From: Shewanella benthica
GTDB lineage: Bacteria > Pseudomonadota > Gammaproteobacteria > Enterobacterales > Shewanellaceae
Length of the DNA: 64,000 nt
Assembly: GCA_023284085.1 (NCBI GenBank)
Contig: JAKVHY010000001.1
Location: 1-64,000, forward strand
Direction: 5' to 3'
Shown here: positions 1 through 64,000 of the stretch, piece after piece
Numbering within the stretch: position 1 is the first letter of the stretch
How the letters are laid out: every line of letters begins with the position of its first letter
Notes under the pieces: generated by a model
The model's database searches: none
Told to the model about the DNA's origin: nothing
Seen by the model: the letters and a program-made list of their open reading frames with translations, nothing else
Position numbers and translations under genes: made by a program

Positions 1-104
1 CATGACAATACTCCTAGTATTAATGGCCTAACAAGGCCTGCACTAGTAAGTATTTAGGATGAGAAGATAGAGATGGTTTTATCTTTCTGCCGCACAGCGG
101 CTTC

Positions 105-203
105 GTTCAACTAGCCACTCAAGCAGGACAAATAACAGTTGGTTTTTGCTCCTTTGTCGCTTATTTTAACCAACAATTATTTGCCTCTTAGTGAGCGTTA
201 TAC
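105..203 (+). repeat. attC: integron attC recombination site 1
   Basis: The outer boxes are GTTCAAC (105-111, fits RYYYAAC) and GTTATAC (197-203, close to GTTRRRY). Inside, GGACAAATA pairs with TATTTGCC leaving one unpaired A, as attC stems do, and GTTGG pairs with CCAAC around a central loop. About 100 bp long, the usual attC size. The core shared with the site at 1338-1438 includes the same GTTGG, TTTTTGCTCCTT and GTCGCTTATT blocks. Orientation puts the integrase upstream of the window start. Confidence 0.8.
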
Positions 204-330
204 GTTCCTCAAGGGTAGAGTATAAATATATTAATGGAGCATTATTCTGCGTAGTAGTTGGGCTTGTGTATTTTTTTCTTACTATTTCAATGATAGATGT
301 TGCTGCCGCAGGTCAAGTGTTTTTACTGGT
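204..330 (+). other. cassette leader, possible remnant of a frameshifted small membrane protein
   Basis: From about 218 to a TGA at 332-334 one frame reads a hydrophobic stretch rich in V, F and L without any usual start codon. The next ORF begins one base away in another frame. The two would join into one small multi-span membrane protein if a base were gained or lost near 330. This is an inference from composition only. Confidence 0.3.
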
Positions 331-516
331 TTGAATGGCAGGGCAATGTTCAATTACCCTATAGATCAAAACTTCATAGGTATAGGCATAGCTTCATTCA
401 TACCCGCTTACTTAGTGCATTGTTATGAGCAGAATAAACAATGGATTGCCATTTCGGTCGTTATTTTAGCCAATTATTATGTAGCCGTTTATTTCGGTGT
501 TAGAGTGAAAAAATGA
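331..516 (+). CDS. small membrane protein of an integron cassette (possibly C-terminal part of a frameshifted gene)
   Basis: A 61-residue ORF starting at TTG. It has two hydrophobic segments (about residues 14-29 and 38-56) and a basic end, so it is probably an inner-membrane protein. No family is recognised. Its stop overlaps the start of the following DapF-like gene (ATGA), which suggests translational coupling within one cassette. The preceding 110 bases in another frame are also hydrophobic and open, so the real gene may begin further up and be broken. Expression and start are uncertain. Confidence 0.4.
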   Translation: MNGRAMFNYPIDQNFIGIGIASFIPAYLVHCYEQNKQWIAISVVILANYYVAVYFGVRVKK

Positions 517-1343
517 AATTTAGCAAGTATCACGCTTTGGGTAATGATTACATAGTAATCGATCCTAAATACTTGGATAACAAACTTTCAGAAGAAAGTA
601 TTAAAATGATATGTGATCGCCATTTTGGTGTTGGCTCTGATGGTGTTCTTTATGGCCCTGAAAAAAGTGACAGTTGTGATTTTTCTCTTAGAATATTTAA
701 TCCTGATTCAAGCGAAGCTGAAAAAAGTGGTAACGGTTTACGGATTTTCTCAAGATACCTGTGGGATCAATCTTTAGTTTCTGACAATAAATTTACCATT
801 GAAACAAAAGGTGGTGTTGTAAACTCAACAGTTAGTGAAAATGGTCTTTCAGTGACCGTTGGAATGGGAAAAGTTAGGTTTACGCATGATTCAATTGGAG
901 ACCCAAAACCGACACCAAAAGTCATTAATATTAAAGATCGAGAGTTAACATATTACTTAGCAAACGTCGGTAATCCTCATTGTGTAATTTTACTTGATGA
1001 TGTTAATGACTCTCTTGCTAAAGAGTACGGAAGTATTATTGAAAACGCCCCAAGATTTACCAATCGAACTAATGTTCAATTTGTGAAAGTCATAGATAGA
1101 TCATCAATTCAAATCGAAATTTGGGAGCGTGGAGCTGGTTATACTCTAGCTTCTGGTTCGAGCAGTACAGCTGCTGCTTCAGTAGTACACGCTTTAGGGC
1201 TTTGTGATTCCAATATCGATGTTCATATGCCGGGAGGAATAATTAATATTCAGCTCAATAAACAGTTTTTTGGAACTATGACAGGAGCTGTTCGCAAAAT
1301 TTGTGAAGGTACTATTTCTCGTGAAGTGCTAGAATCACTCTAA
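513..1343 (+). CDS. DapF-like epimerase/isomerase-fold protein lacking both catalytic cysteines (integron cassette)
   Basis: A 276-residue protein of full DapF length with the diaminopimelate epimerase fold signatures: an N-terminal segment with HALGNDYIV, the first active-site region SEAEKSGNG (66-75) and the second ERGAGYTLASG (205-215). In DapF these two regions each carry a catalytic Cys that swaps the alpha-proton of diaminopimelate; here they are Ser72 and Ser214. It is therefore unlikely to be a normal epimerase and may have another proton-transfer activity or substrate. The start has a good AGAGTG ribosome site and overlaps the upstream stop. The stop codon lies inside the left box of the next attC, typical of cassettes. 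The gene is more AT-rich than the neighbouring chromosome. Confidence 0.8.
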   Translation: MKFSKYHALGNDYIVIDPKYLDNKLSEESIKMICDRHFGVGSDGVLYGPEKSDSCDFSLRIFNPDSSEAEKSGNGLRIFSRYLWDQSLVSDNKFTIETKGGVVNSTVSENGLSVTVGMGKVRFTHDSIGDPKPTPKVINIKDRELTYYLANVGNPHCVILLDDVNDSLAKEYGSIIENAPRFTNRTNVQFVKVIDRSSIQIEIWERGAGYTLASGSSSTAAASVVHALGLCDSNIDVHMPGGIINIQLNKQFFGTMTGAVRKICEGTISREVLESL

Positions 1344-1438
1344 TAAGCTGTTAAACAAGGACAAAATAGAGTTGGTTTTTGCTCCTTCGTCGCTTATTCT
1401 AGCTAACTATATTATTGCCTATTAACGGGGCATTAGGT
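1338..1438 (+). repeat. attC: integron attC recombination site 2
   Basis: Left box CTCTAAT (1338-1344) pairs with right box ATTAGGT (1432-1438). The internal GGACAA/TTGCC arms again leave an unpaired A, and GTTGG/CTAAC form the inner stem. The centre is nearly identical to site 1 (TTTTTGCTCCTTCGTCGCTTATT). The upstream stop codon and the downstream ORF both abut it, as in cassette arrays. Confidence 0.8.
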
Positions 1439-1457
1439 GAACAAGGAAGTAATCACT

Positions 1458-1658
1458 ATGGAAGGTCTATTTACAATGAGCTTTTTATTACTCGTAGTAC
1501 TAATTTGGGCTTTGCCAATAGTGCTAATCTCTAAATCAAATCGGACTTTTGGAGGTGAGAAAGTAGCATGGGTACTTGCAGTTATCTTTGTCTCTTGGCT
1601 TGCTTGGATATTTTATTTATTGCTAGCTCCACTTAAAAGCAATCCAAACCAACGATAA
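1458..1658 (+). CDS. small two-span membrane protein, PLDc_N-like (integron cassette)
   Basis: A 66-residue protein from the ATG at 1458, chosen because AAGGAAG lies 8 bases upstream; the longer GTG version at 1437 would begin inside the attC box. Two transmembrane helices (about residues 7-24 and 37-57) flank a short polar loop containing SNRTFGGEKVAW. This pattern resembles the PLDc_N/superinfection-immunity type small membrane proteins often carried by cassettes. The function is unknown; a membrane-located protective role is only a guess from the family resemblance. Confidence 0.65.
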   Translation: MEGLFTMSFLLLVVLIWALPIVLISKSNRTFGGEKVAWVLAVIFVSWLAWIFYLLLAPLKSNPNQR

Positions 1659-1662
1659 ATTC

Positions 1663-1755
1663 ACCTAATCGGCTAGCCACCAGCCTCACACCAGCCCGCG
1701 GCTCCGCACACAACTAGTCGGTTAGCTCTCATCGTCACAGTGTGACGCGTTGATG
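1663..1755 (+). repeat. attC: probable integron attC site 3 (different, GC-rich type)
   Basis: The left box ACCTAAT (1663-1669) and the right box GTTGATG (1749-1755) bracket 93 bp. GCTAGCC near the left pairs with GGTTAGC near the right, and the centre is GC-rich with GCGGCTCCGC. The pairing of the outer boxes is imperfect, so this call is weaker than the other two. Its position between two ORFs that touch its ends supports it. Confidence 0.45.
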
Positions 1756-2004
1756 TTTATTCGTACTTCAATGAGTGAGAGTGGGGCGTTTGAACTAGCC
1801 TATAATCTACATGCAAATAATCCCAAGCCTGTTTTTTATGCCCATTGGGTTAATGCTCCAATAAAAACCACTTTACTCAGAGAGTTAGATGGTGAATACC
1901 CCATAGTCTCTAACGAGTTTAACTCCTCACAAGATATCCTTTCTGGTTTTAAAGATTTTTTGAAACGGTTTAATTTATTGGGAAAAGAGCCAGCGCTTGC
2001 TTAA
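1753..2004 (+). CDS. hypothetical protein, last cassette-like ORF
   Basis: An 83-residue soluble protein from the ATG at 1753 (a TTG lies directly before it; an ATG at 1780 is an alternative). No good ribosome site is visible for any of them. The sequence is acidic in the middle and ends with a helical FKDFLKRFNLLGK stretch. No family is recognised. It starts right at the right box of the preceding attC-like site, as cassette genes do, but I see no attC after its stop, so the array seems to end here. Confidence 0.5.
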   Translation: MFIRTSMSESGAFELAYNLHANNPKPVFYAHWVNAPIKTTLLRELDGEYPIVSNEFNSSQDILSGFKDFLKRFNLLGKEPALA

Positions 2005-2143
2005 TTGAGTGTAATGAGTCTTTTTTCAATATGTATTGCCTGATATAAATCATCCACAACTTCTTAGGCCGTGGATTCGAGTCTGAGAATACATTGCAGA
2101 GTTATTGCGTTTGATCTGCGCCATTTACTTGTTAATGCCATAA

Positions 2144-2175
2144 GAAACGGACTCGATCACATTGAGGTCCGTTTC
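2144..2175. terminator. inverted repeat downstream of dadA
   Basis: GAAACGGAC (2144-2152) and GTCCGTTTC (2167-2175) form a perfect 9-bp stem with a 14-base loop, 86 bases past the dadA stop. There is only a short T-rich stretch on the minus-strand side, so it is a possible terminator for the agcS-gcvT-dadA operon or a boundary element of the cassette array. Confidence 0.35.
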
Positions 2176-2260
2176 ACCGGTTAACTTATCTCGCTCCGCT
2201 TAGCCCCCAAATCTATTTAGCATGTCGTAGAAGCGTGAGAAAGGCGCCATTTTAAGCTGG

Positions 2261-3514
2261 TCATGAGTAGCGGAAGATATCTAAGCCTTGGGGATCGATA
2301 TCAGGCGTTCTACCACTGACTCGATCGGCTAGCAATTTTCCTGAGCCACAAGCCATAGTCCAGCCTAACGTACCGTGTCCGGTATTAGTAAACAGGTTAG
2401 AGATAGGAGTTTTACCTATGATAGGGGTGCCATCGGGTGTCATGGGTCTAAGTCCGGTCCAGAATTCGGCCTTGCTTATATCACCGCCTCCGGGGAACAG
2501 ATCATTAACCACCATGGCTATGGTCTCTTTACGTTGCTCACTCAAGTCAAGATTATAGCCTGAGAGTTCGGCGGTTCCAGCCACGCGAATTCGTTGATTA
2601 AAGCGTGTGATGGCGACCTTATAGGTCTCATCCATTACTGTGGATACTGGCGCGAGTGTCTCATCAGCTATGGGCAGTGTCAGGGAGTAGCCTTTTACCG
2701 GGTAGACAGGAACTGACAAACCTAATGGGGCGAGTAGGGCGGCGGAGTAGCTGCCCAAGGCGACCACATAGGCATCGGCTTTCAGCTCGCCGATACTGGT
2801 GGATACCGAGCTTATCTTGCCATCAGTGCGCTTGAGCCCTGAGATTTCGACGCCGAATTTAAAGCTGACACCGGCCTGTTTCGCCAAGGTCACCAGTTGT
2901 TGACAAAACAGGTAGCAGTCTCCGGTTTCATCGTCGGGTAGGCGTAAACCACCGACGAGTTTCTCTTTGACATGTGCTAATGCGGGCTCGGCTTGAATAC
3001 AGGCCTGAACATCCAGCTCCTGATACCGGGTGCCGCTCTCCTGCAGTAGCTTGATGTCTTTAGCGACGGCGTCTATCTGGGCATGACTGCGAAACACTTG
3101 TAAGGTACCTTGCTGGCGACCTTCGTAGTCGATGTCATGGTGTTGTCGTAGCTCGATTAAGCAGTCCCGGCTGTAATTGGCCACACGTAGCATGCGTGAT
3201 TTATTGATTTGATAGCTGGCTTGGTTGCAATTGGTTAGCATCTTACTTGCCCACAGATAGAGGTCTGGTGACATGCCGGGCTTTATTTTTAAGGGAGCGT
3301 GTTTCTGAATAAGCCACTTCAGTGCCTTAATGGGAACGCCTGGTGCGGCCCAGGGGGAGGAGTAACCGTAGGAGATCTGGCCCGCATTGGCGAAGCTGGT
3401 TTCTTCACCGCTGCTTAGCTGACGGTCGATAACTGTGACTTCATGTCCGGCCTGAGCCAGATACCAGGCCGATGTTAAGCCTATGACGCCACCACCGAGT
3501 ACAATAACCTGCAT
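2261..3514 (-). CDS. dadA: D-amino acid dehydrogenase, small subunit (FAD-dependent DAO family)
   Basis: A 417-residue flavoprotein that oxidatively deaminates D-amino acids (classically D-alanine) to 2-oxo acids and passes electrons to the respiratory chain. The N-terminus has the dinucleotide-binding GGGVIG (7-12), followed by the DAO fold. The C-terminal WTGLRPMTPDGTPIIG and NTGHGTLGWTMACGSGK are typical of DadA. Length matches the family. The start ATG follows AAGGAA. It is the last gene of the minus-strand run agcS-gcvT-dadA, 90 bases after gcvT. Sited here, it may also serve glycine, sarcosine or D-serine use, but the sequence does not show the substrate. Confidence 0.88.
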   Translation of the reverse strand: MQVIVLGGGVIGLTSAWYLAQAGHEVTVIDRQLSSGEETSFANAGQISYGYSSPWAAPGVPIKALKWLIQKHAPLKIKPGMSPDLYLWASKMLTNCNQASYQINKSRMLRVANYSRDCLIELRQHHDIDYEGRQQGTLQVFRSHAQIDAVAKDIKLLQESGTRYQELDVQACIQAEPALAHVKEKLVGGLRLPDDETGDCYLFCQQLVTLAKQAGVSFKFGVEISGLKRTDGKISSVSTSIGELKADAYVVALGSYSAALLAPLGLSVPVYPVKGYSLTLPIADETLAPVSTVMDETYKVAITRFNQRIRVAGTAELSGYNLDLSEQRKETIAMVVNDLFPGGGDISKAEFWTGLRPMTPDGTPIIGKTPISNLFTNTGHGTLGWTMACGSGKLLADRVSGRTPDIDPQGLDIFRYS

Positions 3515-3604
3515 AACATTCCTTAATGAAACTAGCTCAATTCAGAGGGCTCGACTCAAATGACTGAGCCGAGTGTACAGGATTTATCCATGTCTCTATA
3601 TCAT

Positions 3605-4732
3605 TTATCCTCGATAGTATCTCTGCTCAACGAATGGCATTTTGGCTATCTTCATCGGCATCTTCTTACCGCGCACCTCGGCAAAGACTAAGGTGTCTAA
3701 GCTGGAAAATTCCTTGGTAACATAGCCCATCGCTATGGGAGACCCGAAGCTTGGTCCGGCGGTGCCGCTGGTGATAATGCCTATTTCTTGATCTTGCTCA
3801 TTGTAGATAACAGCGCCTTCGCGCACGGGTGCCTTACCCAGTCCAATCATACCGACGCGCTTGCGGCTCACGGCCTTGGTGGCTATCTGCTCCAATATTA
3901 TCTCGGCGCCAGGGAAACCGCCCGGACGAATGCCGTCTGCGCGGCGAGCCTTACTGATGGCCCAGAGCAGGCTGGCTTCAACAGGTGTGGTGCTGGTATC
4001 GATATCGTGTCCATATAGACACAGGCCAGACTCGAGCCTCAAAGAGTCACGTGCACCGAGTCCAATCCACTCGACCTCAGCCTCACTGAGGAGTAGGCGT
4101 GTCAGCCTGTCGGCATGCTCGGCTGGGATTGATATTTCGAAGCCATCTTCTCCGGTATAGCCAGCACGGCCAATGATACAATCGACGCCATCGAACTTGA
4201 GTACTCTGGAATCCATGAAGACCATGTCGGCGGTGTAGGGGATGTGCCGCGCCAACACTTGAGCGGCGAGTGGCCCCTGTAAGGCTAACAGTGCCCGGTC
4301 TTCGAGGATTTCTATTTCTACATCAGCGGGTAGGTGCTGACGCAGATGTGCGATATCTTGGTTTTTGCACGCGGCATTGACCACAAGGAACAGATGGTCG
4401 CCAAAATTACTCACCATGAGATCGTCCTGAAGGCCACCTTCATCATTGGTGAACAGGGCGTATCTTTGCTTACCTTGGGGAAGATCCAATATGTCCACAG
4501 GTACCAGAGCCTCAAGAGCCTTAGCGGCGTTGGGGCCATGAAGACGCAATTGTCCCATATGGGACACATCGAATAAGCCGGCAGAGGCGCGGGTGTGCAG
4601 ATGCTCCTTCTTGACTCCCAATGGGTATTGAACCGGCATCTCATAGCCTGCAAAGGGCACCATTCTGGCTCCCGCTTCCACATGTAGATCGAAACATGGG
4701 GTTTTTAATAAGTCTTGTACTTCTTGTGTCAT
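3605..4732 (-). CDS. gcvT: aminomethyltransferase, glycine cleavage T-protein
   Basis: A 375-residue T-protein that transfers the methylene group from aminomethyl-lipoyl GcvH to tetrahydrofolate, releasing ammonia. FAGYEMPVQYP and LFDVSHMGQ near the N-terminus and the GRAGYTGEDGFEI segment mid-protein are family signatures. The ATG at 4732 is chosen over a TTG four codons earlier because GGAG lies just upstream of it. Unusually it is separated from gcvH and gcvP, which lie on the other strand 6 kb away; agcS is immediately upstream. A stable hairpin sits just before its ribosome site. Confidence 0.93.
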   Translation of the reverse strand: MTQEVQDLLKTPCFDLHVEAGARMVPFAGYEMPVQYPLGVKKEHLHTRASAGLFDVSHMGQLRLHGPNAAKALEALVPVDILDLPQGKQRYALFTNDEGGLQDDLMVSNFGDHLFLVVNAACKNQDIAHLRQHLPADVEIEILEDRALLALQGPLAAQVLARHIPYTADMVFMDSRVLKFDGVDCIIGRAGYTGEDGFEISIPAEHADRLTRLLLSEAEVEWIGLGARDSLRLESGLCLYGHDIDTSTTPVEASLLWAISKARRADGIRPGGFPGAEIILEQIATKAVSRKRVGMIGLGKAPVREGAVIYNEQDQEIGIITSGTAGPSFGSPIAMGYVTKEFSSLDTLVFAEVRGKKMPMKIAKMPFVEQRYYRG

Positions 4733-4746
4733 GTTTGACTCCAAAG

Positions 4747-4766
4747 AAGCCCCGCGAACGGGGCTT
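4747..4766 (-). promoter_or_regulatory. hairpin just upstream of the gcvT ribosome site
   Basis: AAGCCCCG and CGGGGCTT form a perfect 8-bp stem around a 4-base loop that reads TTCG on the minus strand. It ends 3-4 bases before the GGAG of gcvT, inside the agcS-gcvT gap. It could trim or pause transcripts or affect gcvT translation. There is only TTCTTT after it, so termination would be weak. Confidence 0.45.
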
Positions 4767-4810
4767 ACCTTTATATAGGTAATGAAATAAAATTTGCGGC
4801 GTGACTCGCC

Positions 4811-6199
4811 TTAACCTGGCTCTTTTGCGCTGTTATCGTCTTCATCGATGCGGTTTTTAGCTTGGAAATACTCTTTGCTCAACTTGAACACCACTGGGCT
4901 AAGCAGGACTAAGGCAATCAGGTTTGGAATGGCCATCATGGCGTTGAGCGTGTCGGCCAATAACCAGATGAACTCTAATGATCCTACGGCGCCAATTGGC
5001 ACGACGATGATCCACAGCACACGAAATGGTGTCACAGCCTTAGGGCCGAACAGATATTGCACACATTTTTCGCTGTATACACTCCAGCCTAAGATGGTGG
5101 TAAAGGCGAAGACGGACAAGGCGATGGCGACAATAAAGTTGCCATAGGGAATGGCACTAGCGAAGGCGGCAGATGTGAGCGCGGCGCCAGTTTGACCACT
5201 GGTCCACTCGCCGGATACGACGATGGCCAAACCTGTGATGGTACACACGATTAAGGTATCGATGAAGGTACCTAGCATGGCAACCAGACCCTGAGCGACA
5301 GGGTCATTTGTTTTCGCCGCAGCATGAGCTATTGGCGCACTACCTAGACCTGCTTCGTTGGAGAATACGCCACGGGCCACACCGAATCGGATAGCAGCCC
5401 ATACCGCAGCACCGGCGAATCCACCTTCGGCAGCCGTACCTGTAAATGCACTGGTAAAGATAAGCGTCAAGGCTGCAGGAATTTCTGCAGCATGAATGGC
5501 GAGGACTACGACACCCGCGGCTATGTAGAATGTCGCCATCAGGGGAACTAGCTTGCCTGCGACATCGGCGATACGTCTGATACCACCCATGAGTACTAAG
5601 CCAACCAATACCATCATCACCAGACCCGTGATCCAAGGATCGATACCGAAGTTGACATCCAGGGCGTTAGCCACCGAGTTGGCTTGCACCGTGTTGCCTA
5701 TGCCAAAACCTGCGATGGAGCCGAATAATGCGAATGCGGTGCCTAGCCAGGCCCACTTGCTGGAGAGGCCGTTCTTGATGTAGTACATGGGACCGCCGCT
5801 CATGTTGCCATTTTCGTCCACTTCACGGTATTTAACCGCCAGTACGGCTTCGGCAAACTTAGTCGCCATACCCACCAATGCGGTACACCACATCCAGAAT
5901 AGCGCGCCTGGGCCGCCGAGGAAGATGGCCGTGGCAACACCGGCAATATTACCTGTGCCTATGGTGGCTGACAGCGAGGTCATTAGGGCGTTGAACGGAG
6001 TGATTTCTCCTTTGATTTGTTTGTCTTTGTTAGGGATCCGTCCACTCCAGAGTAGTTTAAATCCGCTGCCGAGTTTCAGGATCGGCATCATCTTGAGGCC
6101 GACTGTCAGGAATAAACCCACGCCGAGAATAACGGCCAACATGGGAATGCCCCAGACAATTCCATTGATGTAAGATAGTGCACTTGTAATAGATTCCAC
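4811..6199 (-). CDS. agcS: sodium:alanine/glycine symporter, AgcS family
   Basis: A 462-residue inner-membrane transporter for Na+-coupled uptake of glycine or alanine. About ten hydrophobic segments are visible. The signatures SATIGTGNIAGVATA and GGPGALFWMW near the N-terminus and the FSNEAGLGSAPIAHA stretch mid-protein are typical of AGCS. It starts with GTG at 6199 behind AGAGG. First gene of the minus-strand operon with gcvT and dadA, which fits import of glycine followed by its breakdown. A 14-bp palindrome 113 bases upstream matches one in front of sdaA, so the regulator between them probably controls it. Confidence 0.92.
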   Translation of the reverse strand: MESITSALSYINGIVWGIPMLAVILGVGLFLTVGLKMMPILKLGSGFKLLWSGRIPNKDKQIKGEITPFNALMTSLSATIGTGNIAGVATAIFLGGPGALFWMWCTALVGMATKFAEAVLAVKYREVDENGNMSGGPMYYIKNGLSSKWAWLGTAFALFGSIAGFGIGNTVQANSVANALDVNFGIDPWITGLVMMVLVGLVLMGGIRRIADVAGKLVPLMATFYIAAGVVVLAIHAAEIPAALTLIFTSAFTGTAAEGGFAGAAVWAAIRFGVARGVFSNEAGLGSAPIAHAAAKTNDPVAQGLVAMLGTFIDTLIVCTITGLAIVVSGEWTSGQTGAALTSAAFASAIPYGNFIVAIALSVFAFTTILGWSVYSEKCVQYLFGPKAVTPFRVLWIIVVPIGAVGSLEFIWLLADTLNAMMAIPNLIALVLLSPVVFKLSKEYFQAKNRIDEDDNSAKEPG

Positions 6200-6798
6200 G
6201 ATAACCTCTTCATTTTTTTATAGTTTTTTAGTAAGCATCCAAGCTGCTTCTAGTTGGTTTTTTTATTACTGCGTCAATCATCGGAAACGTTAGCCAATTT
6301 GCCGGAGTAAATTTCCAATAGGAAAAAAATTAGTCAATTTAGAGAAAACATTCAAGGTTTAATTTTTGTTAATTTAGCAACTCGGCATGCATGGTTACTC
6401 TAACTTGCTGAGTAATAAGCTATAAATTGATCAAAATGTTTTTGCGTTTACTTGTTGAGCAGATAGCCATTTTTAAATTATTTTCCAATAAAAGTGATTA
6501 CTTATTCCTAAAGGGATAGGAAGATTGGGGGTTAGATGGCTTGGGAATAGGTGGAGGCTGTATTTGGTGTTTTAGGAATAAGGGGCCGAGAGAGACGCGT
6601 CAACTGGCTCAAGAGCAACAGATACAGAGTATTCAATACTAGGGCATTAGGGACTGGGTTTCGGGTGAACAGGCTGATGAGGTCGGTGGAGTCTTGTCAT
6701 TTGAGGCGTTCATTTTCCGGGAAACCTAGACCCGACTGCTTGGCCCGAGCCGGATCCTTGGCAAGGGGCGTTAAGTCATATTGCTAGATTCACTGGGA
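6200..6798. other. 599-bp intergenic region between agcS and the XRE regulator
   Basis: It contains the palindrome at 6312-6325, a related half-site TTTCCAATA at 6482-6490, and an AT-rich stretch that should carry the agcS promoter. The 6540-6790 part is less AT-rich and has an open frame on the plus strand, but its composition looks non-coding. I looked for a glycine riboswitch on the minus strand here and saw none. Confidence 0.6.
6312..6325. promoter_or_regulatory. palindromic operator candidate upstream of agcS
   Basis: TTTCCAATAGGAAA, 14 bp, identical to the core of the larger inverted repeat upstream of sdaA. It lies 113 bases before the agcS start. Because the two copies flank the gene for an XRE-cupin regulator, I infer it is that regulator's binding site. 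Confidence 0.6.
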
Positions 6799-7428
6799 TT
6801 AAGCTGAGGTGACCCACAGAATGTGTGCATCTTTTTCGCTGAGTGATATTACGGCATGACCCATGGTGGCATCGTAGTAAGCTGAGTCACCTACATTTAA
6901 GGTGGCTGGCTCATAAAATTCCGTGAGCAATTGCACCTGTCCCTCTAGCACATAGAGAAATTCTTCGCCTTCGTGACGCACCCAATCCTTGTATTCGTCG
7001 AATGAACGCGAGTGCACACAGGTCCTGTAGGGCAGCATCTTTTTGTTACTCAGCTGAGTGGAGAGTAGTTCATGCTCATAGGTCGGAGTGAGTTGTTGTT
7101 TTCCCTCTCCCGCCTTAGTGATGTCTCTGCGTCCGGTTGCCAGCACCGTTTTAGGTTTAGTGAACAGCTGAGGCAGGTCAATCTCCAGCCCAGCCGCTAA
7201 CTTCTGCATCACCATAAAGGTCGGCGATATCTGCTCATTCTCAATTTTAGACAGGGTGGACTTGGCTAATCCTGTGAGTTTGCTGGCTGCTTCCAGGGTG
7301 AGTTTATTTTTGGTTCTGATGGCCTTGAGCTGCTCACCTATGTTTACGGAATCTACTTTACTCTCGCCACCTTCACTTCTTGTTAGGGCGATAGAGGGAT
7401 AAACATCGGTCACACCGTTCTCAATCAT
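6799..7428 (-). CDS. XRE-family regulator with C-terminal cupin sensor domain
   Basis: A 209-residue regulator. An N-terminal helix-turn-helix (about 30-83: IGEQLKAIRTKNKLTLEAASKL, then SKIENEQISPTF, shown in parts) is joined to a cupin_2 domain (about 125-205) with HEGEEFLYVLEGQVQL. Such proteins usually sense a small metabolite and control adjacent catabolic genes. The ATG at 7428 has no clear ribosome site, and the first 28 residues lie outside the HTH, but no better start exists in frame. It sits between the two arms of the glycine/serine cluster, and matching palindromes lie before agcS and sdaA. The ligand is unknown; glycine or serine is the natural guess. Confidence 0.85.
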   Translation of the reverse strand: MIENGVTDVYPSIALTRSEGGESKVDSVNIGEQLKAIRTKNKLTLEAASKLTGLAKSTLSKIENEQISPTFMVMQKLAAGLEIDLPQLFTKPKTVLATGRRDITKAGEGKQQLTPTYEHELLSTQLSNKKMLPYRTCVHSRSFDEYKDWVRHEGEEFLYVLEGQVQLLTEFYEPATLNVGDSAYYDATMGHAVISLSEKDAHILWVTSA

Positions 7429-7622
7429 GGGATAAATCGACTTATATTTTCTTGAATTGACTCATTGTTGCATATTCCCGCTGCTTCATGAACCGAGATG
7501 AGGGATATTCACGTTTATCGGCCCTGGCTCTTCGATGTAAATCGTTCACTTATCCCACTGCATCAGGTTTTACTGGGGATCTATCCCGCCAGTTCAAGAC
7601 TGCATAACTATTCACTGTCGAT

Positions 7623-7648
7623 AAAAAGTTTCCAATAGGAAACTTTTT
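7623..7648. promoter_or_regulatory. perfect 26-bp inverted repeat upstream of sdaA, operator candidate
   Basis: Arms AAAAAGTTTCC (7623-7633) and GGAAACTTTTT (7638-7648) are exact reverse complements around AATA. The core TTTCCAATAGGAAA is repeated upstream of agcS. It is 80 bases before the sdaA ATG and 195 bases before the divergent regulator gene, so one site could serve both. Confidence 0.65.
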
Positions 7649-7727
7649 TGTTGTTAATGAAAAATAAGACTGATATGTTGTAAATGTGATCGGGATCAAG
7701 ACATTCATCCTCAGGAGACCCTTAGTT

Positions 7728-9095
7728 ATGGCTCACAGTATTTTCGATTTATTTAAAGTTGGCATAGGACCCTCGAGTTCTCACACGGTAGGCCCTATGG
7801 TCGCGGCGAATCGTTTCGCAAAAGAACTGGTGACTCAGGACCTGTTGGAAGAAGTAGATAAGGTGCGAGTCGAGTTATTTGGCTCTCTGGCACTCACAGG
7901 AAAGGGCCATGCTACAGATAATGCCTGTGTATTGGGTCTGATGGCGGAATCGCCTGGGTGTCTTGATGCCGATAACATTCCCGGCCTGTTGGCCCTGGTT
8001 AAAGATACCGGTGAGCTGCCTTTGTCGGGTAAACGTTGGATCTATTTCTCATCGGAACAAGACCTCATCTTTCATTACGACACTTCGCTGCCAGAACACC
8101 CCAATGCCATGACGATAAAAGCCTTGAATGCAGAGGGGGGACTCGTGCTGAGTCGAACTTACTTCTCTGTCGGTGGCGGCGCTGTGGTTGGGGAGGATGA
8201 CCCACAACAGGGGATAAGCTCAACTTTAGCTTATCCCTATTCCAGTGCCCGTGAGTTGTTACAGCATTGCGGTCAAAGTGGGCTCTCTATCGCCGAGATA
8301 ACCTTGGCCAATGAAGCTGCCTTAGGCGAAACAGAGTCAGAATATAAATTACTCTCCTTGTGGCGGGTGATGTCCGGCTGTATTGAGCGAGGCTTAGCGC
8401 AAGAGGGTGTCTTACCCGGCAGCATCAAGCTTAAACGACGTGCGAAAAACCTGCATCAAAGGCTGCTGGCGCTTGATGAAGAGGGCTGTAGTCAGCCAGG
8501 TGGTATCGACACCTTAGACTGGGTCAACCTCTATGCCATGGCCGTCAATGAAGAAAATGCCGCCGGCGGCCGTGTAGTCACTGCGCCCACCAATGGCGCC
8601 GCCGGGGTGATCCCCGCCGTACTCGCCTGGTTTATCAAGTTTAAGTCAGATAAAGACCAAGATATTGTGACCTTCCTGGCCACGGCGGGTGCCGTTGGCC
8701 TTTTGTATAAACAAAACGCCTCAATCTCGGCCGCCGAAGTAGGCTGCCAGGGAGAGATTGGTGTGGCTTGCTCCATGGCCGCTGCAGGTTTGACTGCGGC
8801 GCTGGGGGGGACTCCTGAACAAGTAGAAAATGCCGCCGAGATAGGTATGGAGCATAATCTGGGGCTGACCTGCGATCCCATAGATGGCCTGGTACAGGTT
8901 CCCTGCATCGAGCGCAATACCATGGGCGCGGTAAAAGCCATCAATGCCAGTCGACTCGCGTTACTCAGTGATGGCATACATCACGTACATCTCGATGATG
9001 TCATCAAGACCATGCACCAAACTGGTCTGGATATGATGTCCAAATACAAAGAAACTTCCCAAGGTGGCTTGGCCATCAATGTCATCGCTTGCTAA
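7728..9095 (+). CDS. sdaA: L-serine dehydratase, iron-sulfur single-chain type
   Basis: A 455-residue enzyme that deaminates L-serine to pyruvate and ammonia using an oxygen-sensitive [4Fe-4S] cluster. The beta-domain begins with [21 protein letters not shown]. The alpha-domain carries cysteines in [21 protein letters not shown] and QVPCIERN, which include the cluster ligands. The ATG at 7728 is preferred to the GTG at 7686 because AGGAGA lies 9 bases upstream and the family starts there. First gene of sdaA-glyA-gcvH-gcvP; only 16 bases separate it from glyA. With GlyA it would turn glycine-derived serine into pyruvate. Confidence 0.94.
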
Positions 9096-9111
9096 TTAAA
9101 GGAACATAATA

Positions 9112-10407
9112 ATGAAAAGCCAGTACACCTCACACGAGCTCGAGCATTTTTTCGGCGCAGGTCTTGCCGCCACGGACGGGGAGATCCAAGGCGCAATTGA
9201 ACTGGAGTCCCAGCGTCAGGAGCAGCAGATTGAGTTGATCGCCTCGGAGAACATAGTGTCTAAGGCCGTCATGGAAGCGCAGGGTACCTCGTTAACCAAT
9301 AAGTACGCCGAAGGCTATCCGGGGCGCCGCTATTATGGGGGCTGTGAGTTTGTCGACATCGTCGAGCAACTGGCCATAGACAGAGCCAAGGCGTTATTTG
9401 GCGCCGAATTTGTCAATGTGCAACCTCATTCAGGTGCTCAGGCAAACGGCGCGGTTTTCCAGGCGCTGTTGCAGCCCGGTGATACGATATTAGGCATGTC
9501 TCTGGATGCCGGTGGTCACCTGACCCATGGCGCTCGCCCGGCGCAATCTGGTAAGTGGTTTAATGCCATTCAATATGGGGTGAAACAGGAAGATTGTCTG
9601 GTGGATTTCGAGCAAGTCGAAGCCCTGGCCAGAGAACATAAGCCAGCGATGATCATCGCCGGTGGCTCTGCGATTCCCCGTGAACTGGATTTCGCCCGTT
9701 TCAGGGCCATTGCCGATGAAGTTGGGGCTTATCTTATGGTCGATATGGCCCATATCGCCGGTTTGGTGGCCACGGGTCATCATCAAAATCCGCTCCCCCA
9801 TGCACACATTGTCACCACGACGACCCATAAGACATTAAGAGGTCCCCGCGGTGGCATGATCCTCACCAATAACCAAGATATCGCCAAGAAGATTAATTCG
9901 GCTGTGTTCCCCGGTCTACAAGGTGGTCCCTTGATGCATGTCATCGCGGCCAAGGCCGTGGCGCTGGGCGAGGCGTTAGAGCCTGAATTTAAGACTTATA
10001 TCGCTCGGGTGCTGGAGAATGCTAAGGCCATGGCCGAGACCTTGCAATCCAGAGGCTGCGATATTGTCACCGAAGGCACAGATACTCACCTCATGTTAGT
10101 GGATCTCAGGCCGAAGGGGCTCAAGGGCAACCGTGCGGAGGAGAGTCTTGAACGTGCGGGCATCACTTGTAATAAGAATGGCATTCCTTTCGATACCGAG
10201 AAGCCCATGGTCACATCGGGGATACGCTTGGGCACGCCGGCGGGCACCACTCGAGGCTTTTCCCGTGAGGACTTTATTCAGGTCGGTCACTGGATAGGCG
10301 ATGTGCTGGACGGTTTAGCCAATAATCCCGATGACAATAGTGAGGTGGAGTTAAAGGTACTGAAGCAGGTACAGGCACTTTGTGAGAAATACCCCTTGTA
10401 TCGATAG
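9112..10407 (+). CDS. glyA: serine hydroxymethyltransferase (catabolic-cluster paralogue)
   Basis: A 431-residue PLP enzyme interconverting serine and glycine with tetrahydrofolate. Recognised by [21 protein letters not shown] and the PLP-lysine segment [14 protein letters not shown] (Lys240). It is slightly longer than the usual 417 residues and differs from typical GlyA at several positions (for example [12 protein letters not shown] in place of GGFSAYS-type sequence), so it is probably a second, cluster-specific copy rather than the housekeeping enzyme. In a cluster with sdaA and gcv genes it would condense methylene-THF from glycine cleavage with more glycine to make serine. Confidence 0.92.
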
Positions 10408-10512
10408 CCCAAGCATATCGTTAACTTAGGCGAATCGAGTCTGAGTGACCAAGACTCAAAATATATTGTTACTCGTTGAATAAAAAGTGAATTCAAGTCA
10501 GGAATAAGAATA

Positions 10513-10899
10513 ATGAACGCAATTGAAAATAACTATAAGTTTGCCGGCACTCATGAGTGGGTGAAAGACAATGGCGATGGCACTGTGTTAGTTGGGATCT
10601 CAAAGCGTGCGCAGGAGCTGTTAGGCGATGTGGTCTTCGTGGAATTACCCGAAGAGGGGGATGTCACTACTGCCGGGGAGAATTTTTCATTGATCGAGTC
10701 GGTTAAGGCCGCATCGGATGTGTATGCGCCAGTATCGGGTGAGGTGATTGCGGTCAATGAAGTCCTGGATGACAGTCCTGAGACGGTGAACGACTCACCA
10801 TTCGATGAGGGATGGATAGCTAAGATAAAGCTGTCTGATCCATCAGAGCTGGATAACCTCATGAGCTACGAGACTTATCTCGCTGGCCTCGAAGATTAA
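10513..10899 (+). CDS. gcvH: glycine cleavage system H protein (lipoyl carrier)
   Basis: A 128-residue carrier protein that shuttles the aminomethyl group on a lipoyl-lysine between the P, T and L proteins. The lipoylation site is the Lys65 of ESVKAASD, and YKFAGTHEWV and GWIAKIKLS are typical H-protein segments. Normal length. Start ATG follows AGGAATAAG. It lies 105 bases after glyA, a gap that contains a weak stem (GAGTCT/AGACTC) but no clear terminator, and 17 bases before gcvP. Confidence 0.95.
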   Translation: MNAIENNYKFAGTHEWVKDNGDGTVLVGISKRAQELLGDVVFVELPEEGDVTTAGENFSLIESVKAASDVYAPVSGEVIAVNEVLDDSPETVNDSPFDEGWIAKIKLSDPSELDNLMSYETYLAGLED

Positions 10900-10916
10900 A
10901 TTAGGAGGCGAACAAG

Positions 10917-13811
10917 ATGGCTAGAGATGACATGAAAACCCTAAGTTTACTCACGCAACTGGCAACTGATGATGAGTTTATTGCTCGCCATAATGGCCCG
11001 GGTGAACACGATCAAGCTGTGATGCTAGACGCTATCGGCGCCGAGTCGATAGCGGCGCTCATCGAGCAAACCGTTCCCGCTAACATTCGTCTTCCGAGAG
11101 AGATGGCCCTGGCAGGCCCGCTGAGTGAAGCCGATATGTTGGCTTCACTCAAGAGTATTGCCGGTAAGAACATCATCAATCGCAGCTACATAGGTCAAGG
11201 GTATTACGATACCCATGTGCCTAATGTCATCTTGCGCAATGTAATGGAAAATCCCGGTTGGTATACGGCGTACACCCCATATCAGCCAGAAATTGCTCAG
11301 GGTCGACTCGAGGCCTTACTTAATTATCAGCAGATGATTATGGATCTGACGGGCATGGAGCTGGCCAATGCTTCCCTGCTCGATGAAGCGACGGCGGCAG
11401 CCGAAGCCATGTCCCTGTGCAAGCGCGCCGGCAAGAGCAAGAGTAACCTGTTTTTCGTCGCCGATGATGTGCATCCACAGACATTGGATGTGATTAAGAC
11501 CCGCGCCGAGTATTTTGGCTTCGATATTTTGGTGGCTCCGGCGGCTGAGGTCGCAGATCTCGATGTTTTCGGCGCCTTGTTGCAATATCCGGGCTCTACT
11601 GGTCAGGTACAAGATCTGCAGCAGCTGATATCTCAAGTGCAAAGTAAGAAAGCCTTAGTGGCGGTGGCGAGCGATTTGCTGGCCCTCACAGTACTTAAGT
11701 CTCCGGGAGAGATGGGCGCAGATCTGGTGATCGGCAGTGCCCAACGTTTCGGTGTGCCAATGGGATTCGGTGGCCCACATGCCGCTTTCATGGCGACGAA
11801 AGAAAAATACAAGCGCACCATACCCGGCAGGGTGATCGGTGTGTCCATCGACAGCAAGGGTAAACCCGCGCTGCGCATGGCGATGCAGACCCGTGAACAA
11901 CATATTCGTCGTGAGAAAGCCACTTCAAATATCTGTACCGCCCAGGCGCTACTCGCCAATATGGCTGCTTTTTATGCCGTGTACCATGGCCCGGTGGGAT
12001 TGAAGAAGATAGGTCGCCGGGTACATCATCTGACGGCTATCTTAGCCGCCGGACTCGAGGTGTCGGGTATTGAGCTGACCCATAAGCATTTCTTCGATAC
12101 CCTGACAATTAATACGGGCGAGCAGACTCAAGCCATCTATGAGCGTGCCCTCGAGGCCGGCTTGAATCTACGTTTGCTGCCGGGATCTTTGGGGATCAGT
12201 CTCGATGAGACGACTAAGGCGCAAGATGTCGAGGCCTTGTGGTTAGCGATAACCGGTGAGACTCAGGATTTAGCGGATATAGATGCCAGAGTTTCTGCCA
12301 ACGAATTTGCCGCCATTCCGGCCAATTGTATTCGAGAGTCTGAGTATCTGACCCATGAGGTGTTCAATCGCTATCACAGCGAGACTAAGATGCTGAGGTA
12401 TCTCAAGTCACTAGAGAATAAGGATTTCTCTCTGACACACGGCATGATCCCATTGGGGTCATGCACCATGAAACTTAACGCTACGGCACAGATGATCCCT
12501 GTCACTTGGCCTGAGCTGGGTAAACTTCATCCCTTCGTGCCTCAAGATCAAAGTCTGGGGTATCAGGAGATAGCCGAGTCATTTAGTGAGATGCTGAAAG
12601 TCGTCACCGGTTACGATGCCTTCTCTTTACAGCCAAATTCCGGGGCCCAGGGAGAATATGCGGGCCTTATCGCGATTCAGAGATATCACGCCAGTCGTGG
12701 TGACAGCCACAGAAACATCTGCCTCATTCCCAGTTCGGCTCATGGCACCAATCCGGCGAGCGCGGCCATGGTGTCCATGAAGGTGGTGATCGTCAATTGT
12801 GATGCAAAGGGCAACGTGGATATTGACGATCTGGCGGCCAAGATCGCCATGCATGAAGAGCGACTCTCTTGCATCATGATCACCTATCCGTCGACCCACG
12901 GTGTCTACGAGGCTGGCATTCGTGAGATCTGTGAGCGAGTACATCAGGCGGGCGGTCAGGTGTATCTCGATGGCGCTAACATGAATGCTCAGGTGGGCCT
13001 GACCTCGCCGGGCTTTATTGGCTCAGATGTGTCGCACCTGAATCTACACAAGACTTTTTGTATCCCACATGGTGGCGGCGGTCCGGGTATGGGACCGATT
13101 GGGGTTAAATCTCATCTGGCACCTTTCCTGCCTGGTCACGGTATTTATCATACTCAGGGAGCCGTGTCGGCAACGCCTCTGGGCAGTGCCTCGATTCTGC
13201 CTATCTCCTGGGCTTATATCGCCTTGATGGGCGCATCGGGTCTGACCCGGGCAACGGAGCTTGCGATCCTCAATGCTAACTATCTGATGGAGAAACTGCG
13301 ACCACATTATCCTGTCCTGTATCTGGGCGATGAGGGACGTGTGGCCCATGAGTGCATCATAGATCTACGTCCTCTTAAGGAGAGCTCGGGGATCAGTGAG
13401 GAAGATGTGGCTAAGCGCCTAATGGATTTTGGATTCCATGCACCTACCATGTCGTTCCCTGTGGCCGGCACCCTGATGATAGAGCCGACCGAGAGTGAAT
13501 CACTGGATGAACTGGATAAATTTGTCCATGCCATGGTGAGCATACGCGCCGAGATAGCCAAGGTGGAAAGTGGTGAGTGGAACCTGAGTGATAATCCTCT
13601 GGTTAATGCCCCGCATACCATGGGGGATCTCAGTGAGGCTCAGTGGGATCATCCATATTCGCGGCAGCAGGCATGCTTTCCTGGGCTCAATGCCCACAAG
13701 GACAAGTTCTGGCCCAGTACCAATCGTATCGATAACGTCTATGGCGATCGCAACTTGATCTGCAGTTGCCCGAGCATAGACAGCTACCGGGATAACACTC
13801 CCAACAGTTAG
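10917..13811 (+). CDS. gcvP: glycine dehydrogenase (decarboxylating), P-protein
   Basis: A 964-residue single-chain P-protein that decarboxylates glycine with PLP and loads the remaining aminomethyl group onto GcvH. The N-terminal half contains [13 protein letters not shown] and [10 protein letters not shown]; the C-terminal half has the PLP lysine in [18 protein letters not shown] (Lys712). Full length for the fused alpha/beta type. AGGAGG lies upstream of the ATG; another in-frame ATG sits five codons later. Ends the plus-strand catabolic run; a porin gene follows after 126 bases. Confidence 0.96.
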
Positions 13812-13937
13812 CACTATTCAACCTTTTTCACTCTCTCTGTGGGGCTGTTTCATACAGCCTCAAGGGGAGCGCTTTGCCGTCGTAATGTCAAGTTGAGTTG
13901 TCTGTCATTGCATTTATCTCGTACTAAGGAAAGACAA

Positions 13938-15011
13938 ATGTTAAATATAAAAGCAAAAACAGTATTACTTCCTTTGATCATTGCTTTGCCCACCTTTGGG
14001 CTTCAGGCTAATGATGAAGATGTGAGTAGAGAAGCGTTACAGACTGAGCTTAATCAGATCCGCCTGCGGTTAGCCACACTGGAGGATCAGGACAAGGCTG
14101 ATGACAAGGCCAGTGAGCAGACTCAAAGCTTATCTAATAGTATCAACTTTTATGGTTCGTTACGGCCAACCTTCGGGGTGACCATGTCGGGCTCCGATGA
14201 TGTTTGGGATGTGGGTGATGCCTTGTCCCGGATAGGTATCGCGGCAGAGCAAGAACTGGGCTATGGTCTGACGGGTTTTGCCAGAGGGGAGTTTAAAGTC
14301 AACATACAAGGTAATGGTGATTTTGGCGAGGCACGTAAAGCCTATGTGGGGATAAAAGGCGGTTTTGGCCGCGTCGCCATAGGTAAGCAGTCATCGACGC
14401 AATATCGCTTAATTGCCGATCCCGTGGATATATTCAACCGCGCCGCGACGCCACTGGCCTATGACAGCGCCAGTCCGTTCCGGGTCAATAACTTAGTGAC
14501 CTATCGTAAAGATCTCGGGGACTTTAGTTTCTCGGTAGACTCTCAGTTTGATGGTGACAAGGATGCCAATGCCAGTGATTTTTTCAACACGGGTCTCGCC
14601 TATAACAGCGACTTGCTGCGCGCCGCCGTGGCTTATTACAGTAAAGACTTAGATGACGGTAAAGAGGAGACGGCCTACGGTGTCTCAGTGTCTAAGCACT
14701 TTGGCGACTTGTATCTGGCAGCCGCCTATCAGGACCGGGAAGTGGATAATATCAGCGGTTCGACATTTGACTTGGTTGGCGCTTACGCCATCACAGAGAT
14801 CTATAAACTGAAACTAGGCGCATCAAATTTTGATGACGGTATCGATGATATCAGTTCCGGTAACTATAAGGCTTATAACACCACGTTAGAGTGGCAGGGA
14901 ACTGCGGATTTCCGTTTGTTCCTGGAATACCAGAAGACAGATTTCGAACACAGAGACGCCGATGATTCTATCATGGTGGGAATGCGTTACGATTTTGACT
15001 ATAAGTTCTGA
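13938..15011 (+). CDS. outer-membrane porin, Gram-negative general porin type
   Basis: A 357-residue porin from the ATG at 13938, chosen because AAGGAAAG precedes it and a signal peptide begins there (MLNIKAKTVLLPLIIALP, cleaved near ANDED); an earlier in-frame start would add 33 non-signal residues. A coiled-coil-like stretch (about 30-55) is followed by repeated amphipathic beta strands and a C-terminal aromatic ending in YDFDYKF, the usual barrel-assembly signal. It probably forms a trimeric diffusion channel. It follows gcvP on the same strand, so it may help glycine or serine entry, but its specificity cannot be read. Confidence 0.88.
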   Translation: MLNIKAKTVLLPLIIALPTFGLQANDEDVSREALQTELNQIRLRLATLEDQDKADDKASEQTQSLSNSINFYGSLRPTFGVTMSGSDDVWDVGDALSRIGIAAEQELGYGLTGFARGEFKVNIQGNGDFGEARKAYVGIKGGFGRVAIGKQSSTQYRLIADPVDIFNRAATPLAYDSASPFRVNNLVTYRKDLGDFSFSVDSQFDGDKDANASDFFNTGLAYNSDLLRAAVAYYSKDLDDGKEETAYGVSVSKHFGDLYLAAAYQDREVDNISGSTFDLVGAYAITEIYKLKLGASNFDDGIDDISSGNYKAYNTTLEWQGTADFRLFLEYQKTDFEHRDADDSIMVGMRYDFDYKF

Positions 15012-15077
15012 TAACGCTAAGTGTTGATAATGCATAGGTGAGAAACCCATGCTAGCTTATCAAACATACGAGTAAAT

Positions 15078-15114
15078 AAGGTACTTGAGGTTTCAGGCTT
15101 CGAGTACCTTTTTC
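15078..15114 (+). terminator. rho-independent terminator after the porin gene
   Basis: AAGGTACT (15078-15085) pairs with AGTACCTT (15103-15110) and is followed by TTTT. It stands 67 bases after the porin stop and just before the convergent AraC-type gene. Confidence 0.7.
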
Positions 15115-15140
15115 ATTTTCTGATCTAACACTAAGACTGC

Positions 15141-15923
15141 TTATGTATTGCCATTGATATATTGTTTCGGCGGCCGGCCTAAGGTCTTCTTGAAAAAAGT
15201 GATGAAGGCGCTGACCGACTCATAGCCCAAATCTTCAGATACCCTTTGTACCGAATATCCCGATGACAGCTCGCGCAGGGCGATGACGATATGAAGCTGA
15301 CCCCGCCAGCGACCGAAAGTGACGCCGATTTCTTGTTTAACCAGGCGCGATAATGTTCTCTCACTCATGGAAAATTTAGCCGCCCACTGGCCAATCGTCT
15401 CCCTATTATCGGGCTGTGCAATCAAGTCCTGGGCAATTTTATTAAGTCTCGGCTCCTTAGGTATGGGGAAATCAAACTGCTCCGTAGGCATCTTGACTAG
15501 CTCATGCATCAGCACATCGACAAGTTTAGCCGTAGCACTCTCGGGTTCATAGTCTTGTGGCAGGCTGGTTAAGTGTAAGATCAACTCTCTTACCAGGGGA
15601 GAGATAGATAAGGTACAGCTCTTTTGTGGCAAGTTGGGTAATTGAGGGTCGATAAATAGCATACAGATCTGTGCATCCGGCGATATTCTGTTGCTGTGGG
15701 GTACCAAACTTGGGATCCATACCGCGCAATGAGTCGGCACCATCCAGATCCCATCGTCTATGTTGCAAGTCACATGACCCCGAGTCGCCAGCACCAGTTG
15801 CCCTTTCTTGTGTCGATGGAAGGGGGTCTCACATTCCCTGTCTCCACCTCTTAGCCTCAAAGAAACCACTGTTTGTGGGTATTGATCCGAATCAAATTCG
15901 GGGAATAATGCATCTGTCGACAT
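15141..15923 (-). CDS. AraC-family regulator, NimR-like
   Basis: A 260-residue regulator. An N-terminal cupin-type sensing domain (FHRHKKGQLVLATRG, about residues 38-52) is followed by two C-terminal helix-turn-helix motifs (about 180-255, including RVSEDLGYESVSAFITFFKK). The ATG at 15923 is preferred; the open frame continues 63 codons further, but those lie over the divergent promoter region. It is divergent from a NimT/CynX-type transporter, the same arrangement as E. coli nimR/nimT, so it most likely controls that transporter. The inducer is unknown. Confidence 0.85.
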   Translation of the reverse strand: MSTDALFPEFDSDQYPQTVVSLRLRGGDRECETPFHRHKKGQLVLATRGHVTCNIDDGIWMVPTHCAVWIPSLVPHSNRISPDAQICMLFIDPQLPNLPQKSCTLSISPLVRELILHLTSLPQDYEPESATAKLVDVLMHELVKMPTEQFDFPIPKEPRLNKIAQDLIAQPDNRETIGQWAAKFSMSERTLSRLVKQEIGVTFGRWRGQLHIVIALRELSSGYSVQRVSEDLGYESVSAFITFFKKTLGRPPKQYINGNT

Positions 15924-16020
15924 AATCGTGTCTGTATTTAGCAATAAAATGTCAATATAACTCAATTCGGCTATTGGTTTACAGGCTAGAGTGGCGATAT
16001 TCTTCTTGTTGGAGCGCTTC

Positions 16021-17271
16021 ATGACCAAAGAACAGCAAACCTTGGCCGCTAAATCGATTTTTCTTATTCTGGGCATCTTGTTTATAGCGGCTAACTTGCG
16101 TGGCCCTATCACTAGTGTGGCCCCCTTGCTGGACTCGATCCGCAGTTCTCTGGATTTAACCGCGACTCAGGCGGGATTACTCACGACCTTGCCCTTGCTC
16201 GCGTTCGCGTTGATGTCGCCCTTGTCGTCTAAAATTGGTCACAAAATAGGATTAGAGCGCGCACTGATGACGGCATTAGTGCTCATCCTTGTCGGTATCA
16301 TGGTGCGGGCGCTAGGGTCGACGAGCTCATTGCTGTTCGGCACTTTTGTCATAGGAGCCGGGATTGCCATCGCCAACGTGCTCTTACCTAGTCTGCTCAA
16401 ACGTGATTTCCCCACCAAGGTGGCGACACTCACGGCTGTCTATGTACTCACCATGGGAATAGGGTCGGCGATCAGCTCGGCTCTGGCGGTACCCATGTCG
16501 AATCTTGCCGAGCATTTAAGTCTCTCATTTATGCCTAGTTGGGCCTTTGCTCTGGTTAGTGTGATCTTGTTCCCCATAGTTTCAATTCTGTTTTGGTTGC
16601 CTCAGATGCGGGAGCGTACATCTCCTGAAAAAAATACTTCCAGGCTCGATTCCCATAGCTATGTGTGGCGTTCTCCCTTGGCCTGGCAATTGACCTTTTT
16701 TCTGGGGTTAAATTCATTCGTGACCTATATCATCATAGGTTGGTTGCCTAGCATGCTGATGGATGCTGGATATTCTGAGGTTGAGGCCGGGTTTAATGCG
16801 GGTTTGTTGCAACTGGCGACGGCACTTCCCGCCATCGCGCTCATTCCTATCATGGGCAAGTTAAAAAACCAGAGCTTGCTCGCCTTTGGCACTGCACTTA
16901 TCGCCTTAACCGGCATATTGGGCCTCTTGTTACTGCCACAATTTGCCACCGTGTGGGTATTGGTGTTTGGTTTTGGTGGGGGAGCAGGCTTCATCGTCGG
17001 CCTGTCTTGTATCAGCCACCGCACTCACCATACACATCAGGCGGCCGCATTATCTGGCATGGCGCAGTGTGTGGGTTATCTGCTGGCGGCAACGGGGCCT
17101 ATTCTCATCGGCTCAATGCATGATGCGACGGGGAGCTGGCGCTTACCCTTAATCCTGTGTGCGATATCTTGTGTGCTGTGCAGTGTGTGTGGCTTTTTGG
17201 CCGGACGGGATCGTATTATTGAACATAAGCCGAGTGTCATCATGAAACTCGCCGATGCTGGACTGGTCTAG
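16021..17271 (+). CDS. MFS transporter, CynX/NimT family
   Basis: A 416-residue, twelve-span major facilitator transporter. ANLRGPITSVAPLLDSI near the N-terminus followed by TQAGLLTTLPLLAFA is characteristic of the CynX/NimT group (cyanate, 2-nitroimidazole). The ATG at 16021 is chosen, with GGAGCG upstream; ten codons of extra frame precede it. Divergent from the NimR-like AraC regulator, 97 bases away. It is likely an exporter of small toxic compounds, but the substrate cannot be told from sequence. Confidence 0.88.
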   Translation: MTKEQQTLAAKSIFLILGILFIAANLRGPITSVAPLLDSIRSSLDLTATQAGLLTTLPLLAFALMSPLSSKIGHKIGLERALMTALVLILVGIMVRALGSTSSLLFGTFVIGAGIAIANVLLPSLLKRDFPTKVATLTAVYVLTMGIGSAISSALAVPMSNLAEHLSLSFMPSWAFALVSVILFPIVSILFWLPQMRERTSPEKNTSRLDSHSYVWRSPLAWQLTFFLGLNSFVTYIIIGWLPSMLMDAGYSEVEAGFNAGLLQLATALPAIALIPIMGKLKNQSLLAFGTALIALTGILGLLLLPQFATVWVLVFGFGGGAGFIVGLSCISHRTHHTHQAAALSGMAQCVGYLLAATGPILIGSMHDATGSWRLPLILCAISCVLCSVCGFLAGRDRIIEHKPSVIMKLADAGLV

Positions 17272-17503
17272 ACAGATGCTGAAATTTAAGGGGAGATTGG
17301 TCGTTTTACGCCGATGGCGCTTCAAGTTATCGGCCCGGCCCTGTTATAATGAGTGCACTTCTCTGTTTTGCCGCATTTTCCTATTGAGCAATTACTTTAT
17401 GTTAAGTGCTTTATGTTGAGTGTTGCATACTAAGCGCCTTGCGTTAGCTAATGTGATCTAAGGCTTAAACAGTTATTTATTCGTTATTATGTTGAGACCC
17501 AAA

Positions 17504-18850
17504 ATGTCATTCTCCAATCTTGGATTAAGCGATCCGATTTTAACATCCCTAGCCGAGCTGGGCTATTCAGCGCCAACGCCGATCCAAGCCGAAGCTATCC
17601 CGTTGGCCCTAAAAGGCAAGAACTTGATCGCGGCAGCTCAGACGGGCAGCGGTAAGACTGCCACGTTTGCATTGCCTATGCTTGAGATGTTGGCAAGAGG
17701 GGAAACCCAACGTAAGAAACGTATTCGTGCACTTATTCTCACTCCCACAAGGGAGCTCGCGGTTCAGGTCTGCAACAGCATAGAGGCTTATGGCAAGTAC
17801 CTTAACCTTAAGGCGCTGGCGGTATATGGCGGCGTCGATTACGAGCCGCAGAAACAGGCTTTGATAGAAGGCATAGACATAGTCGTTGCCACTCCGGGTC
17901 GCTTGAGGGATTTGTATACCCAAAGATCCATTCATTTCGATGAAATCGAAATGTTAGTGCTCGATGAAGCCGACAGAATGCTGGATATGGGCTTTATCGA
18001 AGATATCACTAAGATCATAGATACCTTGCCGGTAGACAGGCAAAACCTCTTGTTCTCGGCGACCCTATCGCGTCAGGTGAGAGAACTCGCCAAAGAGACC
18101 ATTCCTAATGCCATTCAGCTTTCCGTTACTAAGAAAAGTGAAGGTAAGCCCAATATTGACCAGTGGTTAGTGACGGTGGATAAAGATAAGAAGTCGGCGT
18201 TATTGAGCCATCTGATCAAAGAAAACAGCTGGCAGCAGGCGCTTATTTTTATTGAGACTAAACACGGCGCGGCTAAGCTCGTGACTCAGCTTGAGAAACG
18301 AGGCATTCAAGCCGAGTGTATCCACAGTGGTCGTGCTCAGGCCATTCGAGAGCAGATCTTGGCGGATTTCAAGTCGGGTAAAATACAGTTTCTTATCTCT
18401 ACCGGGATCTCAGCTCGAGGCATAGATATCGATGAGCTGCCGTTAGTGATCAACTATGACTTACCTTATCCTGCCGATGAGTACGTGCATCGTATCGGTC
18501 GTACCGGACGCGCGGGCGCCGCCGGTGAGGCGATATCCCTAGTGTCTAAAGATGATTTCAAGAATCTGTGCATGATTGAAAGGCGTCTGGATCACTTGAT
18601 CGAGAGAAAAGTAGTTGCAGGGTTCGAGCCACGTAAAGAAGTACCTGTCTCAGTGTTGAATTTCGTGCCTAAGAATATGCCGGCTAGAGATGATTCGAAA
18701 GATAGCAGGGCTAAGCCAAAAGATAAGCGCGTGGCATCGAAATCTAGCGCGTCGACTCACGGCTCAAGCAGGTCATCGACACCTAAACAAACTGACAAAA
18801 AAGACAGCTCAGCCGATAACAAGTTGCCGTTTAATCCCTGGGGCCGATAG
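17504..18850 (+). CDS. rhlE: DEAD-box RNA helicase, RhlE type
   Basis: A 448-residue ATP-dependent RNA helicase. The motifs occur in order: Q-motif FSNLGLSDPIL...TPIQ, motif I AAQTGSGKT, motif Ia PTRELAVQV, motif II LDEADRMLDMGF, motif III FSATLS and motif VI HRIGRTGRAG. The C-terminal tail (about 390-448) is basic, Ser/Lys-rich and low-complexity, as in RhlE. The ATG at 17504 fits the family start MSFSNLG; another ATG lies five codons upstream. Such helicases help ribosome assembly and growth in the cold. No partner gene adjoins it. Confidence 0.9.
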   Translation: MSFSNLGLSDPILTSLAELGYSAPTPIQAEAIPLALKGKNLIAAAQTGSGKTATFALPMLEMLARGETQRKKRIRALILTPTRELAVQVCNSIEAYGKYLNLKALAVYGGVDYEPQKQALIEGIDIVVATPGRLRDLYTQRSIHFDEIEMLVLDEADRMLDMGFIEDITKIIDTLPVDRQNLLFSATLSRQVRELAKETIPNAIQLSVTKKSEGKPNIDQWLVTVDKDKKSALLSHLIKENSWQQALIFIETKHGAAKLVTQLEKRGIQAECIHSGRAQAIREQILADFKSGKIQFLISTGISARGIDIDELPLVINYDLPYPADEYVHRIGRTGRAGAAGEAISLVSKDDFKNLCMIERRLDHLIERKVVAGFEPRKEVPVSVLNFVPKNMPARDDSKDSRAKPKDKRVASKSSASTHGSSRSSTPKQTDKKDSSADNKLPFNPWGR

Positions 18851-18950
18851 CCCATACCCAGGATCAAGGATCAATAATCCAGTTACTGAACACTAAACCC
18901 CATTGAGATTTTTTCGAATACAAGCTCGAATGAAACCTCAAATTAAACAG

Positions 18951-18980
18951 AAAAGGCGGGTGAATTCACCCGCCTTTTTT
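18951..18980. terminator. strong rho-independent terminator, bidirectional
   Basis: AAAAGGCGGGTGAATTCACCCGCCTTTTTT: a 12-bp perfect stem with A and T runs on both sides. It closes the helicase gene. Confidence 0.9.
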
Positions 18981-19143
18981 GGTTTCGGTCATGACAAGCA
19001 CATGAAGTGTGGCCATGTGGGCTAGATGGTCAAAAATACTTAAGCCTGGGTCAGTCTTTACTTGCGTATTGATGGCTTAACTCCTATGATCCACACGTTT
19101 TTATTTCAGTCTTGATTTTCAGGCATCCACCGCAGGCGATTTC

Positions 19144-20358
19144 ATGCTTAACTCACCACTTTCTCCCAGCTCGACCGAATTAGTCATCAATGTTTTAGAT
19201 ATGGTTTTATCTGAAGGCAAACCCTTAGACAGAGCTTACTCTCATCATTTCTCGGGCTTACAATTAGCGCCGTCTGAGCAGGCTCGTATCACTGTGGTTG
19301 CCGGAGATATCTTACGTAAATTAAACCTTTACTGTTATCTTTCCGATGTGAAATCTGAAGAGATGTCACGCATGGGTACACGTTTGATCAACGTATGGCA
19401 CATGTTCCATGAACTCGAACTGCCTAAGATGCAATATGCATTGCAGGTGGATGAGAAAGAATATTTTGACCGTTTGGAGAAAGCCAAGGCTCAACCAGCG
19501 TTATGGGACGGTTGTCCTGAATGGTTAGATACCATGGGTCAGGCCCAGCTCGGTGATGCTTGGGCGAAAGAAAGAGCGGCGTTAAGTACGCAACCTAAGC
19601 GTTATTTACGAGTAAACCTTCTTAAATCTACTCGTGAAGAGTTAGGCAAGAAGCTGAGAAATGAGCAAGTTCAAACGAAAGAGGTTGAGGGCGTCGATAC
19701 TGCACTGGAAGTCACTTCTGATTCGGCACTGTTTCGCACCGAGAGTTTCAAGAAGGGTTGGTTCGAGCAACAAGATGCCGGCTCACAATTGGTGGCAGCG
19801 GCGGTAGATGCTAAGCCGGGTATGCGGGTTATCGATGCCTGTGCCGGTGCTGGTGGGAAGACCTTGTCCATCGCGGCTCAGATGCAGGGCAAGGGACGTT
19901 TACTGGCCATGGATGTCGAGCAGTGGAAACTCGACAGTTTGAAACAGCGCGCTCGTCGCGCCAACGCACATAACGTTGAGACCCGAATCATTGCCAGCTC
20001 TAAGACCATCAAGCGTCTTAAGCTCAGCGCCGACCGTGTGCTGCTAGATGTGCCATGTTCAGGTCTTGGGGTACTTAAACGTAACCCTGATGCTAAGTGG
20101 CGTGACACCCCTGAACGTTTACCCGTGTTGGTCGAGCTACAGAAACATATCCTGCAGAGCTATAGCCGTATGGTGAAAGTGGGTGGCATGTTAATCTACG
20201 CCACTTGCTCTATCATGCCCGAAGAGAACCGTGATCAGATTGATGCCTTCCTGGCTGAAAATGAGCATTTCAAGCTTATTGAAGACGAGAACATCAGCGT
20301 GGCTGATTCCGGATTCGATGGCTTCTATTTGGCTAAGTTAGAACGTATTTCTGAGTAA
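19144..20358 (+). CDS. RsmB/NOP-family RNA 5-methylcytosine methyltransferase
   Basis: A 404-residue SAM-dependent enzyme that methylates cytosine C5 in RNA. The SAM motif is VIDACAGAGGKTLSIA (about 229-244); the two catalytic cysteines are in DVPCSGLGVLKRNPDAKW and ATCSIMPEENRDQI. An N-terminal NusB-like helical domain fits the RsmB branch, although the protein is shorter than classical RsmB (about 430). It stands alone, without fmt or def. A short degenerate copy of its last codons lies about 90 bases downstream. Confidence 0.88.
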   Translation: MLNSPLSPSSTELVINVLDMVLSEGKPLDRAYSHHFSGLQLAPSEQARITVVAGDILRKLNLYCYLSDVKSEEMSRMGTRLINVWHMFHELELPKMQYALQVDEKEYFDRLEKAKAQPALWDGCPEWLDTMGQAQLGDAWAKERAALSTQPKRYLRVNLLKSTREELGKKLRNEQVQTKEVEGVDTALEVTSDSALFRTESFKKGWFEQQDAGSQLVAAAVDAKPGMRVIDACAGAGGKTLSIAAQMQGKGRLLAMDVEQWKLDSLKQRARRANAHNVETRIIASSKTIKRLKLSADRVLLDVPCSGLGVLKRNPDAKWRDTPERLPVLVELQKHILQSYSRMVKVGGMLIYATCSIMPEENRDQIDAFLAENEHFKLIEDENISVADSGFDGFYLAKLERISE

Positions 20359-20804
20359 ACAGTGCTAGCTAACAGCTTTGCAGGTTCGGCTTCGATATGA
20401 TTTACATGGATAAGTATCTGGCTAAGCTTGAACGCATCTCAGAGTAATAGATACTCCTTGAGATAGAGACGAAACAGAGGTGGACTTTCCGCCTCTGTTC
20501 GCTTCTGAAGGCTCGATTCTTATTCCCTGAGCTGACTCCCTAGTCTTAACCATTCCTCTGGTACCTACCACTTTGATATCTAATACGGCCCCTATTGCGA
20601 GTCACAATGACGACTCGAAGATAACTCATGCTCAAAAACTTGCTGCAGTACACATTTATTCGACATAACTTCTTGTTTAATTAACAAATATTAACCCAAT
20701 TTATTCCAGATAGGCGTAAAATGATGACATGGCTTTATCCATGTTATACCGATTGGTATTGCCTGTATTTTTTAGACGTATTGTAAAGATCTGGGGGGAT
20801 CACT
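20359..20804. other. 446-bp intergenic region with a duplicated gene tail and a hairpin
   Basis: Besides the repeat of the upstream gene's end (20415-20447) it holds AACAGAGG/CCTCTGTT (20473-20480 and 20492-20499), a stem that could end transcription although no T run follows. The last 150 bases are AT-rich and should carry the cytochrome b561 promoter. No ORF is convincing. Confidence 0.6.
20415..20447 (+). repeat. degenerate second copy of the 3' end of the RsmB-like gene
   Basis: These bases encode YLAKLERISE and a stop, exactly the last ten residues of the gene ending at 20358, but with different synonymous codons. It has no coding context of its own. It probably marks a past duplication or a homologous-recombination junction. 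Confidence 0.65.
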
Positions 20805-21545
20805 ATGTCATTATCGACGACCGAAGACACAAGTCAGAGCAAAACCTACCGTGTTTGGGACAGACCCACACGTGTGTTTCATTGGGTTAACCTGCTATTG
20901 GTGCTCAGCCTGATGTTTGTCGGCTTGATCATGTTGTTTAAGAGTGAGATTGGCATCACGGGGTTAGCAGCCAAGATAGGCCTGAAAGAGCTACACACAG
21001 TTATCGGCTATTTGTTCGCAATAAACCTGATAATAAGGCTTGTGTGGGGCTTTATTGGCAATCGGTTTGCCAAGTTTACTGGCAACTTACCCAAGATCGG
21101 GGCTATAAAGCAGTATCAGACGGCCTTACGTGCAGGGGAAAACCCGCAATACCTAGGTCATAATCCCACGGGTAAACTCGCTGTTCTGGTCATCATGCTC
21201 ATACTGACTGTGATCATGGCGACGGGATTGATCCGCGCGGGTACGGATATTTATTATCCGCCATTTGGGACGGCAGTGACTCAATATATTGCTGCCAATG
21301 GCGTCGATGCCACTAGCATCAAGCCTTATGATAAAACTGGCGTAGACAAGGCTAAGCTTGCCGTGATCAAGCCCTACAAGAGCCTGGCGGGCACAGTACA
21401 CCTGTATAGCGCCTATTTTCTTATGCTATTGATTGTGCTGCATATCGCTGGCGTGATTATCGCCGAATTACGTCATCAGCCAGGGATAATCTCGGCCATG
21501 TTTTCGGGAAAGAAACGAATAGTGGGAACACCGTTGGATAAATAA
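20805..21545 (+). CDS. cytochrome b561 family membrane protein
   Basis: A 246-residue di-heme-type b cytochrome of the inner membrane. Four hydrophobic segments are visible (about 28-46, 66-86, 124-142, 198-222) with His residues in positions suited to heme: RVFHWVN, ELHTVIGY, TVHLYSAY and VLHIAGV. GGGGGAT precedes the ATG. It resembles the b-type subunits that carry electrons from quinol to periplasmic partners such as hydrogenase or c-type cytochromes, but no partner gene adjoins it. Confidence 0.85.
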   Translation: MSLSTTEDTSQSKTYRVWDRPTRVFHWVNLLLVLSLMFVGLIMLFKSEIGITGLAAKIGLKELHTVIGYLFAINLIIRLVWGFIGNRFAKFTGNLPKIGAIKQYQTALRAGENPQYLGHNPTGKLAVLVIMLILTVIMATGLIRAGTDIYYPPFGTAVTQYIAANGVDATSIKPYDKTGVDKAKLAVIKPYKSLAGTVHLYSAYFLMLLIVLHIAGVIIAELRHQPGIISAMFSGKKRIVGTPLDK

Positions 21546-21671
21546 GGCTAAATATGGATTTTTGCCCTAGTAGCTTACCTAGATCCTAGGGCCTACTAGA
21601 TAAAAATGTTGTAATATCAGCCAGCTCAGAGGGTTAACTTATGCAGCTGGCTGAATTACCTATCTTATCCC

Positions 21672-22754
21672 TTATCCCTTATCCTTTATCTCATTGGCCT
21701 TGTCTAAATAATGAATATCGGTGGCATCTCTGAGCCTGCTTGCGGCTTGCTCAGGTGTCAGATCTCGCTGAGCCTCGGCCAGCATCTCATAACCCACCAT
21801 AAACTTCTTCACCGTGGCCGAGCGCAGCAGTGGCGGATAAAATACGCCGTGTAACTGCCAATGATCGCTGTTGGTTAATTCACCTTCTCTGTCTCGCTCG
21901 AATGGCGCGAAGTGCCAGCCCATGGAATAGGGGAAAGAACAATTGAACAGGTTGTCATAGCGGGTGGTCAGCTTCTTGATGGCCAGGGCGAGTGAGTCTC
22001 TTTGTGCATCGTTTAATTCATCAAACCTTCGAATGTGGCTTTTTGGCATCAAGAGGGTCTCGAAAGGCCAGGCTGCCCAATAAGGTACGACGGCCAACCA
22101 GTGCTCGGTCTCGACTACGGTACGGCTACCATCTTCCATTTCACGTTTGACATAATCCAAGAGTAAATTGCGGCCATGTTTTTCTTGATATGCTGCTAAA
22201 TTATGGTCTTTCTTCCTGACTTCATTCGGCAGGTAGCTATTGGCCCACACTTGTCCGTGGGGATGGGGTTGAGAGCAGCCCATGACAGCCCCCTTGTTCT
22301 CAAAGGCCTGTACCCAGACATATGCCTTGCCCAGCTCGGTTATTTCACTCTCCCAGGTATCGATGACCTGACGCAGCTGATTGGTGGTGAGACGAGGTAG
22401 CGTCTTGCTGTGATCCGGTGAAAAACAGATCACCCGGCTCAAGCCTCGGACGCTTTCACTGCGCATCAGGGGATCGTCATTAACAGGCGCCGCAGGCGTG
22501 TCGGGAGCCAATGCCGCAAAATCATTACCAAATACAAACGTGGACTGATAATCAGGGTTTATCTCACCGCTTATGCGTCGATTACCGGCGCACAAGAAGC
22601 AGTCTTTATCATAACTCTGATTTTGTTCATCGTCAGCCGCCTCGTCCTGGCCTTGCCAGGGGCGCTTAGCTCTATGGGGGGAGACGAGTACCCAATCACC
22701 CGTCAGTGGGTTAAATCTACGGTGTGGATGTTCAATAGGATCGAAGCTAGTCAT
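21672..22754 (-). CDS. galT: galactose-1-phosphate uridylyltransferase
   Basis: A 360-residue enzyme of the Leloir pathway that exchanges UDP between UDP-glucose and galactose-1-phosphate. The catalytic HPH is in [10 protein letters not shown] (His164 and His166) and zinc-type cysteines are Cys52 and Cys55 (CFLC). Normal length. The ribosome site before the ATG is weak. No galK, galE or galM lies in the window, which is unusual for galT; the rest of the pathway must be elsewhere. Confidence 0.93.
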
Positions 22755-22876
22755 AGTATTTTACAGGAGGATATTGTATACCAAGGGATTATATAAGAAT
22801 GAAGCTAAAAAGCGATAAGAGAATTGCACACTTATCCTATGTTTTTAATATGACTGGCTTATTCAGTAACCAATCG

Positions 22877-22912
22877 TCTTGATAAGAGCGGGAAAAATGG
22901 CGTTTATCAAGA
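22877..22912. promoter_or_regulatory. inverted repeat between galT and the SNF2 helicase gene
   Basis: TCTTGATAA (22877-22885) and TTATCAAGA (22904-22912) form perfect 9-base arms separated by 18 bases. The spacing suits a dimeric regulator bound in the divergent promoter region, or a loose hairpin. No regulator gene is adjacent. Confidence 0.35.
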
Positions 22913-23011
22913 ATACTATATAGGGCTTAGCCCCATCAATGGTATAGTTCTCCCTTTCGATTTAATTTAAATGGTTTAAAGCTTGGACACGGTGATCCGT
23001 TTGCTGTCGCC

Positions 23012-26000
23012 TTGGTTTTTGTATGTACTGATAATCATGATTGGAAGGCAAGATTGACCCCACTAGAGAATTATTTTAGCCAGTCAGTAATATTTGACGG
23101 GATGCAGGTTTTACTGGAAATGACAGTGGTCGACGTTGACTACAGTGGACCTGTGTTGTCTGCGAAGTTTAGCTCGGCTAAAGACCTGGGCATGGTCACA
23201 GAGGGGCTTGATGCCGGTGATGCTATGCAATCACAAGTCATTGCCAGATTAGACTGGTCTGCAGGCCCAGTCCTTGCCTCCGCGAATACGGTGTGCAGCC
23301 AGTGTAGCGAGGCACAGTTACCTTGCATTCATCTTGCCGCCATCGCCATCGATTATGTCGCCAGACAAGCCCCCATCATTCCCTATCCGAGTGAAACGAA
23401 ACGTGCCGATACCGCACTCAGGTTATTGAGAACCGAGCTGAGTCAACGTTACGATCCTTATCCTAATATGGCCAGACATAGAGTGGTGTACTTGTTATCC
23501 ACAAGGGAGGGTGCGCTACACCTGAACGTCCATAAAGGCTATGTCAGCAAATTAGGTAAATACTCTATCAAGACAGATTTAGGCTTTGAGGTATTGGACC
23601 GAGGCAGCTTGCCAAAATTTGTGACTCAAACCGACGTGTATTTACTGCGCAAGTTAAGAGAATTAGCCCAAGTGCTGGATGTTGAGATGAGAGCTGCTCA
23701 GCAAGAGACGCTTTCCTTAAGCTTAGGAGAAACGTGTGACAGTGAGTTCCTTTATCAATTAATGGCTACTCAGCGCTGTTTCTGGCGGCATTGCGAGCAA
23801 GCTCCTCTGAAAGTTGAGCCACATTACCTCGATGATTTTGTCGAGCCCGGCGCCTTACTTCAAGTGGCTTCAGGGCAATACCTTGACCTTGCCAGCATGA
23901 GTCTGGTGTTGACCGACTTGCCCCCATCTCTGGGTGAACTCAGCGATATACAGCGCACTGAATATGTACAACGCGTCGCAGATGATGACAGGGAATGGTC
24001 GCCTAAACTTACAGTGTATCGCAGGGGGATCGAGTTTCCCTGGGATGAGCAGAGTCATCTGGATTTACAGGTCGCTAGTTTTTCCCTCATCAGCGATAAT
24101 TTGGAGTGTGGCTTAGTCGACATTTTTGCTCATGCCAGCGAGTCACCGCATCTGCTCAAGCTCGCCGCTGAACTGAGTATTCAGCTGTCCGATTTCCCGC
24201 TGCTGTCATCTGGATTTGAACCCATAGTCTGGCATCAGTTCCTCCTCGGCGATCGTCAGTTACCCGAGCTGCTGAGTCAACAGATGCTAGCCATAAGGCG
24301 TCTGATGTTGGCTGGCTGGTCAATTGATTTTCAATTAATCAATCGTTTTAGCTTGGCCCAAGTCCAGACTTGGTATGGAGAGGTGAGTCATCAAGCCGCG
24401 GATAAGCAATGGTTCGACCTTGAACTGGGTGTTGAAGTGGATGGTAAGAAGATCAATTTATTGCCCTATCTGGTCAAAGCGATAAGACAGGGCTTGCTGC
24501 AAAATTTAAGCGACACAGACACGGTACTCATGGAGCTAGACTCTGGTCAGTGTCTGTCTCTGCCTGCCGACAGAGTGAAGCATATTCTTTCTGTATTAGT
24601 CGAGTTGTATGAGAGAAAACCTCTGTCAGACGATGAGACATTAACCATGTCCATGAGTCAGTTGACTCGCATTGCAGAATTGGCTGACCGAGATAAAATC
24701 AACAAGAAAGACTGGCATTGGCAGGGCAGTCACTGGTTACAGAATAAGGCTCAGCAACTTTACTCTTATTTAGAAGTGAGTTCAGCTGACCAAGGCCCAG
24801 CAGGTCGGGGCGCTAAAGCTAAACAGATAGATTTTGCTGTTTCACCGCCTGTCGGGCTCAATGCGCAGCTCAGAGAGTATCAGCAGCTGGGATTAAACTG
24901 GTTGCAGTTCTTAAAGCTGCACGAATTTTGTGGAATACTCGCCGATGATATGGGTCTGGGTAAAACAATCCAAACTCTGAGTAGTATCTTACTCGATAAA
25001 GAGGCCGGTAAGCTGTCTAGTCCCTGTTTAGTGGTCGCGCCAACGAGCCTATTAGCCAACTGGCTGCATGAAGCTGGGACATTTGCCCCCGAACTTAGAG
25101 TGCTTCTCTGGTCTGGGCCTAAGCGTCACAGTTTGCAAGATAAGATCGATAGCAGCGATCTCTTGATCACCAGCTATGGCACACTGCAACACGATGTTGA
25201 GTTCTGGGCCAAGCAACACTTTCATCTGGTGATCTTAGACGAAGCTCAGACCATCAAGAATGTGCGGAGTCGCATTAGTCGAGTGGTTGCCAGCTTATCG
25301 GCGACCCATAGACTCTGCTTAACCGGTACGCCTTTAGAAAATCATCTGGGGGAGTTATGGTCACTGTTTAACTTCCTGATGCCGGGTTTCCTCGGAACCT
25401 ATGCTCAGTTTCAGCGGCATTATCAAGTGCCGATCGAAAAAGAGCAAGATGATGAGCGTCGCCGGGCGCTCGTGCAGCGGATTGCGCCGTTCATGTTACG
25501 TAGGCTTAAATCTGAGGTCGCCACAGAATTGCCCGATAAGACGGTGATCAATGAGTATATCAACCTGACCGAGACTCAGGGGGATCTGTATGAAACGATC
25601 CGCTTGACCATGTCTGAAGAGATGAGAAAAGCGGTATCAGTCTCGGGAGTGAAACGTAACCGTTTAGCCATCAGTAATGCCTTGCTCAAACTCAGGCAGG
25701 TCTGTTGTCATCCCGACTTACTCAAACTCGATAACATCGAGCCATCAGACCTAGCCAGTGCCGAAGTTGATACCGGCTCAGTAACATCTGCTATTGATGA
25801 GCTTGGTGATCCAAATTCAGCCAATGGAGTGCAGCCTCTCGATGAAGTTAATAGGCTAGATACTCGCTCGGGGAAATTAAACTGGCTCGCCGCTAAGCTG
25901 CCAGGCATGCTCGAAGAGGGCAGGCGAGTATTAATTTTTTCCTCTTTTACCAGCATGCTGAGTCTGATAGGTGAACTCCTGGAAAAGCTAGGCATTAGTT

Positions 26001-26389
26001 TCGTTGAGCTGACGGGAAAGAGTCGTGATCGAGGGGTACTGGTTGAGCGTTTTCAGCAACGAGAGGTGCCGATATTCTTGATTAGCTTGAAGGCGGGGGG
26101 CGCGGGTTTGAATCTAACCGCTGCCGATGTGGTTATCCATACCGATCCCTGGTGGAATCCTGCAGCCGAGCAGCAGGCCAGTGATCGGGCTCACCGGATA
26201 GGCCAGGATAAGTCGGTGTTTGTCTATAAACTCATCTGTAAGGATACCGTTGAGGAGAGGATACAGTTGTTACAGGAATCTAAACATAACTTAGCACAGA
26301 GCATCTATCAGCAAGAGAGTCTGGCTGTTTCTGAGATGACAGGGGATGACTGGCTCGAGCTGCTTAAGCCTATCGATCTGGATGACTAA
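23012..26389 (+). CDS. SNF2-family DNA-dependent ATPase with N-terminal SWIM zinc finger
   Basis: A large (about 1,125 residues) SWI2/SNF2-type ATPase. A SWIM finger lies near the N-terminus (CSQCSEAQLPCIHLAAIA, about 93-110), then a long poorly conserved region, then the helicase core from about 610: motif I DDMGLGKTIQ, motif II LDEAQ, motif III TGTPLENHLGELW, and late motifs LISLKAGGAGLNLTAAD and ASDRAHRIGQ. Such proteins remodel DNA- or RNA-polymerase complexes; the exact role is not known. The start is uncertain: the frame opens with TTG at 23012 without a good ribosome site, and the first ATG is at 23102. Confidence 0.88.
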   Translation: MVFVCTDNHDWKARLTPLENYFSQSVIFDGMQVLLEMTVVDVDYSGPVLSAKFSSAKDLGMVTEGLDAGDAMQSQVIARLDWSAGPVLASANTVCSQCSEAQLPCIHLAAIAIDYVARQAPIIPYPSETKRADTALRLLRTELSQRYDPYPNMARHRVVYLLSTREGALHLNVHKGYVSKLGKYSIKTDLGFEVLDRGSLPKFVTQTDVYLLRKLRELAQVLDVEMRAAQQETLSLSLGETCDSEFLYQLMATQRCFWRHCEQAPLKVEPHYLDDFVEPGALLQVASGQYLDLASMSLVLTDLPPSLGELSDIQRTEYVQRVADDDREWSPKLTVYRRGIEFPWDEQSHLDLQVASFSLISDNLECGLVDIFAHASESPHLLKLAAELSIQLSDFPLLSSGFEPIVWHQFLLGDRQLPELLSQQMLAIRRLMLAGWSIDFQLINRFSLAQVQTWYGEVSHQAADKQWFDLELGVEVDGKKINLLPYLVKAIRQGLLQNLSDTDTVLMELDSGQCLSLPADRVKHILSVLVELYERKPLSDDETLTMSMSQLTRIAELADRDKINKKDWHWQGSHWLQNKAQQLYSYLEVSSADQGPAGRGAKAKQIDFAVSPPVGLNAQLREYQQLGLNWLQFLKLHEFCGILADDMGLGKTIQTLSSILLDKEAGKLSSPCLVVAPTSLLANWLHEAGTFAPELRVLLWSGPKRHSLQDKIDSSDLLITSYGTLQHDVEFWAKQHFHLVILDEAQTIKNVRSRISRVVASLSATHRLCLTGTPLENHLGELWSLFNFLMPGFLGTYAQFQRHYQVPIEKEQDDERRRALVQRIAPFMLRRLKSEVATELPDKTVINEYINLTETQGDLYETIRLTMSEEMRKAVSVSGVKRNRLAISNALLKLRQVCCHPDLLKLDNIEPSDLASAEVDTGSVTSAIDELGDPNSANGVQPLDEVNRLDTRSGKLNWLAAKLPGMLEEGRRVLIFSSFTSMLSLIGELLEKLGISFVELTGKSRDRGVLVERFQQREVPIFLISLKAGGAGLNLTAADVVIHTDPWWNPAAEQQASDRAHRIGQDKSVFVYKLICKDTVEERIQLLQESKHNLAQSIYQQESLAVSEMTGDDWLELLKPIDLDD

Positions 26390-26416
26390 TCTTATATAAA
26401 TGGGTTTATCCATTAG

Positions 26417-26447
26417 CCATGGGCACTGGGTTTAAATGTGCCCATGG
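26417..26447. terminator. strong hairpin between convergent genes
   Basis: CCATGGGCAC (26417-26426) and GTGCCCATGG (26438-26447) form a perfect 10-bp stem. There is no T run on either side, but its place between convergent stops suggests it ends or protects both transcripts. Confidence 0.55.
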
Positions 26448-26465
26448 GAATGGGAGTTGGCGGAT

Positions 26466-27242
26466 TTAACTGTCAGGCTTGATAAACACTAGGCTGAATC
26501 TGTCGGTATTACCCGTCACGGTTTTTCTCCCCACTTCATATCTAAGTTGGTCATCGGGTCGGTAAAACATATCAGATTGAGCGGTTAACACGAATCCGGC
26601 GGCTTGAACTTCCAAGATCACTTTCACCGGATCTTCACGACGCCTGAGCTCATCACTTTCGGCCTGCATATGGCGCCTCGAGTGATCGACAATCACATAT
26701 TTACCACCTGGCTTGAGTGCATCGAACGCCGCCGTGTTGAGTTTCGCTTTATCTTCGGCATTGAAATTATGATATTCGCGAATATTGAGCACCATGTCCG
26801 CATCACTCATGCCAAAATCGAGTTTGCCGAGGGCATAGCGTCGCTCTTCACCGTTCCAGTCCAGTTCTATGGGGAGCTTACTGGTGGTACGAAATGATTT
26901 CATTTTCAATAGTGGATCTAAGCCTTTTAACCAGTCTGAGTTATAGGCCAAATAAAGCTCGCCTTTTTCTTGCAGTAGCGGTGCTAATATCTTGGTGTAC
27001 CAGCCATTGCCCGGGGCAAACTCGATGACTTTCATGTCTTGCTTAAAACCAAAAAATGCCAGGGCGCGAACGGGATCACGGTTCTGGTCCCGGAGCCTAT
27101 CTGTTTCATCTCTGTGATCCATGGCCATGGCGGCTTTAACACTTTCCTGTAAAGGTGTGGTTTCGGCATACACGCTGAACGATGATACTAGCGTGAGTCC
27201 GGCACAGGCCATTAATAGTGAAGATAGTCGTGTCTGTTTCAT
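26466..27242 (-). CDS. secreted class I methyltransferase-fold protein
   Basis: A 258-residue protein with a clear signal peptide (about 1-26, ending SVYA). The mature part has a SAM-methyltransferase-like fold: IEFAPGNGWYTKILAPLL resembles motif I, and GGKYVIVDHSRR a later strand. It matches the group of predicted periplasmic methyltransferases (COG4798 type), whose reaction is unknown; SAM is not expected in the periplasm, so the fold may serve another purpose. GGGAGC precedes the ATG. Confidence 0.75.
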   Translation of the reverse strand: MKQTRLSSLLMACAGLTLVSSFSVYAETTPLQESVKAAMAMDHRDETDRLRDQNRDPVRALAFFGFKQDMKVIEFAPGNGWYTKILAPLLQEKGELYLAYNSDWLKGLDPLLKMKSFRTTSKLPIELDWNGEERRYALGKLDFGMSDADMVLNIREYHNFNAEDKAKLNTAAFDALKPGGKYVIVDHSRRHMQAESDELRRREDPVKVILEVQAAGFVLTAQSDMFYRPDDQLRYEVGRKTVTGNTDRFSLVFIKPDS

Positions 27243-27379
27243 TTTGCTCCCTGCTGTCTATGAACTTAGTGGGTTAATACTGAATAACTTGTCATGTTAA
27301 CCAAGAGTTAAACTTAACTCACCTTAGATTTTGTAAGCGGATCTATTGAGCTTATATACAGTACCCATATAGGATTAAC

Positions 27380-27799
27380 TTACTCTCCCTGCAGGGTGAC
27401 AACGAGCCTGCGTTTACCTGCTGAATTTCTTGGCTCACACAGATAGATCCCTTGCCATGTGCCCAGGTTTAAACGGCCATTGGTGATAGGCAGTGTCAAT
27501 GAAACGCCGAGTAAGCTCGATTTTAGGTGAGCCGGCATATCATCGGCCCCCTCATAGGTATGAGTATCATAAAGTTCATTCTCAGGCGCGAGACGATTGA
27601 AGTAGCGCTCGAAGTCGACCCGTACGCTGGGATCGGCATTTTCATTGAGCGTTAATGCGGCCGAGGTGTGCTGCAGGTGGATATGGGCTAAGCCTATTCT
27701 GAGTTCTTTTAGCTCTGGAAGCGCAGCATAGACTTCGTCTGTGATCAGATGAAATCCGCGGGGCTTAGCAGGTAAATTAAATTCTTTTTGATACCACAT
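27380..27799 (-). CDS. yjbQ: YjbQ/UPF0047 family protein
   Basis: A 139-residue cytoplasmic protein of the YjbQ family, recognised by [23 protein letters not shown] (in parts), HLKSSLLG and [13 protein letters not shown]. Full family length. E. coli YjbQ shows weak thiamine-phosphate synthase activity, but the physiological role is open. No functional link with its neighbours is visible. Confidence 0.88.
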
Positions 27800-27924
27800 G
27801 ACGACTCTTTACATTGGACAGTGTTCGGGATTGATATTCAGGTTAACTCATTGGCTGTATTAATGATGCTGGTATTAATAATACAGGTAAAGTGTAGGGG
27901 AGTTTGCTCTATGGACTAGCAAGT

Positions 27925-28914
27925 TTAACTGGCCTGAATGACTCGATTTCTGCCTGCACTTTTCGCCTTGTAGAGCGCCTTGTCACAGGCATTCAACCAT
28001 TCATCTACACTTTCATCTTCGAGCTCTTTCACCCCTATGCTACATGTGATGAGCAGGGAAACACCTGGCACCTTTATTTGTGAAATAGCTTGTCGTAACT
28101 GATCGGCATAGATGACGGCATGCTCACCGTCGGTATTGGGTAACTTGATTAAAAACTCTTCTCCTCCGAAACGTATGACCTCAGCGTCTACAGGCTTGTG
28201 GCGTGTAATGGTGTCCGCTACCGCACGTAACACACTGTCACCCGTGATATGGCCATGAGTATCATTGATCTGTTTGAAATGATCGAGATCGAGCAAGAGT
28301 AGACTAGTTTGGGTCTGGTGTTTTATCCTGCTTTCTATTGCGTTATTTAAACTGGGTTTTAAGCGTTTTCGATTGTAGACGCCTGTCAGTTCGTCGGTAT
28401 GAGCAAGATAAAAGAGGGCACTCTTTTGTTTATTGATGATATGTGAGAAGAGGGCGCCGAAGACGATACAGTCTATGATGGCGATGGAATAACGTGCAAT
28501 GACTGGCGTAGGCTCTATGTTGAGTGCGAAGCCGAGTCCGAACAAGGCATAGAGAATAGATAGGATCAGGGCTTGTTTAATGTTAAACAGGAAAAAATAG
28601 ATAAAAATGGTAGGAAATAGATAGATAAGGCCTTTGTAACCTAAGTAAAAGCAACTATAGCAGATGCCAATACTCACCATGATGAGTGTGATCTGCTTCT
28701 GTAGTACGTTGGCCTTGTATTGCCATTCACGTAGCAGTGAGAAAAGTAGCGGGGTAATGGCTAAGGAGAAGAAGCCTGCGTGTTTGTAATCACCGACCCC
28801 GATCCTATATAGGCTAAAAACACTCAAAGTCACAATCGCAAAAACATGAAAGACGACTGAGGCATTTCTCGGTATTTTATTCACACTTTCTAGATCCACA
28901 ACATCTCGCCTCAT
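27925..28914 (-). CDS. membrane diguanylate cyclase (GGDEF)
   Basis: A 329-residue protein with about five to six N-terminal transmembrane helices (20-165) and a C-terminal GGDEF domain (about 170-329). The active-site motif is intact as GGEEF in RFGGEEFLIKL, so it should make cyclic di-GMP from GTP. The upstream DLDHFKQINDTHGHITGD is the typical metal-binding start of the domain. No inhibitory RxxD site is obvious. Second GGDEF gene of the window lies at 40447-41718. Confidence 0.9.
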   Translation of the reverse strand: MRRDVVDLESVNKIPRNASVVFHVFAIVTLSVFSLYRIGVGDYKHAGFFSLAITPLLFSLLREWQYKANVLQKQITLIMVSIGICYSCFYLGYKGLIYLFPTIFIYFFLFNIKQALILSILYALFGLGFALNIEPTPVIARYSIAIIDCIVFGALFSHIINKQKSALFYLAHTDELTGVYNRKRLKPSLNNAIESRIKHQTQTSLLLLDLDHFKQINDTHGHITGDSVLRAVADTITRHKPVDAEVIRFGGEEFLIKLPNTDGEHAVIYADQLRQAISQIKVPGVSLLITCSIGVKELEDESVDEWLNACDKALYKAKSAGRNRVIQAS

Positions 28915-29198
28915 TTCGCTCGTGATACATCACTAAGTTGAAAAAACTTAATTCATTAAGTTTTTATCGGTATTTAACTAATAATCTTTAATTGTTCAGG
29001 AGAATATGGGTTTGGCTGGCTATTTATTGCTCACCCAAGTGTCTTGGAAGCACTCTAATTTACTTAGCAAGAAAGTAAATTAACTAATAATGAGCTGCAA
29101 GGCGCCATGTGTTTTTCATGCGTCGAGACTTATGTGACCCTTAATAAACTTAACGAAATACTGTTGACCGTCGAGGCAGGCTTAGAATAATTGACAGC

Positions 29199-29249
29199 AG
29201 GGAACGGCAACTGGCGTTAGCCCAAACTAAGATCTTGTTTGGGCTTTTT
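29199..29249 (+). ncRNA. candidate short RNA or leader with terminator
   Basis: A transcript from the promoter-like pair at 29164-29192 would begin near 29199 and end in the T run after GCCCAAAC/GTTTGGGC, about 50 nucleotides. It may be a small RNA or an attenuated leader for tlpA. Boundaries are inferred from sequence alone. Confidence 0.3.
29220..29249 (+). terminator. rho-independent terminator upstream of tlpA
   Basis: GCCCAAAC (29220-29227) pairs with GTTTGGGC (29237-29244), followed by TTTTTA. No protein gene on the plus strand precedes it, as the upstream gene is on the other strand. Confidence 0.7.
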
Positions 29250-29366
29250 ATTATCGATATGAAAGTAGGGCAGGTCGAGTATGAGTCGCCTATCTAGTCA
29301 CTGCTGGCGCTAAGGCATTACTCGGTGTATAACTAATTTAATACACTGAGTTTTTTAGGCTCTAAT

Positions 29367-29903
29367 ATGCAACTATTAATGTTAAAGCGGTTAAGCCTGC
29401 TGGTTAAAATTGGCCTGGTACTGAGCATACTATTTCAAGCGAATGCTCTCTCTGCGGCCCCAAACCTGGATCTCAGTGTCCAGGACGCAGACGGGCGCTC
29501 CTATGTATTATCTCAATTCTCTGGAGAGCTGATTTATATCGATTTTTGGGCATCTTGGTGTGGCCCATGTCGAAAGTCTTTCCCCTGGATGAATGAGATG
29601 CATCATAAGTATGCTGATCAGGGGCTTAAGATCATTGCCATCAACTTAGACAATGACATATCACTCGCCCGTCAGTTTCTCGGGCAAATTTCTGCCGACT
29701 TCACTATCGCCTATGATCCCGATACTCAGGTGGCAGAACAATTCGATATCTTGGGGATGCCGAGCAGCTACCTGTTCAACAGACAAGGTAAATTAGTCGC
29801 TAAACACCTGGGGTTCTATGCGGAGCATAAGGCGGACTATGAAGCCGAAATTTTACACTATCTTAAACAAGCAAAGCCGGAACAGAGCACAGACAAGCTG
29901 TGA
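29367..29903 (+). CDS. TlpA-like periplasmic thiol-disulfide oxidoreductase
   Basis: A 178-residue thioredoxin-fold protein. Signal peptide about 1-31 (ends ALSAA); active site WASWCGPCRKSF with Cys65 and Cys68; cis-proline region LGMPSSYLF. It should act in the periplasm as a reductant of disulfides or of cysteine-bearing partners. It heads a four-gene run (TlpA, DUF4266, DUF3570, ApbE). The next gene's product ends in Cys-Gly-Cys, an obvious candidate partner. Confidence 0.88.
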   Translation: MQLLMLKRLSLLVKIGLVLSILFQANALSAAPNLDLSVQDADGRSYVLSQFSGELIYIDFWASWCGPCRKSFPWMNEMHHKYADQGLKIIAINLDNDISLARQFLGQISADFTIAYDPDTQVAEQFDILGMPSSYLFNRQGKLVAKHLGFYAEHKADYEAEILHYLKQAKPEQSTDKL

Positions 29904-29949
29904 GTAGCATGAGTATGTGTGGGGGAGTTCATCAAATTAGAGGCGAGAG

Positions 29950-30183
29950 ATGATGATATTCGGGACTGAACTGATTAGAAGCCTAGCATTTTTGGTGTGT
30001 TTCTCTTTGACTGCCTGTGCGGGTTTAGGCGTGGAACCTTGGCAGCGGGATCAGTTTGCCCGTGAAGACATGGCGCTGGACAGTGAAAAACTGGATCTGA
30101 CTTTGGACGATCATATCTATTTCAGTAAAGAGGGCACCAGTGGCGGCCGAGCGCTCGCCGGGGGCGGCTGTGGCTGCAACTAA
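29950..30183 (+). CDS. small DUF4266-type lipoprotein with C-terminal Cys-Gly-Cys-Asn
   Basis: A 77-residue lipoprotein: signal peptide with lipobox LTAC (Cys23), then an acidic middle (QREDMALDSEKLDLTLDDH-like composition), a HIYFSKEGTSGG stretch and the end GGGCGCN (Cys74, Cys76). I recognise it as DUF4266, whose Gly-rich Cys tail is its hallmark; the function is unknown. The tail could bind metal, be modified, or be a redox partner of the TlpA protein encoded upstream. The DUF3570 gene overlaps its last codons. Confidence 0.8.
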   Translation: MMIFGTELIRSLAFLVCFSLTACAGLGVEPWQRDQFAREDMALDSEKLDLTLDDHIYFSKEGTSGGRALAGGGCGCN

Positions 30184-31630
30184 AACGGTCAATAAGTCAA
30201 AAGCACGCACTGGAACCGGGACAAAAATCGGTGCAAGTCTTGGTATCAGTGCGAGTGAGCCTTCGATTGCCGAAGCGTTATCGATTGCCAGCTTTGCGCT
30301 ACTGAGCATGACGAGCTCGGTGGCCATTGCCGCTCAAAGAGACTCTGTAGCCGAAAATCCCATCGGCAGAGACACTCAATTCGCCGCTGTCATCACTACA
30401 GATGAAGCCGTCACCTCAGATACTGATGAGACAGATCCAGCTGAAATAGACGCCGCCTTACTCTATTATCTGGAGCAGGACAGGGTGACGGTAGCCGAGG
30501 GGATCTTCAATCTTAAACTCCCCGTAGGCGACAAGCGGGTTTACGAAGGCAAGTTGGTGCTAGATACCTTGACTGGCTCCTCGGCCAATGGCGCCGTGCC
30601 CCAAGATGAACGCCAGACTTTTACCCGTCCGTCAGGCAATGGCGAATACAATATCGATTCAGGTAACACCCCTTTAGATGACACCTTCAAAGACACTCGA
30701 GTACAACTCAGTGGCAACTGGGCCGAGATATGGTCGCCTGACTGGAGCAGTAACCATGGGCTCTATCTGTCGAGAGAATATGACTACACTTCCATGGGCA
30801 TTAATTCGGCACTGGAACGCTCGTTTAACAAGAGTAACACTCAGCTTTCATTGGGGATGGCCTATTACTATGATCTGGTCGATCCTGTGGGAGGACGGCC
30901 TGTGGCCATGAGTAAGATGGTGTTTCGGGATGATTTTGACTCCCAAACCGAGTTCAGAACTGAATTTGATAAGACCCGCCAGATAGCGAGTACCGATAAA
31001 CAGACAGTGGATCTCAGCGTCGGTTTAACCCAGATCATCAATCGGTATATGCTAGTGCAGCTCAGCTATAACCTGTCTTCTTTGAAAGGATATATGACCG
31101 ACCCCTACAAGGTGCTCAGCCTTGTTGATGCGTCAGGAACCAGTGAGGCATATCTTTATGAGAGTCGACCCGATGAGCGTCTCAAGCAGAGCTTTTATCT
31201 GTTCAGTAAATATGCATTATCCACTGGGGTGACCGATCTGGCTTATCGTTATAGTCATGATGACTGGGGCGTGTCCTCACATACCTTCGAGACCCGTTAT
31301 AGGTACAATTTCACCTCAACTTTTTTTGGCCAACTGCACCTGAGGTATTATCGACAAGAAGCGGCCAGCTTTTATCGGGCTTTTCTTAATTCGGGTGAGG
31401 AACTCCCTGAGTTTGCATCGGCAGATTATCGTATTGGTAATATGAATGCCTATACCTTAGGCATAAAAATTGGTCACAGTTTAGTTGATGGCACTAAGGC
31501 CAGCTATCGCCTCGAGTATTATCAACAAGATCCCTATTCTAATGGAGAACAAGCCACTGGCCAGCTGGCTCACCATGAGTTATATCCAAGCATTAAGGCG
31601 ATCATTTTTCAGCTAGGATTGTCATTTTAA
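30170..31630 (+). CDS. DUF3570 predicted outer-membrane beta-barrel with ApbE-type flavinylation-like motif
   Basis: About 486 residues from the GTG at 30170, chosen because a G-rich Shine-Dalgarno-like run precedes it and because it overlaps the DUF4266 stop by 14 bases; a GTG at 30140 is an alternative. A hydrophobic segment (about 35-56) may be a signal/anchor. The rest has repeated aromatic, alternating strands and ends in FQLGLSF, fitting an outer-membrane barrel. The segment DTLTGSS (about 132-138; bases 30563-30583) is one residue away from the D-x-x-[ST]-G-A-[ST] site at which ApbE attaches FMN. ApbE is encoded next. Function is unestablished. Confidence 0.78.
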   Translation: MAATKTVNKSKARTGTGTKIGASLGISASEPSIAEALSIASFALLSMTSSVAIAAQRDSVAENPIGRDTQFAAVITTDEAVTSDTDETDPAEIDAALLYYLEQDRVTVAEGIFNLKLPVGDKRVYEGKLVLDTLTGSSANGAVPQDERQTFTRPSGNGEYNIDSGNTPLDDTFKDTRVQLSGNWAEIWSPDWSSNHGLYLSREYDYTSMGINSALERSFNKSNTQLSLGMAYYYDLVDPVGGRPVAMSKMVFRDDFDSQTEFRTEFDKTRQIASTDKQTVDLSVGLTQIINRYMLVQLSYNLSSLKGYMTDPYKVLSLVDASGTSEAYLYESRPDERLKQSFYLFSKYALSTGVTDLAYRYSHDDWGVSSHTFETRYRYNFTSTFFGQLHLRYYRQEAASFYRAFLNSGEELPEFASADYRIGNMNAYTLGIKIGHSLVDGTKASYRLEYYQQDPYSNGEQATGQLAHHELYPSIKAIIFQLGLSF

Positions 31631-31687
31631 TGGTATCTATTGCGCTGAATGGCTATGGCCTTCATTCTTATGATGTGGTCAGTCTTG

Positions 31688-31739
31688 TGATGATGAGCAC
31701 TGATGATGAGCACTGATGATGAGCACTGATGATGAGTGA
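31688..31739 (+). repeat. 13-bp tandem repeat, four copies
   Basis: The unit TGATGATGAGCAC occurs three times exactly and a fourth time ending GTGA. It lies between the DUF3570 stop and the apbE ribosome site. Copy number could change by slippage and alter the spacing or mRNA folding between these genes. Confidence 0.9.
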
Positions 31740-31769
31740 CGGGATGCCCCATCAAGAGGAAAATTGTCT

Positions 31770-32657
31770 ATGAGCGAAGAGCTGTCATTGGCCGCCACTT
31801 CTTGGGGGCATCTGGCGAGCTTTAATGCCATGGCCAGTCGGTGTGAGGTGCTTATACGCACAGCCGACAGAGCGCAGGCCTATATCATGGCCAACCAGGT
31901 TTTGCAGGAAACACGGCGCATAGAGCAAAAGTACAGTCGCTTCAATAATAGCAGTTCGCTCAGCAAGCTCAATGCCACTGCCGGCGCCTGGCAGAATATC
32001 GACGCAGAAACCTCGGCGCTCTTGGGTTTCTCCAAGCAGTGTTTCGACTTAAGTGATGGTATGTTCGATATTACGGCGGGACCCATATTAACACTCTGGA
32101 CCTTTGGCCCAGATGCCAATGTGCCCACTTCTGCATCTATCGGGAGGGCACTTAAAAATGTCGGCTTTGACAAGCTAAGCATAGAGGCGTCGCGGTTACA
32201 CCTCCCCCGTGGCATGAGCCTGGATTTCGGTGGCATCGCCAAGGAGTATGCCTGTGACAGGGCGGCGAGCCTGTTGACACTTGATTATCCTCACATACCC
32301 GCCCTGGTTAATCTGGGCGGTGATATAGCCTGTGCCTCGATGGTCGATAAGCCCTGGCAGGTGGGAATAGAAGACCCTAGCGAATTGGACAATGCCACTC
32401 GGACAATCAGCTTAATTGGTGGCGGGCTGGCTACCAGCGGTCACACCCGGCGTTATCTACTCGATGAGGGGAAGCGATATGGGCACATACTGAACCTTAA
32501 CACAGGCTATCCGGTGGAACGGGCCCCTTTGTCTGTGACCGTTATGGCCGCCAATTGTTTGGTGGCAGGCATGTTATCCACCATAGCCATGTTAAAAGGC
32601 GCCAATGCGCAGGCCTTTATGGCCTCTCAGGATGTCGATTTTCATATCTGCCGCTAA
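31770..32657 (+). CDS. apbE: FAD:protein FMN transferase (ApbE family)
   Basis: A 295-residue enzyme that moves FMN from FAD to a Ser/Thr of a target protein. Family segments include DITAGPILTLWTFG, SLDFGGIAKEYACDRA, ALVNLGGDIAC and TSGHTRRYLLDEGKRYGHILN. The ATG at 31770 follows AGAGGA. Unlike most ApbE proteins it shows no signal peptide or lipobox, so it may act in the cytoplasm before export of its substrate. Its neighbour, the DUF3570 protein, carries a motif resembling the acceptor site, and no Nqr or Rnf genes are present in the window. Confidence 0.9.
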   Translation: MSEELSLAATSWGHLASFNAMASRCEVLIRTADRAQAYIMANQVLQETRRIEQKYSRFNNSSSLSKLNATAGAWQNIDAETSALLGFSKQCFDLSDGMFDITAGPILTLWTFGPDANVPTSASIGRALKNVGFDKLSIEASRLHLPRGMSLDFGGIAKEYACDRAASLLTLDYPHIPALVNLGGDIACASMVDKPWQVGIEDPSELDNATRTISLIGGGLATSGHTRRYLLDEGKRYGHILNLNTGYPVERAPLSVTVMAANCLVAGMLSTIAMLKGANAQAFMASQDVDFHICR

Positions 32658-32792
32658 CATATTCTTGTCGGTGACTTGTAATAGTATATTGCTTTTGTTA
32701 GTTTAACGTCCGACATAATATGTCAGGCGTCAGCTGGTTAACTTATGACGTACAACAGATAAATACCCATTGTTATCGTTAGGGAGCAAGGA

Positions 32793-33095
32793 ATGCTGGA
32801 AAAAATATTTTTATATGCAATCGCGGGAGTCGTGATTGTTTTCAAATGGTTAGCCATAGTGCTAGCGCCTACACTGGGTTTGGGCATTCTAGGGCTGATC
32901 ATCTGTGATATTCGCAATGAGATGGATATCAAGCTTATCTTCATCTTGATGAGCTTAGGTGCATTGTCAGGCGTTATCTTGGCGGAAAAAATCAGACGGA
33001 AATACGGGCTAATCGAATTTGATGGCAAGCTTATCGGTCACCCGGAGATCGACGGTCATAATGTGTTAGCAAGTGCATCGAAAAGTAATAAGTGA
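32793..33095 (+). CDS. small two- to three-span membrane protein, unknown function
   Basis: A 100-residue protein. Hydrophobic segments at about 5-22, 23-42 and 47-63 are followed by a basic loop (KIRRKYG) and a soluble tail. AGGGAGCAAGGA gives a strong ribosome site before the ATG. I recognise no family. It follows apbE by 135 bases on the same strand and could belong to the same run, but the gap contains its own AT-rich, promoter-like stretch. Confidence 0.65.
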   Translation: MLEKIFLYAIAGVVIVFKWLAIVLAPTLGLGILGLIICDIRNEMDIKLIFILMSLGALSGVILAEKIRRKYGLIEFDGKLIGHPEIDGHNVLASASKSNK

Positions 33096-33724
33096 TTCAT
33101 GCTTATTGTAATAGACAGTTTGCAGTGGACTGTGGACTTGGGATAGGAGCGTCAGGCAAACCTTTAGTTGGTCACTCAGTTTCTGCCGCCTTAAACACTT
33201 CATCAGATATAAGTGTTTGTTACTGTTTTGGTTATTATAGTTACTAACTGCAGTTAGCTGGAATTCTAGGACGATATTTGTATCTGTTGTTGATCTCAAT
33301 AATTAAACGAAAATTTAGTTATTGTTTACAGATAGTAGTTAATCTTCTGGACTCTAACCTGTATATGGATCTATTTCATCTGGTTAGATTTGCTCATAAA
33401 ATTTGGGGCTGATCAAGCAGGTACAAATAGGAGTCCAGTTTTACCTGACCACAAAATATTAAATAGCTAAAGCTAATGCTTTATTACATAAATATCGTAC
33501 TGAGTTTGTGTGTAATAAGTATTAATGATTCTTAGAACGGGCACTAGAGAACAACTAATCTTCAACTACACTTGTTGTAAGTTATCAGAATAAAACCCCT
33601 TATTTTTTGCTGATTAACTAATTTTCGAAAGAAAATTGAAACTGTAATTTCGGTAAGACTTATCCTATTTGGTAGAGAGAGGAGCCCTTCATTAGTGGAA
33701 TTCAGAAGTAAAGGAAGTTTAGAT
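33096..33724. other. 629-bp AT-rich intergenic region
   Basis: No convincing ORF, terminator or repeat. Only short, low-quality open frames occur. It precedes a decayed methyltransferase gene and has the look of degraded DNA at the edge of the glycan region. Confidence 0.5.
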
Positions 33725-34452
33725 ATGTCAGTTAATGCAAAGGGAGTGACCAGGGAACTTTTGAGCATCGAGAACTATGGTAAGACAAGTGAAGTTTTTC
33801 TTATTTATGTGATGCATATTGTAGCTTATCGTTGGTTTATGCCAAGACTGCGCTGGAAAGGACGTTCTGGACTTCGGTTGTGGCACTGGATACGGTGCCT
33901 ACGAACTAACTCAGGTCACTCAATCCTGCCATGGGGTTGATATATCAGCAGAGGCGGTTAGCCTTTGTAGGTCAAGCTACGCATGCAATGAAATCACGTT
34001 CTCTCATATTAAGCCCGTAGAAGAAACTCCCTTACCTTTCGCCGATGCCAGTTTTGATGTCGTCGTCTCAAACCAAGTTATTGAACATGTCGCAGACCCT
34101 GATGCATATATCAAGGAAGCACGTCGCGTGCTTAAACCTAGCGGCATCTTTTATTTGGTTACACCAGACCGTGCAAAAACATTTTGGCACTACTAAGTTA
34201 TCAGGTATGTCAGAAGTATTATCAATGGAGAACGCTCGAACCCACAAGTTAAGATTTATGACCTTACTTTTCACTTATGGATCAGAGTTATGGCGCCAAA
34301 CATCACTGTCCTTCCTGAAAAGAGCTAAACGAATAGTACCACGGAAGGAACCTGATTTTGGCGAAGATGCGCTATGGGTAACTGACAACGTCGATAAGAG
34401 TATTAGTATCAGTATCAGTATCTGTATCTGTATTAGAGCAGAGGTTAACTAA
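33725..34452 (+). pseudogene. frameshifted SAM-dependent methyltransferase
   Basis: The gene begins with a sound GGAAG and ATG (33725), then passes through three frames. Frame one runs to about 33855. Frame two carries motif I VLDFGCGTGYGAYE, a central FDVVVSNQVIEHVADPDAYI (parts) and VLKPSGIFYLVTP, ending at a TAA at 34194. Frame three continues with DFGEDALWVTDNVDK, the usual C-terminal part of such enzymes, and ends in a low-complexity hexamer repeat. At least two frameshifts are needed, so it is inactive. It once resembled Methyltransf_11 enzymes of polysaccharide loci. Confidence 0.85.
34398..34436 (+). repeat. hexanucleotide repeat in the methyltransferase remnant
   Basis: Six tandem, slightly varied copies of AGTATC/TGTATC encode an artificial Ser/Ile/Cys run at the end of the pseudogene. 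Expansion by slippage is the likely cause. Confidence 0.75.
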
Positions 34453-34504
34453 CTTTACTTTATTATAGATATTCATCATTAGAGTCTTTAAAGAGATTAA
34501 GTCT

Positions 34505-36589
34505 TTAGCGAATAACCTGGGCTCGATATAAAGAGTCAAGCAGCTGGCTTCCGATAGCTTTAGGCGTTATTCTGTGTTTAATATCAAAATATAGCCCTGA
34601 ACTGCGTAGCTCAGGCCGTTGCAGATAAACTTCTTTCACCGCTTGAGCCAACGCCTCTTCATCTTCTGGCGGCACCAGCCAAACACCTTTATCAGTATGA
34701 CTTAATAACTCAACTATTGCGGGGGAATCACGCGTGATCACAGGTCGGCTAGCTGCAATGATCTGAAAGACCTTATTAGGAATAACCATCGCACTTTTTT
34801 TAGTGTCTCCAAAGATACCTAAGCATACATCTGCTTCCTGAATCTTTCGACCAAGCTCTTTATAGGGGACCCATTTGATCCACTCAAGGTTGGAGATATG
34901 GTCGGAATCTAACTCCGCCTGGATTTTGGATTCCTCTTGTCCCTTACCGATAATTGTCCAGTTAGCCATTTCACTCGGGACCAAGCGACACGCTTTGATA
35001 ATAGTGCTGATGCCATGCAGTGGAATGAAGGTGCCGTAAAAAAGTACCTCAATCGGACCGTCATCATTTGAAGCGCTCTTGGTATCAGGCTGACTTTGAA
35101 AAAAATGGTCCTCTGCTCCGACAAAGGTATAATGAACCTTGTTGTGCTCAAGATGATATCTTCTGCGAAAATAGTCAGCATGTTCATTAGTATCGAGTAA
35201 AACCGCGTCTGCAAGTCTGCAAGCGAGCCATTCCCAAGCATAAAGTACCAGACTCACAGGATGGCGCTTGCCAAACATCTTACGATCTTCAACTACCGTA
35301 TTATAAAGAGAAATAAAAGCATCCCAAACAATAGGAATACCTCTGATCCGTGCAAAAGGCCAGAGAACAAATATGTCTAGATGACCCAGGTAACCTACTA
35401 TGATGAAATTACTTTTTTTGAGTCTAAATAATTTCACCACCAATCTTGGATAGGCTAGTAGATGACGCCATGCAATTGAAAGCCAGCTACTTAAGCCCTT
35501 AATCTGGCTCTTATCATTATTAGCAGCCCAAATATTCTCATGGCATGTCATAACTGTGCACCCCGCTTGTTCCAGACTGTCATGCAAGATAGGATTACGA
35601 GGCTTGCTGAGATCGTAGGTCCCCCAATAAATAATACTAATCTTATCATTGCTTTGTGGTGAATTAGACGATTTACGTGTGTCATTTCTATGTTTCAAAA
35701 CCAGCCAGCCGATCAGGAATGTTAATAGATCGCCTGACATTTGGGCGATACGGGAAAAGCCTGCCACACCTACAGCACATAATTCACCATAGACCGGTGT
35801 TAATAATAAAACCAACATAAACTCTCTCACACCAATACCCGCAGGTGCTCCTGGTGTAAGGAATCCGGCCACAAATGAGATAGTAAAAATACCACTAACG
35901 AATAGGATATTATTAAATTCCACATTGAAAATACTCCCCGCCAAATAGTTAGTCGAAAGACCTAAAAGCATAAAACACACCCAAAACAAGATGAGGCAAA
36001 AGGCCAAAGTTCTTACTGATGGCATTTTGGGGATGTTGAGGATGCCCGGCAGTCCCAAATGGACAGATAATTTAGGAGAGAAAAAAATGATTAAGGCGGT
36101 AATGGCAATGCAAACTAGACTAATTGTCATAAGTTGAACCAGATCAGGGGTATGGCCAGAAAACTGGTTGAGATCCGCATAAAAAATAGTGACTGAAGCG
36201 AAAATTGCTGCCGACAAGATCAGTAGGATGAGCTCGAAGGCTAATGTATATAAAACACTGCTCGGCCTGATACCGACGGATTTAGCGTTTGCTACGCGAC
36301 CAATTAAATGGACGATATTGCCTGGGATGTATTTACCAATCTGGGATATAAAAAATATTCGCGTAGCGGTCGAAAACTGATGTGGCTCATCGACGCCTGT
36401 TAGTAACAGAGACCAGATACAAGCGCCGATAAAATTAATTGCTAAATAGATAAGCATAACGATAAACACAGGAGTAAAGTAGGAAGCTTCCCATCGAAAG
36501 TTTTCGAGTTGTTGTTGTGCAAAATAAAAGAAAAATAAAATTGTAAATACAACAAAAATTCTTGTAATTAATCCGGACAAGGACTTCAT
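34505..36589 (-). CDS. fusion: UPF0104/LPG-synthase-type membrane domain + GT4-like glycosyltransferase
   Basis: A 694-residue protein. Residues 1 to about 300 form seven to eight transmembrane helices with the LPG_synthase_TM (UPF0104) pattern: GKYIPGNIVHLIGR and LTPGAPAGIGVREFM. After a polar linker, residues about 320-690 look like a GT-B glycosyltransferase: IIYWGTYDLSKPRNPILH, EVLFYGTFIPLHGI and the nucleotide-sugar site region MVIPNKVFQIIAASRPVITRD. The fusion would couple a lipid or polyprenol-handling membrane unit with sugar transfer on the cytoplasmic face. Last gene of the minus-strand run with the methyltransferase, GT2 and GT-C genes. Confidence 0.82.
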   Translation of the reverse strand: MKSLSGLITRIFVVFTILFFFYFAQQQLENFRWEASYFTPVFIVMLIYLAINFIGACIWSLLLTGVDEPHQFSTATRIFFISQIGKYIPGNIVHLIGRVANAKSVGIRPSSVLYTLAFELILLILSAAIFASVTIFYADLNQFSGHTPDLVQLMTISLVCIAITALIIFFSPKLSVHLGLPGILNIPKMPSVRTLAFCLILFWVCFMLLGLSTNYLAGSIFNVEFNNILFVSGIFTISFVAGFLTPGAPAGIGVREFMLVLLLTPVYGELCAVGVAGFSRIAQMSGDLLTFLIGWLVLKHRNDTRKSSNSPQSNDKISIIYWGTYDLSKPRNPILHDSLEQAGCTVMTCHENIWAANNDKSQIKGLSSWLSIAWRHLLAYPRLVVKLFRLKKSNFIIVGYLGHLDIFVLWPFARIRGIPIVWDAFISLYNTVVEDRKMFGKRHPVSLVLYAWEWLACRLADAVLLDTNEHADYFRRRYHLEHNKVHYTFVGAEDHFFQSQPDTKSASNDDGPIEVLFYGTFIPLHGISTIIKACRLVPSEMANWTIIGKGQEESKIQAELDSDHISNLEWIKWVPYKELGRKIQEADVCLGIFGDTKKSAMVIPNKVFQIIAASRPVITRDSPAIVELLSHTDKGVWLVPPEDEEALAQAVKEVYLQRPELRSSGLYFDIKHRITPKAIGSQLLDSLYRAQVIR

Positions 36590-36624
36590 TTTTTTAATTT
36601 TAATTTAGTAGCCTCCCTAAGTGA

Positions 36625-37455
36625 TTAGTCTGACTTTTTAGCCAGGATTATAAATCCATCACCGTAGCCAAACTTAGAAAAAACGGTTTGTACCTTACAG
36701 AAGAAGAACATGAAGGCTCGTCCCAACATACTGGCCTGAACACCGAAAAAAACGGCTTCTTTAGAACGCTCAACGCCGCTGCGATCTGTGCCTTGTTGAC
36801 TTCCTAGGGATAGTTTTTGTACTTCCCTCGAATATATAATATTCCTTACAAAGTTGGTGATATACGAGAGGGGATATCCGTAAGTTTCAAAGTGTAAACA
36901 ATCCAGACCATTATTATTGAGTAACGCAATAAATTCATCTTTCTCGTAGCGTCGATAATGCCCCGCCCATACATCGGAGGGCCCCCACATAGATTTTAAC
37001 GCAGGAACAGATAACACAAGGTAGCCTTCCGGCTTTACCCAGCTAACCCATTCCTTTAAAGCTGCATCGTCTAACTCGATATGCTCTAACACTTCAAATG
37101 ACATAAGCACATCAAATTCTTCTTTCCATTCGGCCGCACTAGAGTGAATTTCGACTGGAGATCTTGCCCTCGATAAAATTTTATTGGCAATGTTTCTAGC
37201 TTGAAGAGATGTTTCAAGTGCTTCACAGCTAAATCCCATTTGCGTTGCATCGAAGGTGATACCGCCGGCACCACAGCCCACTTCGAGTACCCGGCCTGGT
37301 TTCAAATCTTTAAGTATCTTTAGTAGCCTAGAACGCCGCAGAAGGTATTTTGGGGCGGGCACCCAACTTCTATCTCTGAGAAAGACACCATAGTCAGGGT
37401 GAATAGCTACTTCGCTAGTATCGGTGATTTTCTTCTTGTTGAACACGCGCCACAT
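36625..37455 (-). CDS. class I SAM-dependent methyltransferase
   Basis: A 276-residue methyltransferase. Motif I is RVLEVGCGAGGITFDA (about 55-70), followed by FDVLMSFEVLEHIELDD and EGYLVLSVPALKSMWGPSD, typical of Methyltransf_11/23 enzymes acting on sugars or lipid carriers. Its ATG overlaps the stop of the GT2 gene by one base, so the two are co-translated. The location among glycosyltransferases suggests it modifies a glycan or lipid-linked intermediate. Confidence 0.85.
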   Translation of the reverse strand: MWRVFNKKKITDTSEVAIHPDYGVFLRDRSWVPAPKYLLRRSRLLKILKDLKPGRVLEVGCGAGGITFDATQMGFSCEALETSLQARNIANKILSRARSPVEIHSSAAEWKEEFDVLMSFEVLEHIELDDAALKEWVSWVKPEGYLVLSVPALKSMWGPSDVWAGHYRRYEKDEFIALLNNNGLDCLHFETYGYPLSYITNFVRNIIYSREVQKLSLGSQQGTDRSGVERSKEAVFFGVQASMLGRAFMFFFCKVQTVFSKFGYGDGFIILAKKSD

Positions 37456-38444
37456 TATGGTTTTTCCTGGTTACTATCATCTTTGTCAGATAGTTTTAAA
37501 CAGTTCAATTTTTCATCCACTCTCTCCATTTTGTATAGCATTTTTTCAGTCAGTTTCCGATTGAAATTGATGAGATCAGCAATCAAGCCTACCAATAAAA
37601 TAATCAAGCCTAACGTCATCAAAGTACTGCCTAAGATCAATGACTGCATATGGCCGTCACCTGCTCCCTGCATATAAAAATTCAGAAAACGAATAATGGG
37701 TAATATGCCTATTAAAATGGCTAGCCCCCCTAAGGAGAAGAACACACGTAAAGGGCGATACATAGTGTACATACGCAGCAGCGTAGTAACGGATAAGAAT
37801 AGAAATTGCGGAATAGATTTAAATAAGCGTGATTCACGTTTTTTAGGGTTTGTGCGAATTGGTACCGACTTGATACACATGCGTTTTGCACTCGCCTGAA
37901 CTAGCATCTCTATGGTATAGCTGAATTCTGATACTATATTGATCTGCTGAGCGGCATTTCTTGATATTGCCCTGAAACCACTTACGGCATCTTTGATGTC
38001 CAGGCCCAACATTTTTCTGATAATGAAGCTGCCAAATACTTGCAGGCTACGTTTTAAAAAAGAGAAATGCGGGTTAGCGTATCCCCCTCGATCACCGACT
38101 ATGATGTCGCCTTCTCCATCAATCAGAGGCTGAACTAATAGGGGAATGTCCTCTCCTCGATACTGATTATCACCATCGATATTAACTATGATATCGGCCC
38201 CTAGCCTAAGGCACTCTTCGATTCCGATATGGAATGAACGCGCCAGCCCCTTGTTTGAGGTGTTGGATATTATGTGATGAGATCCGGCTAGAGCCGCAAC
38301 AGCACGAGTGTTATCTGTAGAGCCATCATCGATGACTAAAACCTCGATAGTATCGAGCCCTGCTATCTTCTGCGGGATCGCATTGATGACATCTTCTAAG
38401 TTTCCGTCTTCGTTATAGCATGGGATTTGAACGATTAGTTTCAT
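37455..38444 (-). CDS. GT2 glycosyltransferase, dolichyl/polyprenyl-phosphate sugar synthase type
   Basis: A 329-residue enzyme. The catalytic domain starts with LIVQIPCYNEDGNL and contains VIDDGSTDNT, NIDGDNQYRGEDIP (DxD-like) and VGDRGG; two C-terminal helices (about 233-255 and 268-292) anchor it. This architecture is that of DPM1/GtrB-like enzymes which charge a polyprenyl phosphate with a sugar for a GT-C enzyme. The ATG at 38444 is chosen with GGAAGG upstream; the frame is open 11 codons more. The GT-C-like gene upstream is its likely user. Confidence 0.9.
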   Translation of the reverse strand: MKLIVQIPCYNEDGNLEDVINAIPQKIAGLDTIEVLVIDDGSTDNTRAVAALAGSHHIISNTSNKGLARSFHIGIEECLRLGADIIVNIDGDNQYRGEDIPLLVQPLIDGEGDIIVGDRGGYANPHFSFLKRSLQVFGSFIIRKMLGLDIKDAVSGFRAISRNAAQQINIVSEFSYTIEMLVQASAKRMCIKSVPIRTNPKKRESRLFKSIPQFLFLSVTTLLRMYTMYRPLRVFFSLGGLAILIGILPIIRFLNFYMQGAGDGHMQSLILGSTLMTLGLIILLVGLIADLINFNRKLTEKMLYKMERVDEKLNCLKLSDKDDSNQEKP

Positions 38445-38484
38445 TTCTAATAACCTTCCATTGGAAGAAAAGGGCACTTAATAA

Positions 38485-40224
38485 TTAAAAGCCGGTAAAG
38501 ATTGCTTTATCGTCAGGTTGGTAAGTTGGTCGGTAAAGTCTCTTTCCCCATCGTAAAGTATATGTCTCCCCTACAGAATCTGATTCAATTACATGAATGC
38601 CTATGGTTAAATATAGTGAACCCTCGTGAGTAAGCGAATGTCCGTCAATAACGGCTTTTGACGTACTTTCCAATGTATAAACTCCAGGAATAACGATTGA
38701 AAATTCAAGTCTCGTTTCAGATAAGTATAGTTGCTTACCAGCGACATAGAGCTCACCCCAATGGTGAATGTAGTTCTCTTTTAATGTTGAAATATCTTTA
38801 TCAAGAATTGCGTACCGTTTGATACTAGGGATTGGTGTTCTCTGGCTGAAATCCAGAGACCCAATATTGGCAATAAAAAATGGTGGGGTGTCGTTAATAA
38901 TTGCACTGTTCAAAATTGGTAGGTTGTTATTGGTATAGTTCTCGACTCCCCAGGTACTCATAAAAAAGCCGACTTGCGGGTAGGAAGCTATCATGGAGCA
39001 ACGATCAAAATAGGAGGTAGGTTCGGGAAATGCCTTATGGACCACCTCTAATAATTTGTGCTGTCTATCTAAATTTTGTTTGTGGGGAACCCAAAAACCA
39101 TGGTAAACGATACTTAAGCCCATAAAAAAGAGCGCACAAAAGGCAATACAAAAGGATTCTGTGAATTTATGTTTATCCCATCGAAGAGAGTCCCACGCCA
39201 CGCCACAGATAATACTCGCAGGGGCTAGCATAAACGAATAGAAATAGGGGAACGCATTGCGATAGAAGAGTACTGAACAAAGTGGCAAGATAAGGCTTAC
39301 CAATATTACGGTCGATTGTCTGGCTAATGACTTCGGGCTATAGAGGTTTAAACAAAGAATTTTAAAGCCATAAACGAGTATCAACCAATACATAATATCG
39401 AATTTTAAAGAGTAAAAAAGATAGCGATTTCTTGGTAAGAACTCGGAATGTTTGATCGTTTTATTGAAGCTATCGGATAAAGTGTTGATTGCTTTAGTCG
39501 AATCCGCTACGGGAATACTGCTTTTGTGATAAAAATAAAGAAGTAAAAAAGCGCCGATTGTCGAGCTGATAAAAATTGCAATTTGACGCTTATCCAGCTT
39601 TTCTTTGCCGGGGAAGATAATAAGCGCCATTGCGATCAAAGCAAATGTTGGCAGATAGAGTGATGACTTTATCGTTACCATCAGTGATAAAGCGAATAAG
39701 CCTCCGGCTAGTAGGGATCTTTTAAAGTTCAATACTGTCGAGAGTATAAGATCTAAACTTGCCATCAAACAAAACGTAGCTAACGGATCGGCACGAAAAC
39801 TCGCTCCCATCCTGATGTTATACGAAACGCTAAAGTAAGCAAGAACAGAAAATAGGGCGGCTGGTAGGCTAAAGTAACGGCGGCTGATCCGATAAATGAA
39901 AAAACCTGTGCCTAATTGTAGTGATAACATAACTAATCTGGCTGCGATAATCTGACTTACTTCATTGGCAGAGATCCATTTAAGCCAGGTAAAAAAGTGA
40001 ACATGAAAAGTCTGCAGACTATTATAAAGAGTATCATTTGTGTATTTATAGACAAAGGAGAGATAGAAAAATTCATCCCAATTTATCTCATATCGATATG
40101 CGACAAATATTCGAATACAAACAGCCAGAGTAAGAAAGGTAGAAAGTACTTTAACTTGATAGAGTAAAGCGTTGTTATATGTTTTTTTCAGAGGGAGAGA
40201 TTGGCCGTTTTCATATGTGTTCAC
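38485..40224 (-). CDS. GT-C-like (PMT/ArnT-type) multi-span glycosyltransferase
   Basis: About 579 residues from the GTG at 40224, which has TAGGAAA six bases upstream; a TTG six codons earlier opens the frame. Around ten transmembrane segments follow an early loop with WDEFFYLSFVYKY, the acidic first-loop motif of GT39/GT-C enzymes. The soluble C-terminal part (about 400-579) is periplasmic-like. It would take a sugar from a polyprenyl carrier (made by the GT2 gene next to it) to an outside acceptor. First gene of the four-gene glycan run. Confidence 0.78.
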   Translation of the reverse strand: MNTYENGQSLPLKKTYNNALLYQVKVLSTFLTLAVCIRIFVAYRYEINWDEFFYLSFVYKYTNDTLYNSLQTFHVHFFTWLKWISANEVSQIIAARLVMLSLQLGTGFFIYRISRRYFSLPAALFSVLAYFSVSYNIRMGASFRADPLATFCLMASLDLILSTVLNFKRSLLAGGLFALSLMVTIKSSLYLPTFALIAMALIIFPGKEKLDKRQIAIFISSTIGAFLLLYFYHKSSIPVADSTKAINTLSDSFNKTIKHSEFLPRNRYLFYSLKFDIMYWLILVYGFKILCLNLYSPKSLARQSTVILVSLILPLCSVLFYRNAFPYFYSFMLAPASIICGVAWDSLRWDKHKFTESFCIAFCALFFMGLSIVYHGFWVPHKQNLDRQHKLLEVVHKAFPEPTSYFDRCSMIASYPQVGFFMSTWGVENYTNNNLPILNSAIINDTPPFFIANIGSLDFSQRTPIPSIKRYAILDKDISTLKENYIHHWGELYVAGKQLYLSETRLEFSIVIPGVYTLESTSKAVIDGHSLTHEGSLYLTIGIHVIESDSVGETYTLRWGKRLYRPTYQPDDKAIFTGF

Positions 40225-40330
40225 AACAGGTTTCCTAGCCAAATGACACGTGTTCCAATTTAATAATTGGGACTTGCTATAACATTAGTACAAATAGAAT
40301 CGTTTTTTTATTTATTGTGATTATTTGTTG

Positions 40331-40338
40331 GGGGGGGT
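40331..40338. repeat. G8 homopolymer in the promoter region of the glycan run
   Basis: Eight G in a row, about 107 bases before the GT-C gene start. On the minus strand it follows TTGTCA, a possible -35 box, so length changes would alter promoter spacing. Confidence 0.6.
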
Positions 40339-40446
40339 GACAATAATTCTGAGACAAGGTGGACTAGTGTATGCTCAAAAATATTGATAATTTATAATTA
40401 GGGACTTTTAAGTATTACCTATGGATTATTAATTAAAAAATGAACT

Positions 40447-41718
40447 CTATGCAAACCTTAAATTTGTCACTCTGTTTCTGCCGCCATTCTTGGCCCGATA
40501 CAGGGCCTTATCTGCGGCCTTGAACACATCATCTGTGTCAAGATCATGCTGGTTAGTTTTGTCATTGATGCTGTCGGCGACGCCTATACTGACAGTAATA
40601 TTCACGGTTTTATGTTCTCCATCATCTAGGCCATAATTTTTGACATCTTTATCGAGAATGGGTCTGTCATGGTGGTCACGAATGACCAGATCATAGTTAG
40701 CTATCTTACTCCTTAGGTCATTGAGATAGGGTAAGCATTGATTCGAGTTTTTGCCCTTGAACAAGATAATAAACTCCTCACCACCATATCTGAATACCGA
40801 GGCATTCCCTTCCGTTTGCTTCATTATCTGTGCCACTAGCCTCAAGACTTCATCTCCGGTCCTGTGTCCATAGGAGTCGTTGAACAGCTTGAAGTGATCC
40901 ACGTCCAGCATGGCTATCGTGTAGAGACCATTGATGTGCTGCATCTCAATTTCTAGTGCCCTACGGCCTTGCAGTTCAGTGAGTTGATCGATGAATGCCA
41001 GTTCATGGCTAGAGGTAATAATCCCTAGCAGGAGGAGTGTCGCTGCCAATGAAAAACAGATTGCCGAAATTTGTGGACTGTCAAAAAAGATGAGGGCTAT
41101 CGTTGAAAATAGTAGATTAATGAAGATGGTATGGTCAAAGTTAGAATTTCTGAATAAGACAATGAATGCGCTAATTAAGGTGAGAATTATCGAGATAATG
41201 ATGAGTAGTAGCGGTGATGAAGACAATGCAGGTATTGGCTTTAGGTATGCACTCCACAGCCAGCTGACATTCTCATTAGTTATCTGTTCAAGCAGGAGCC
41301 AGCACCATATCAGTTGAAACAAAATTAATAGAATATAGTTAATGCCAAATCGAGAGAGTAAACGTTTTTCTGGTAAAAAGTGAATCACAAAAAGATTCAC
41401 AGGAAGAGCGAATACCAACAAGCAGAAAGTAAATCTCTGAATATCTGTCAGGTCAGCAATACCCACATAGTTTTGTACTAAATAGAAGCTAACTACCATT
41501 AAGAGAGCCACTAGACCCGTAGCTCCTTGATTAAAAGGTTGGCTTAAGAAAATGACGATGGAGAGCATGATGTAAGGGAAGGTAGAGATCAAGCTATGGT
41601 AGGGGGCAAGTAATATCAATAATGACTCGCTGGATAAACACAGCTGCACAGCCAAGAGTAGCGGAAAAAACACACGAAACGAGGCACTTCTGAATAGTGC
41701 AAATGAAAATAATGGCAT
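40447..41718 (-). CDS. membrane diguanylate cyclase (GGDEF)
   Basis: A 423-residue protein with some eight N-terminal transmembrane helices (about 15-240) and a C-terminal GGDEF domain (about 245-420). The signature RYGGEEFIILF is intact, preceded by DVDHFKLFNDSYGHRTGDEV. The domain has an insertion (ILDKDVKNYGLDDGEHK) between conserved parts. It should make cyclic di-GMP; its place between glycan genes and the sulfatase-like gene suggests control of surface properties, but that is inference. Confidence 0.9.
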   Translation of the reverse strand: MPLFSFALFRSASFRVFFPLLLAVQLCLSSESLLILLAPYHSLISTFPYIMLSIVIFLSQPFNQGATGLVALLMVVSFYLVQNYVGIADLTDIQRFTFCLLVFALPVNLFVIHFLPEKRLLSRFGINYILLILFQLIWCWLLLEQITNENVSWLWSAYLKPIPALSSSPLLLIIISIILTLISAFIVLFRNSNFDHTIFINLLFSTIALIFFDSPQISAICFSLAATLLLLGIITSSHELAFIDQLTELQGRRALEIEMQHINGLYTIAMLDVDHFKLFNDSYGHRTGDEVLRLVAQIMKQTEGNASVFRYGGEEFIILFKGKNSNQCLPYLNDLRSKIANYDLVIRDHHDRPILDKDVKNYGLDDGEHKTVNITVSIGVADSINDKTNQHDLDTDDVFKAADKALYRAKNGGRNRVTNLRFA

Positions 41719-41882
41719 TCATGTGTCCCTAATCTGTCCTTTGATGACGAATCCTTTTTTTAGTAGACCATGTGTTACTCATGAATAAGACTGATTATTA
41801 TTTTTTATATTCGAGTTCGTTAGTGCTCAGTATAGTTGTTAGTCCGATTTGTCGTATGAAAATTATTATTTTATTCGCAATC

Positions 41883-43964
41883 CTAGAGGGTATCCCTATC
41901 TGTTTGTTTTTTCCATATAAGTAGAGAATGCTCGAGTCTGCTTCTTTGCTGTGCTTGTTGGCATTTGTTGTTGGGATCGAACCCCTTATCATCACGGTAA
42001 TGGCTGCATAAGTCGCTTAACATCTTCCTCCATGGAGCATCGCCCTGGTACGTTGCTAAGCTGTACCATCTGTTTTGATCAGTATCGACTAAGATGAGGT
42101 CTTCATAGTCAGGTAACATGGCTAACTGCCAGTGCTGGAAATAGACTGAACGCTGCTTCTTAGCAATCATTTCTCTATAGATAGAGGGAACTAATACTGC
42201 CCGTCCATTAGCTCTGATCTCATATTTAGAGAGGGTTTCAGAGAGTACTTTTGCCTCATCAATAAAGCTGGCATTGATCGATTTTACCGGGATTGAAGAT
42301 TCGACAAACACGCTTTTCGGCACGACTTGGCTCATCTCTTTGGGTAAGACATGGCCATCGAATGCTTTATCTGTCGGCTCTAGTGACAACCCCAGCTCCT
42401 TGAACAAGCTAGGGGTGATATCGGTTAAAGAGTATATTCCCTGAATTTTGTTAGCTGTTTCTAGCTGTGGATTAAATCGACGATAGGCCATCAAGACATT
42501 GGTTTGTTCCTGACTCAGTACATTGGTGCCATGGCCCCAGGCATTGACATTGAGTCTAGCTTCATCCTTTGGTTGGCTTCCCTGTAAGGTGTCTTCCTCG
42601 AGCATGAAGCTTTCACCGTGATCTGAGACCAGGTATACCAAGGCGTTATCTAAGAAGCCCCTGTCTTGCAATGTATCCATAAATTGTTGAAATTGAACGT
42701 CTACTTTAGACAGCATAGCTTGATGCATAAAGTGATTATAGTTTCCCTTCCAGGTGGCACTGTTCACATCGATAAAGTTTTTAGAGGTGAAGGGCCAATG
42801 TAACTGACAAAAGTGAACGGCTAAGAAATTGGGCCGGGTGGTGGAGAGGGAATCTGTGACCTTACGGTTAAATAGCGTGGGATCGTAGGCTTTCCCATAG
42901 GCGCGGTTCATATATAGATAGGGAAACAGTGATTCGGAAACAGTAAGTTTGAGTAATATGTTAATCAATGGAATGTCACCAACATTGGATATGATGGCAT
43001 CGGCGGCGCCAATTTTAGGGCCTATAACCTGATCGAATCCATATTCTGTGTCTATTTGGTTGAATCGTCTTTCGTCCATTCCATAGGTGGTTTGATAGCC
43101 TCTGGCTTTAAGCTCTCTTATCAAGGGCAGTGGCTTATCGATCAGCTCTGGTGGGGCCAGATTAAACCTCGCGCCATGCGTAACCGGGTACTGCCCGGTG
43201 AGTATGCTCATCCAGGCAACATAGGTCCTTCCAAGGGGCGTATAGGTCTTATCATAGAGTAAAGACTGTTGGATAAATTGGTTTATACCCGGGGTGAAAT
43301 TGTTGTCGGGATTTCGAAAGCTAAGATGGTCCGGTCGCAGGGCATCTATGCCGATGATGAATACATTGGGGCTGCTATTGTCTGTGGGCGCATAATGCTC
43401 GCTACTGCTCCAGGTAGAGATGCCAGTCATGATCAGGCAGATAGCGAAAAGAGAGAGCGTCAGGCGTTTTCCTACTAGGGTGATGAGTCCCCATAGGAAT
43501 AAACTGCACAGGGCTGTTGACAATAGAGTTAAGCCCCATGGCGTTGCTAAGGGGGTATCTCTTAAAAAACCAAGCAGTGATGTGGGATACCAATAAGCAT
43601 TGGCGCCTAATACTAAGGTGATATGGCTCAACATGATGACTAACCATATCTGGGTCCTGACCCCTGCATCGCTAAATATAGTGAACCAAGGTTTACAGGA
43701 AAGAGTAATAATAACAGCCCAGAGCACATGTAAGGCTATGACCAGGAAGACAAATTGCAATAAATCTAAAATAAACCATACACTGTATAGATTATCGTTA
43801 CCCAGTTGGGTCATGGCTTGTGCTATAGAGAATGATGAGTAGTACTGTAATACTTGTTTAAAATTAAATAGGGCGACCAAAGATAATAACATCATGGCAT
43901 TGGTGCGCCAAAATGTTCTAATCATAGATAGATTGTCGGTCATCTGCTCGAGTTTTTGAGCCAT
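41883..43964 (-). CDS. sulfatase/alkaline-phosphatase superfamily membrane hydrolase or transferase
   Basis: A 693-residue protein. Five N-terminal transmembrane helices (about 20-200) precede a periplasmic catalytic domain beginning VFIIGIDALRPDHLSF. Metal-site segments include VYLVSDHGESFMLEED and WGHGTNVL. The nucleophile position lies in TPLGRTYVAWMSILTG, where a Thr replaces the sulfatase Cys/Ser-x-Pro-x-Arg, so it is closer to LtaS/EptA/YejM-like phospho-transferases or hydrolases than to true sulfatases. The ATG at 43964 with GGGGAG upstream is preferred. It may modify a surface glycan or lipid. Confidence 0.82.
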   Translation of the reverse strand: MAQKLEQMTDNLSMIRTFWRTNAMMLLSLVALFNFKQVLQYYSSFSIAQAMTQLGNDNLYSVWFILDLLQFVFLVIALHVLWAVIITLSCKPWFTIFSDAGVRTQIWLVIMLSHITLVLGANAYWYPTSLLGFLRDTPLATPWGLTLLSTALCSLFLWGLITLVGKRLTLSLFAICLIMTGISTWSSSEHYAPTDNSSPNVFIIGIDALRPDHLSFRNPDNNFTPGINQFIQQSLLYDKTYTPLGRTYVAWMSILTGQYPVTHGARFNLAPPELIDKPLPLIRELKARGYQTTYGMDERRFNQIDTEYGFDQVIGPKIGAADAIISNVGDIPLINILLKLTVSESLFPYLYMNRAYGKAYDPTLFNRKVTDSLSTTRPNFLAVHFCQLHWPFTSKNFIDVNSATWKGNYNHFMHQAMLSKVDVQFQQFMDTLQDRGFLDNALVYLVSDHGESFMLEEDTLQGSQPKDEARLNVNAWGHGTNVLSQEQTNVLMAYRRFNPQLETANKIQGIYSLTDITPSLFKELGLSLEPTDKAFDGHVLPKEMSQVVPKSVFVESSIPVKSINASFIDEAKVLSETLSKYEIRANGRAVLVPSIYREMIAKKQRSVYFQHWQLAMLPDYEDLILVDTDQNRWYSLATYQGDAPWRKMLSDLCSHYRDDKGFDPNNKCQQAQQRSRLEHSLLIWKKQTDRDTL

Positions 43965-44009
43965 ATGCTCCCCTATCAATTAGCACCTATTCCTTAAACC
44001 GATACTCGA

Positions 44010-44300
44010 TTATTGAGTATCTAAGGTCTCATCTCCCTTCACAGGTGAAACTTGTGTTTGCTTCGACGAAGTGACGGTATATTTATCATTGTCTTCGATG
44101 ACACTGCTTAAATCTGTAGCGGCTGGCCAGTCTCCTAGTATCAGATAACGCTCCGCAAGACTCGAGCCCGAAGGGCTATCTGTTTTTATCGACATTCTGG
44201 ATTGATAGACCTGCCAGGCTGGCACAATATTGACGGCCAGCAACAGGATAATGATGCCAGTAAGCATGATCTTAATTGTCACCGTTGAGAAACTATTCAC
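44010..44300 (-). CDS. small single-span membrane protein, unknown
   Basis: A 96-residue protein from a GTG (an ATG 11 codons later is an alternative). One N-terminal hydrophobic helix (about 9-29) is followed by a polar, Ser/Thr-rich tail. It lies 45 bases upstream of the sulfatase-like gene on the same strand, so the two are probably co-transcribed. No family is recognised. Confidence 0.55.
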   Translation of the reverse strand: MNSFSTVTIKIMLTGIIILLLAVNIVPAWQVYQSRMSIKTDSPSGSSLAERYLILGDWPAATDLSSVIEDNDKYTVTSSKQTQVSPVKGDETLDTQ

Positions 44301-44612
44301 CGCTTTAATAATCCGTTTTCGTTCATTTTAGCCCTAGTCAGAATAACGAATGCACCTTGTTCAACAGTATAGTTGGCTTTTCTCTTGCCAGCCTATTCTT
44401 GCCAGTCCGATAGGGGGGAGTTGACGGGATAATGAGCCCGTATAATTTGTTTATGCCTGGGTTTTGTACTAAAAGTTAAGGTAGCGAGCCTAATAGTTGT
44501 CATGCTGGTCCATTGGCCGAATGGGTTTGTGTCTGGTGCGCATTTGGCAACATCATTGTCCTATCACCATTATTTTTCGTGCATTTATAATCATTTCTGT
44601 GGGGGAAGATGT
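44301..44612. other. 312-bp divergent promoter region
   Basis: It separates the minus-strand membrane-protein gene from the plus-strand L,D-transpeptidase. AT-rich toward both starts. No palindrome or terminator stands out; an open frame runs through its right half but has no ribosome site. Confidence 0.5.
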
Positions 44613-46061
44613 ATGAGGTCATGGCTTTTTTTCCTTGTCTCTATTGTTTTCTCTTTAGGAGCGGTTGCCGATATAGAAGTGAGTAACAGCCAGCCTGATA
44701 TGCTGAAGTTAGCTTGGCTCTATGGAGGAGTCGAGGGTGATTTAATCTGGTTTGACGATAGAGGACTCACCCTAAGCGGAATGGCTTTAATAGGCCTCTT
44801 AGATGATCTTGGCATAGATTCAGGCGCAGATCGTGAACCAAAACTTGATGAAATTAAGGCCATCGATAGGCAATATTCAAAGGCTTTATTGGACCTTTTA
44901 AACCGGATTAAGTTTGTAAAAGACAGAGGCATAGGTGATGAGGGCATCAAATTGCTCGAAGCCATTAATAATGCCGAGTTATCGGCTTATATCGCGAGTA
45001 TTTTACCCTCCTATGATGAGGTATTAAAAATTCGGCGCATGATCCGGGTATATAAAACCCAATTGGATGTGGATTGGCCTTCAATCACTCGGGTTAACTT
45101 CAAATTGGGTCAGAGTTCTCTGCAAGTGCAACGCCTGCGCTGGATGCTAACCGTTTTAGGGGATCTCGAAAACAGCGAGCTGACACGTTATAGGGAAGCA
45201 ATCTATGACCCTATGGTGATTCAAGGCATTAAATTTTTTCAACGTCGGCACGGTTTGACGGCTAACGGTGAATTAGATGAGCCTACTGTACAGGCATTAA
45301 ATATCTCACCAAAACGAAGAGTCATTCAGATGCAACAAAATTTGTGGCGTTGGATCATGCTACCATCGAGTCCTCCCCCCAAATATATTAAAATCAATAT
45401 CCCCAACTATTCTCTGGAACTGTTTGTATTAGGCGAACTGGACTTGTCCATGAAGGTGATAGTCGGTAAACCTAGCTCGCCCACTCCAGCGCTCTTGACT
45501 CGAGTCACGAGAATGACGATAAACCCTTATTGGACCCCACCCACCAGTATTATCCGCTCGGAGTTACTTCCCCTCAATAGTCGGGAGCCAGGTTACTTAA
45601 ATCATAAAGGGTTTGAATTACATCCTGTGGGCAAGAAAGATAATCCTGTAGTCAAACTCATTAATATCGCTCCGATGCAATTAACCGAATTGCTCAAAGA
45701 ATATCGTTTGGTTCAGGCTCCAGGGAAAGATAATGCGTTAGGGAAACTGAGGTTTACCATACCAAACACTGAATCAATTTATCTACATGATACCCCACAA
45801 AAAAAATTATTTGAGGGTGACAATCTGGCTTTGAGCCATGGTTGTATTCGACTGGAAAAAGCTGGTGTACTCTTCGAGCATATCCTGTCGACTCAGGATA
45901 ATGCTAAGGAGATACGCAGGGCTCTGGGGCTGCCAAATACCCGGTATGTTTCCCTGTCTAATTCCATTCCCATATTTATTACCTACCTGACAGCCTGGGT
46001 CGATAACCGCGGCAAGTTACAATTGAGACCCGATATTTATCACTTAGATAGGGAGATATGA
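44613..46061 (+). CDS. L,D-transpeptidase, LdtD/YcbB type
   Basis: A 482-residue periplasmic enzyme that forms 3-3 cross-links or attaches proteins to peptidoglycan. The ATG at 44613 is chosen: it has GGGGGAAG upstream and begins a signal peptide (about 1-20). A peptidoglycan-binding domain (FQRRHGLTANGELDEPTV, about 210-227) precedes the YkuD domain with the catalytic Cys in SHGCIRLE and the His in IYLHDTPQK. A further 50-residue tail follows. Length is somewhat below E. coli YcbB (615). Confidence 0.9.
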   Translation: MRSWLFFLVSIVFSLGAVADIEVSNSQPDMLKLAWLYGGVEGDLIWFDDRGLTLSGMALIGLLDDLGIDSGADREPKLDEIKAIDRQYSKALLDLLNRIKFVKDRGIGDEGIKLLEAINNAELSAYIASILPSYDEVLKIRRMIRVYKTQLDVDWPSITRVNFKLGQSSLQVQRLRWMLTVLGDLENSELTRYREAIYDPMVIQGIKFFQRRHGLTANGELDEPTVQALNISPKRRVIQMQQNLWRWIMLPSSPPPKYIKINIPNYSLELFVLGELDLSMKVIVGKPSSPTPALLTRVTRMTINPYWTPPTSIIRSELLPLNSREPGYLNHKGFELHPVGKKDNPVVKLINIAPMQLTELLKEYRLVQAPGKDNALGKLRFTIPNTESIYLHDTPQKKLFEGDNLALSHGCIRLEKAGVLFEHILSTQDNAKEIRRALGLPNTRYVSLSNSIPIFITYLTAWVDNRGKLQLRPDIYHLDREI

Positions 46062-46065
46062 AGGC

Positions 46066-46476
46066 ATGGCTGAGCATATTCCTGAAACGCCAGACTTTAT
46101 GAAGCTTATCCGGCAAGAGAAAAACGCCCGGATGAAATTAAAGTTATTGGCTCTACTTCATTTTCACGAAGGGAAATCCAGGTATCAGATAGCAGATTAC
46201 CTGAAGGTGAGCCGCACTAGCGTCAACAAATGGGTGACGAGTTATTTGACAGATGGCTTGGATGGTCTAAAAGAGAAGAAGCACAGTGGCAGGCCTGCAT
46301 CCCTAACAGCGATTCAGATGCAACAACTGTCACGATACATCAAGTTGAAAACGACCTCAAAAACTAACGGATTGCTCCATGGCAGTGAGATTCAAGCCTA
46401 TATTACTGAACGTTTCGGCGTGACTTATGAAATCTCTAATATTTATCGTATCTTAGATAAATTAGGCTATGCTTGA
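46066..46476 (+). CDS. orphan winged helix-turn-helix protein, IS630-transposase N-terminal type
   Basis: A 136-residue protein, four bases after the L,D-transpeptidase stop. Two DNA-binding units are visible: a helix-turn-helix (about 30-65, SRYQIADYLKVSRTSVNKWV) and a winged helix (about 80-135). This is the N-terminal half of IS630/Tc1-type transposases; the DDE catalytic half is missing and no inverted repeats are seen. GGAG stands 8 bases before the ATG and the frame is clean, so it may be a domesticated regulator rather than debris, perhaps for the tad genes or the upstream gene. Confidence 0.7.
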   Translation: MAEHIPETPDFMKLIRQEKNARMKLKLLALLHFHEGKSRYQIADYLKVSRTSVNKWVTSYLTDGLDGLKEKKHSGRPASLTAIQMQQLSRYIKLKTTSKTNGLLHGSEIQAYITERFGVTYEISNIYRILDKLGYA

Positions 46477-46695
46477 GTGACACCTTTTTCCCATCATATT
46501 TATTTCAATGGCATCTAAATATGTCTTACCTGCTTGCGTTATTAAAATATTCAGCCATGTCTCCCAAATATTTGCTACATATCACTTCAATCCCAATTAG
46601 TGAGAGGTTTTAAGTGAGCTTTATATTTTATTAGCACTGAATATCACGACTCGTGTTGATTAATAAAGTGATCTGATTTCTCTGTCTGCGTTAAT

Positions 46696-46735
46696 AGTTT
46701 CACTCAGTTTCACCCAGTTTCACTCAGTTTCATTT
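46696..46735 (+). repeat. 10-bp tandem repeat AGTTTCACTC, four copies
   Basis: Units AGTTTCACTC, AGTTTCACCC, AGTTTCACTC, AGTTTCATTT run head to tail about 365 bases upstream of flp. Regular one-turn spacing would suit repeated protein binding on one DNA face. Confidence 0.85.
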
Positions 46736-46867
46736 AGTCTAAAATTCACTGAAAAATTCGTATATCCACATGAAAAATAGTTATTTGTTGAACAATCTGA
46801 GGTGTGGATTTACAAATTCTAAATTTGAACTACGTAGCAGAATCAAAAATATCTGTAGAGGCGATTA

Positions 46868-46957
46868 ATGAATAAAAATGCGGACATACCACTGGAACAG
46901 TTATTTATTCAGCGTGGAGTAATTCAGGGTCCTTTGCTACTTTTAAGTGAGCTCTAG
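46868..46957 (+). CDS. possible 29-residue peptide upstream of flp
   Basis: ATG at 46868 to TAG at 46957 encodes a short peptide with PLEQLFIQRG and a Leu-rich end. The ribosome site (AGAGGCG) is good. It may be a leader peptide, or the start of a gene lost by a stop; no similarity is recognised. Confidence 0.3.
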   Translation: MNKNADIPLEQLFIQRGVIQGPLLLLSEL

Positions 46958-47103
46958 TGTTTATGTGTTGTGGCACTATTAGTTATATACAAGCTGTTTA
47001 GAAGGCCTTGTGTCCCTTAAATGACGTGCTTGTATATGGATACTGCTTATCAGCACATACATCAATAATGTGTCGATACTTGGATGATTAGGAGAAACAA
47101 ATT

Positions 47104-47298
47104 ATGAACATTAAACAGATTTTTGTAGATTTTATTGAAGATGAGAGTGGACTAACAGCTGTTGAATACGCCATAGCAGGTGGGTTAGTCGTCGGTGGCA
47201 TGATTGCGGCATTTAATACGTTAGGAACTAATGCTCAACTTAAGATTGAATGTTTAGCATCAGCAGTGAATGGTGCAAGTGCCGACTGTACCAGTTAA
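47104..47298 (+). CDS. flp: Flp-family type IVb pilin
   Basis: A 64-residue prepilin and the main subunit of the Tad pilus. The cleavage site is after Gly16 with Glu21 at position +5 of the mature protein (SG|LTAVEYAIAGG). A single hydrophobic helix follows. Two cysteines near the C-terminus (Cys55 and Cys62) may form a disulfide. AGGAG lies 9 bases before the ATG. It is first in the operon; the following 50 bases hold a short stem-like CCCATAGGGAAGTGGG that might attenuate read-through, giving high pilin levels. Confidence 0.93.
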   Translation: MNIKQIFVDFIEDESGLTAVEYAIAGGLVVGGMIAAFNTLGTNAQLKIECLASAVNGASADCTS

Positions 47299-47348
47299 TG
47301 AATAGAACCCATAGGGAAGTGGGTTTTCTCTTTCAGGAATGACGTCCT

Positions 47349-47936
47349 ATGGTGTCGATTATGACTGACTCTCAGCTTTCACTGCAGCTCTTGCTTGCTG
47401 GAGCATTTTTCATCGCTGCGATTGTGATGGATCTCTATAAAGAGAAGATCCCCAATAAACTCTGCTTACTGGCGATCTTTTGTGGCTTTGCCATCAACGC
47501 CTATTATGCCCAGTTACAGGGAGCTTTAATGGCCCTGTTCGGCTTTGCATTGGCATTTATCATCTTATTCCCTACTTTTATATTCCGCATATTAGGTGCA
47601 GGAGACATAAAATTGATGATGGGTATTGGCGCCTTGATGGGGCCGGGACTGCTCGTTTCGAGTCTGGCTTACGGCATCGTTGCTGGAGCGGGGACCAGTT
47701 TACTGCTGATTATATGGAAGACAGGTTTTACCGGCTTGGCTATGACGTTAAAAAGATATCGGGATTGTTTCTATCTGCGCAGTTATTTTAAACCCGAAGC
47801 CGGAGAAGCGGCGGGTTTACGTGTGCCTTATGCACCAGCACTTGCACTTGGCTGGTTATGGGCCTGCTCTTTAGACAGTGAAATTTCTCAATTGTACTTC
47901 AACTGGTACCTCTATTTAGGTTTAGGTACCACCTAG
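47349..47936 (+). CDS. tadV: prepilin peptidase of the Tad system (TadV/CpaA)
   Basis: A 195-residue A24-type aspartic peptidase of the inner membrane that processes the Flp prepilin and TadE-type pseudopilins. The catalytic aspartates are in VMDLYKEKIPN and in GAGDIKLMMGIG. About five transmembrane helices. An alternative ATG lies four codons in. It lacks the N-terminal methylase domain, as usual for TadV. Confidence 0.9.
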   Translation: MVSIMTDSQLSLQLLLAGAFFIAAIVMDLYKEKIPNKLCLLAIFCGFAINAYYAQLQGALMALFGFALAFIILFPTFIFRILGAGDIKLMMGIGALMGPGLLVSSLAYGIVAGAGTSLLLIIWKTGFTGLAMTLKRYRDCFYLRSYFKPEAGEAAGLRVPYAPALALGWLWACSLDSEISQLYFNWYLYLGLGTT

Positions 47937-47982
47937 TATGTTACTTACATATGTCTTCATTTAGGCCCCAGAGGCAGATAAT

Positions 47983-49308
47983 ATGCTACGTTTAAGCACA
48001 GATAGCTCCTCCCCAAATAGTAATAGGCCCAATATTAACCAGGACGCTAGTCAACTGGCTCCCCGTCCTACTTCTATTCAAGACACTGGAATACAAGAAT
48101 CCGTATTACTCGAGTTGATGCTTAAGCATCTTTTGAGTGGCGGGGTATTGACCAAGTCTCAACTCGTCAAGAAGATGGGGATCACCGGGGGGATTATTCA
48201 GGCACTGTTCGATAAGGCTAAAGGCTTGGCCTGGGTTGAAAATCGACAATCAACAGCCGATGGCCAGATGCGTTATGCACTTAGCGAATCTGGTGACAGA
48301 TATGCCAAGCAAGCCTCGATGAAGAGTGGCTATCGTGGTCTGGTTCCTGTGCCATTAGCTCAATATTCAACAATTTGTCGTATGCAGTCCAGTAGAAGAA
48401 ACCCGATCACCTTCGAGATGTTACAAAATGGCCTTAAGGCGCTGGTTCTGCCCAATGACCTGCTGCACAAAATAGGTCCTGCGCTAAACTCAAGTAGGCC
48501 GGTACTCATCTATGGTCCGCCCGGAACGGGTAAGAGTTATCTTTGTAGAAACCTTAACGCCACCTTAGGTGACACTGTGTTAATTCCATACGCGATTGCT
48601 GTCGGTACCGAAGTTATTCAGGTATATGACCCGCAACTTCATCATGCTGTAGATAATGCTATTGAGTCGAATCAATTGGATCTGGTACAAGGTCATGATC
48701 CGCGCTGGATCGAGTGTAAAAGACCCTTAAGGATCACCGGAGGTGAGCTCTCAGCCGAGATGTTGGAGGTGCAATTTGATAGTCATAGTCGAACTTATAT
48801 GGCACCTATTCAACTTAAAGCCAACAATGGCATCCTGTTATTAGATGATTTAGGCCGCCAGCGCATCAGTGCTAAGCAACTCTTCAATCGTTGGATCATC
48901 CCCATGGAGGAGCGGCGTGACTTTCTGTCCATGCAGTCGGGTGAACATTTCGAGATCCCTTTCGAGTTAATTTTACTATTCTCTACTAACCTTAATCCTA
49001 AAGAACTGGTCGATGATGCTTTCTTGAGACGGCTCGGATATAAGATCCATTTCGATGCTCTCGATGAGCCCCTGTATCGAAAAATCTGGTTTCAGGTATG
49101 TGAAGAACAGAAGCTTAGCTGCACCGAGGAGATGTATCAATACCTGGTCAATGATTATCACCATCTACTGGAGAAGCCTTTGATCCCTTGTTATCCCCGT
49201 GATCTGTTAGGGATCATGGCAGATCAAATCAGTTTTATGGAACTGGAACCTGTGGTGACGAAGGCCTTGATTGCTGAAGCTTGGTCTATTTATTTTGTTC
49301 AGGATTAA
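47983..49308 (+). CDS. AAA ATPase encoded within the tad operon
   Basis: A 441-residue protein. The first 130 residues include a low-complexity start and a winged-helix-like part (SQLVKKMGITGGIIQALFDKA). The AAA core has Walker A YGPPGTGKSYLC (about 177-188), Walker B NGILLLDDLGR and an arginine-finger-like DDAFLRRLGYK. It is not TadA or TadZ, both of which occur later in the operon. Its role in pilus assembly is unknown; it may remodel a secretion component. AGGCAG precedes the ATG. Confidence 0.8.
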   Translation: MLRLSTDSSSPNSNRPNINQDASQLAPRPTSIQDTGIQESVLLELMLKHLLSGGVLTKSQLVKKMGITGGIIQALFDKAKGLAWVENRQSTADGQMRYALSESGDRYAKQASMKSGYRGLVPVPLAQYSTICRMQSSRRNPITFEMLQNGLKALVLPNDLLHKIGPALNSSRPVLIYGPPGTGKSYLCRNLNATLGDTVLIPYAIAVGTEVIQVYDPQLHHAVDNAIESNQLDLVQGHDPRWIECKRPLRITGGELSAEMLEVQFDSHSRTYMAPIQLKANNGILLLDDLGRQRISAKQLFNRWIIPMEERRDFLSMQSGEHFEIPFELILLFSTNLNPKELVDDAFLRRLGYKIHFDALDEPLYRKIWFQVCEEQKLSCTEEMYQYLVNDYHHLLEKPLIPCYPRDLLGIMADQISFMELEPVVTKALIAEAWSIYFVQD

Positions 49309-49340
49309 CGTTCAGCTAAATAAGCGTAAAGGAGCTTTCG

Positions 49341-50141
49341 ATGAACAATAAAACCATGTTATTCGTCTTGCTGTCGCTGGCCTTCGGTGTGGTAGCAGTT
49401 TTTTTAGCCCAAAGTTGGCTCGAGTCTAATAGTGAAGCCGATGGCTCAGAGGCGACATCGACAGTGATCACTATGGCAACCTTAGTTCCTCTTGGGGCAA
49501 TACTGGAGCGAAAGCATCTGATATTGACCCCTATGCCGAACTCGGTGATCCCTGAAGCTGCCATTAAAACCTTCGAGGAGGCCGAGGGCATGGTGGTTAA
49601 GCATAACCTGTATACAGGAGAGATATTGCGCAGCGAGCGTATCATCAAGAAGGGGGAGGGCAGTACATTAGCGAGTTTGATCAGCCCTAATATGCGAGCG
49701 GTGACCATCAGGGTGAATGATGTCGTCGGGGTCGCAGGTTTTCTCTTACCGGGTAATCGCGTCGATGTGCTTAATTTATTCAAAAAAGACGGAAGCTTAC
49801 ACACAGACGTCGTGTTGGCCAATATAAAAATTCTCGCCATAGATCAAAGATCATCCAATGACGAGAACAAACCAAAATTGGTGCGAGCGGTGACTCTGGA
49901 GCTGAATCTTGAACAGGCTGAGACCTTACTTATCGCCAAGGGCCGTGGGAAACTGCAACTGGCATTAAGAAATCCCAATGACTCAGCCGAAGTTGAGCTA
50001 GCCTTAATCAATGAGAAACCTGTGATTAACACAGTGACACCTCCTAAGACAATAGTTCGTGTTTCAACAGAGAGTAAAATCAAGGTCTATTTGCTCAAAG
50101 GGATGAAGGAGCAGGTTGTTAAGGTGAGTAATAAGGGATAG
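49341..50141 (+). CDS. rcpC: Flp pilus assembly protein RcpC/CpaB
   Basis: A 266-residue periplasmic protein with an N-terminal anchor (about 4-23), an SAF/AFP-like domain (about 35-95, PLGAILERKHLIL) and the RcpC region with AVTIRVNDVVGVAGFLLPGNRVDV. It works with the secretin RcpA. AAAGGAG precedes the ATG. The neighbouring rcpA follows directly. Confidence 0.9.
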   Translation: MNNKTMLFVLLSLAFGVVAVFLAQSWLESNSEADGSEATSTVITMATLVPLGAILERKHLILTPMPNSVIPEAAIKTFEEAEGMVVKHNLYTGEILRSERIIKKGEGSTLASLISPNMRAVTIRVNDVVGVAGFLLPGNRVDVLNLFKKDGSLHTDVVLANIKILAIDQRSSNDENKPKLVRAVTLELNLEQAETLLIAKGRGKLQLALRNPNDSAEVELALINEKPVINTVTPPKTIVRVSTESKIKVYLLKGMKEQVVKVSNKG

Positions 50142-50174
50142 ATGGTTATCCATGCATTGAGAAAGGAGTGCACT

Positions 50175-51629
50175 ATGCCACATTCAATATCAAAATTGAT
50201 TAAGGTATTAGCATGTTGTTTAGCTTTGTGTTTTGTTGTTCTAAGCTTTCCAGCTAAAGCCGGAGGTCCCACGGGGGCGAGCCGAGATATCATGCCGATC
50301 CCTATTTTCAAATCCAGGATCATAAATCTTAAGCATACCGTTCATCGGGTGTCAGTGGGTAATCCCAACATAGGTGATATCAAATTACTGCCGAACAATG
50401 AACTCTATGTATTAGGTAAAAAATTGGGCAGCACTAATATCATGATCTGGGATGAAAACGAGCGATTGGTTGATGTCATCGATATCGAGATCACCCATGA
50501 CCTTAACGGGCTTAAATTACGCCTACACGAATTCTTACCCGGTGAAAAGCTTGGCGTACAAACTTCTCAGGGTCATCTGTTGATAAGCGGACAGGCATCG
50601 AACCTGCAAAAGATGAACACTGCAGTCGAGCTCGCTAAGGCATACGCCGACGCGGCATCTGTGTCTAAGGTCCAGAGCACAGTATTGAACATGATGACAG
50701 TGGGCGGGGATCACCAGGTAATGCTGGAAGTGGTGATTGCCGAAGTTCAGCGAGAAGTCGCACGTCAATTCGATTCCAAATTTTTTATCTTCAATAAAGG
50801 TTCTAAAGTGTCGGGAGGAGCCGCGGGTGGAGGTGGGATGTTCGACTTAGACCCTGCAGCGGCAATCGACAACATGGGCTTCTTTGCTCGATACCTCAAC
50901 GACAACCTAATGATGAATTTTGCCTTAGATGTCGCCAAACAAAATGGTTTAGCTAAGGTATTGGCCGAACCCAATGTGACGGCGTTGAGTGGCCAATCTG
51001 CAGAGTTTCTTTCCGGTGGTGAGTTTCCAATTCCTGTACCGGGTACCAATGGCTCAACTACCATTCAATATCGTGATTTTGGGGTTGGAGTCAGGTTTGT
51101 CCCCACGGTGTTAGACTCGGGCCAGATAAACTTAAATCTCAATGTCATTGTCAGTGAGGTCAGTAATGCCAATTCCGTGTCACTGTCTGGTGGAGGCTCA
51201 AATGCCACTCTGATCGTCCCGTCAATCGTCAAGAGAACCACATCGACAACGGTAGAGCTTGCCGATGGTCAGACTATCGCTATCAGCGGCCTCATCAGTG
51301 ACACCTTGCGGGAAAACATAGACAAGTTACCTGGTCTCGGGGATATCCCCATCTTAGGTCAACTTTTTACCAGTAAAAGTTTTAAGAGTGGTCAGAGTGA
51401 GCTCGTCATTTTAGTGACCCCTAGGCTGGTAAGGCCCTTCAACAGGAAACATATTTCGCTGCCTACCGATAATTTTGTGTTGCCATCCGATATGGAGTTT
51501 TATCTCCTAGGCAAGATGTCACACAAAAAACAGGATTCAGAGCGGAGCGAGACACCCTACGAGGCGATTGTAAATGATGCAAAAGTCGATGATACGGGAA
51601 CTCAACAGAAATATGGACACTCACTTTAG
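50175..51629 (+). CDS. rcpA: Flp pilus secretin RcpA/CpaC
   Basis: A 484-residue outer-membrane secretin forming the pilus channel. From the ATG at 50175 (GAAAGGAG upstream) a signal peptide ends near PAKAG. Then come the BON/N0-type domain (about 40-110) and the secretin core with VLAEPNVTALSGQSAEFLSGGEFPIP and TVELADGQTIAISGLI. The frame is open 11 codons further upstream but without a ribosome site. Confidence 0.92.
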   Translation: MPHSISKLIKVLACCLALCFVVLSFPAKAGGPTGASRDIMPIPIFKSRIINLKHTVHRVSVGNPNIGDIKLLPNNELYVLGKKLGSTNIMIWDENERLVDVIDIEITHDLNGLKLRLHEFLPGEKLGVQTSQGHLLISGQASNLQKMNTAVELAKAYADAASVSKVQSTVLNMMTVGGDHQVMLEVVIAEVQREVARQFDSKFFIFNKGSKVSGGAAGGGGMFDLDPAAAIDNMGFFARYLNDNLMMNFALDVAKQNGLAKVLAEPNVTALSGQSAEFLSGGEFPIPVPGTNGSTTIQYRDFGVGVRFVPTVLDSGQINLNLNVIVSEVSNANSVSLSGGGSNATLIVPSIVKRTTSTTVELADGQTIAISGLISDTLRENIDKLPGLGDIPILGQLFTSKSFKSGQSELVILVTPRLVRPFNRKHISLPTDNFVLPSDMEFYLLGKMSHKKQDSERSETPYEAIVNDAKVDDTGTQQKYGHSL

Positions 51630-51647
51630 CTAAGGGAGAATGGGTGT

Positions 51648-51926
51648 ATGAAAAAGTTCAATGTTAATTTAGGTGTTAAACATGTTTGCCTATTGGCCGC
51701 TGTCACATTAGTGGGCTGCGCCGAGCTCAACGATTTTCCTATGGATGCCAGTTATCAGAAGGTGAAACAGATCCAGATTTTAGATCCCGGCGCGCCGGAA
51801 CGCAATGACGGTATAGTCGGTGTGTTGGAGGGAAATTACGGTGAAAGAGTCATGAAGGCCTACCGTGAGAGTAACGTGGTGCCCAAAGAAGCCAGAGCTG
51901 ATATCTCGGCGAAAATATCAAATTAG
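51648..51926 (+). CDS. small lipoprotein of the tad operon
   Basis: A 92-residue lipoprotein with lipobox LVGC (Cys24). The mature part is short and charged, with PGAPERNDGIVGVLEGNYGERVMKAYRESN. It sits where rcpB or cpaD occurs in other tad loci and may be a pilotin-like helper of the RcpA secretin; the sequence alone does not identify it. GGGAG is upstream of the ATG. Confidence 0.75.
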   Translation: MKKFNVNLGVKHVCLLAAVTLVGCAELNDFPMDASYQKVKQIQILDPGAPERNDGIVGVLEGNYGERVMKAYRESNVVPKEARADISAKISN

Positions 51927-52184
51927 TCAATTTTGGCTATGTTTAGTCATAATTTATTCAGTGTGACTAGAGTCTCGCATCTTAAATTGATCTACTCAGG
52001 GTGAGTTGCCGTGAGTCTGTCTATACTTGGTGAAGTGACAAGCGCTAAGGCACTTTTACTCTAGGCCGAATGGCCACCGCTTGTGTTTAGCAAGCATCTG
52101 TATTTTATTGTGATACTTGTCTGTGGCGCTGCTGTTGGGCTCGAGTAAGTATCACTCAACTTAACCCTAGTGATTGGAGGCAAG

Positions 52185-53513
52185 ATGTTTCCCTCTGACG
52201 TAAACTCGAAGCCATTATCTTTATCTAAACGGGGTAAGCAAGGCGGGGCCATACTCGTGATGTTTACCATAGGATTATTCTCGTTGCTGGCCGTCGCCGC
52301 CCTGGCACTGGACGGTGGGCATCTTCTGCTGAATAAAGGTCGTCTACAAAGTGCGGTAGATTCTTCAGCTTTATATGCGGCTAAAATATTGCAAGATGAC
52401 GGCAGTCTCTATGATGCAAGAGAAGCGGCGACCCTCATCTTGATGCAAAACCTGGGGTTTGAGGAGAACAGTGAACTCGATACCAGCGTCGAACTGTCGT
52501 CACCGGATTATAACACCACTCAAGTCACAGCAAATATCTTTATCGAGTTTTCCCTGTGGCCCGATCCTTTCATTCCCGTGTTCGATGAGACCAGCAAGTA
52601 TGTTCGTATTCGTGTCGAAAATGTCGGCTTAAATAATTTTTTTGCTCAAATCTTAAATTTTGATAAGAAAGTGAGAGCATCTGCCGTTGCCGGTAAGAGT
52701 ACGGATATCGAATGCCTGAACAGGGTGGTACCTATGATGGTTTGCGGACTGAATACCGATCCTGATTTTACAATAACAGATCCAATCTCAGGTGATATAA
52801 CTGAAGCCCCATTCGGCTTGCCCTTGAAAACACTCTATGTGATGAAAACTGGGTCGAATCAAGGAACGGCCATAGGCCCGGGTAACTTTCAGTTACTCAG
52901 GTTAGACGGTTCCTCCGGTGGTGCCGATATTCGCCGCGCCTTGGCCGGGGAGTTCACGCCTGGTGCTTGTGTCGGTCCCGGTGACGAGGTCGACACCGAA
53001 CCGGGAAATACCGTCGGCCCTGTGGTTCAGGGGCTAAACACACGGTTCGGTCTGTGGCAAGGAGGCGGAGTTAATTCCGATGAACATCCCAGGGACTTTA
53101 ATATTTGTCAGGGAGACAGGGTTGAAGTCGATAACGATGGCGTCATCATTCCCTTTACTGGAGGGGAGGCGGAATACAGTCATCAGGACTATCTCGATGG
53201 CGATGTGTTCAATCACTGTGATACTGGTGATATCACAGCAGATTCTAGCATTGCAGCTGGTGGACGCCGAGAGCTTCCAGTTGTCATCGGTATTTGTGAT
53301 GGAATAACAAATGGCGCCAATACTATTACGTCATTAGGGACCGGCTGTTTCTTCCTGACTCAAGATATCAGTCAGCAAGGTAATGAGGCACATGTGGTTG
53401 GAGAATTTGTTCGTGAGTGTTCCAGTTCCGGAAGTGCGTCACTGGATCCCAATTTTGTGAGTAATACCTCCACCATAGTGCTCTACCGGGATCCGGACAG
53501 CCCGGATTCATAA
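52185..53513 (+). CDS. TadG-like minor pilus assembly protein
   Basis: A 442-residue protein with the Tad N-terminal anchor pattern RGKQGGAILVMFTIGLFSLLAVAALALDGGHL (in parts), followed by LQSAVDSSALYAAKIL, typical of TadG/Tad-domain proteins. The large periplasmic part contains several Cys and ends in SPDS. The ATG at 52185 has GGAGG upstream; a GTG five codons earlier is less likely. In tad systems such proteins bridge the inner-membrane platform and the outer pore. Confidence 0.82.
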   Translation: MFPSDVNSKPLSLSKRGKQGGAILVMFTIGLFSLLAVAALALDGGHLLLNKGRLQSAVDSSALYAAKILQDDGSLYDAREAATLILMQNLGFEENSELDTSVELSSPDYNTTQVTANIFIEFSLWPDPFIPVFDETSKYVRIRVENVGLNNFFAQILNFDKKVRASAVAGKSTDIECLNRVVPMMVCGLNTDPDFTITDPISGDITEAPFGLPLKTLYVMKTGSNQGTAIGPGNFQLLRLDGSSGGADIRRALAGEFTPGACVGPGDEVDTEPGNTVGPVVQGLNTRFGLWQGGGVNSDEHPRDFNICQGDRVEVDNDGVIIPFTGGEAEYSHQDYLDGDVFNHCDTGDITADSSIAAGGRRELPVVIGICDGITNGANTITSLGTGCFFLTQDISQQGNEAHVVGEFVRECSSSGSASLDPNFVSNTSTIVLYRDPDSPDS

Positions 53514-53522
53514 GGAGGGATT

Positions 53523-53993
53523 ATGGGATTAAGACAACAAAAAGGTGTAGCGGCCGTCGAGTTTACTATTTTGTTACCCGTCTTGTTATTGTTGGTGTTT
53601 GCTACCGCCGAGTTGGGTAGAGCCCTGTATCAATATAGCCATCTGACGCGCATGGTGAGAGATGCGGGACGATACCTCTCCACCAAAGCTATTTCCAACA
53701 CCACTGAAAACCTTCCTAACCCGCTCAATGATGCCAGCTGTGGCAACTGTATTTCCAACACCACAGATCTGCTGGTGTACGGCAAAGTGGGCGGCACCAT
53801 TCCTCTTTTATATGGGCTGGATGCTAGCGATGTGACTATCATTGGCGACTCGGTTACCGACAGAGTCATTATCACAGTGGATTATGATTGGCAGCCTCTG
53901 TTTGGCGAGCAGATATCAGGTTTCGGCGTGGCTGATAGCAGCGATCTTAGTTTCAATTTTCATGTTAGTTATGCGATGAGAGCCGGATTATGA
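53523..53993 (+). CDS. tadE: TadE-like pseudopilin
   Basis: A 156-residue protein with the TadE N-terminus QQKGVAAVEFTILLPVLLLL, a glycine before the helix and Glu at the +5-like position. It should be processed by TadV and act as a minor pilin or platform component. Two CxxC-type cysteines (Cys57 and Cys60, CGNC) lie in the periplasmic domain. AAGGAGG precedes the ATG, and its end overlaps the next gene by four bases. Confidence 0.88.
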   Translation: MGLRQQKGVAAVEFTILLPVLLLLVFATAELGRALYQYSHLTRMVRDAGRYLSTKAISNTTENLPNPLNDASCGNCISNTTDLLVYGKVGGTIPLLYGLDASDVTIIGDSVTDRVIITVDYDWQPLFGEQISGFGVADSSDLSFNFHVSYAMRAGL

Positions 53994-54448
53994 AATATCA
54001 GCGTGGAGTCTATGCGGTAGAATTTGCCATAGTCGCTGGCATATTTTTCATGCTGCTGTTTGCCATTATCGAAGTGGGCAGGTTGATGTACACATACAAT
54101 GTGCTGCATGAGGCCTCGAGGAGAGCGGCCAGAATTGCTGTGGTGTGTCAGATAGACGATACCGATATTAAAACCATGGCGCTGTTTAATGGCGCAAATC
54201 TCATTCCTAACCTAACGACTGCTAACTTAAGCATCAGCTATCTCGATCAGTTCGGTAATGCTGCAACGGGCATCGATATCGTCTTGGTGAGGGCGGACAT
54301 AGCCAACTATCAACATCAGTTTCTTGTCCCTGGCTTATCCAGGGTCATAAACTCGCCCACTTTCTCCGCCTATCTGCCTAGAGAGAGCTTAGGTGTTTAC
54401 CATGTCGAAGAGGAAGATCCCGGTAGTGGTTTTATTGATTGTAATTAA
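53990..54448 (+). CDS. second TadE/TadF-like pseudopilin
   Basis: A 152-residue protein starting MKYQRGVYAVEFAIVAGIFF, the same pilin-like helix as TadE, then MYTYNVLHEASRRAARIA. Overlaps the tadE stop (ATGA), so translation is coupled. It is the TadF counterpart by position. Confidence 0.85.
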   Translation: MKYQRGVYAVEFAIVAGIFFMLLFAIIEVGRLMYTYNVLHEASRRAARIAVVCQIDDTDIKTMALFNGANLIPNLTTANLSISYLDQFGNAATGIDIVLVRADIANYQHQFLVPGLSRVINSPTFSAYLPRESLGVYHVEEEDPGSGFIDCN

Positions 54449-54516
54449 ATCGTCTTCAAAACTAAATCCTTACTATAGTAAATATTAAGCACTTTTTATC
54501 AGGGGATGACAACTGA

Positions 54517-55803
54517 ATGGATAAGCCGCTGGAGTTACTAGTGTCGAATGAAACAGAAAGAGACACTAGCAAAAACATCAATGTCGACTCCCATTCGGCG
54601 GAGAAAACGCTAGCCAATAGAATATTGCCTTACCCGGTACACGCACTCTTGATAAACAGCTGTCATGAAAGCATCGCCGATATCGAACTAAGCCTGGATT
54701 CTTACCTGAACCTCTCCTGGGAGGGGATACAAACTCTTAATTCATTCGCCGCAAGTTCGACTAACGCCAGGCCGTATAATCTTGTTCTCCTGGTCTTACC
54801 CAATGATGAAGCCAGTGCGGTTCAGGCACTACAATCTGCTGCAGCCTATGGTGTCGATATTATCATTCTTGGTCAGGATACCCCACAAGGCGTCTTGAGG
54901 TTAGCCTTTCAGCAAGGGGTGAGTGATTTTGTTTCCCTGCAGGAGCCCGCGGCTGAACTGCTGCAGTCACTGGAAAAGATAGCGTATAAATTGGCAGATA
55001 AGGCTGACCTAGCACCAGTGCTGGCTGTGGTTAACGCTAAGGGGGGCTCGGGGGCCAGTTTTATCGCGGCCAGTATCGCCATGATCACATCGATTAGAGA
55101 TGAAGGAGAGGTCTCTCTACTCGATACGGATCTTTTACAGGGGACCTTGGCACATATGTTGGGTCTGGAGCCTCATTATTTTATTACCGAAGCGATACAG
55201 GAGCTAGACTCTTTGGATGAAACGGCATTAAAAGGCGCCATGACCAATCTGGGTCATCTGCATTTGCTGGCTGCCGAGCCATTTGCTGTCCTAAATGCCA
55301 GCGAGCCCATCGAGCTGCGAAATACCAATGAACTGTTACTCAAATGTCGGCAGTATTATCAACAGGTTATTATCGATCTCTCTCGGGGTCCTGAAATTTG
55401 GAATGCCGATATGTTAACGAATGCCAATATCTTACTGGTGATGCAGCAAAATGTGATGAGTATCCGTGAAGCTAAGGCCGTGGTCAATCAACTGGTAAGC
55501 TTTATGGGGATCGACATGGGTCGTATCCATTTACTGATTAATCGATATCAAAAGACCAGTTCGGGGATAAGCTTGAAAGATATTAGGGAGACGACCGGCA
55601 TCGAGTCGCAATTTGTGGTGGCTAATGATTTTAAGCTTGTCAGTCAATGTCTCGATATGGGCTCACCAATCACAGAGGTCGCTCATCGCGAGCAAATTCT
55701 CAAAGACCTTTCTCAAGTGACAGAACATTTTTTCCCCAGATCTAAACAGGCTGAGGGTCGTTCTCAAGGATTTTGGAATCGAATACTGAGGAAGGAACTA
55801 TGA
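54517..55803 (+). CDS. tadZ: Flp pilus polar localisation ATPase TadZ/CpaE
   Basis: A 428-residue protein: an N-terminal receiver-like domain (about 35-160) and a C-terminal ParA/MinD-type ATPase (about 165-410) with deviant Walker A NAKGGSGASF. TadZ places the secretion machinery at a pole and recruits TadA. The ATG of tadA overlaps its stop (ATGA). Confidence 0.9.
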   Translation: MDKPLELLVSNETERDTSKNINVDSHSAEKTLANRILPYPVHALLINSCHESIADIELSLDSYLNLSWEGIQTLNSFAASSTNARPYNLVLLVLPNDEASAVQALQSAAAYGVDIIILGQDTPQGVLRLAFQQGVSDFVSLQEPAAELLQSLEKIAYKLADKADLAPVLAVVNAKGGSGASFIAASIAMITSIRDEGEVSLLDTDLLQGTLAHMLGLEPHYFITEAIQELDSLDETALKGAMTNLGHLHLLAAEPFAVLNASEPIELRNTNELLLKCRQYYQQVIIDLSRGPEIWNADMLTNANILLVMQQNVMSIREAKAVVNQLVSFMGIDMGRIHLLINRYQKTSSGISLKDIRETTGIESQFVVANDFKLVSQCLDMGSPITEVAHREQILKDLSQVTEHFFPRSKQAEGRSQGFWNRILRKEL

Positions 55804-57125
55804 CAACTATGCCGGAACAAAACAAAGTAGAATTTAAGCAACTTACGGCGGAGGAGCTGCATTTAAAGGAGCAGGTCTATAATAAATTGTTGAGCGTCAT
55901 GGATCTTTCCCTGATTGAAACCATATCGAAAGAGCAGGCTCAGCAACAGATCAATGAGATTTGTGACAAGTTGATCACAGACTTGCATCTGCCCATCAAT
56001 CTGTCTGCAAGACAACGTTTGATAAAGCTGATCATAGATGAAGTATTAGGTCTGGGGCCGCTGGAGATATTGTTAGCGGATCCAAGCATCTCAGATATTT
56101 TGGTTAACTCATATAACCGGGTGTATATAGAGCGCAAAGGTAAGTTAGAGCGAGTCCCGATAGAGTTCCATAACAACGCCCATCTACTCAATATTATCGA
56201 CCGGATCGTCTCCAGTGTGGGTCGAAGAATAGATGAGTCATCCCCTATGGTCGATGCTCGGCTGGCGGATGGCTCTCGGGTGAATGCGATAATTCCGCCA
56301 CTCGCCTTAGATGGACCGGCATTATCCATTCGGCGGTTTGCCGTGGATAAAATGTGCGCCGAGGATCTGATCGAGGTTGGCTCTATGACCAGTCAGATGA
56401 ATGAGCTACTCAGCGCTGCTGTTGCTGGCAAACTTAATATCTTGGTTTCTGGAGGTACGGGTAGCGGTAAGACAACATTACTAAACATGCTCTCCGGCTA
56501 TATACCAGCCGATGAACGGATTGTGACCATAGAAGATTCTGCGGAACTACAGCTACGTCAACCTCATACGGTCCGCCTGGAGACTAGGCCTGCCAATATC
56601 GAAGGAAAAGGGGAGATAAGTCAAAGGGATCTGGTTAAAAATTGCTTGAGGATGCGCCCGGATAGAATCGTCATTGGTGAAGTCAGGGGGGGAGAGGCTC
56701 TGGACATGTTGACTGCGATGAATACAGGTCATGAAGGTTCACTCACCACGCTTCATGCTAATAGCGCCAGAGATGCCTTGGGGCGTCTCGAATACATGGT
56801 GTGTATGGCAGGTTTTGATATGCCAGTGGCAAATATCAGGACCCAGATAGCGTCTGCAATCGATCTTGTGGTACAGCTTGAGCGGTTAGAAGATGGGGGA
56901 CGGAGAGTGACTAGCATCCAGGAGATCAATGGCATGGAGGGGGAGATCATCACCATGTCTGAGTTGTTTCATTTCAGGCGTGAAGGCAGAGATCAAAATG
57001 GCGATATCATAGGAAACTTTGCTGCCACAGGGGTGATCCCTGGTTTTCATACAAAGTTAAAACAGCACGGTATCGATCTTTCATTAGATCTTTTCGACTG
57101 TGGTGATCCTTTTGCCGATTTTTAA
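55800..57125 (+). CDS. tadA: Flp pilus assembly ATPase TadA/CpaF
   Basis: A 441-residue hexameric secretion ATPase powering pilus assembly. Walker A SGGTGSGKTTLLNML, Asp box IEDSAEL, Walker B RIVIGEVRGGEALDML and the His box TGHEGSLTTLHANS are all intact. The ATG at 55800, in the stop overlap with tadZ and with AGGAAGG upstream, is preferred over an in-frame GTG or similar start nine codons earlier. Confidence 0.95.
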   Translation: MTTMPEQNKVEFKQLTAEELHLKEQVYNKLLSVMDLSLIETISKEQAQQQINEICDKLITDLHLPINLSARQRLIKLIIDEVLGLGPLEILLADPSISDILVNSYNRVYIERKGKLERVPIEFHNNAHLLNIIDRIVSSVGRRIDESSPMVDARLADGSRVNAIIPPLALDGPALSIRRFAVDKMCAEDLIEVGSMTSQMNELLSAAVAGKLNILVSGGTGSGKTTLLNMLSGYIPADERIVTIEDSAELQLRQPHTVRLETRPANIEGKGEISQRDLVKNCLRMRPDRIVIGEVRGGEALDMLTAMNTGHEGSLTTLHANSARDALGRLEYMVCMAGFDMPVANIRTQIASAIDLVVQLERLEDGGRRVTSIQEINGMEGEIITMSELFHFRREGRDQNGDIIGNFAATGVIPGFHTKLKQHGIDLSLDLFDCGDPFADF

Positions 57126-57134
57126 GGGGCTAGT

Positions 57135-58112
57135 ATGTTCTCAAATGAAGTGATCTTTCTTGGCTTAATATTTTTGGCGGTGATCTTACTGTCTCAAGCA
57201 CTATTTTTACCTGTATATAGCCCACAGAGAGCGAATACGGCATTGATCCGTAAACGACTGAAACAACTGTCGGCTAATGCTGGCGATACTAGCTTCGAAG
57301 TGTCGTTATTACGTAAGAGTAAATTGGAGAAGTTAAGCAATTTAGGTCGGATGCTAGAACGTATAGAATTTATTGAGAATTTAAGTTATCGATTGGAGTT
57401 GGCCGATTATAAGATGATGGGCCACCAGTTTTTATTCTTAGGTATACTTACATCGACGATCATGGCGATGCTAGCTTGGTATTACATTAATGATCCATTC
57501 ATGACAGTTTTTATTTTTGTCATCACCGCATTCTTGTTTAACATGAAGCTCAATCGTGACACCAATAAGAGAATGGATACCATAGAAGCCAGCTTTCCCG
57601 ATGGTTTGGATGTGATCCGCAGGGCCCTGCAGGCGGGATATTCCTTTACCGACGCAATTAAATTGGCTACCGAAGAGTTGGAGGGGCCATTGGCGAAAGA
57701 GTTCAAGCTGATGTTTGTTAATATCAACTACACCAAAGACATTAAGCGAGCCTTGTTGGGGTTTATTCAACGTGTTCCTAGCGTTTCGGCGCTAGCCTTT
57801 GCCAGTGCCGTCATGGTGCAGAGAGAAACTGGGGGTAATTTAGCGGAAAATATTGAGAATTTAACTAGGGTAATAAGGCAGAGGTTTAAATTCAGGCGTC
57901 GAGTTAAGACTTTATCGGCAGAAGGACGCCTGTCTGCCTGGATCTTAATCTTATTACCCTTCGCGCTCTTTGCCGTTATCTATCTACAAACACCTACGTA
58001 TGTCGGTGAGTTAACCGGGACGGAAGCGGGACAGAAATTACTCATGTGGGGGGCCATTGGAATGACAATCGGTGGCTGGTGGATCAGTAGAATTATTAAA
58101 ATAGACGTCTAA
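57135..58112 (+). CDS. tadB: Flp pilus platform protein TadB
   Basis: A 325-residue inner-membrane protein of the GspF fold with four to five helices. DGLDVIRRALQAGYSFTDAI and VMVQRETGGNLAENIENL are the T2SSF signatures. It forms the assembly platform with TadC, encoded three bases downstream. Confidence 0.92.
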   Translation: MFSNEVIFLGLIFLAVILLSQALFLPVYSPQRANTALIRKRLKQLSANAGDTSFEVSLLRKSKLEKLSNLGRMLERIEFIENLSYRLELADYKMMGHQFLFLGILTSTIMAMLAWYYINDPFMTVFIFVITAFLFNMKLNRDTNKRMDTIEASFPDGLDVIRRALQAGYSFTDAIKLATEELEGPLAKEFKLMFVNINYTKDIKRALLGFIQRVPSVSALAFASAVMVQRETGGNLAENIENLTRVIRQRFKFRRRVKTLSAEGRLSAWILILLPFALFAVIYLQTPTYVGELTGTEAGQKLLMWGAIGMTIGGWWISRIIKIDV

Positions 58113-58114
58113 TT

Positions 58115-59083
58115 ATGGATTATCTTATTGGTTTATTAGGTACCTTATTTGACGACCCAGAGCATGTTAAGTGGGCCGTATATGTTATGGCGGCGATCGC
58201 AGGTATCACCTTAGCTATCTCGATCTCTTTATTCATCACTGGTATATATTCTCCACTTAGGAAGCGCTTGAAAATCATTAACCAAACCGGTGAAGGGCAT
58301 CATATGACTCACACCGATGTCAATGCCACCATTGAGCATGGCATAGGTCGTGTGGCAAGCAAAACATCGTTAAACCTGACCAATGATGACACTCGTCGGC
58401 TATTGATACATGCGGGTTTGCATTCTGAGAATGCACTGGCCGTTTATAGTTCAGTCAGATTGATTTTACTGCTTATCTCGGCAGGCTTATCTGTGCTCAC
58501 CTTGAGTCTGTTTCCTGAAATATCCGGCATGATGAGTGTGTATGTGGTTGCACTGCTGGTGGGGGGGGCCTATTTGTTACCCTCTATGGTGTTACAGCAT
58601 TTGGCATCCAGACGTATGAAGAATCTCAGAGCAGGTTTTCCCGACGCCTTAGATCTATTAGTTGTCTGTTGTGAAGCCGGACTAGGCTTGCTTGCGGCGC
58701 TACAGCGCGTAGCCAATGAACTGGCCATCAGCCATGCCAGTCTCGCCAGTGAATTGGATCTGGTTTGCAGCAAGGTCAGGGCGGGATTGACTATTAAGAT
58801 GGCTCTGCAGGAGTTTACCGATAGAACGGGTTTGGAAGACATAAAGGGTCTCAACTCGGCAATTTCACAGAGTATTCGTTTAGGCACTGGCATAGCTGCC
58901 ACCTTGAGAATTTTTTCCGATGAATATCGTGATAAGCGCCTGCAAGAGGCGGAAGAGCAAGCTGCAAAGCTTGCGGTGAAGATGATCTTTCCCATGATGC
59001 TGTGTATCTGGCCCTCATTTTTCATCGTCGCGGTGGGGCCTGCAGTGCTCAAGGTGATGAAAGTGTGGGGACAAGCTTTCTAG
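58115..59083 (+). CDS. tadC: Flp pilus platform protein TadC
   Basis: A 322-residue inner-membrane GspF-fold protein, with FPDALDLLVVCCEAGLGLLAAL and SQSIRLGTGIAATLRIFSDEYRDKRLQEAEE (in parts). Partner of TadB. A run of eight G (58561-58568) lies in the coding sequence between two membrane helices; a one-base slip there would truncate the protein. Confidence 0.92.
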   Translation: MDYLIGLLGTLFDDPEHVKWAVYVMAAIAGITLAISISLFITGIYSPLRKRLKIINQTGEGHHMTHTDVNATIEHGIGRVASKTSLNLTNDDTRRLLIHAGLHSENALAVYSSVRLILLLISAGLSVLTLSLFPEISGMMSVYVVALLVGGAYLLPSMVLQHLASRRMKNLRAGFPDALDLLVVCCEAGLGLLAALQRVANELAISHASLASELDLVCSKVRAGLTIKMALQEFTDRTGLEDIKGLNSAISQSIRLGTGIAATLRIFSDEYRDKRLQEAEEQAAKLAVKMIFPMMLCIWPSFFIVAVGPAVLKVMKVWGQAF

Positions 59084-59125
59084 TCGAATTATATTAGTCG
59101 AATTATATAAAAATAAGGAGCGGCC

Positions 59126-60157
59126 ATGGCAGGTTCATTTCGGTTTAACTTACTAAGAGGTTTAAGCCCATTTTCTCTGACTGTGCCCGTTATCATGCTA
59201 CTGCTATCGGCATGTACGACCACTAAATCAGCCGAGGAGATGCAGGCATTAGAGGCCAGTCCGCCTCAGCGGCAAGATCTCTATGATGCCAATGCTATGA
59301 TAACGGTAGCGACCGCCAATCCCCCTAAGGATGAAGCCGATGCTAAGGCTCGGGCGAAACGTGAAGAAACATTGGGGAATTTAGACTCTTCGCTGTATCT
59401 CTATGTTCAGGCGCTGGATTTCAAACCTGATAACGCCGATACCTTATATCAAATTGCCAGAATACACAGCATCAAAGGCAATATACAGCTGGCTTACTTG
59501 ACCTATAATGAAGCCTTAGTCATAGATCCCGAGATGATGATGTCTCATGCGGGTCTGGGTCTTATCAATATGGATAAGCGTCAGCACCGACAAGCCAGAA
59601 TACATCTTGAAAAAGCGGTGAGTCTGGATCAGGCGAGGTTAAAACTGCTTGATCAAAGCACAAATGTTGTCGGCTTCTATGCCCTGGATAGGACTTCTCC
59701 GGTTAGAATCTATAATGCTATGGCCATTCTGGATGATCTGGATAATGAACATGAGCGGGCCCGCCTCTTGTATAAACTGGCGTTACAGCAGGAGCCACAC
59801 TCGGCACTGATCATCACTAATTTAGGTTATTCCTACTACCTGAGTGGTAATTATCACTCTGCTGAAAATCATTTGAAACAGGCGATAAGAGAAGATCCCA
59901 GCTTCGATCGTGGCTGGACAAATCTAGGTTTGGTCTATGTAAGGAAAGGCCTATACACTAGGGCCCTGTCGACATTTGAACATACCATGGAGCCTGCCGA
60001 CGCATTAAATGACCTGGGGTATTTCTTGATGTTAGAGGGGCAATATAAACAAGCCATAGCACTTTTCAAAAAGGCAATTGATAATTCACCCAGCTACTTT
60101 GAGCAAGCACAGAAAAATCTGCGGCGTGCCTCTATGGAGCTAAACAGTAGACATTGA
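59126..60157 (+). CDS. tadD: TPR lipoprotein TadD
   Basis: A 343-residue lipoprotein with lipobox LLSAC and five or so tetratricopeptide repeats (from about 85 to 330). TadD helps secretin assembly or pilus stability. AAGGAG precedes the ATG. It is the last tad gene; a strong terminator follows. Confidence 0.88.
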   Translation: MAGSFRFNLLRGLSPFSLTVPVIMLLLSACTTTKSAEEMQALEASPPQRQDLYDANAMITVATANPPKDEADAKARAKREETLGNLDSSLYLYVQALDFKPDNADTLYQIARIHSIKGNIQLAYLTYNEALVIDPEMMMSHAGLGLINMDKRQHRQARIHLEKAVSLDQARLKLLDQSTNVVGFYALDRTSPVRIYNAMAILDDLDNEHERARLLYKLALQQEPHSALIITNLGYSYYLSGNYHSAENHLKQAIREDPSFDRGWTNLGLVYVRKGLYTRALSTFEHTMEPADALNDLGYFLMLEGQYKQAIALFKKAIDNSPSYFEQAQKNLRRASMELNSRH

Positions 60158-60180
60158 TTTTGCAAATAGCCTAGATATAA

Positions 60181-60207
60181 AAAAACGCCCAGATGGGCGT
60201 TTTTTTG
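60181..60207. terminator. bidirectional rho-independent terminator (tadD / asnS)
   Basis: AAAAACGCCC and GGGCGTTTTTTT form a 10-bp stem with loop AGAT and poly-A/T tracts on both sides, between the convergent tadD and asnS genes. Confidence 0.92.
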
Positions 60208-60222
60208 GTTCGTAAGCAAAAT

Positions 60223-61623
60223 CTAGAAGCTTGCCGACTTAGGTGCGCGAGGGAATGGGATCACATCGCGTATGTTGGACACGCCAGTCACGTATGAGAC
60301 TAAACGCTCGAAGCCAAGACCGAACCCTGCATGAGGTACGGTACCGTAGCGGCGCATGTCACGATACCACCAGTAATCTTCCTTGCTCAGGTTCATCTCT
60401 TCGAGGCGAGCATCGAGTACGTCCAAACGTTCTTCACGTTGAGCGCCACCGATTATCTCACCGATCCCAGGCGCGAGTACGTCCATTGCGGCCACGGTCT
60501 TACCGTCATCGTTAAGGCGCATGTAGAAGGCCTTGATGTCTTTCGGATAGTTTTTCACGACCACAGGGGCCTTGAAATGCTCTTCCGCCAGGTATCTTTC
60601 ATGCTCAGATTGCAGATCGATTCCCCATTCGACGGCGTATTCGAATTTCTTGCCACAGTTTTTGAGGATCTCAACCGCATCGGTGTAATCCACTTGAGCA
60701 AAGTCACTGGTCACGAAAGACTCAAGACGCTCAATTACGGTTTTATCGACACGTTGGGCGAAAAACTCAAGATCATCACGACGTTCTTCGAGTACGGCTT
60801 TGAAACAGAATTTAAGCATCTGCTCGGCGAGGGCGGCAACATCATCGAGATCGGCGAAGGCCACTTCAGGCTCAACCATCCAGAATTCTGCCAGGTGGCG
60901 GCTGGTGTTTGAGTTTTCTGCACGGAACGTAGGACCGAAGGTATAGACTTTCGATAATGCGCAGGCATAAGTCTCGGCATTAAGTTGACCAGATACGGTG
61001 AGGAAGGCCTCTTTACCGAAGAAATCTTCGCTGTAATCGACCTTACCTTCGTCGGTACGGGGTAAGTTTTCCATGTCTAAGGTAGAGACTTGGAACATCT
61101 CACCGGCACCTTCACAATCCGATGCCGTGATGAGGGGAGTCGATACCCAGATGAAACCTTCTTCATGGTAGAATCTGTGTATTGCCTGTGACAAACAGTT
61201 ACGTACACGCGCAACCGCGCCGATAATGTTTGTGCGAGGGCGAAGGTGTGCTAATTCTCTCAAGTGTTCTATCGAGTGACGCTTAGCAGCCATAGGATAA
61301 GTGTCTGGATCTTCAACCCAACCGGCAACTTCAACACTGGTGACTTGCAGCTCATATGCCTGGCCTTTACCTGGAGACTCAACCACTTCACCTGTCATAA
61401 TGACAGAACAACCGGTAGTCAACTTCAAGATTTCGTTATTGTAATTTTCTAAGCTATTAGGAACTACACCTTGGATAGGATCAAAACAGGAGCCATCATA
61501 AACGGCAAGAAAAGAGATACCCGCCTTGGAATCTCGGCGCGATCTTACCCAACCGCGAACGGTAATTTGCGAACCAATCGCAAATTCACCTTTAAATACA
61601 GAAGCGACAGATGTAATGCTCAT
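60223..61623 (-). CDS. asnS: asparaginyl-tRNA synthetase
   Basis: A 466-residue class IIb synthetase charging tRNA-Asn. N-terminal OB-fold ([21 protein letters not shown], about 18-38 in parts) and C-terminal catalytic core with motif 2 [25 protein letters not shown] (in parts) and motif 3 [10 protein letters not shown]. Normal length. GGAG precedes the ATG. Confidence 0.97.
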
Positions 61624-61882
61624 TGTTGCTTAGTTCTCCAACGAAACGTTTATAGATAAAATTTGGACGTTTATATTACCTTGCTGGCTGGTTTTCTCAA
61701 GTAGCAAAATCAGATAAAAGGCCTAATAGAGGGCAATTTTGATGATTAATTCTGCTTTTGGAGTTTAACCCAAACTCAGATAGCGGTCTTTGTTTACTTA
61801 CTACTTGGTTGGCGGCCATAACTCATACTTGTTATGATTAAATTTAGTGCTAGATTAATTACATTTGTTAGAGGGGCTTGTC

Positions 61883-62218
61883 ATGAAGAAAATAAAAAAT
61901 TTTCAGCGATTACTGGCATTTCTATCTATCACAGGTTGGTCTCTTGCAATATATGCTCTGCTGATTTTCGATAAGGCCAGGCCTGATCGCGCGGTAGGGT
62001 ATTATTTGAGCAAGGGGGCGTCGGTTCGTCTTGCCTGGGATCCCATACAGACGGTTCAGTTAGAACATATCATATGGGCGTGTGCGGCAATCAGTTTCGT
62101 CAGTTTGGCATTTAATTACTATTTTGCTCACCACAGTAAGATGGGGTATTGGTTTAACATTCCTCTGCTGCTATTAAGTTCAGTCGCTGCTGGCCTGTAT
62201 ATCACCTTTGTAATTTAA
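61883..62218 (+). CDS. small three-span membrane protein, unknown
   Basis: A 111-residue protein from the ATG at 61883 (AGAGGGG upstream; the frame is open six codons more). Three hydrophobic segments at about 8-26, 57-77 and 88-110. Basic start. I do not recognise the family. Isolated between asnS and the Nudix gene. Confidence 0.65.
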   Translation: MKKIKNFQRLLAFLSITGWSLAIYALLIFDKARPDRAVGYYLSKGASVRLAWDPIQTVQLEHIIWACAAISFVSLAFNYYFAHHSKMGYWFNIPLLLLSSVAAGLYITFVI

Positions 62219-62248
62219 CTCGCCCCTAAGTTCCTAGATTCCTAGTTC

Positions 62249-62839
62249 CTAGAGTATCAGGTGCTTACAGAGTCTGTTTATCATGGCAGCGGTTGCTCCC
62301 CAGATAAGGTGTTCTCGATAACGGATAAAATAAACCGGGTGATGGATCCCTTGGCGTTGGTAGGTCTGCTTTTGACGATTCTCGACCTGTAATAAATAGG
62401 ATAAGGGCACGGTGAACAGTTCATCGACTTCGCCCGGATCAAGTTTTGGGGTAAAGGCTTGCTTTACTAAGCCTATGACTGGGGTTATCTCGAAACCGGT
62501 AAAGGTTTTCATTGCAGGATACTGGCCAATCACCTCTACATTACCCGGGTAAAGTGCTATCTCCTCCGCGGCTTCTCGCAGTGCGGTTTCGATGAGTGAG
62601 GCATCACCCCGTTCGACTTTTCCCCCGGGAAAACTGATCTGTCCCGGATGAGATCTAAGATGAGTTGGGCGACGGGTGAGCAAGACATGCAATTCACCCT
62701 CTTCTTGTATTAAGGCAATAAGGACCGCAGCTTGGCGCAGGGTATCTTTAATGTCCGGATTAAACTCGTGAGGGGCTTGCAAGAGGTTATATCTGAGTTT
62801 AAATTCAGTTAATGGTATAGGCTTAATTTTTTTTTGCAT
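62249..62839 (-). CDS. Nudix hydrolase, CoA pyrophosphatase type
   Basis: A 196-residue hydrolase of the NudL/YeaB group, which splits CoA and its derivatives. The CoA-specific stretch LLTRRPTHLRSHPGQISFPGG precedes a complete Nudix box GGKVERGDASLIETALREAAEEI (in parts). Normal length. AGAGG precedes the ATG. It follows pabB on the same strand after 35 bases and may share its transcript, as in other gammaproteobacteria. Confidence 0.9.
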   Translation of the reverse strand: MQKKIKPIPLTEFKLRYNLLQAPHEFNPDIKDTLRQAAVLIALIQEEGELHVLLTRRPTHLRSHPGQISFPGGKVERGDASLIETALREAAEEIALYPGNVEVIGQYPAMKTFTGFEITPVIGLVKQAFTPKLDPGEVDELFTVPLSYLLQVENRQKQTYQRQGIHHPVYFIRYREHLIWGATAAMINRLCKHLIL

Positions 62840-62874
62840 ATAACCTCTACTGATTTACACTTAGATATCAAATA

Positions 62875-64000
62875 TTAACCCTGTAATACTGGCAGGATTT
62901 TACTGACTTTATCATAGGTTTCTTTATATTCACTCTCAGCCGTCGAGTCGACAACTATTCCGCCGCCAGCCCAGCAATAAATGCTGCCATCTATCGCCAC
63001 TAAGCTTCGTATGGTGATGCTGGTGTCCATCTGACCGTCTTGACTGATATAACCGATAGAACCACAGTAAAGGCTTCTCCTCGAGGGTTCAAGCTCTTCG
63101 ATGATCTCCATCGCCCGGATTTTTGGCGCGCCGGTGATCGAACCGCCCGGGAAACTGGCTTTTAATAGATCGGTGGCATCATATTTAGCGTCGAGTTGTG
63201 CTGTGACAGTGCTGACCAGATGATGCACGGCTGGAAAGCTTTCAATCTCAAACAGGTGAGGCACAGATACCGAGCCGGGTTTGGCGACCTTGCCCAGATC
63301 GTTACGCAGTAGATCGACTATCATCAAGTTCTCCGCCCTGTCTTTGGCTGAATGGCGTAGCTGTGTGGCCGATTGCTGATCTTGTGCCGCCGTGGCATAC
63401 CTGGGACTCGTGCCTTTAATGGGCTTAGTCTGAATATCTTTCCCTCTGAGTTGGATAAACCGCTCGGGAGAAATAGACAATAACGCACCTTGGGTTAAGC
63501 GAATGAAGGCGGAGAAGGGGGCCTTATTGGATTCCCTGAGTTTGAGGTAGGCTTGCCATTCATTGCCCTCATATTTAGCCGAGAACCTTTGGGTCAGGTT
63601 TATTTGGTAACAATCGCCGCTTTGAATATACTCTTGAATGGTATCAAATTTTGATTCGTAGTCAGCCTTAGTCAGTTGTGGCTGCCAGTCACCGAGAAGG
63701 GAAAAATCAGGCTTCTTTGGTTTGATTTTCAGCTTAGCTTGCATCCAAGCCAGACTGGTTTGTGCCGCTTGTTCGCTGCCGTAATGCACCAAGCTCCAGA
63801 CGTGTTCTTGATGATCGAATACCAATGCCCATAAATATAAGCCTATGTTCATCAGAGGGAGGGGGATATCGTCGGCGGCAATTTCGGGGATTTTCTCAAT
63901 CTTACGTCCCAGATCGTAGTTGAAGCTGCCCATCGCGCCACCGGAAAAGGGCAGCTCACTCGACTTCTGTACCGGGAAGTAGTGTGCTAACTCCTGTTTA
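62875..64000 (-). CDS. pabB: aminodeoxychorismate synthase component I (partial at window edge)
   Basis: The C-terminal 375 residues of PabB, which with PabA turns chorismate and glutamine into aminodeoxychorismate for folate. Chorismate-binding segments: IKGTSPRYAT, ENLMIVDLLRNDLGKV, SFPGGSITGAPKIRAMEIIEELEP (in parts) and CGSIGYIS. The frame stays open to base 64000 and carries LPFSGGAMGSFNYDLGR, which is internal in PabB, so the start is outside the window. Confidence 0.93.
   Translation of the reverse strand, partial: KQELAHYFPVQKSSELPFSGGAMGSFNYDLGRKIEKIPEIAADDIPLPLMNIGLYLWALVFDHQEHVWSLVHYGSEQAAQTSLAWMQAKLKIKPKKPDFSLLGDWQPQLTKADYESKFDTIQEYIQSGDCYQINLTQRFSAKYEGNEWQAYLKLRESNKAPFSAFIRLTQGALLSISPERFIQLRGKDIQTKPIKGTSPRYATAAQDQQSATQLRHSAKDRAENLMIVDLLRNDLGKVAKPGSVSVPHLFEIESFPAVHHLVSTVTAQLDAKYDATDLLKASFPGGSITGAPKIRAMEIIEELEPSRRSLYCGSIGYISQDGQMDTSITIRSLVAIDGSIYCWAGGGIVVDSTAESEYKETYDKVSKILPVLQG

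Follow-up and report, generated by a model that had tools for sequence, protein, structure and literature searches.

A deep-sea Shewanella member of the DUF3570 flavinylation system with a predicted outer-membrane barrel and an ApbE that bears no visible signal peptide

The flavinylation of DUF3570 proteins and the clusters that combine their genes with those of ApbE, a thioredoxin and a DUF4266 protein were described in 2021 (Meheust et al., PMC8238504), where the DUF3570 protein of Chlorobium luteolum (C. luteolum) was modified by its cognate ApbE upon co-expression in E. coli. The function of this module is described as uncertain in print, and the available text of that article makes no mention of a 'beta-barrel', of a missing ApbE signal peptide or of an exchange in the active site. 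Canonical ApbE/Ftp enzymes, as found in E. coli, V. cholerae and S. enterica, are exported, and the part of the literature consulted assigns a metal-ligand role to an aspartate at position 280 in E. coli and 285 in V. cholerae. A cytosolic ApbE without signal peptide is described, in the available part of a review, for the fumarate reductase of Klebsiella, although in this case the target is a soluble intracellular enzyme, whereas the target encoded in the locus investigated here bears a signal-like stretch.

This locus, which is contained in a window comprising the whole 64,000 nucleotides of analysed DNA from Shewanella benthica, is a deep-sea Shewanella member of the published DUF3570 flavinylation system. 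Open reading frames and Pfam matches define four consecutive genes on the forward strand, in line with the order given in a preliminary description of this DNA. The first (29367..29903, +) encodes a TlpA/ResA-like thioredoxin with a WCGPC active site and a hydrophobic N-terminal signal region (Pfam Redoxin, E 1.7e-21) and the second (29950..30183, +) a small DUF4266 lipoprotein with a lipobox-like LTAC and a C-terminal GGGCGCN tail (PF14086, E 2.3e-20), thus bearing out that a thioredoxin and a Cys-tailed lipoprotein accompany the cluster. They are followed by the DUF3570 gene (30170..31630, +; PF12094, E 4.9e-164), whose start at either GTG 30140 or GTG 30170 is uncertain since its frame overlaps the end of the DUF4266 gene and whose hydrophobic signal-like stretch is found at about 30278-30334 (+), and by the gene of an ApbE-type FAD:protein FMN transferase (31770..32657, +; PF02424, E 3.9e-68), with ATG 31770 as likely and TTG 31764 as possible start. 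In the text available, the published clusters share with this locus the same four genes, a DUF3570 substrate of ApbE, a CXC-tailed DUF4266 and a thioredoxin, whereas the locus is distinguished by a Ser in place of Ala in its flavin motif, by its single site and by the absence of an adjoining DsbD. What appears to be new is the predicted barrel with an acceptor that would face its lumen, the signal-less ApbE and the rearranged metal site of this enzyme, features that were not found in print in the portion of the open-access literature covered.

The preliminary description had proposed that the DUF3570 protein is a target of ApbE, which is supported by the conservation of the motif and the frequent co-occurrence of apbE but is not new, having been published in 2021 as far as the available text of PMC8238504 goes. 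The motif DTLTGSS, which matches the consensus at all but the Ala position, is encoded exactly where it had been placed (30563..30583, +). Compared to [ST]GA[ST], a Ser replaces the Ala, while the Asp, the Gly and the predicted FMN acceptor Ser83 (mature numbering, codon 30581-30583) are present, and no other [ST]G[AS][ST] is found within the mature chain. The motif is conserved in relatives, with D77, L79, G81 and S83 being invariant in an alignment of the window protein with 35 homologues and position 82 being occupied by Ala in 33 and by Ser in 3 of the 36 sequences. Judged from this protein alignment, which carries the argument, DTLTGSS is not a chance match; at the level of DNA, the three sites found for the pattern in the window compared to 0.67 expected say little. 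TGSS is also found in 4 of 80 named loci, each with an ApbE still alongside, in a set that was kept from 409 relatives, found partly with the motif pattern and hence biased towards the motif. In profile surveys free of this bias, the motif Gly is present in all 55 DUF3570 proteins with an adjoining ApbE compared to 8 of 24 without, several of the latter being located at contig ends (L063, L188, L197); in four survey rows (L187, L191, L192, L195) the survey differs from a direct reading, with the Gly being present in both. It is thus well supported that DUF3570 is a substrate of ApbE with a thiol arm encoded alongside. The flavinylation described in print concerns a TGAS motif, and the TGSS of the window is known here from its sequence.

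The assignment of DUF3570 as an outer-membrane barrel, which had been predicted before, is supported by an AlphaFold model that predicts with confidence a closed barrel of 16 strands (pLDDT 90.5, pTM 0.84). A fold comparison returned outer-membrane barrels only, among the matches listed. The search for a single closest known barrel was abandoned with matches scattered over FadL, OmpG, CymA, PelB, BamA and others, and we thus claim only the barrel class. In the model, strand 3 carries the acceptor Ser at the end that is predicted to be extracellular, and K73, D77, G81 and S83 of this strand alternate onto a conserved face that is not directed towards lipids. The side chain of Ser83 would consequently face the lumen, as read from residue alternation rather than from model coordinates.

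A pronounced feature of the module concerns its ApbE, whose open frame in the window contains no signal-like stretch by hydropathy. In a home-made hydropathy count, which we used instead of SignalP, an uncharged N-terminal 10-mer with a mean hydropathy of at least 1.8 was detected in 7 of 132 module ApbEs, none of which contains a convincing signal peptide by eye, compared to 154 of 155 TlpA, 150 of 159 DUF4266 and 142 of 159 DUF3570 proteins when counted in the same way. This count overshot the signal region of DUF3570 in the window and in some relatives with N-terminal insertions, and one locus (L005) below its score cut was read directly. The three other ApbEs of the window genome carry clear signal sequences at their N-terminus. 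From these sequence properties we infer that the DUF3570-linked ApbE resides in the cytosol and would load the barrel before export. To our knowledge, there is no precedent for the export of a chain already bearing FMN.

The same enzymes differ from canonical ApbEs in their metal site, despite belonging to the same family and retaining the active-site Ser, His and Thr. In the window protein, the metal-ligand Asp is replaced by Gly267 (32568..32570, +), whereas a nearby Gly, corresponding to Gly170 of E. coli Ftp, is replaced by Glu159 (32244..32246, +; numbered on the alignment). The exchange of Gly to Glu is found in 132 of 132 module ApbEs and that of Asp to Gly in all 131 readable sequences, window included, with the apbE of the remaining locus (L074) being split by a stop; since the named and unnamed sets overlap, as for L110 and L045 from one genome, these sequences are not all independent. 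In 58 control ApbEs, where neither exchange is observed, the Gly is strictly kept and the Asp is found in 54, with two Glu, which are likely one-residue misalignments, and two Gln in the remaining four. This pattern suggests that the new Glu may substitute for the lost Asp as a relocated metal-binding carboxylate. The preliminary description had noted neither the absence of a visible signal peptide nor that of the metal-ligand Asp. The exchange, which is strict in the compared sequences, provides a marker for this class of enzymes and offers a simple mutagenesis route to the question of how ApbE binds its metal.

The expectation that apbE always co-occurs with DUF3570 holds in part. All four genes are found together in 75 of the 80 named loci, and the cluster is also carried by Shewanella sp. 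ANA-3 (L123), but the strict form of the claim fails in 3 of 80, where ApbE is not located beside DUF3570 and the same enzyme type is encoded elsewhere in the genome. A second class of DUF3570 proteins has a different gene arrangement. Class C (L087, L088, L090-L100, L190, L194, L196, L198-L200) shares with the window a TlpA, a DUF4266 with the same tail and the same 16-strand barrel, but has lost the motif Gly in 15 of 19 members and has no exchanged ApbE alongside. The wider surroundings of the loci inspected instead include an exported canonical ApbE, which, among six loci picked for an ApbE on the same contig, is adjacent (L233), 10-12 kb away (L230, L231, L232, L234) or at a distance of about 23 kb (L236/L237). 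In ten genomes searched without this criterion, the ApbE is 13-16 kb off (G105, G203, G234), shares the contig at a large distance (G014, G059, G272) or is found on other contigs (G016, G159, G194, G215). Class C was thus dropped as an ApbE-free control, and it offers no evidence that loss of the motif follows loss of the enzyme. A further argument of the preliminary description, that no Nqr or Rnf gene in the window could serve as an alternative target, was dropped as well: the window contains no FMN_bind gene of the NqrC/RnfG type, but this is weak evidence since six such genes are found elsewhere in the genome, with one located within about 3 kb of each of the three other ApbEs.

A mechanism that we consider reasonably probable combines these features in a flavinylation module. 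The signal-less ApbE would transfer FMN from FAD to Ser83 of DUF3570 in the cytosol, before the modified chain is translocated across the inner membrane and becomes a 16-strand barrel in the outer one, where FMN would reside inside the barrel lumen near its outer mouth. The Gly-rich Cys-Gly-Cys tail of DUF4266 would pass electrons between the flavin and periplasmic TlpA, which in turn would be supplied by a DsbD-type protein encoded elsewhere; in the genome investigated, both DsbD_TM genes are on contigs other than that of the window. The tail is strongly conserved, ending in GCGC[NYK] in 79 of 79 survey sequences and, among the 80 named loci, in GCGCN in 79. The step from thiol to flavin is proposed by analogy only: in Erv2p, a C-terminal Cys-Gly-Cys forms a flexible tail that is thought to shuttle electrons between thiols and flavin, whereas here the tail is part of a separate lipoprotein and the flavin is a covalent FMN on a barrel, with no sequence relation claimed. 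Likewise, we infer the route from TlpA via the DUF4266 tail and FMN to an outside acceptor, including its direction and the nature of the acceptor. By this route, electrons would travel between thiols in the periplasm and a surface acceptor, for which iron is the leading candidate.

Alternatively, the barrel might be flavinylated in the periplasm by other exported ApbEs, leaving the local enzyme inactive or with a cytosolic target. Such enzymes are present with the three exported ApbEs of the genome and in the surroundings of class C barrels, and the missing Asp of the local enzyme could result in changed or weak activity. Other targets of the exchanged type are conceivable, since in two genomes (L106, L108) its gene adjoins nqrA, nqrB and an Nramp gene instead of DUF3570. 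Nevertheless, we regard this alternative as improbable in light of the retained catalytic residues, of the FMN_bind neighbours that the exported enzymes have on their own, and of the distribution of the exchanged type, which all 7 genomes with a class A barrel encode, including two where it is unlinked, but none of the 7 with class C only (Fisher p 2.9e-4; 14 chosen, not drawn, genomes with all ApbEs read). It is also unlikely, although somewhat less so, that the thiol arm functions in assembly or in the handling of metals, where TlpA would keep the Cys-Gly-Cys tail reduced for another reason and independently of the flavin. The retention of TlpA and of the same tail alongside class C barrels with a mostly degenerate motif indicates that the tail need not serve the flavin. 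However, the barrel offers no substrate for a disulfide catalyst, with cysteine being absent from all 36 class A sequences, and DsbD as supplier of electrons adjoins the cluster in nine loci of class B and partly of class A (two checked by Pfam).

With respect to the acceptor, the module might reduce Fe(III) to Fe(II) at the surface for the uptake of iron, or act on another metal, rather than serve respiration, a reading that we consider possible with somewhat less than even chances and that can hold together with the flavinylation module. It would be in line with the presence of VIT1 (25) in published clusters, as given in the available text of PMC8238504, with the location of unlinked exchanged ApbEs next to Nramp, and with five class A loci in which a cupredoxin gene is conserved alongside the gene of a multi-pass membrane protein resembling an FTR1-type permease, for which one member of each gene was searched and the membrane protein gave no Pfam or NCBIfam match. 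Conversely, most class A loci do not contain such neighbours and no transporter gene was identified adjoining the cluster of the window by open reading frames and Pfam. A more far-reaching proposal, which we put forward as tentative and rather doubtful, views the DUF3570-linked ApbEs as a separate class of cytosolic enzymes, whose metal-ligand carboxylate would have shifted out of the Asp loop onto the KG/KE helix and which would flavinylate an outer-membrane protein prior to export, and the barrel, with FMN in its lumen at the cell surface and wired to periplasmic thioredoxin by the Cys-Gly-Cys tail, as a haem-free conduit that leads electrons from thiols to flavin across the outer membrane. 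If true, an outer-membrane protein would be loaded with a covalent cofactor before its export and a barrel could pass electrons without haem; both questions come within reach of a direct test through the predicted position of the flavin in the lumen and the enzyme without signal peptide.

Among the neighbours of class C clusters is an HZS_alpha protein in which CXXCH occurs twice. Scans for promoters and terminators in the locus revealed nothing that contributes to its reading, and the stretch between DUF3570 and apbE contains a 13-base tandem repeat of 3.8 copies with 100% matches (31688..31736, +).

The cluster in the window comprises a TlpA-like thioredoxin (29367-29903), a small DUF4266 lipoprotein with the C-terminal end GGGCGCN (29950-30183), a DUF3570 protein (about 30170-31630) and an ApbE (31770-32657), and open reading frames and Pfam matches bear out both the row and its order as initially described. 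The system is already in print and the window contains one further member. In the part of their study considered here, Meheust et al. describe DUF3570 in orphan-apbE clusters, the covalent flavinylation of a DUF3570 protein from Chlorobium luteolum upon co-expression with its own ApbE, and clusters of ApbE, DUF3570, a thioredoxin-like protein and DUF4266 that include DsbD, with 316 cases lacking it (Meheust et al., 2021; PMC8238504). A 2024 mSystems paper models other flavinylated domains, at least in the portion relevant here, and the word DUF3570 is absent from its main text (PMC11334425). Two features that did not turn up in the literature searched are well supported as far as sequences and models go: a class of ApbE that by sequence would lack a signal peptide and carry an Asp/Gly exchange in its active site, and a barrel predicted to hold its flavin site inside the lumen, close to the surface. 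The closest named relative of the DUF3570 protein is found in S. benthica KT99 (97% identity), which makes a Shewanella very likely as the source of the window. The family occurs sporadically, in 76 of 295 genomes from the order and 29 of 398 in a phylum sample. The gap between the DUF3570 gene and apbE in the window contains 3.8 perfect copies of a 13-base tandem repeat (31688-31736).

No signal peptide is visible upstream of the conserved domain in the open frame of the window ApbE. Among ApbEs adjoining window-type DUF3570 proteins, termed module ApbEs, a hydropathy count found a candidate N-terminal stretch in 7 of 132, none convincing by eye, and an identical count detected one in 154 of 155 TlpA, 150 of 159 DUF4266 and 142 of 159 DUF3570 proteins. 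The remaining three ApbEs of the window's genome have clear N-terminal signal sequences and are located near FMN_bind genes, which makes the initial argument that the window holds no Nqr or Rnf gene as alternative target a weak one. The catalytic centre of Vibrio cholerae ApbE is described to contain the conserved residues Ser241, His257 and Asp285 (PMC12052999), and all three match the aligned ApbE chain at an offset of 16. For E. coli Ftp, the structural account consulted assigns metal 1 to Asp280 (by side and main chain), the main chain of Thr166 and Thr284, with Asp283 as additional ligand in apo forms (PMC4767422). All 131 readable module ApbEs have Gly in place of Asp280 but retain the active-site Ser and His throughout and the Thr in 129 cases (Ser in the other two), and Gly170, four residues past the Thr166 position, is Glu in 132 of 132. 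In contrast, comparison ApbEs contain Gly at the latter position in 58 of 58 and Asp at the former in 54 of 58 cases. We infer that the Glu replaces the lost Asp carboxylate.

This exchanged enzyme accompanies the window-type barrel, designated class A, being found in 7 of 7 genomes with such a barrel versus 0 of 7 containing only the second DUF3570 group, class C (Fisher p 2.9e-4, an optimistic value since the 14 genomes, in which every ApbE was read, were chosen and are related). The expectation that apbE always stands beside DUF3570 holds in part, as it is absent there in three named loci (L106, L108, L139), with an exchanged ApbE residing elsewhere in all three genomes, adjoining another DUF3570 copy in one and unlinked in two. 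The unlinked, signal-less enzymes (L291, 6811-7710; L292, 6462-7388) adjoin nqrA, nqrB and a gene for an Nramp metal transporter, and no DUF3570 is found within about 6 kb. Class C clusters contain TlpA and DUF4266, and an exchanged ApbE does not adjoin their DUF3570, which is likewise predicted as a 16-strand barrel (one member). The motif Gly is gone in 15 of 19 of these proteins (retained in L098, L100, L199 and L200) and the acceptor Ser is kept in every survey row. Their use as an ApbE-free control was ruled out by an exported canonical ApbE in the wider region, detected in wider stretches of all six loci chosen for an ApbE on the same contig and located 13-16 kb away in 3 of ten further genomes. 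Because of this enzyme, class C is rather a different arrangement.

The preliminary description had placed flavinylation at DTLTGSS (30563-30583), and both the position and the conservation of this motif withstand scrutiny. When the window protein is aligned with 35 relatives of the same type, Asp77, Leu79, Gly81 and Ser83 are invariant, and the residue at position 82 is Ala in 33 sequences and Ser in the other 3. Among the 80 named loci, which were partly found by motif, four contain TGSS and one TGPS, all five with an adjoining ApbE. The window protein contains a single [ST]G[AS][ST] site compared to two in the C. luteolum protein, and two or three are present in some relatives (L086, L089). 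In the DUF3570 of L089 (4004-5281), three closely spaced SGAS motifs mark a possible multi-flavin barrel.

AlphaFold, supplied with the 35 relatives, predicts a 16-strand barrel (mean pLDDT 90.5, pTM 0.84) with residues 1-31 disordered, and fold searches retrieve outer-membrane barrels. As in such proteins, short turns alternate with long loops, a rule that places the motif at the extracellular end of strand 3. Odd positions of this strand, including Lys73, Asp77, Gly81 and Ser83, are less hydrophobic and more conserved, even positions hydrophobic and more variable, a pattern by which Ser83 should face the barrel lumen. None of the 36 sequences contains a cysteine.

The proposed thiol branch concerns the DUF4266 tail, one of the least variable features of the module across all classes. 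All 79 survey loci have GCGC followed by Asn, Tyr or Lys, and 79 of the 80 named loci have GCGCN, the exception resembling a false match. In Erv2p, a Cys-Gly-Cys tail passes electrons to flavin, and the DUF4266 tail would act in the same manner. Its persistence in class C, whose flavin site is questionable, weakens the case for a purely flavin-linked role.

The function of DUF3570 clusters was termed uncertain in the published account, as far as covered here, which lists VIT1 among their genes (PMC8238504); our leading guess is iron handling at the cell surface. Near class A relatives we find a two-component pair, with the kinase family present in 18 loci and the regulator in 16, whose tested members match QseC and PmrA best in NCBIfam, below cut-off. 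Five loci (L043, L050, L051, L054, L057) contain a conserved cupredoxin gene together with a gene for a multi-pass membrane protein that has no match in Pfam or NCBIfam. DsbD adjoins nine loci among relatives (two checked), and the class B clusters in L081-L085 adjoin DsbD as well as VWA and TadF-like genes (one member of each tested), their DUF4266 tail forming the end of a longer open frame. In the class C loci inspected, nearby genes encode, among others, an HZS_alpha protein that has two CXXCH motifs, as well as an OMP_myx_plus protein; in L230 (4046-17853), the DUF3570 is accompanied by SH3-type, OMP and HZS_alpha (two CXXCH) proteins and an exported ApbE. Finally, in L184 (3966-6701) DUF3570 is part of a 912-residue open frame of about twice the usual length, and the adjoining DUF4266 ends in GCGCY.
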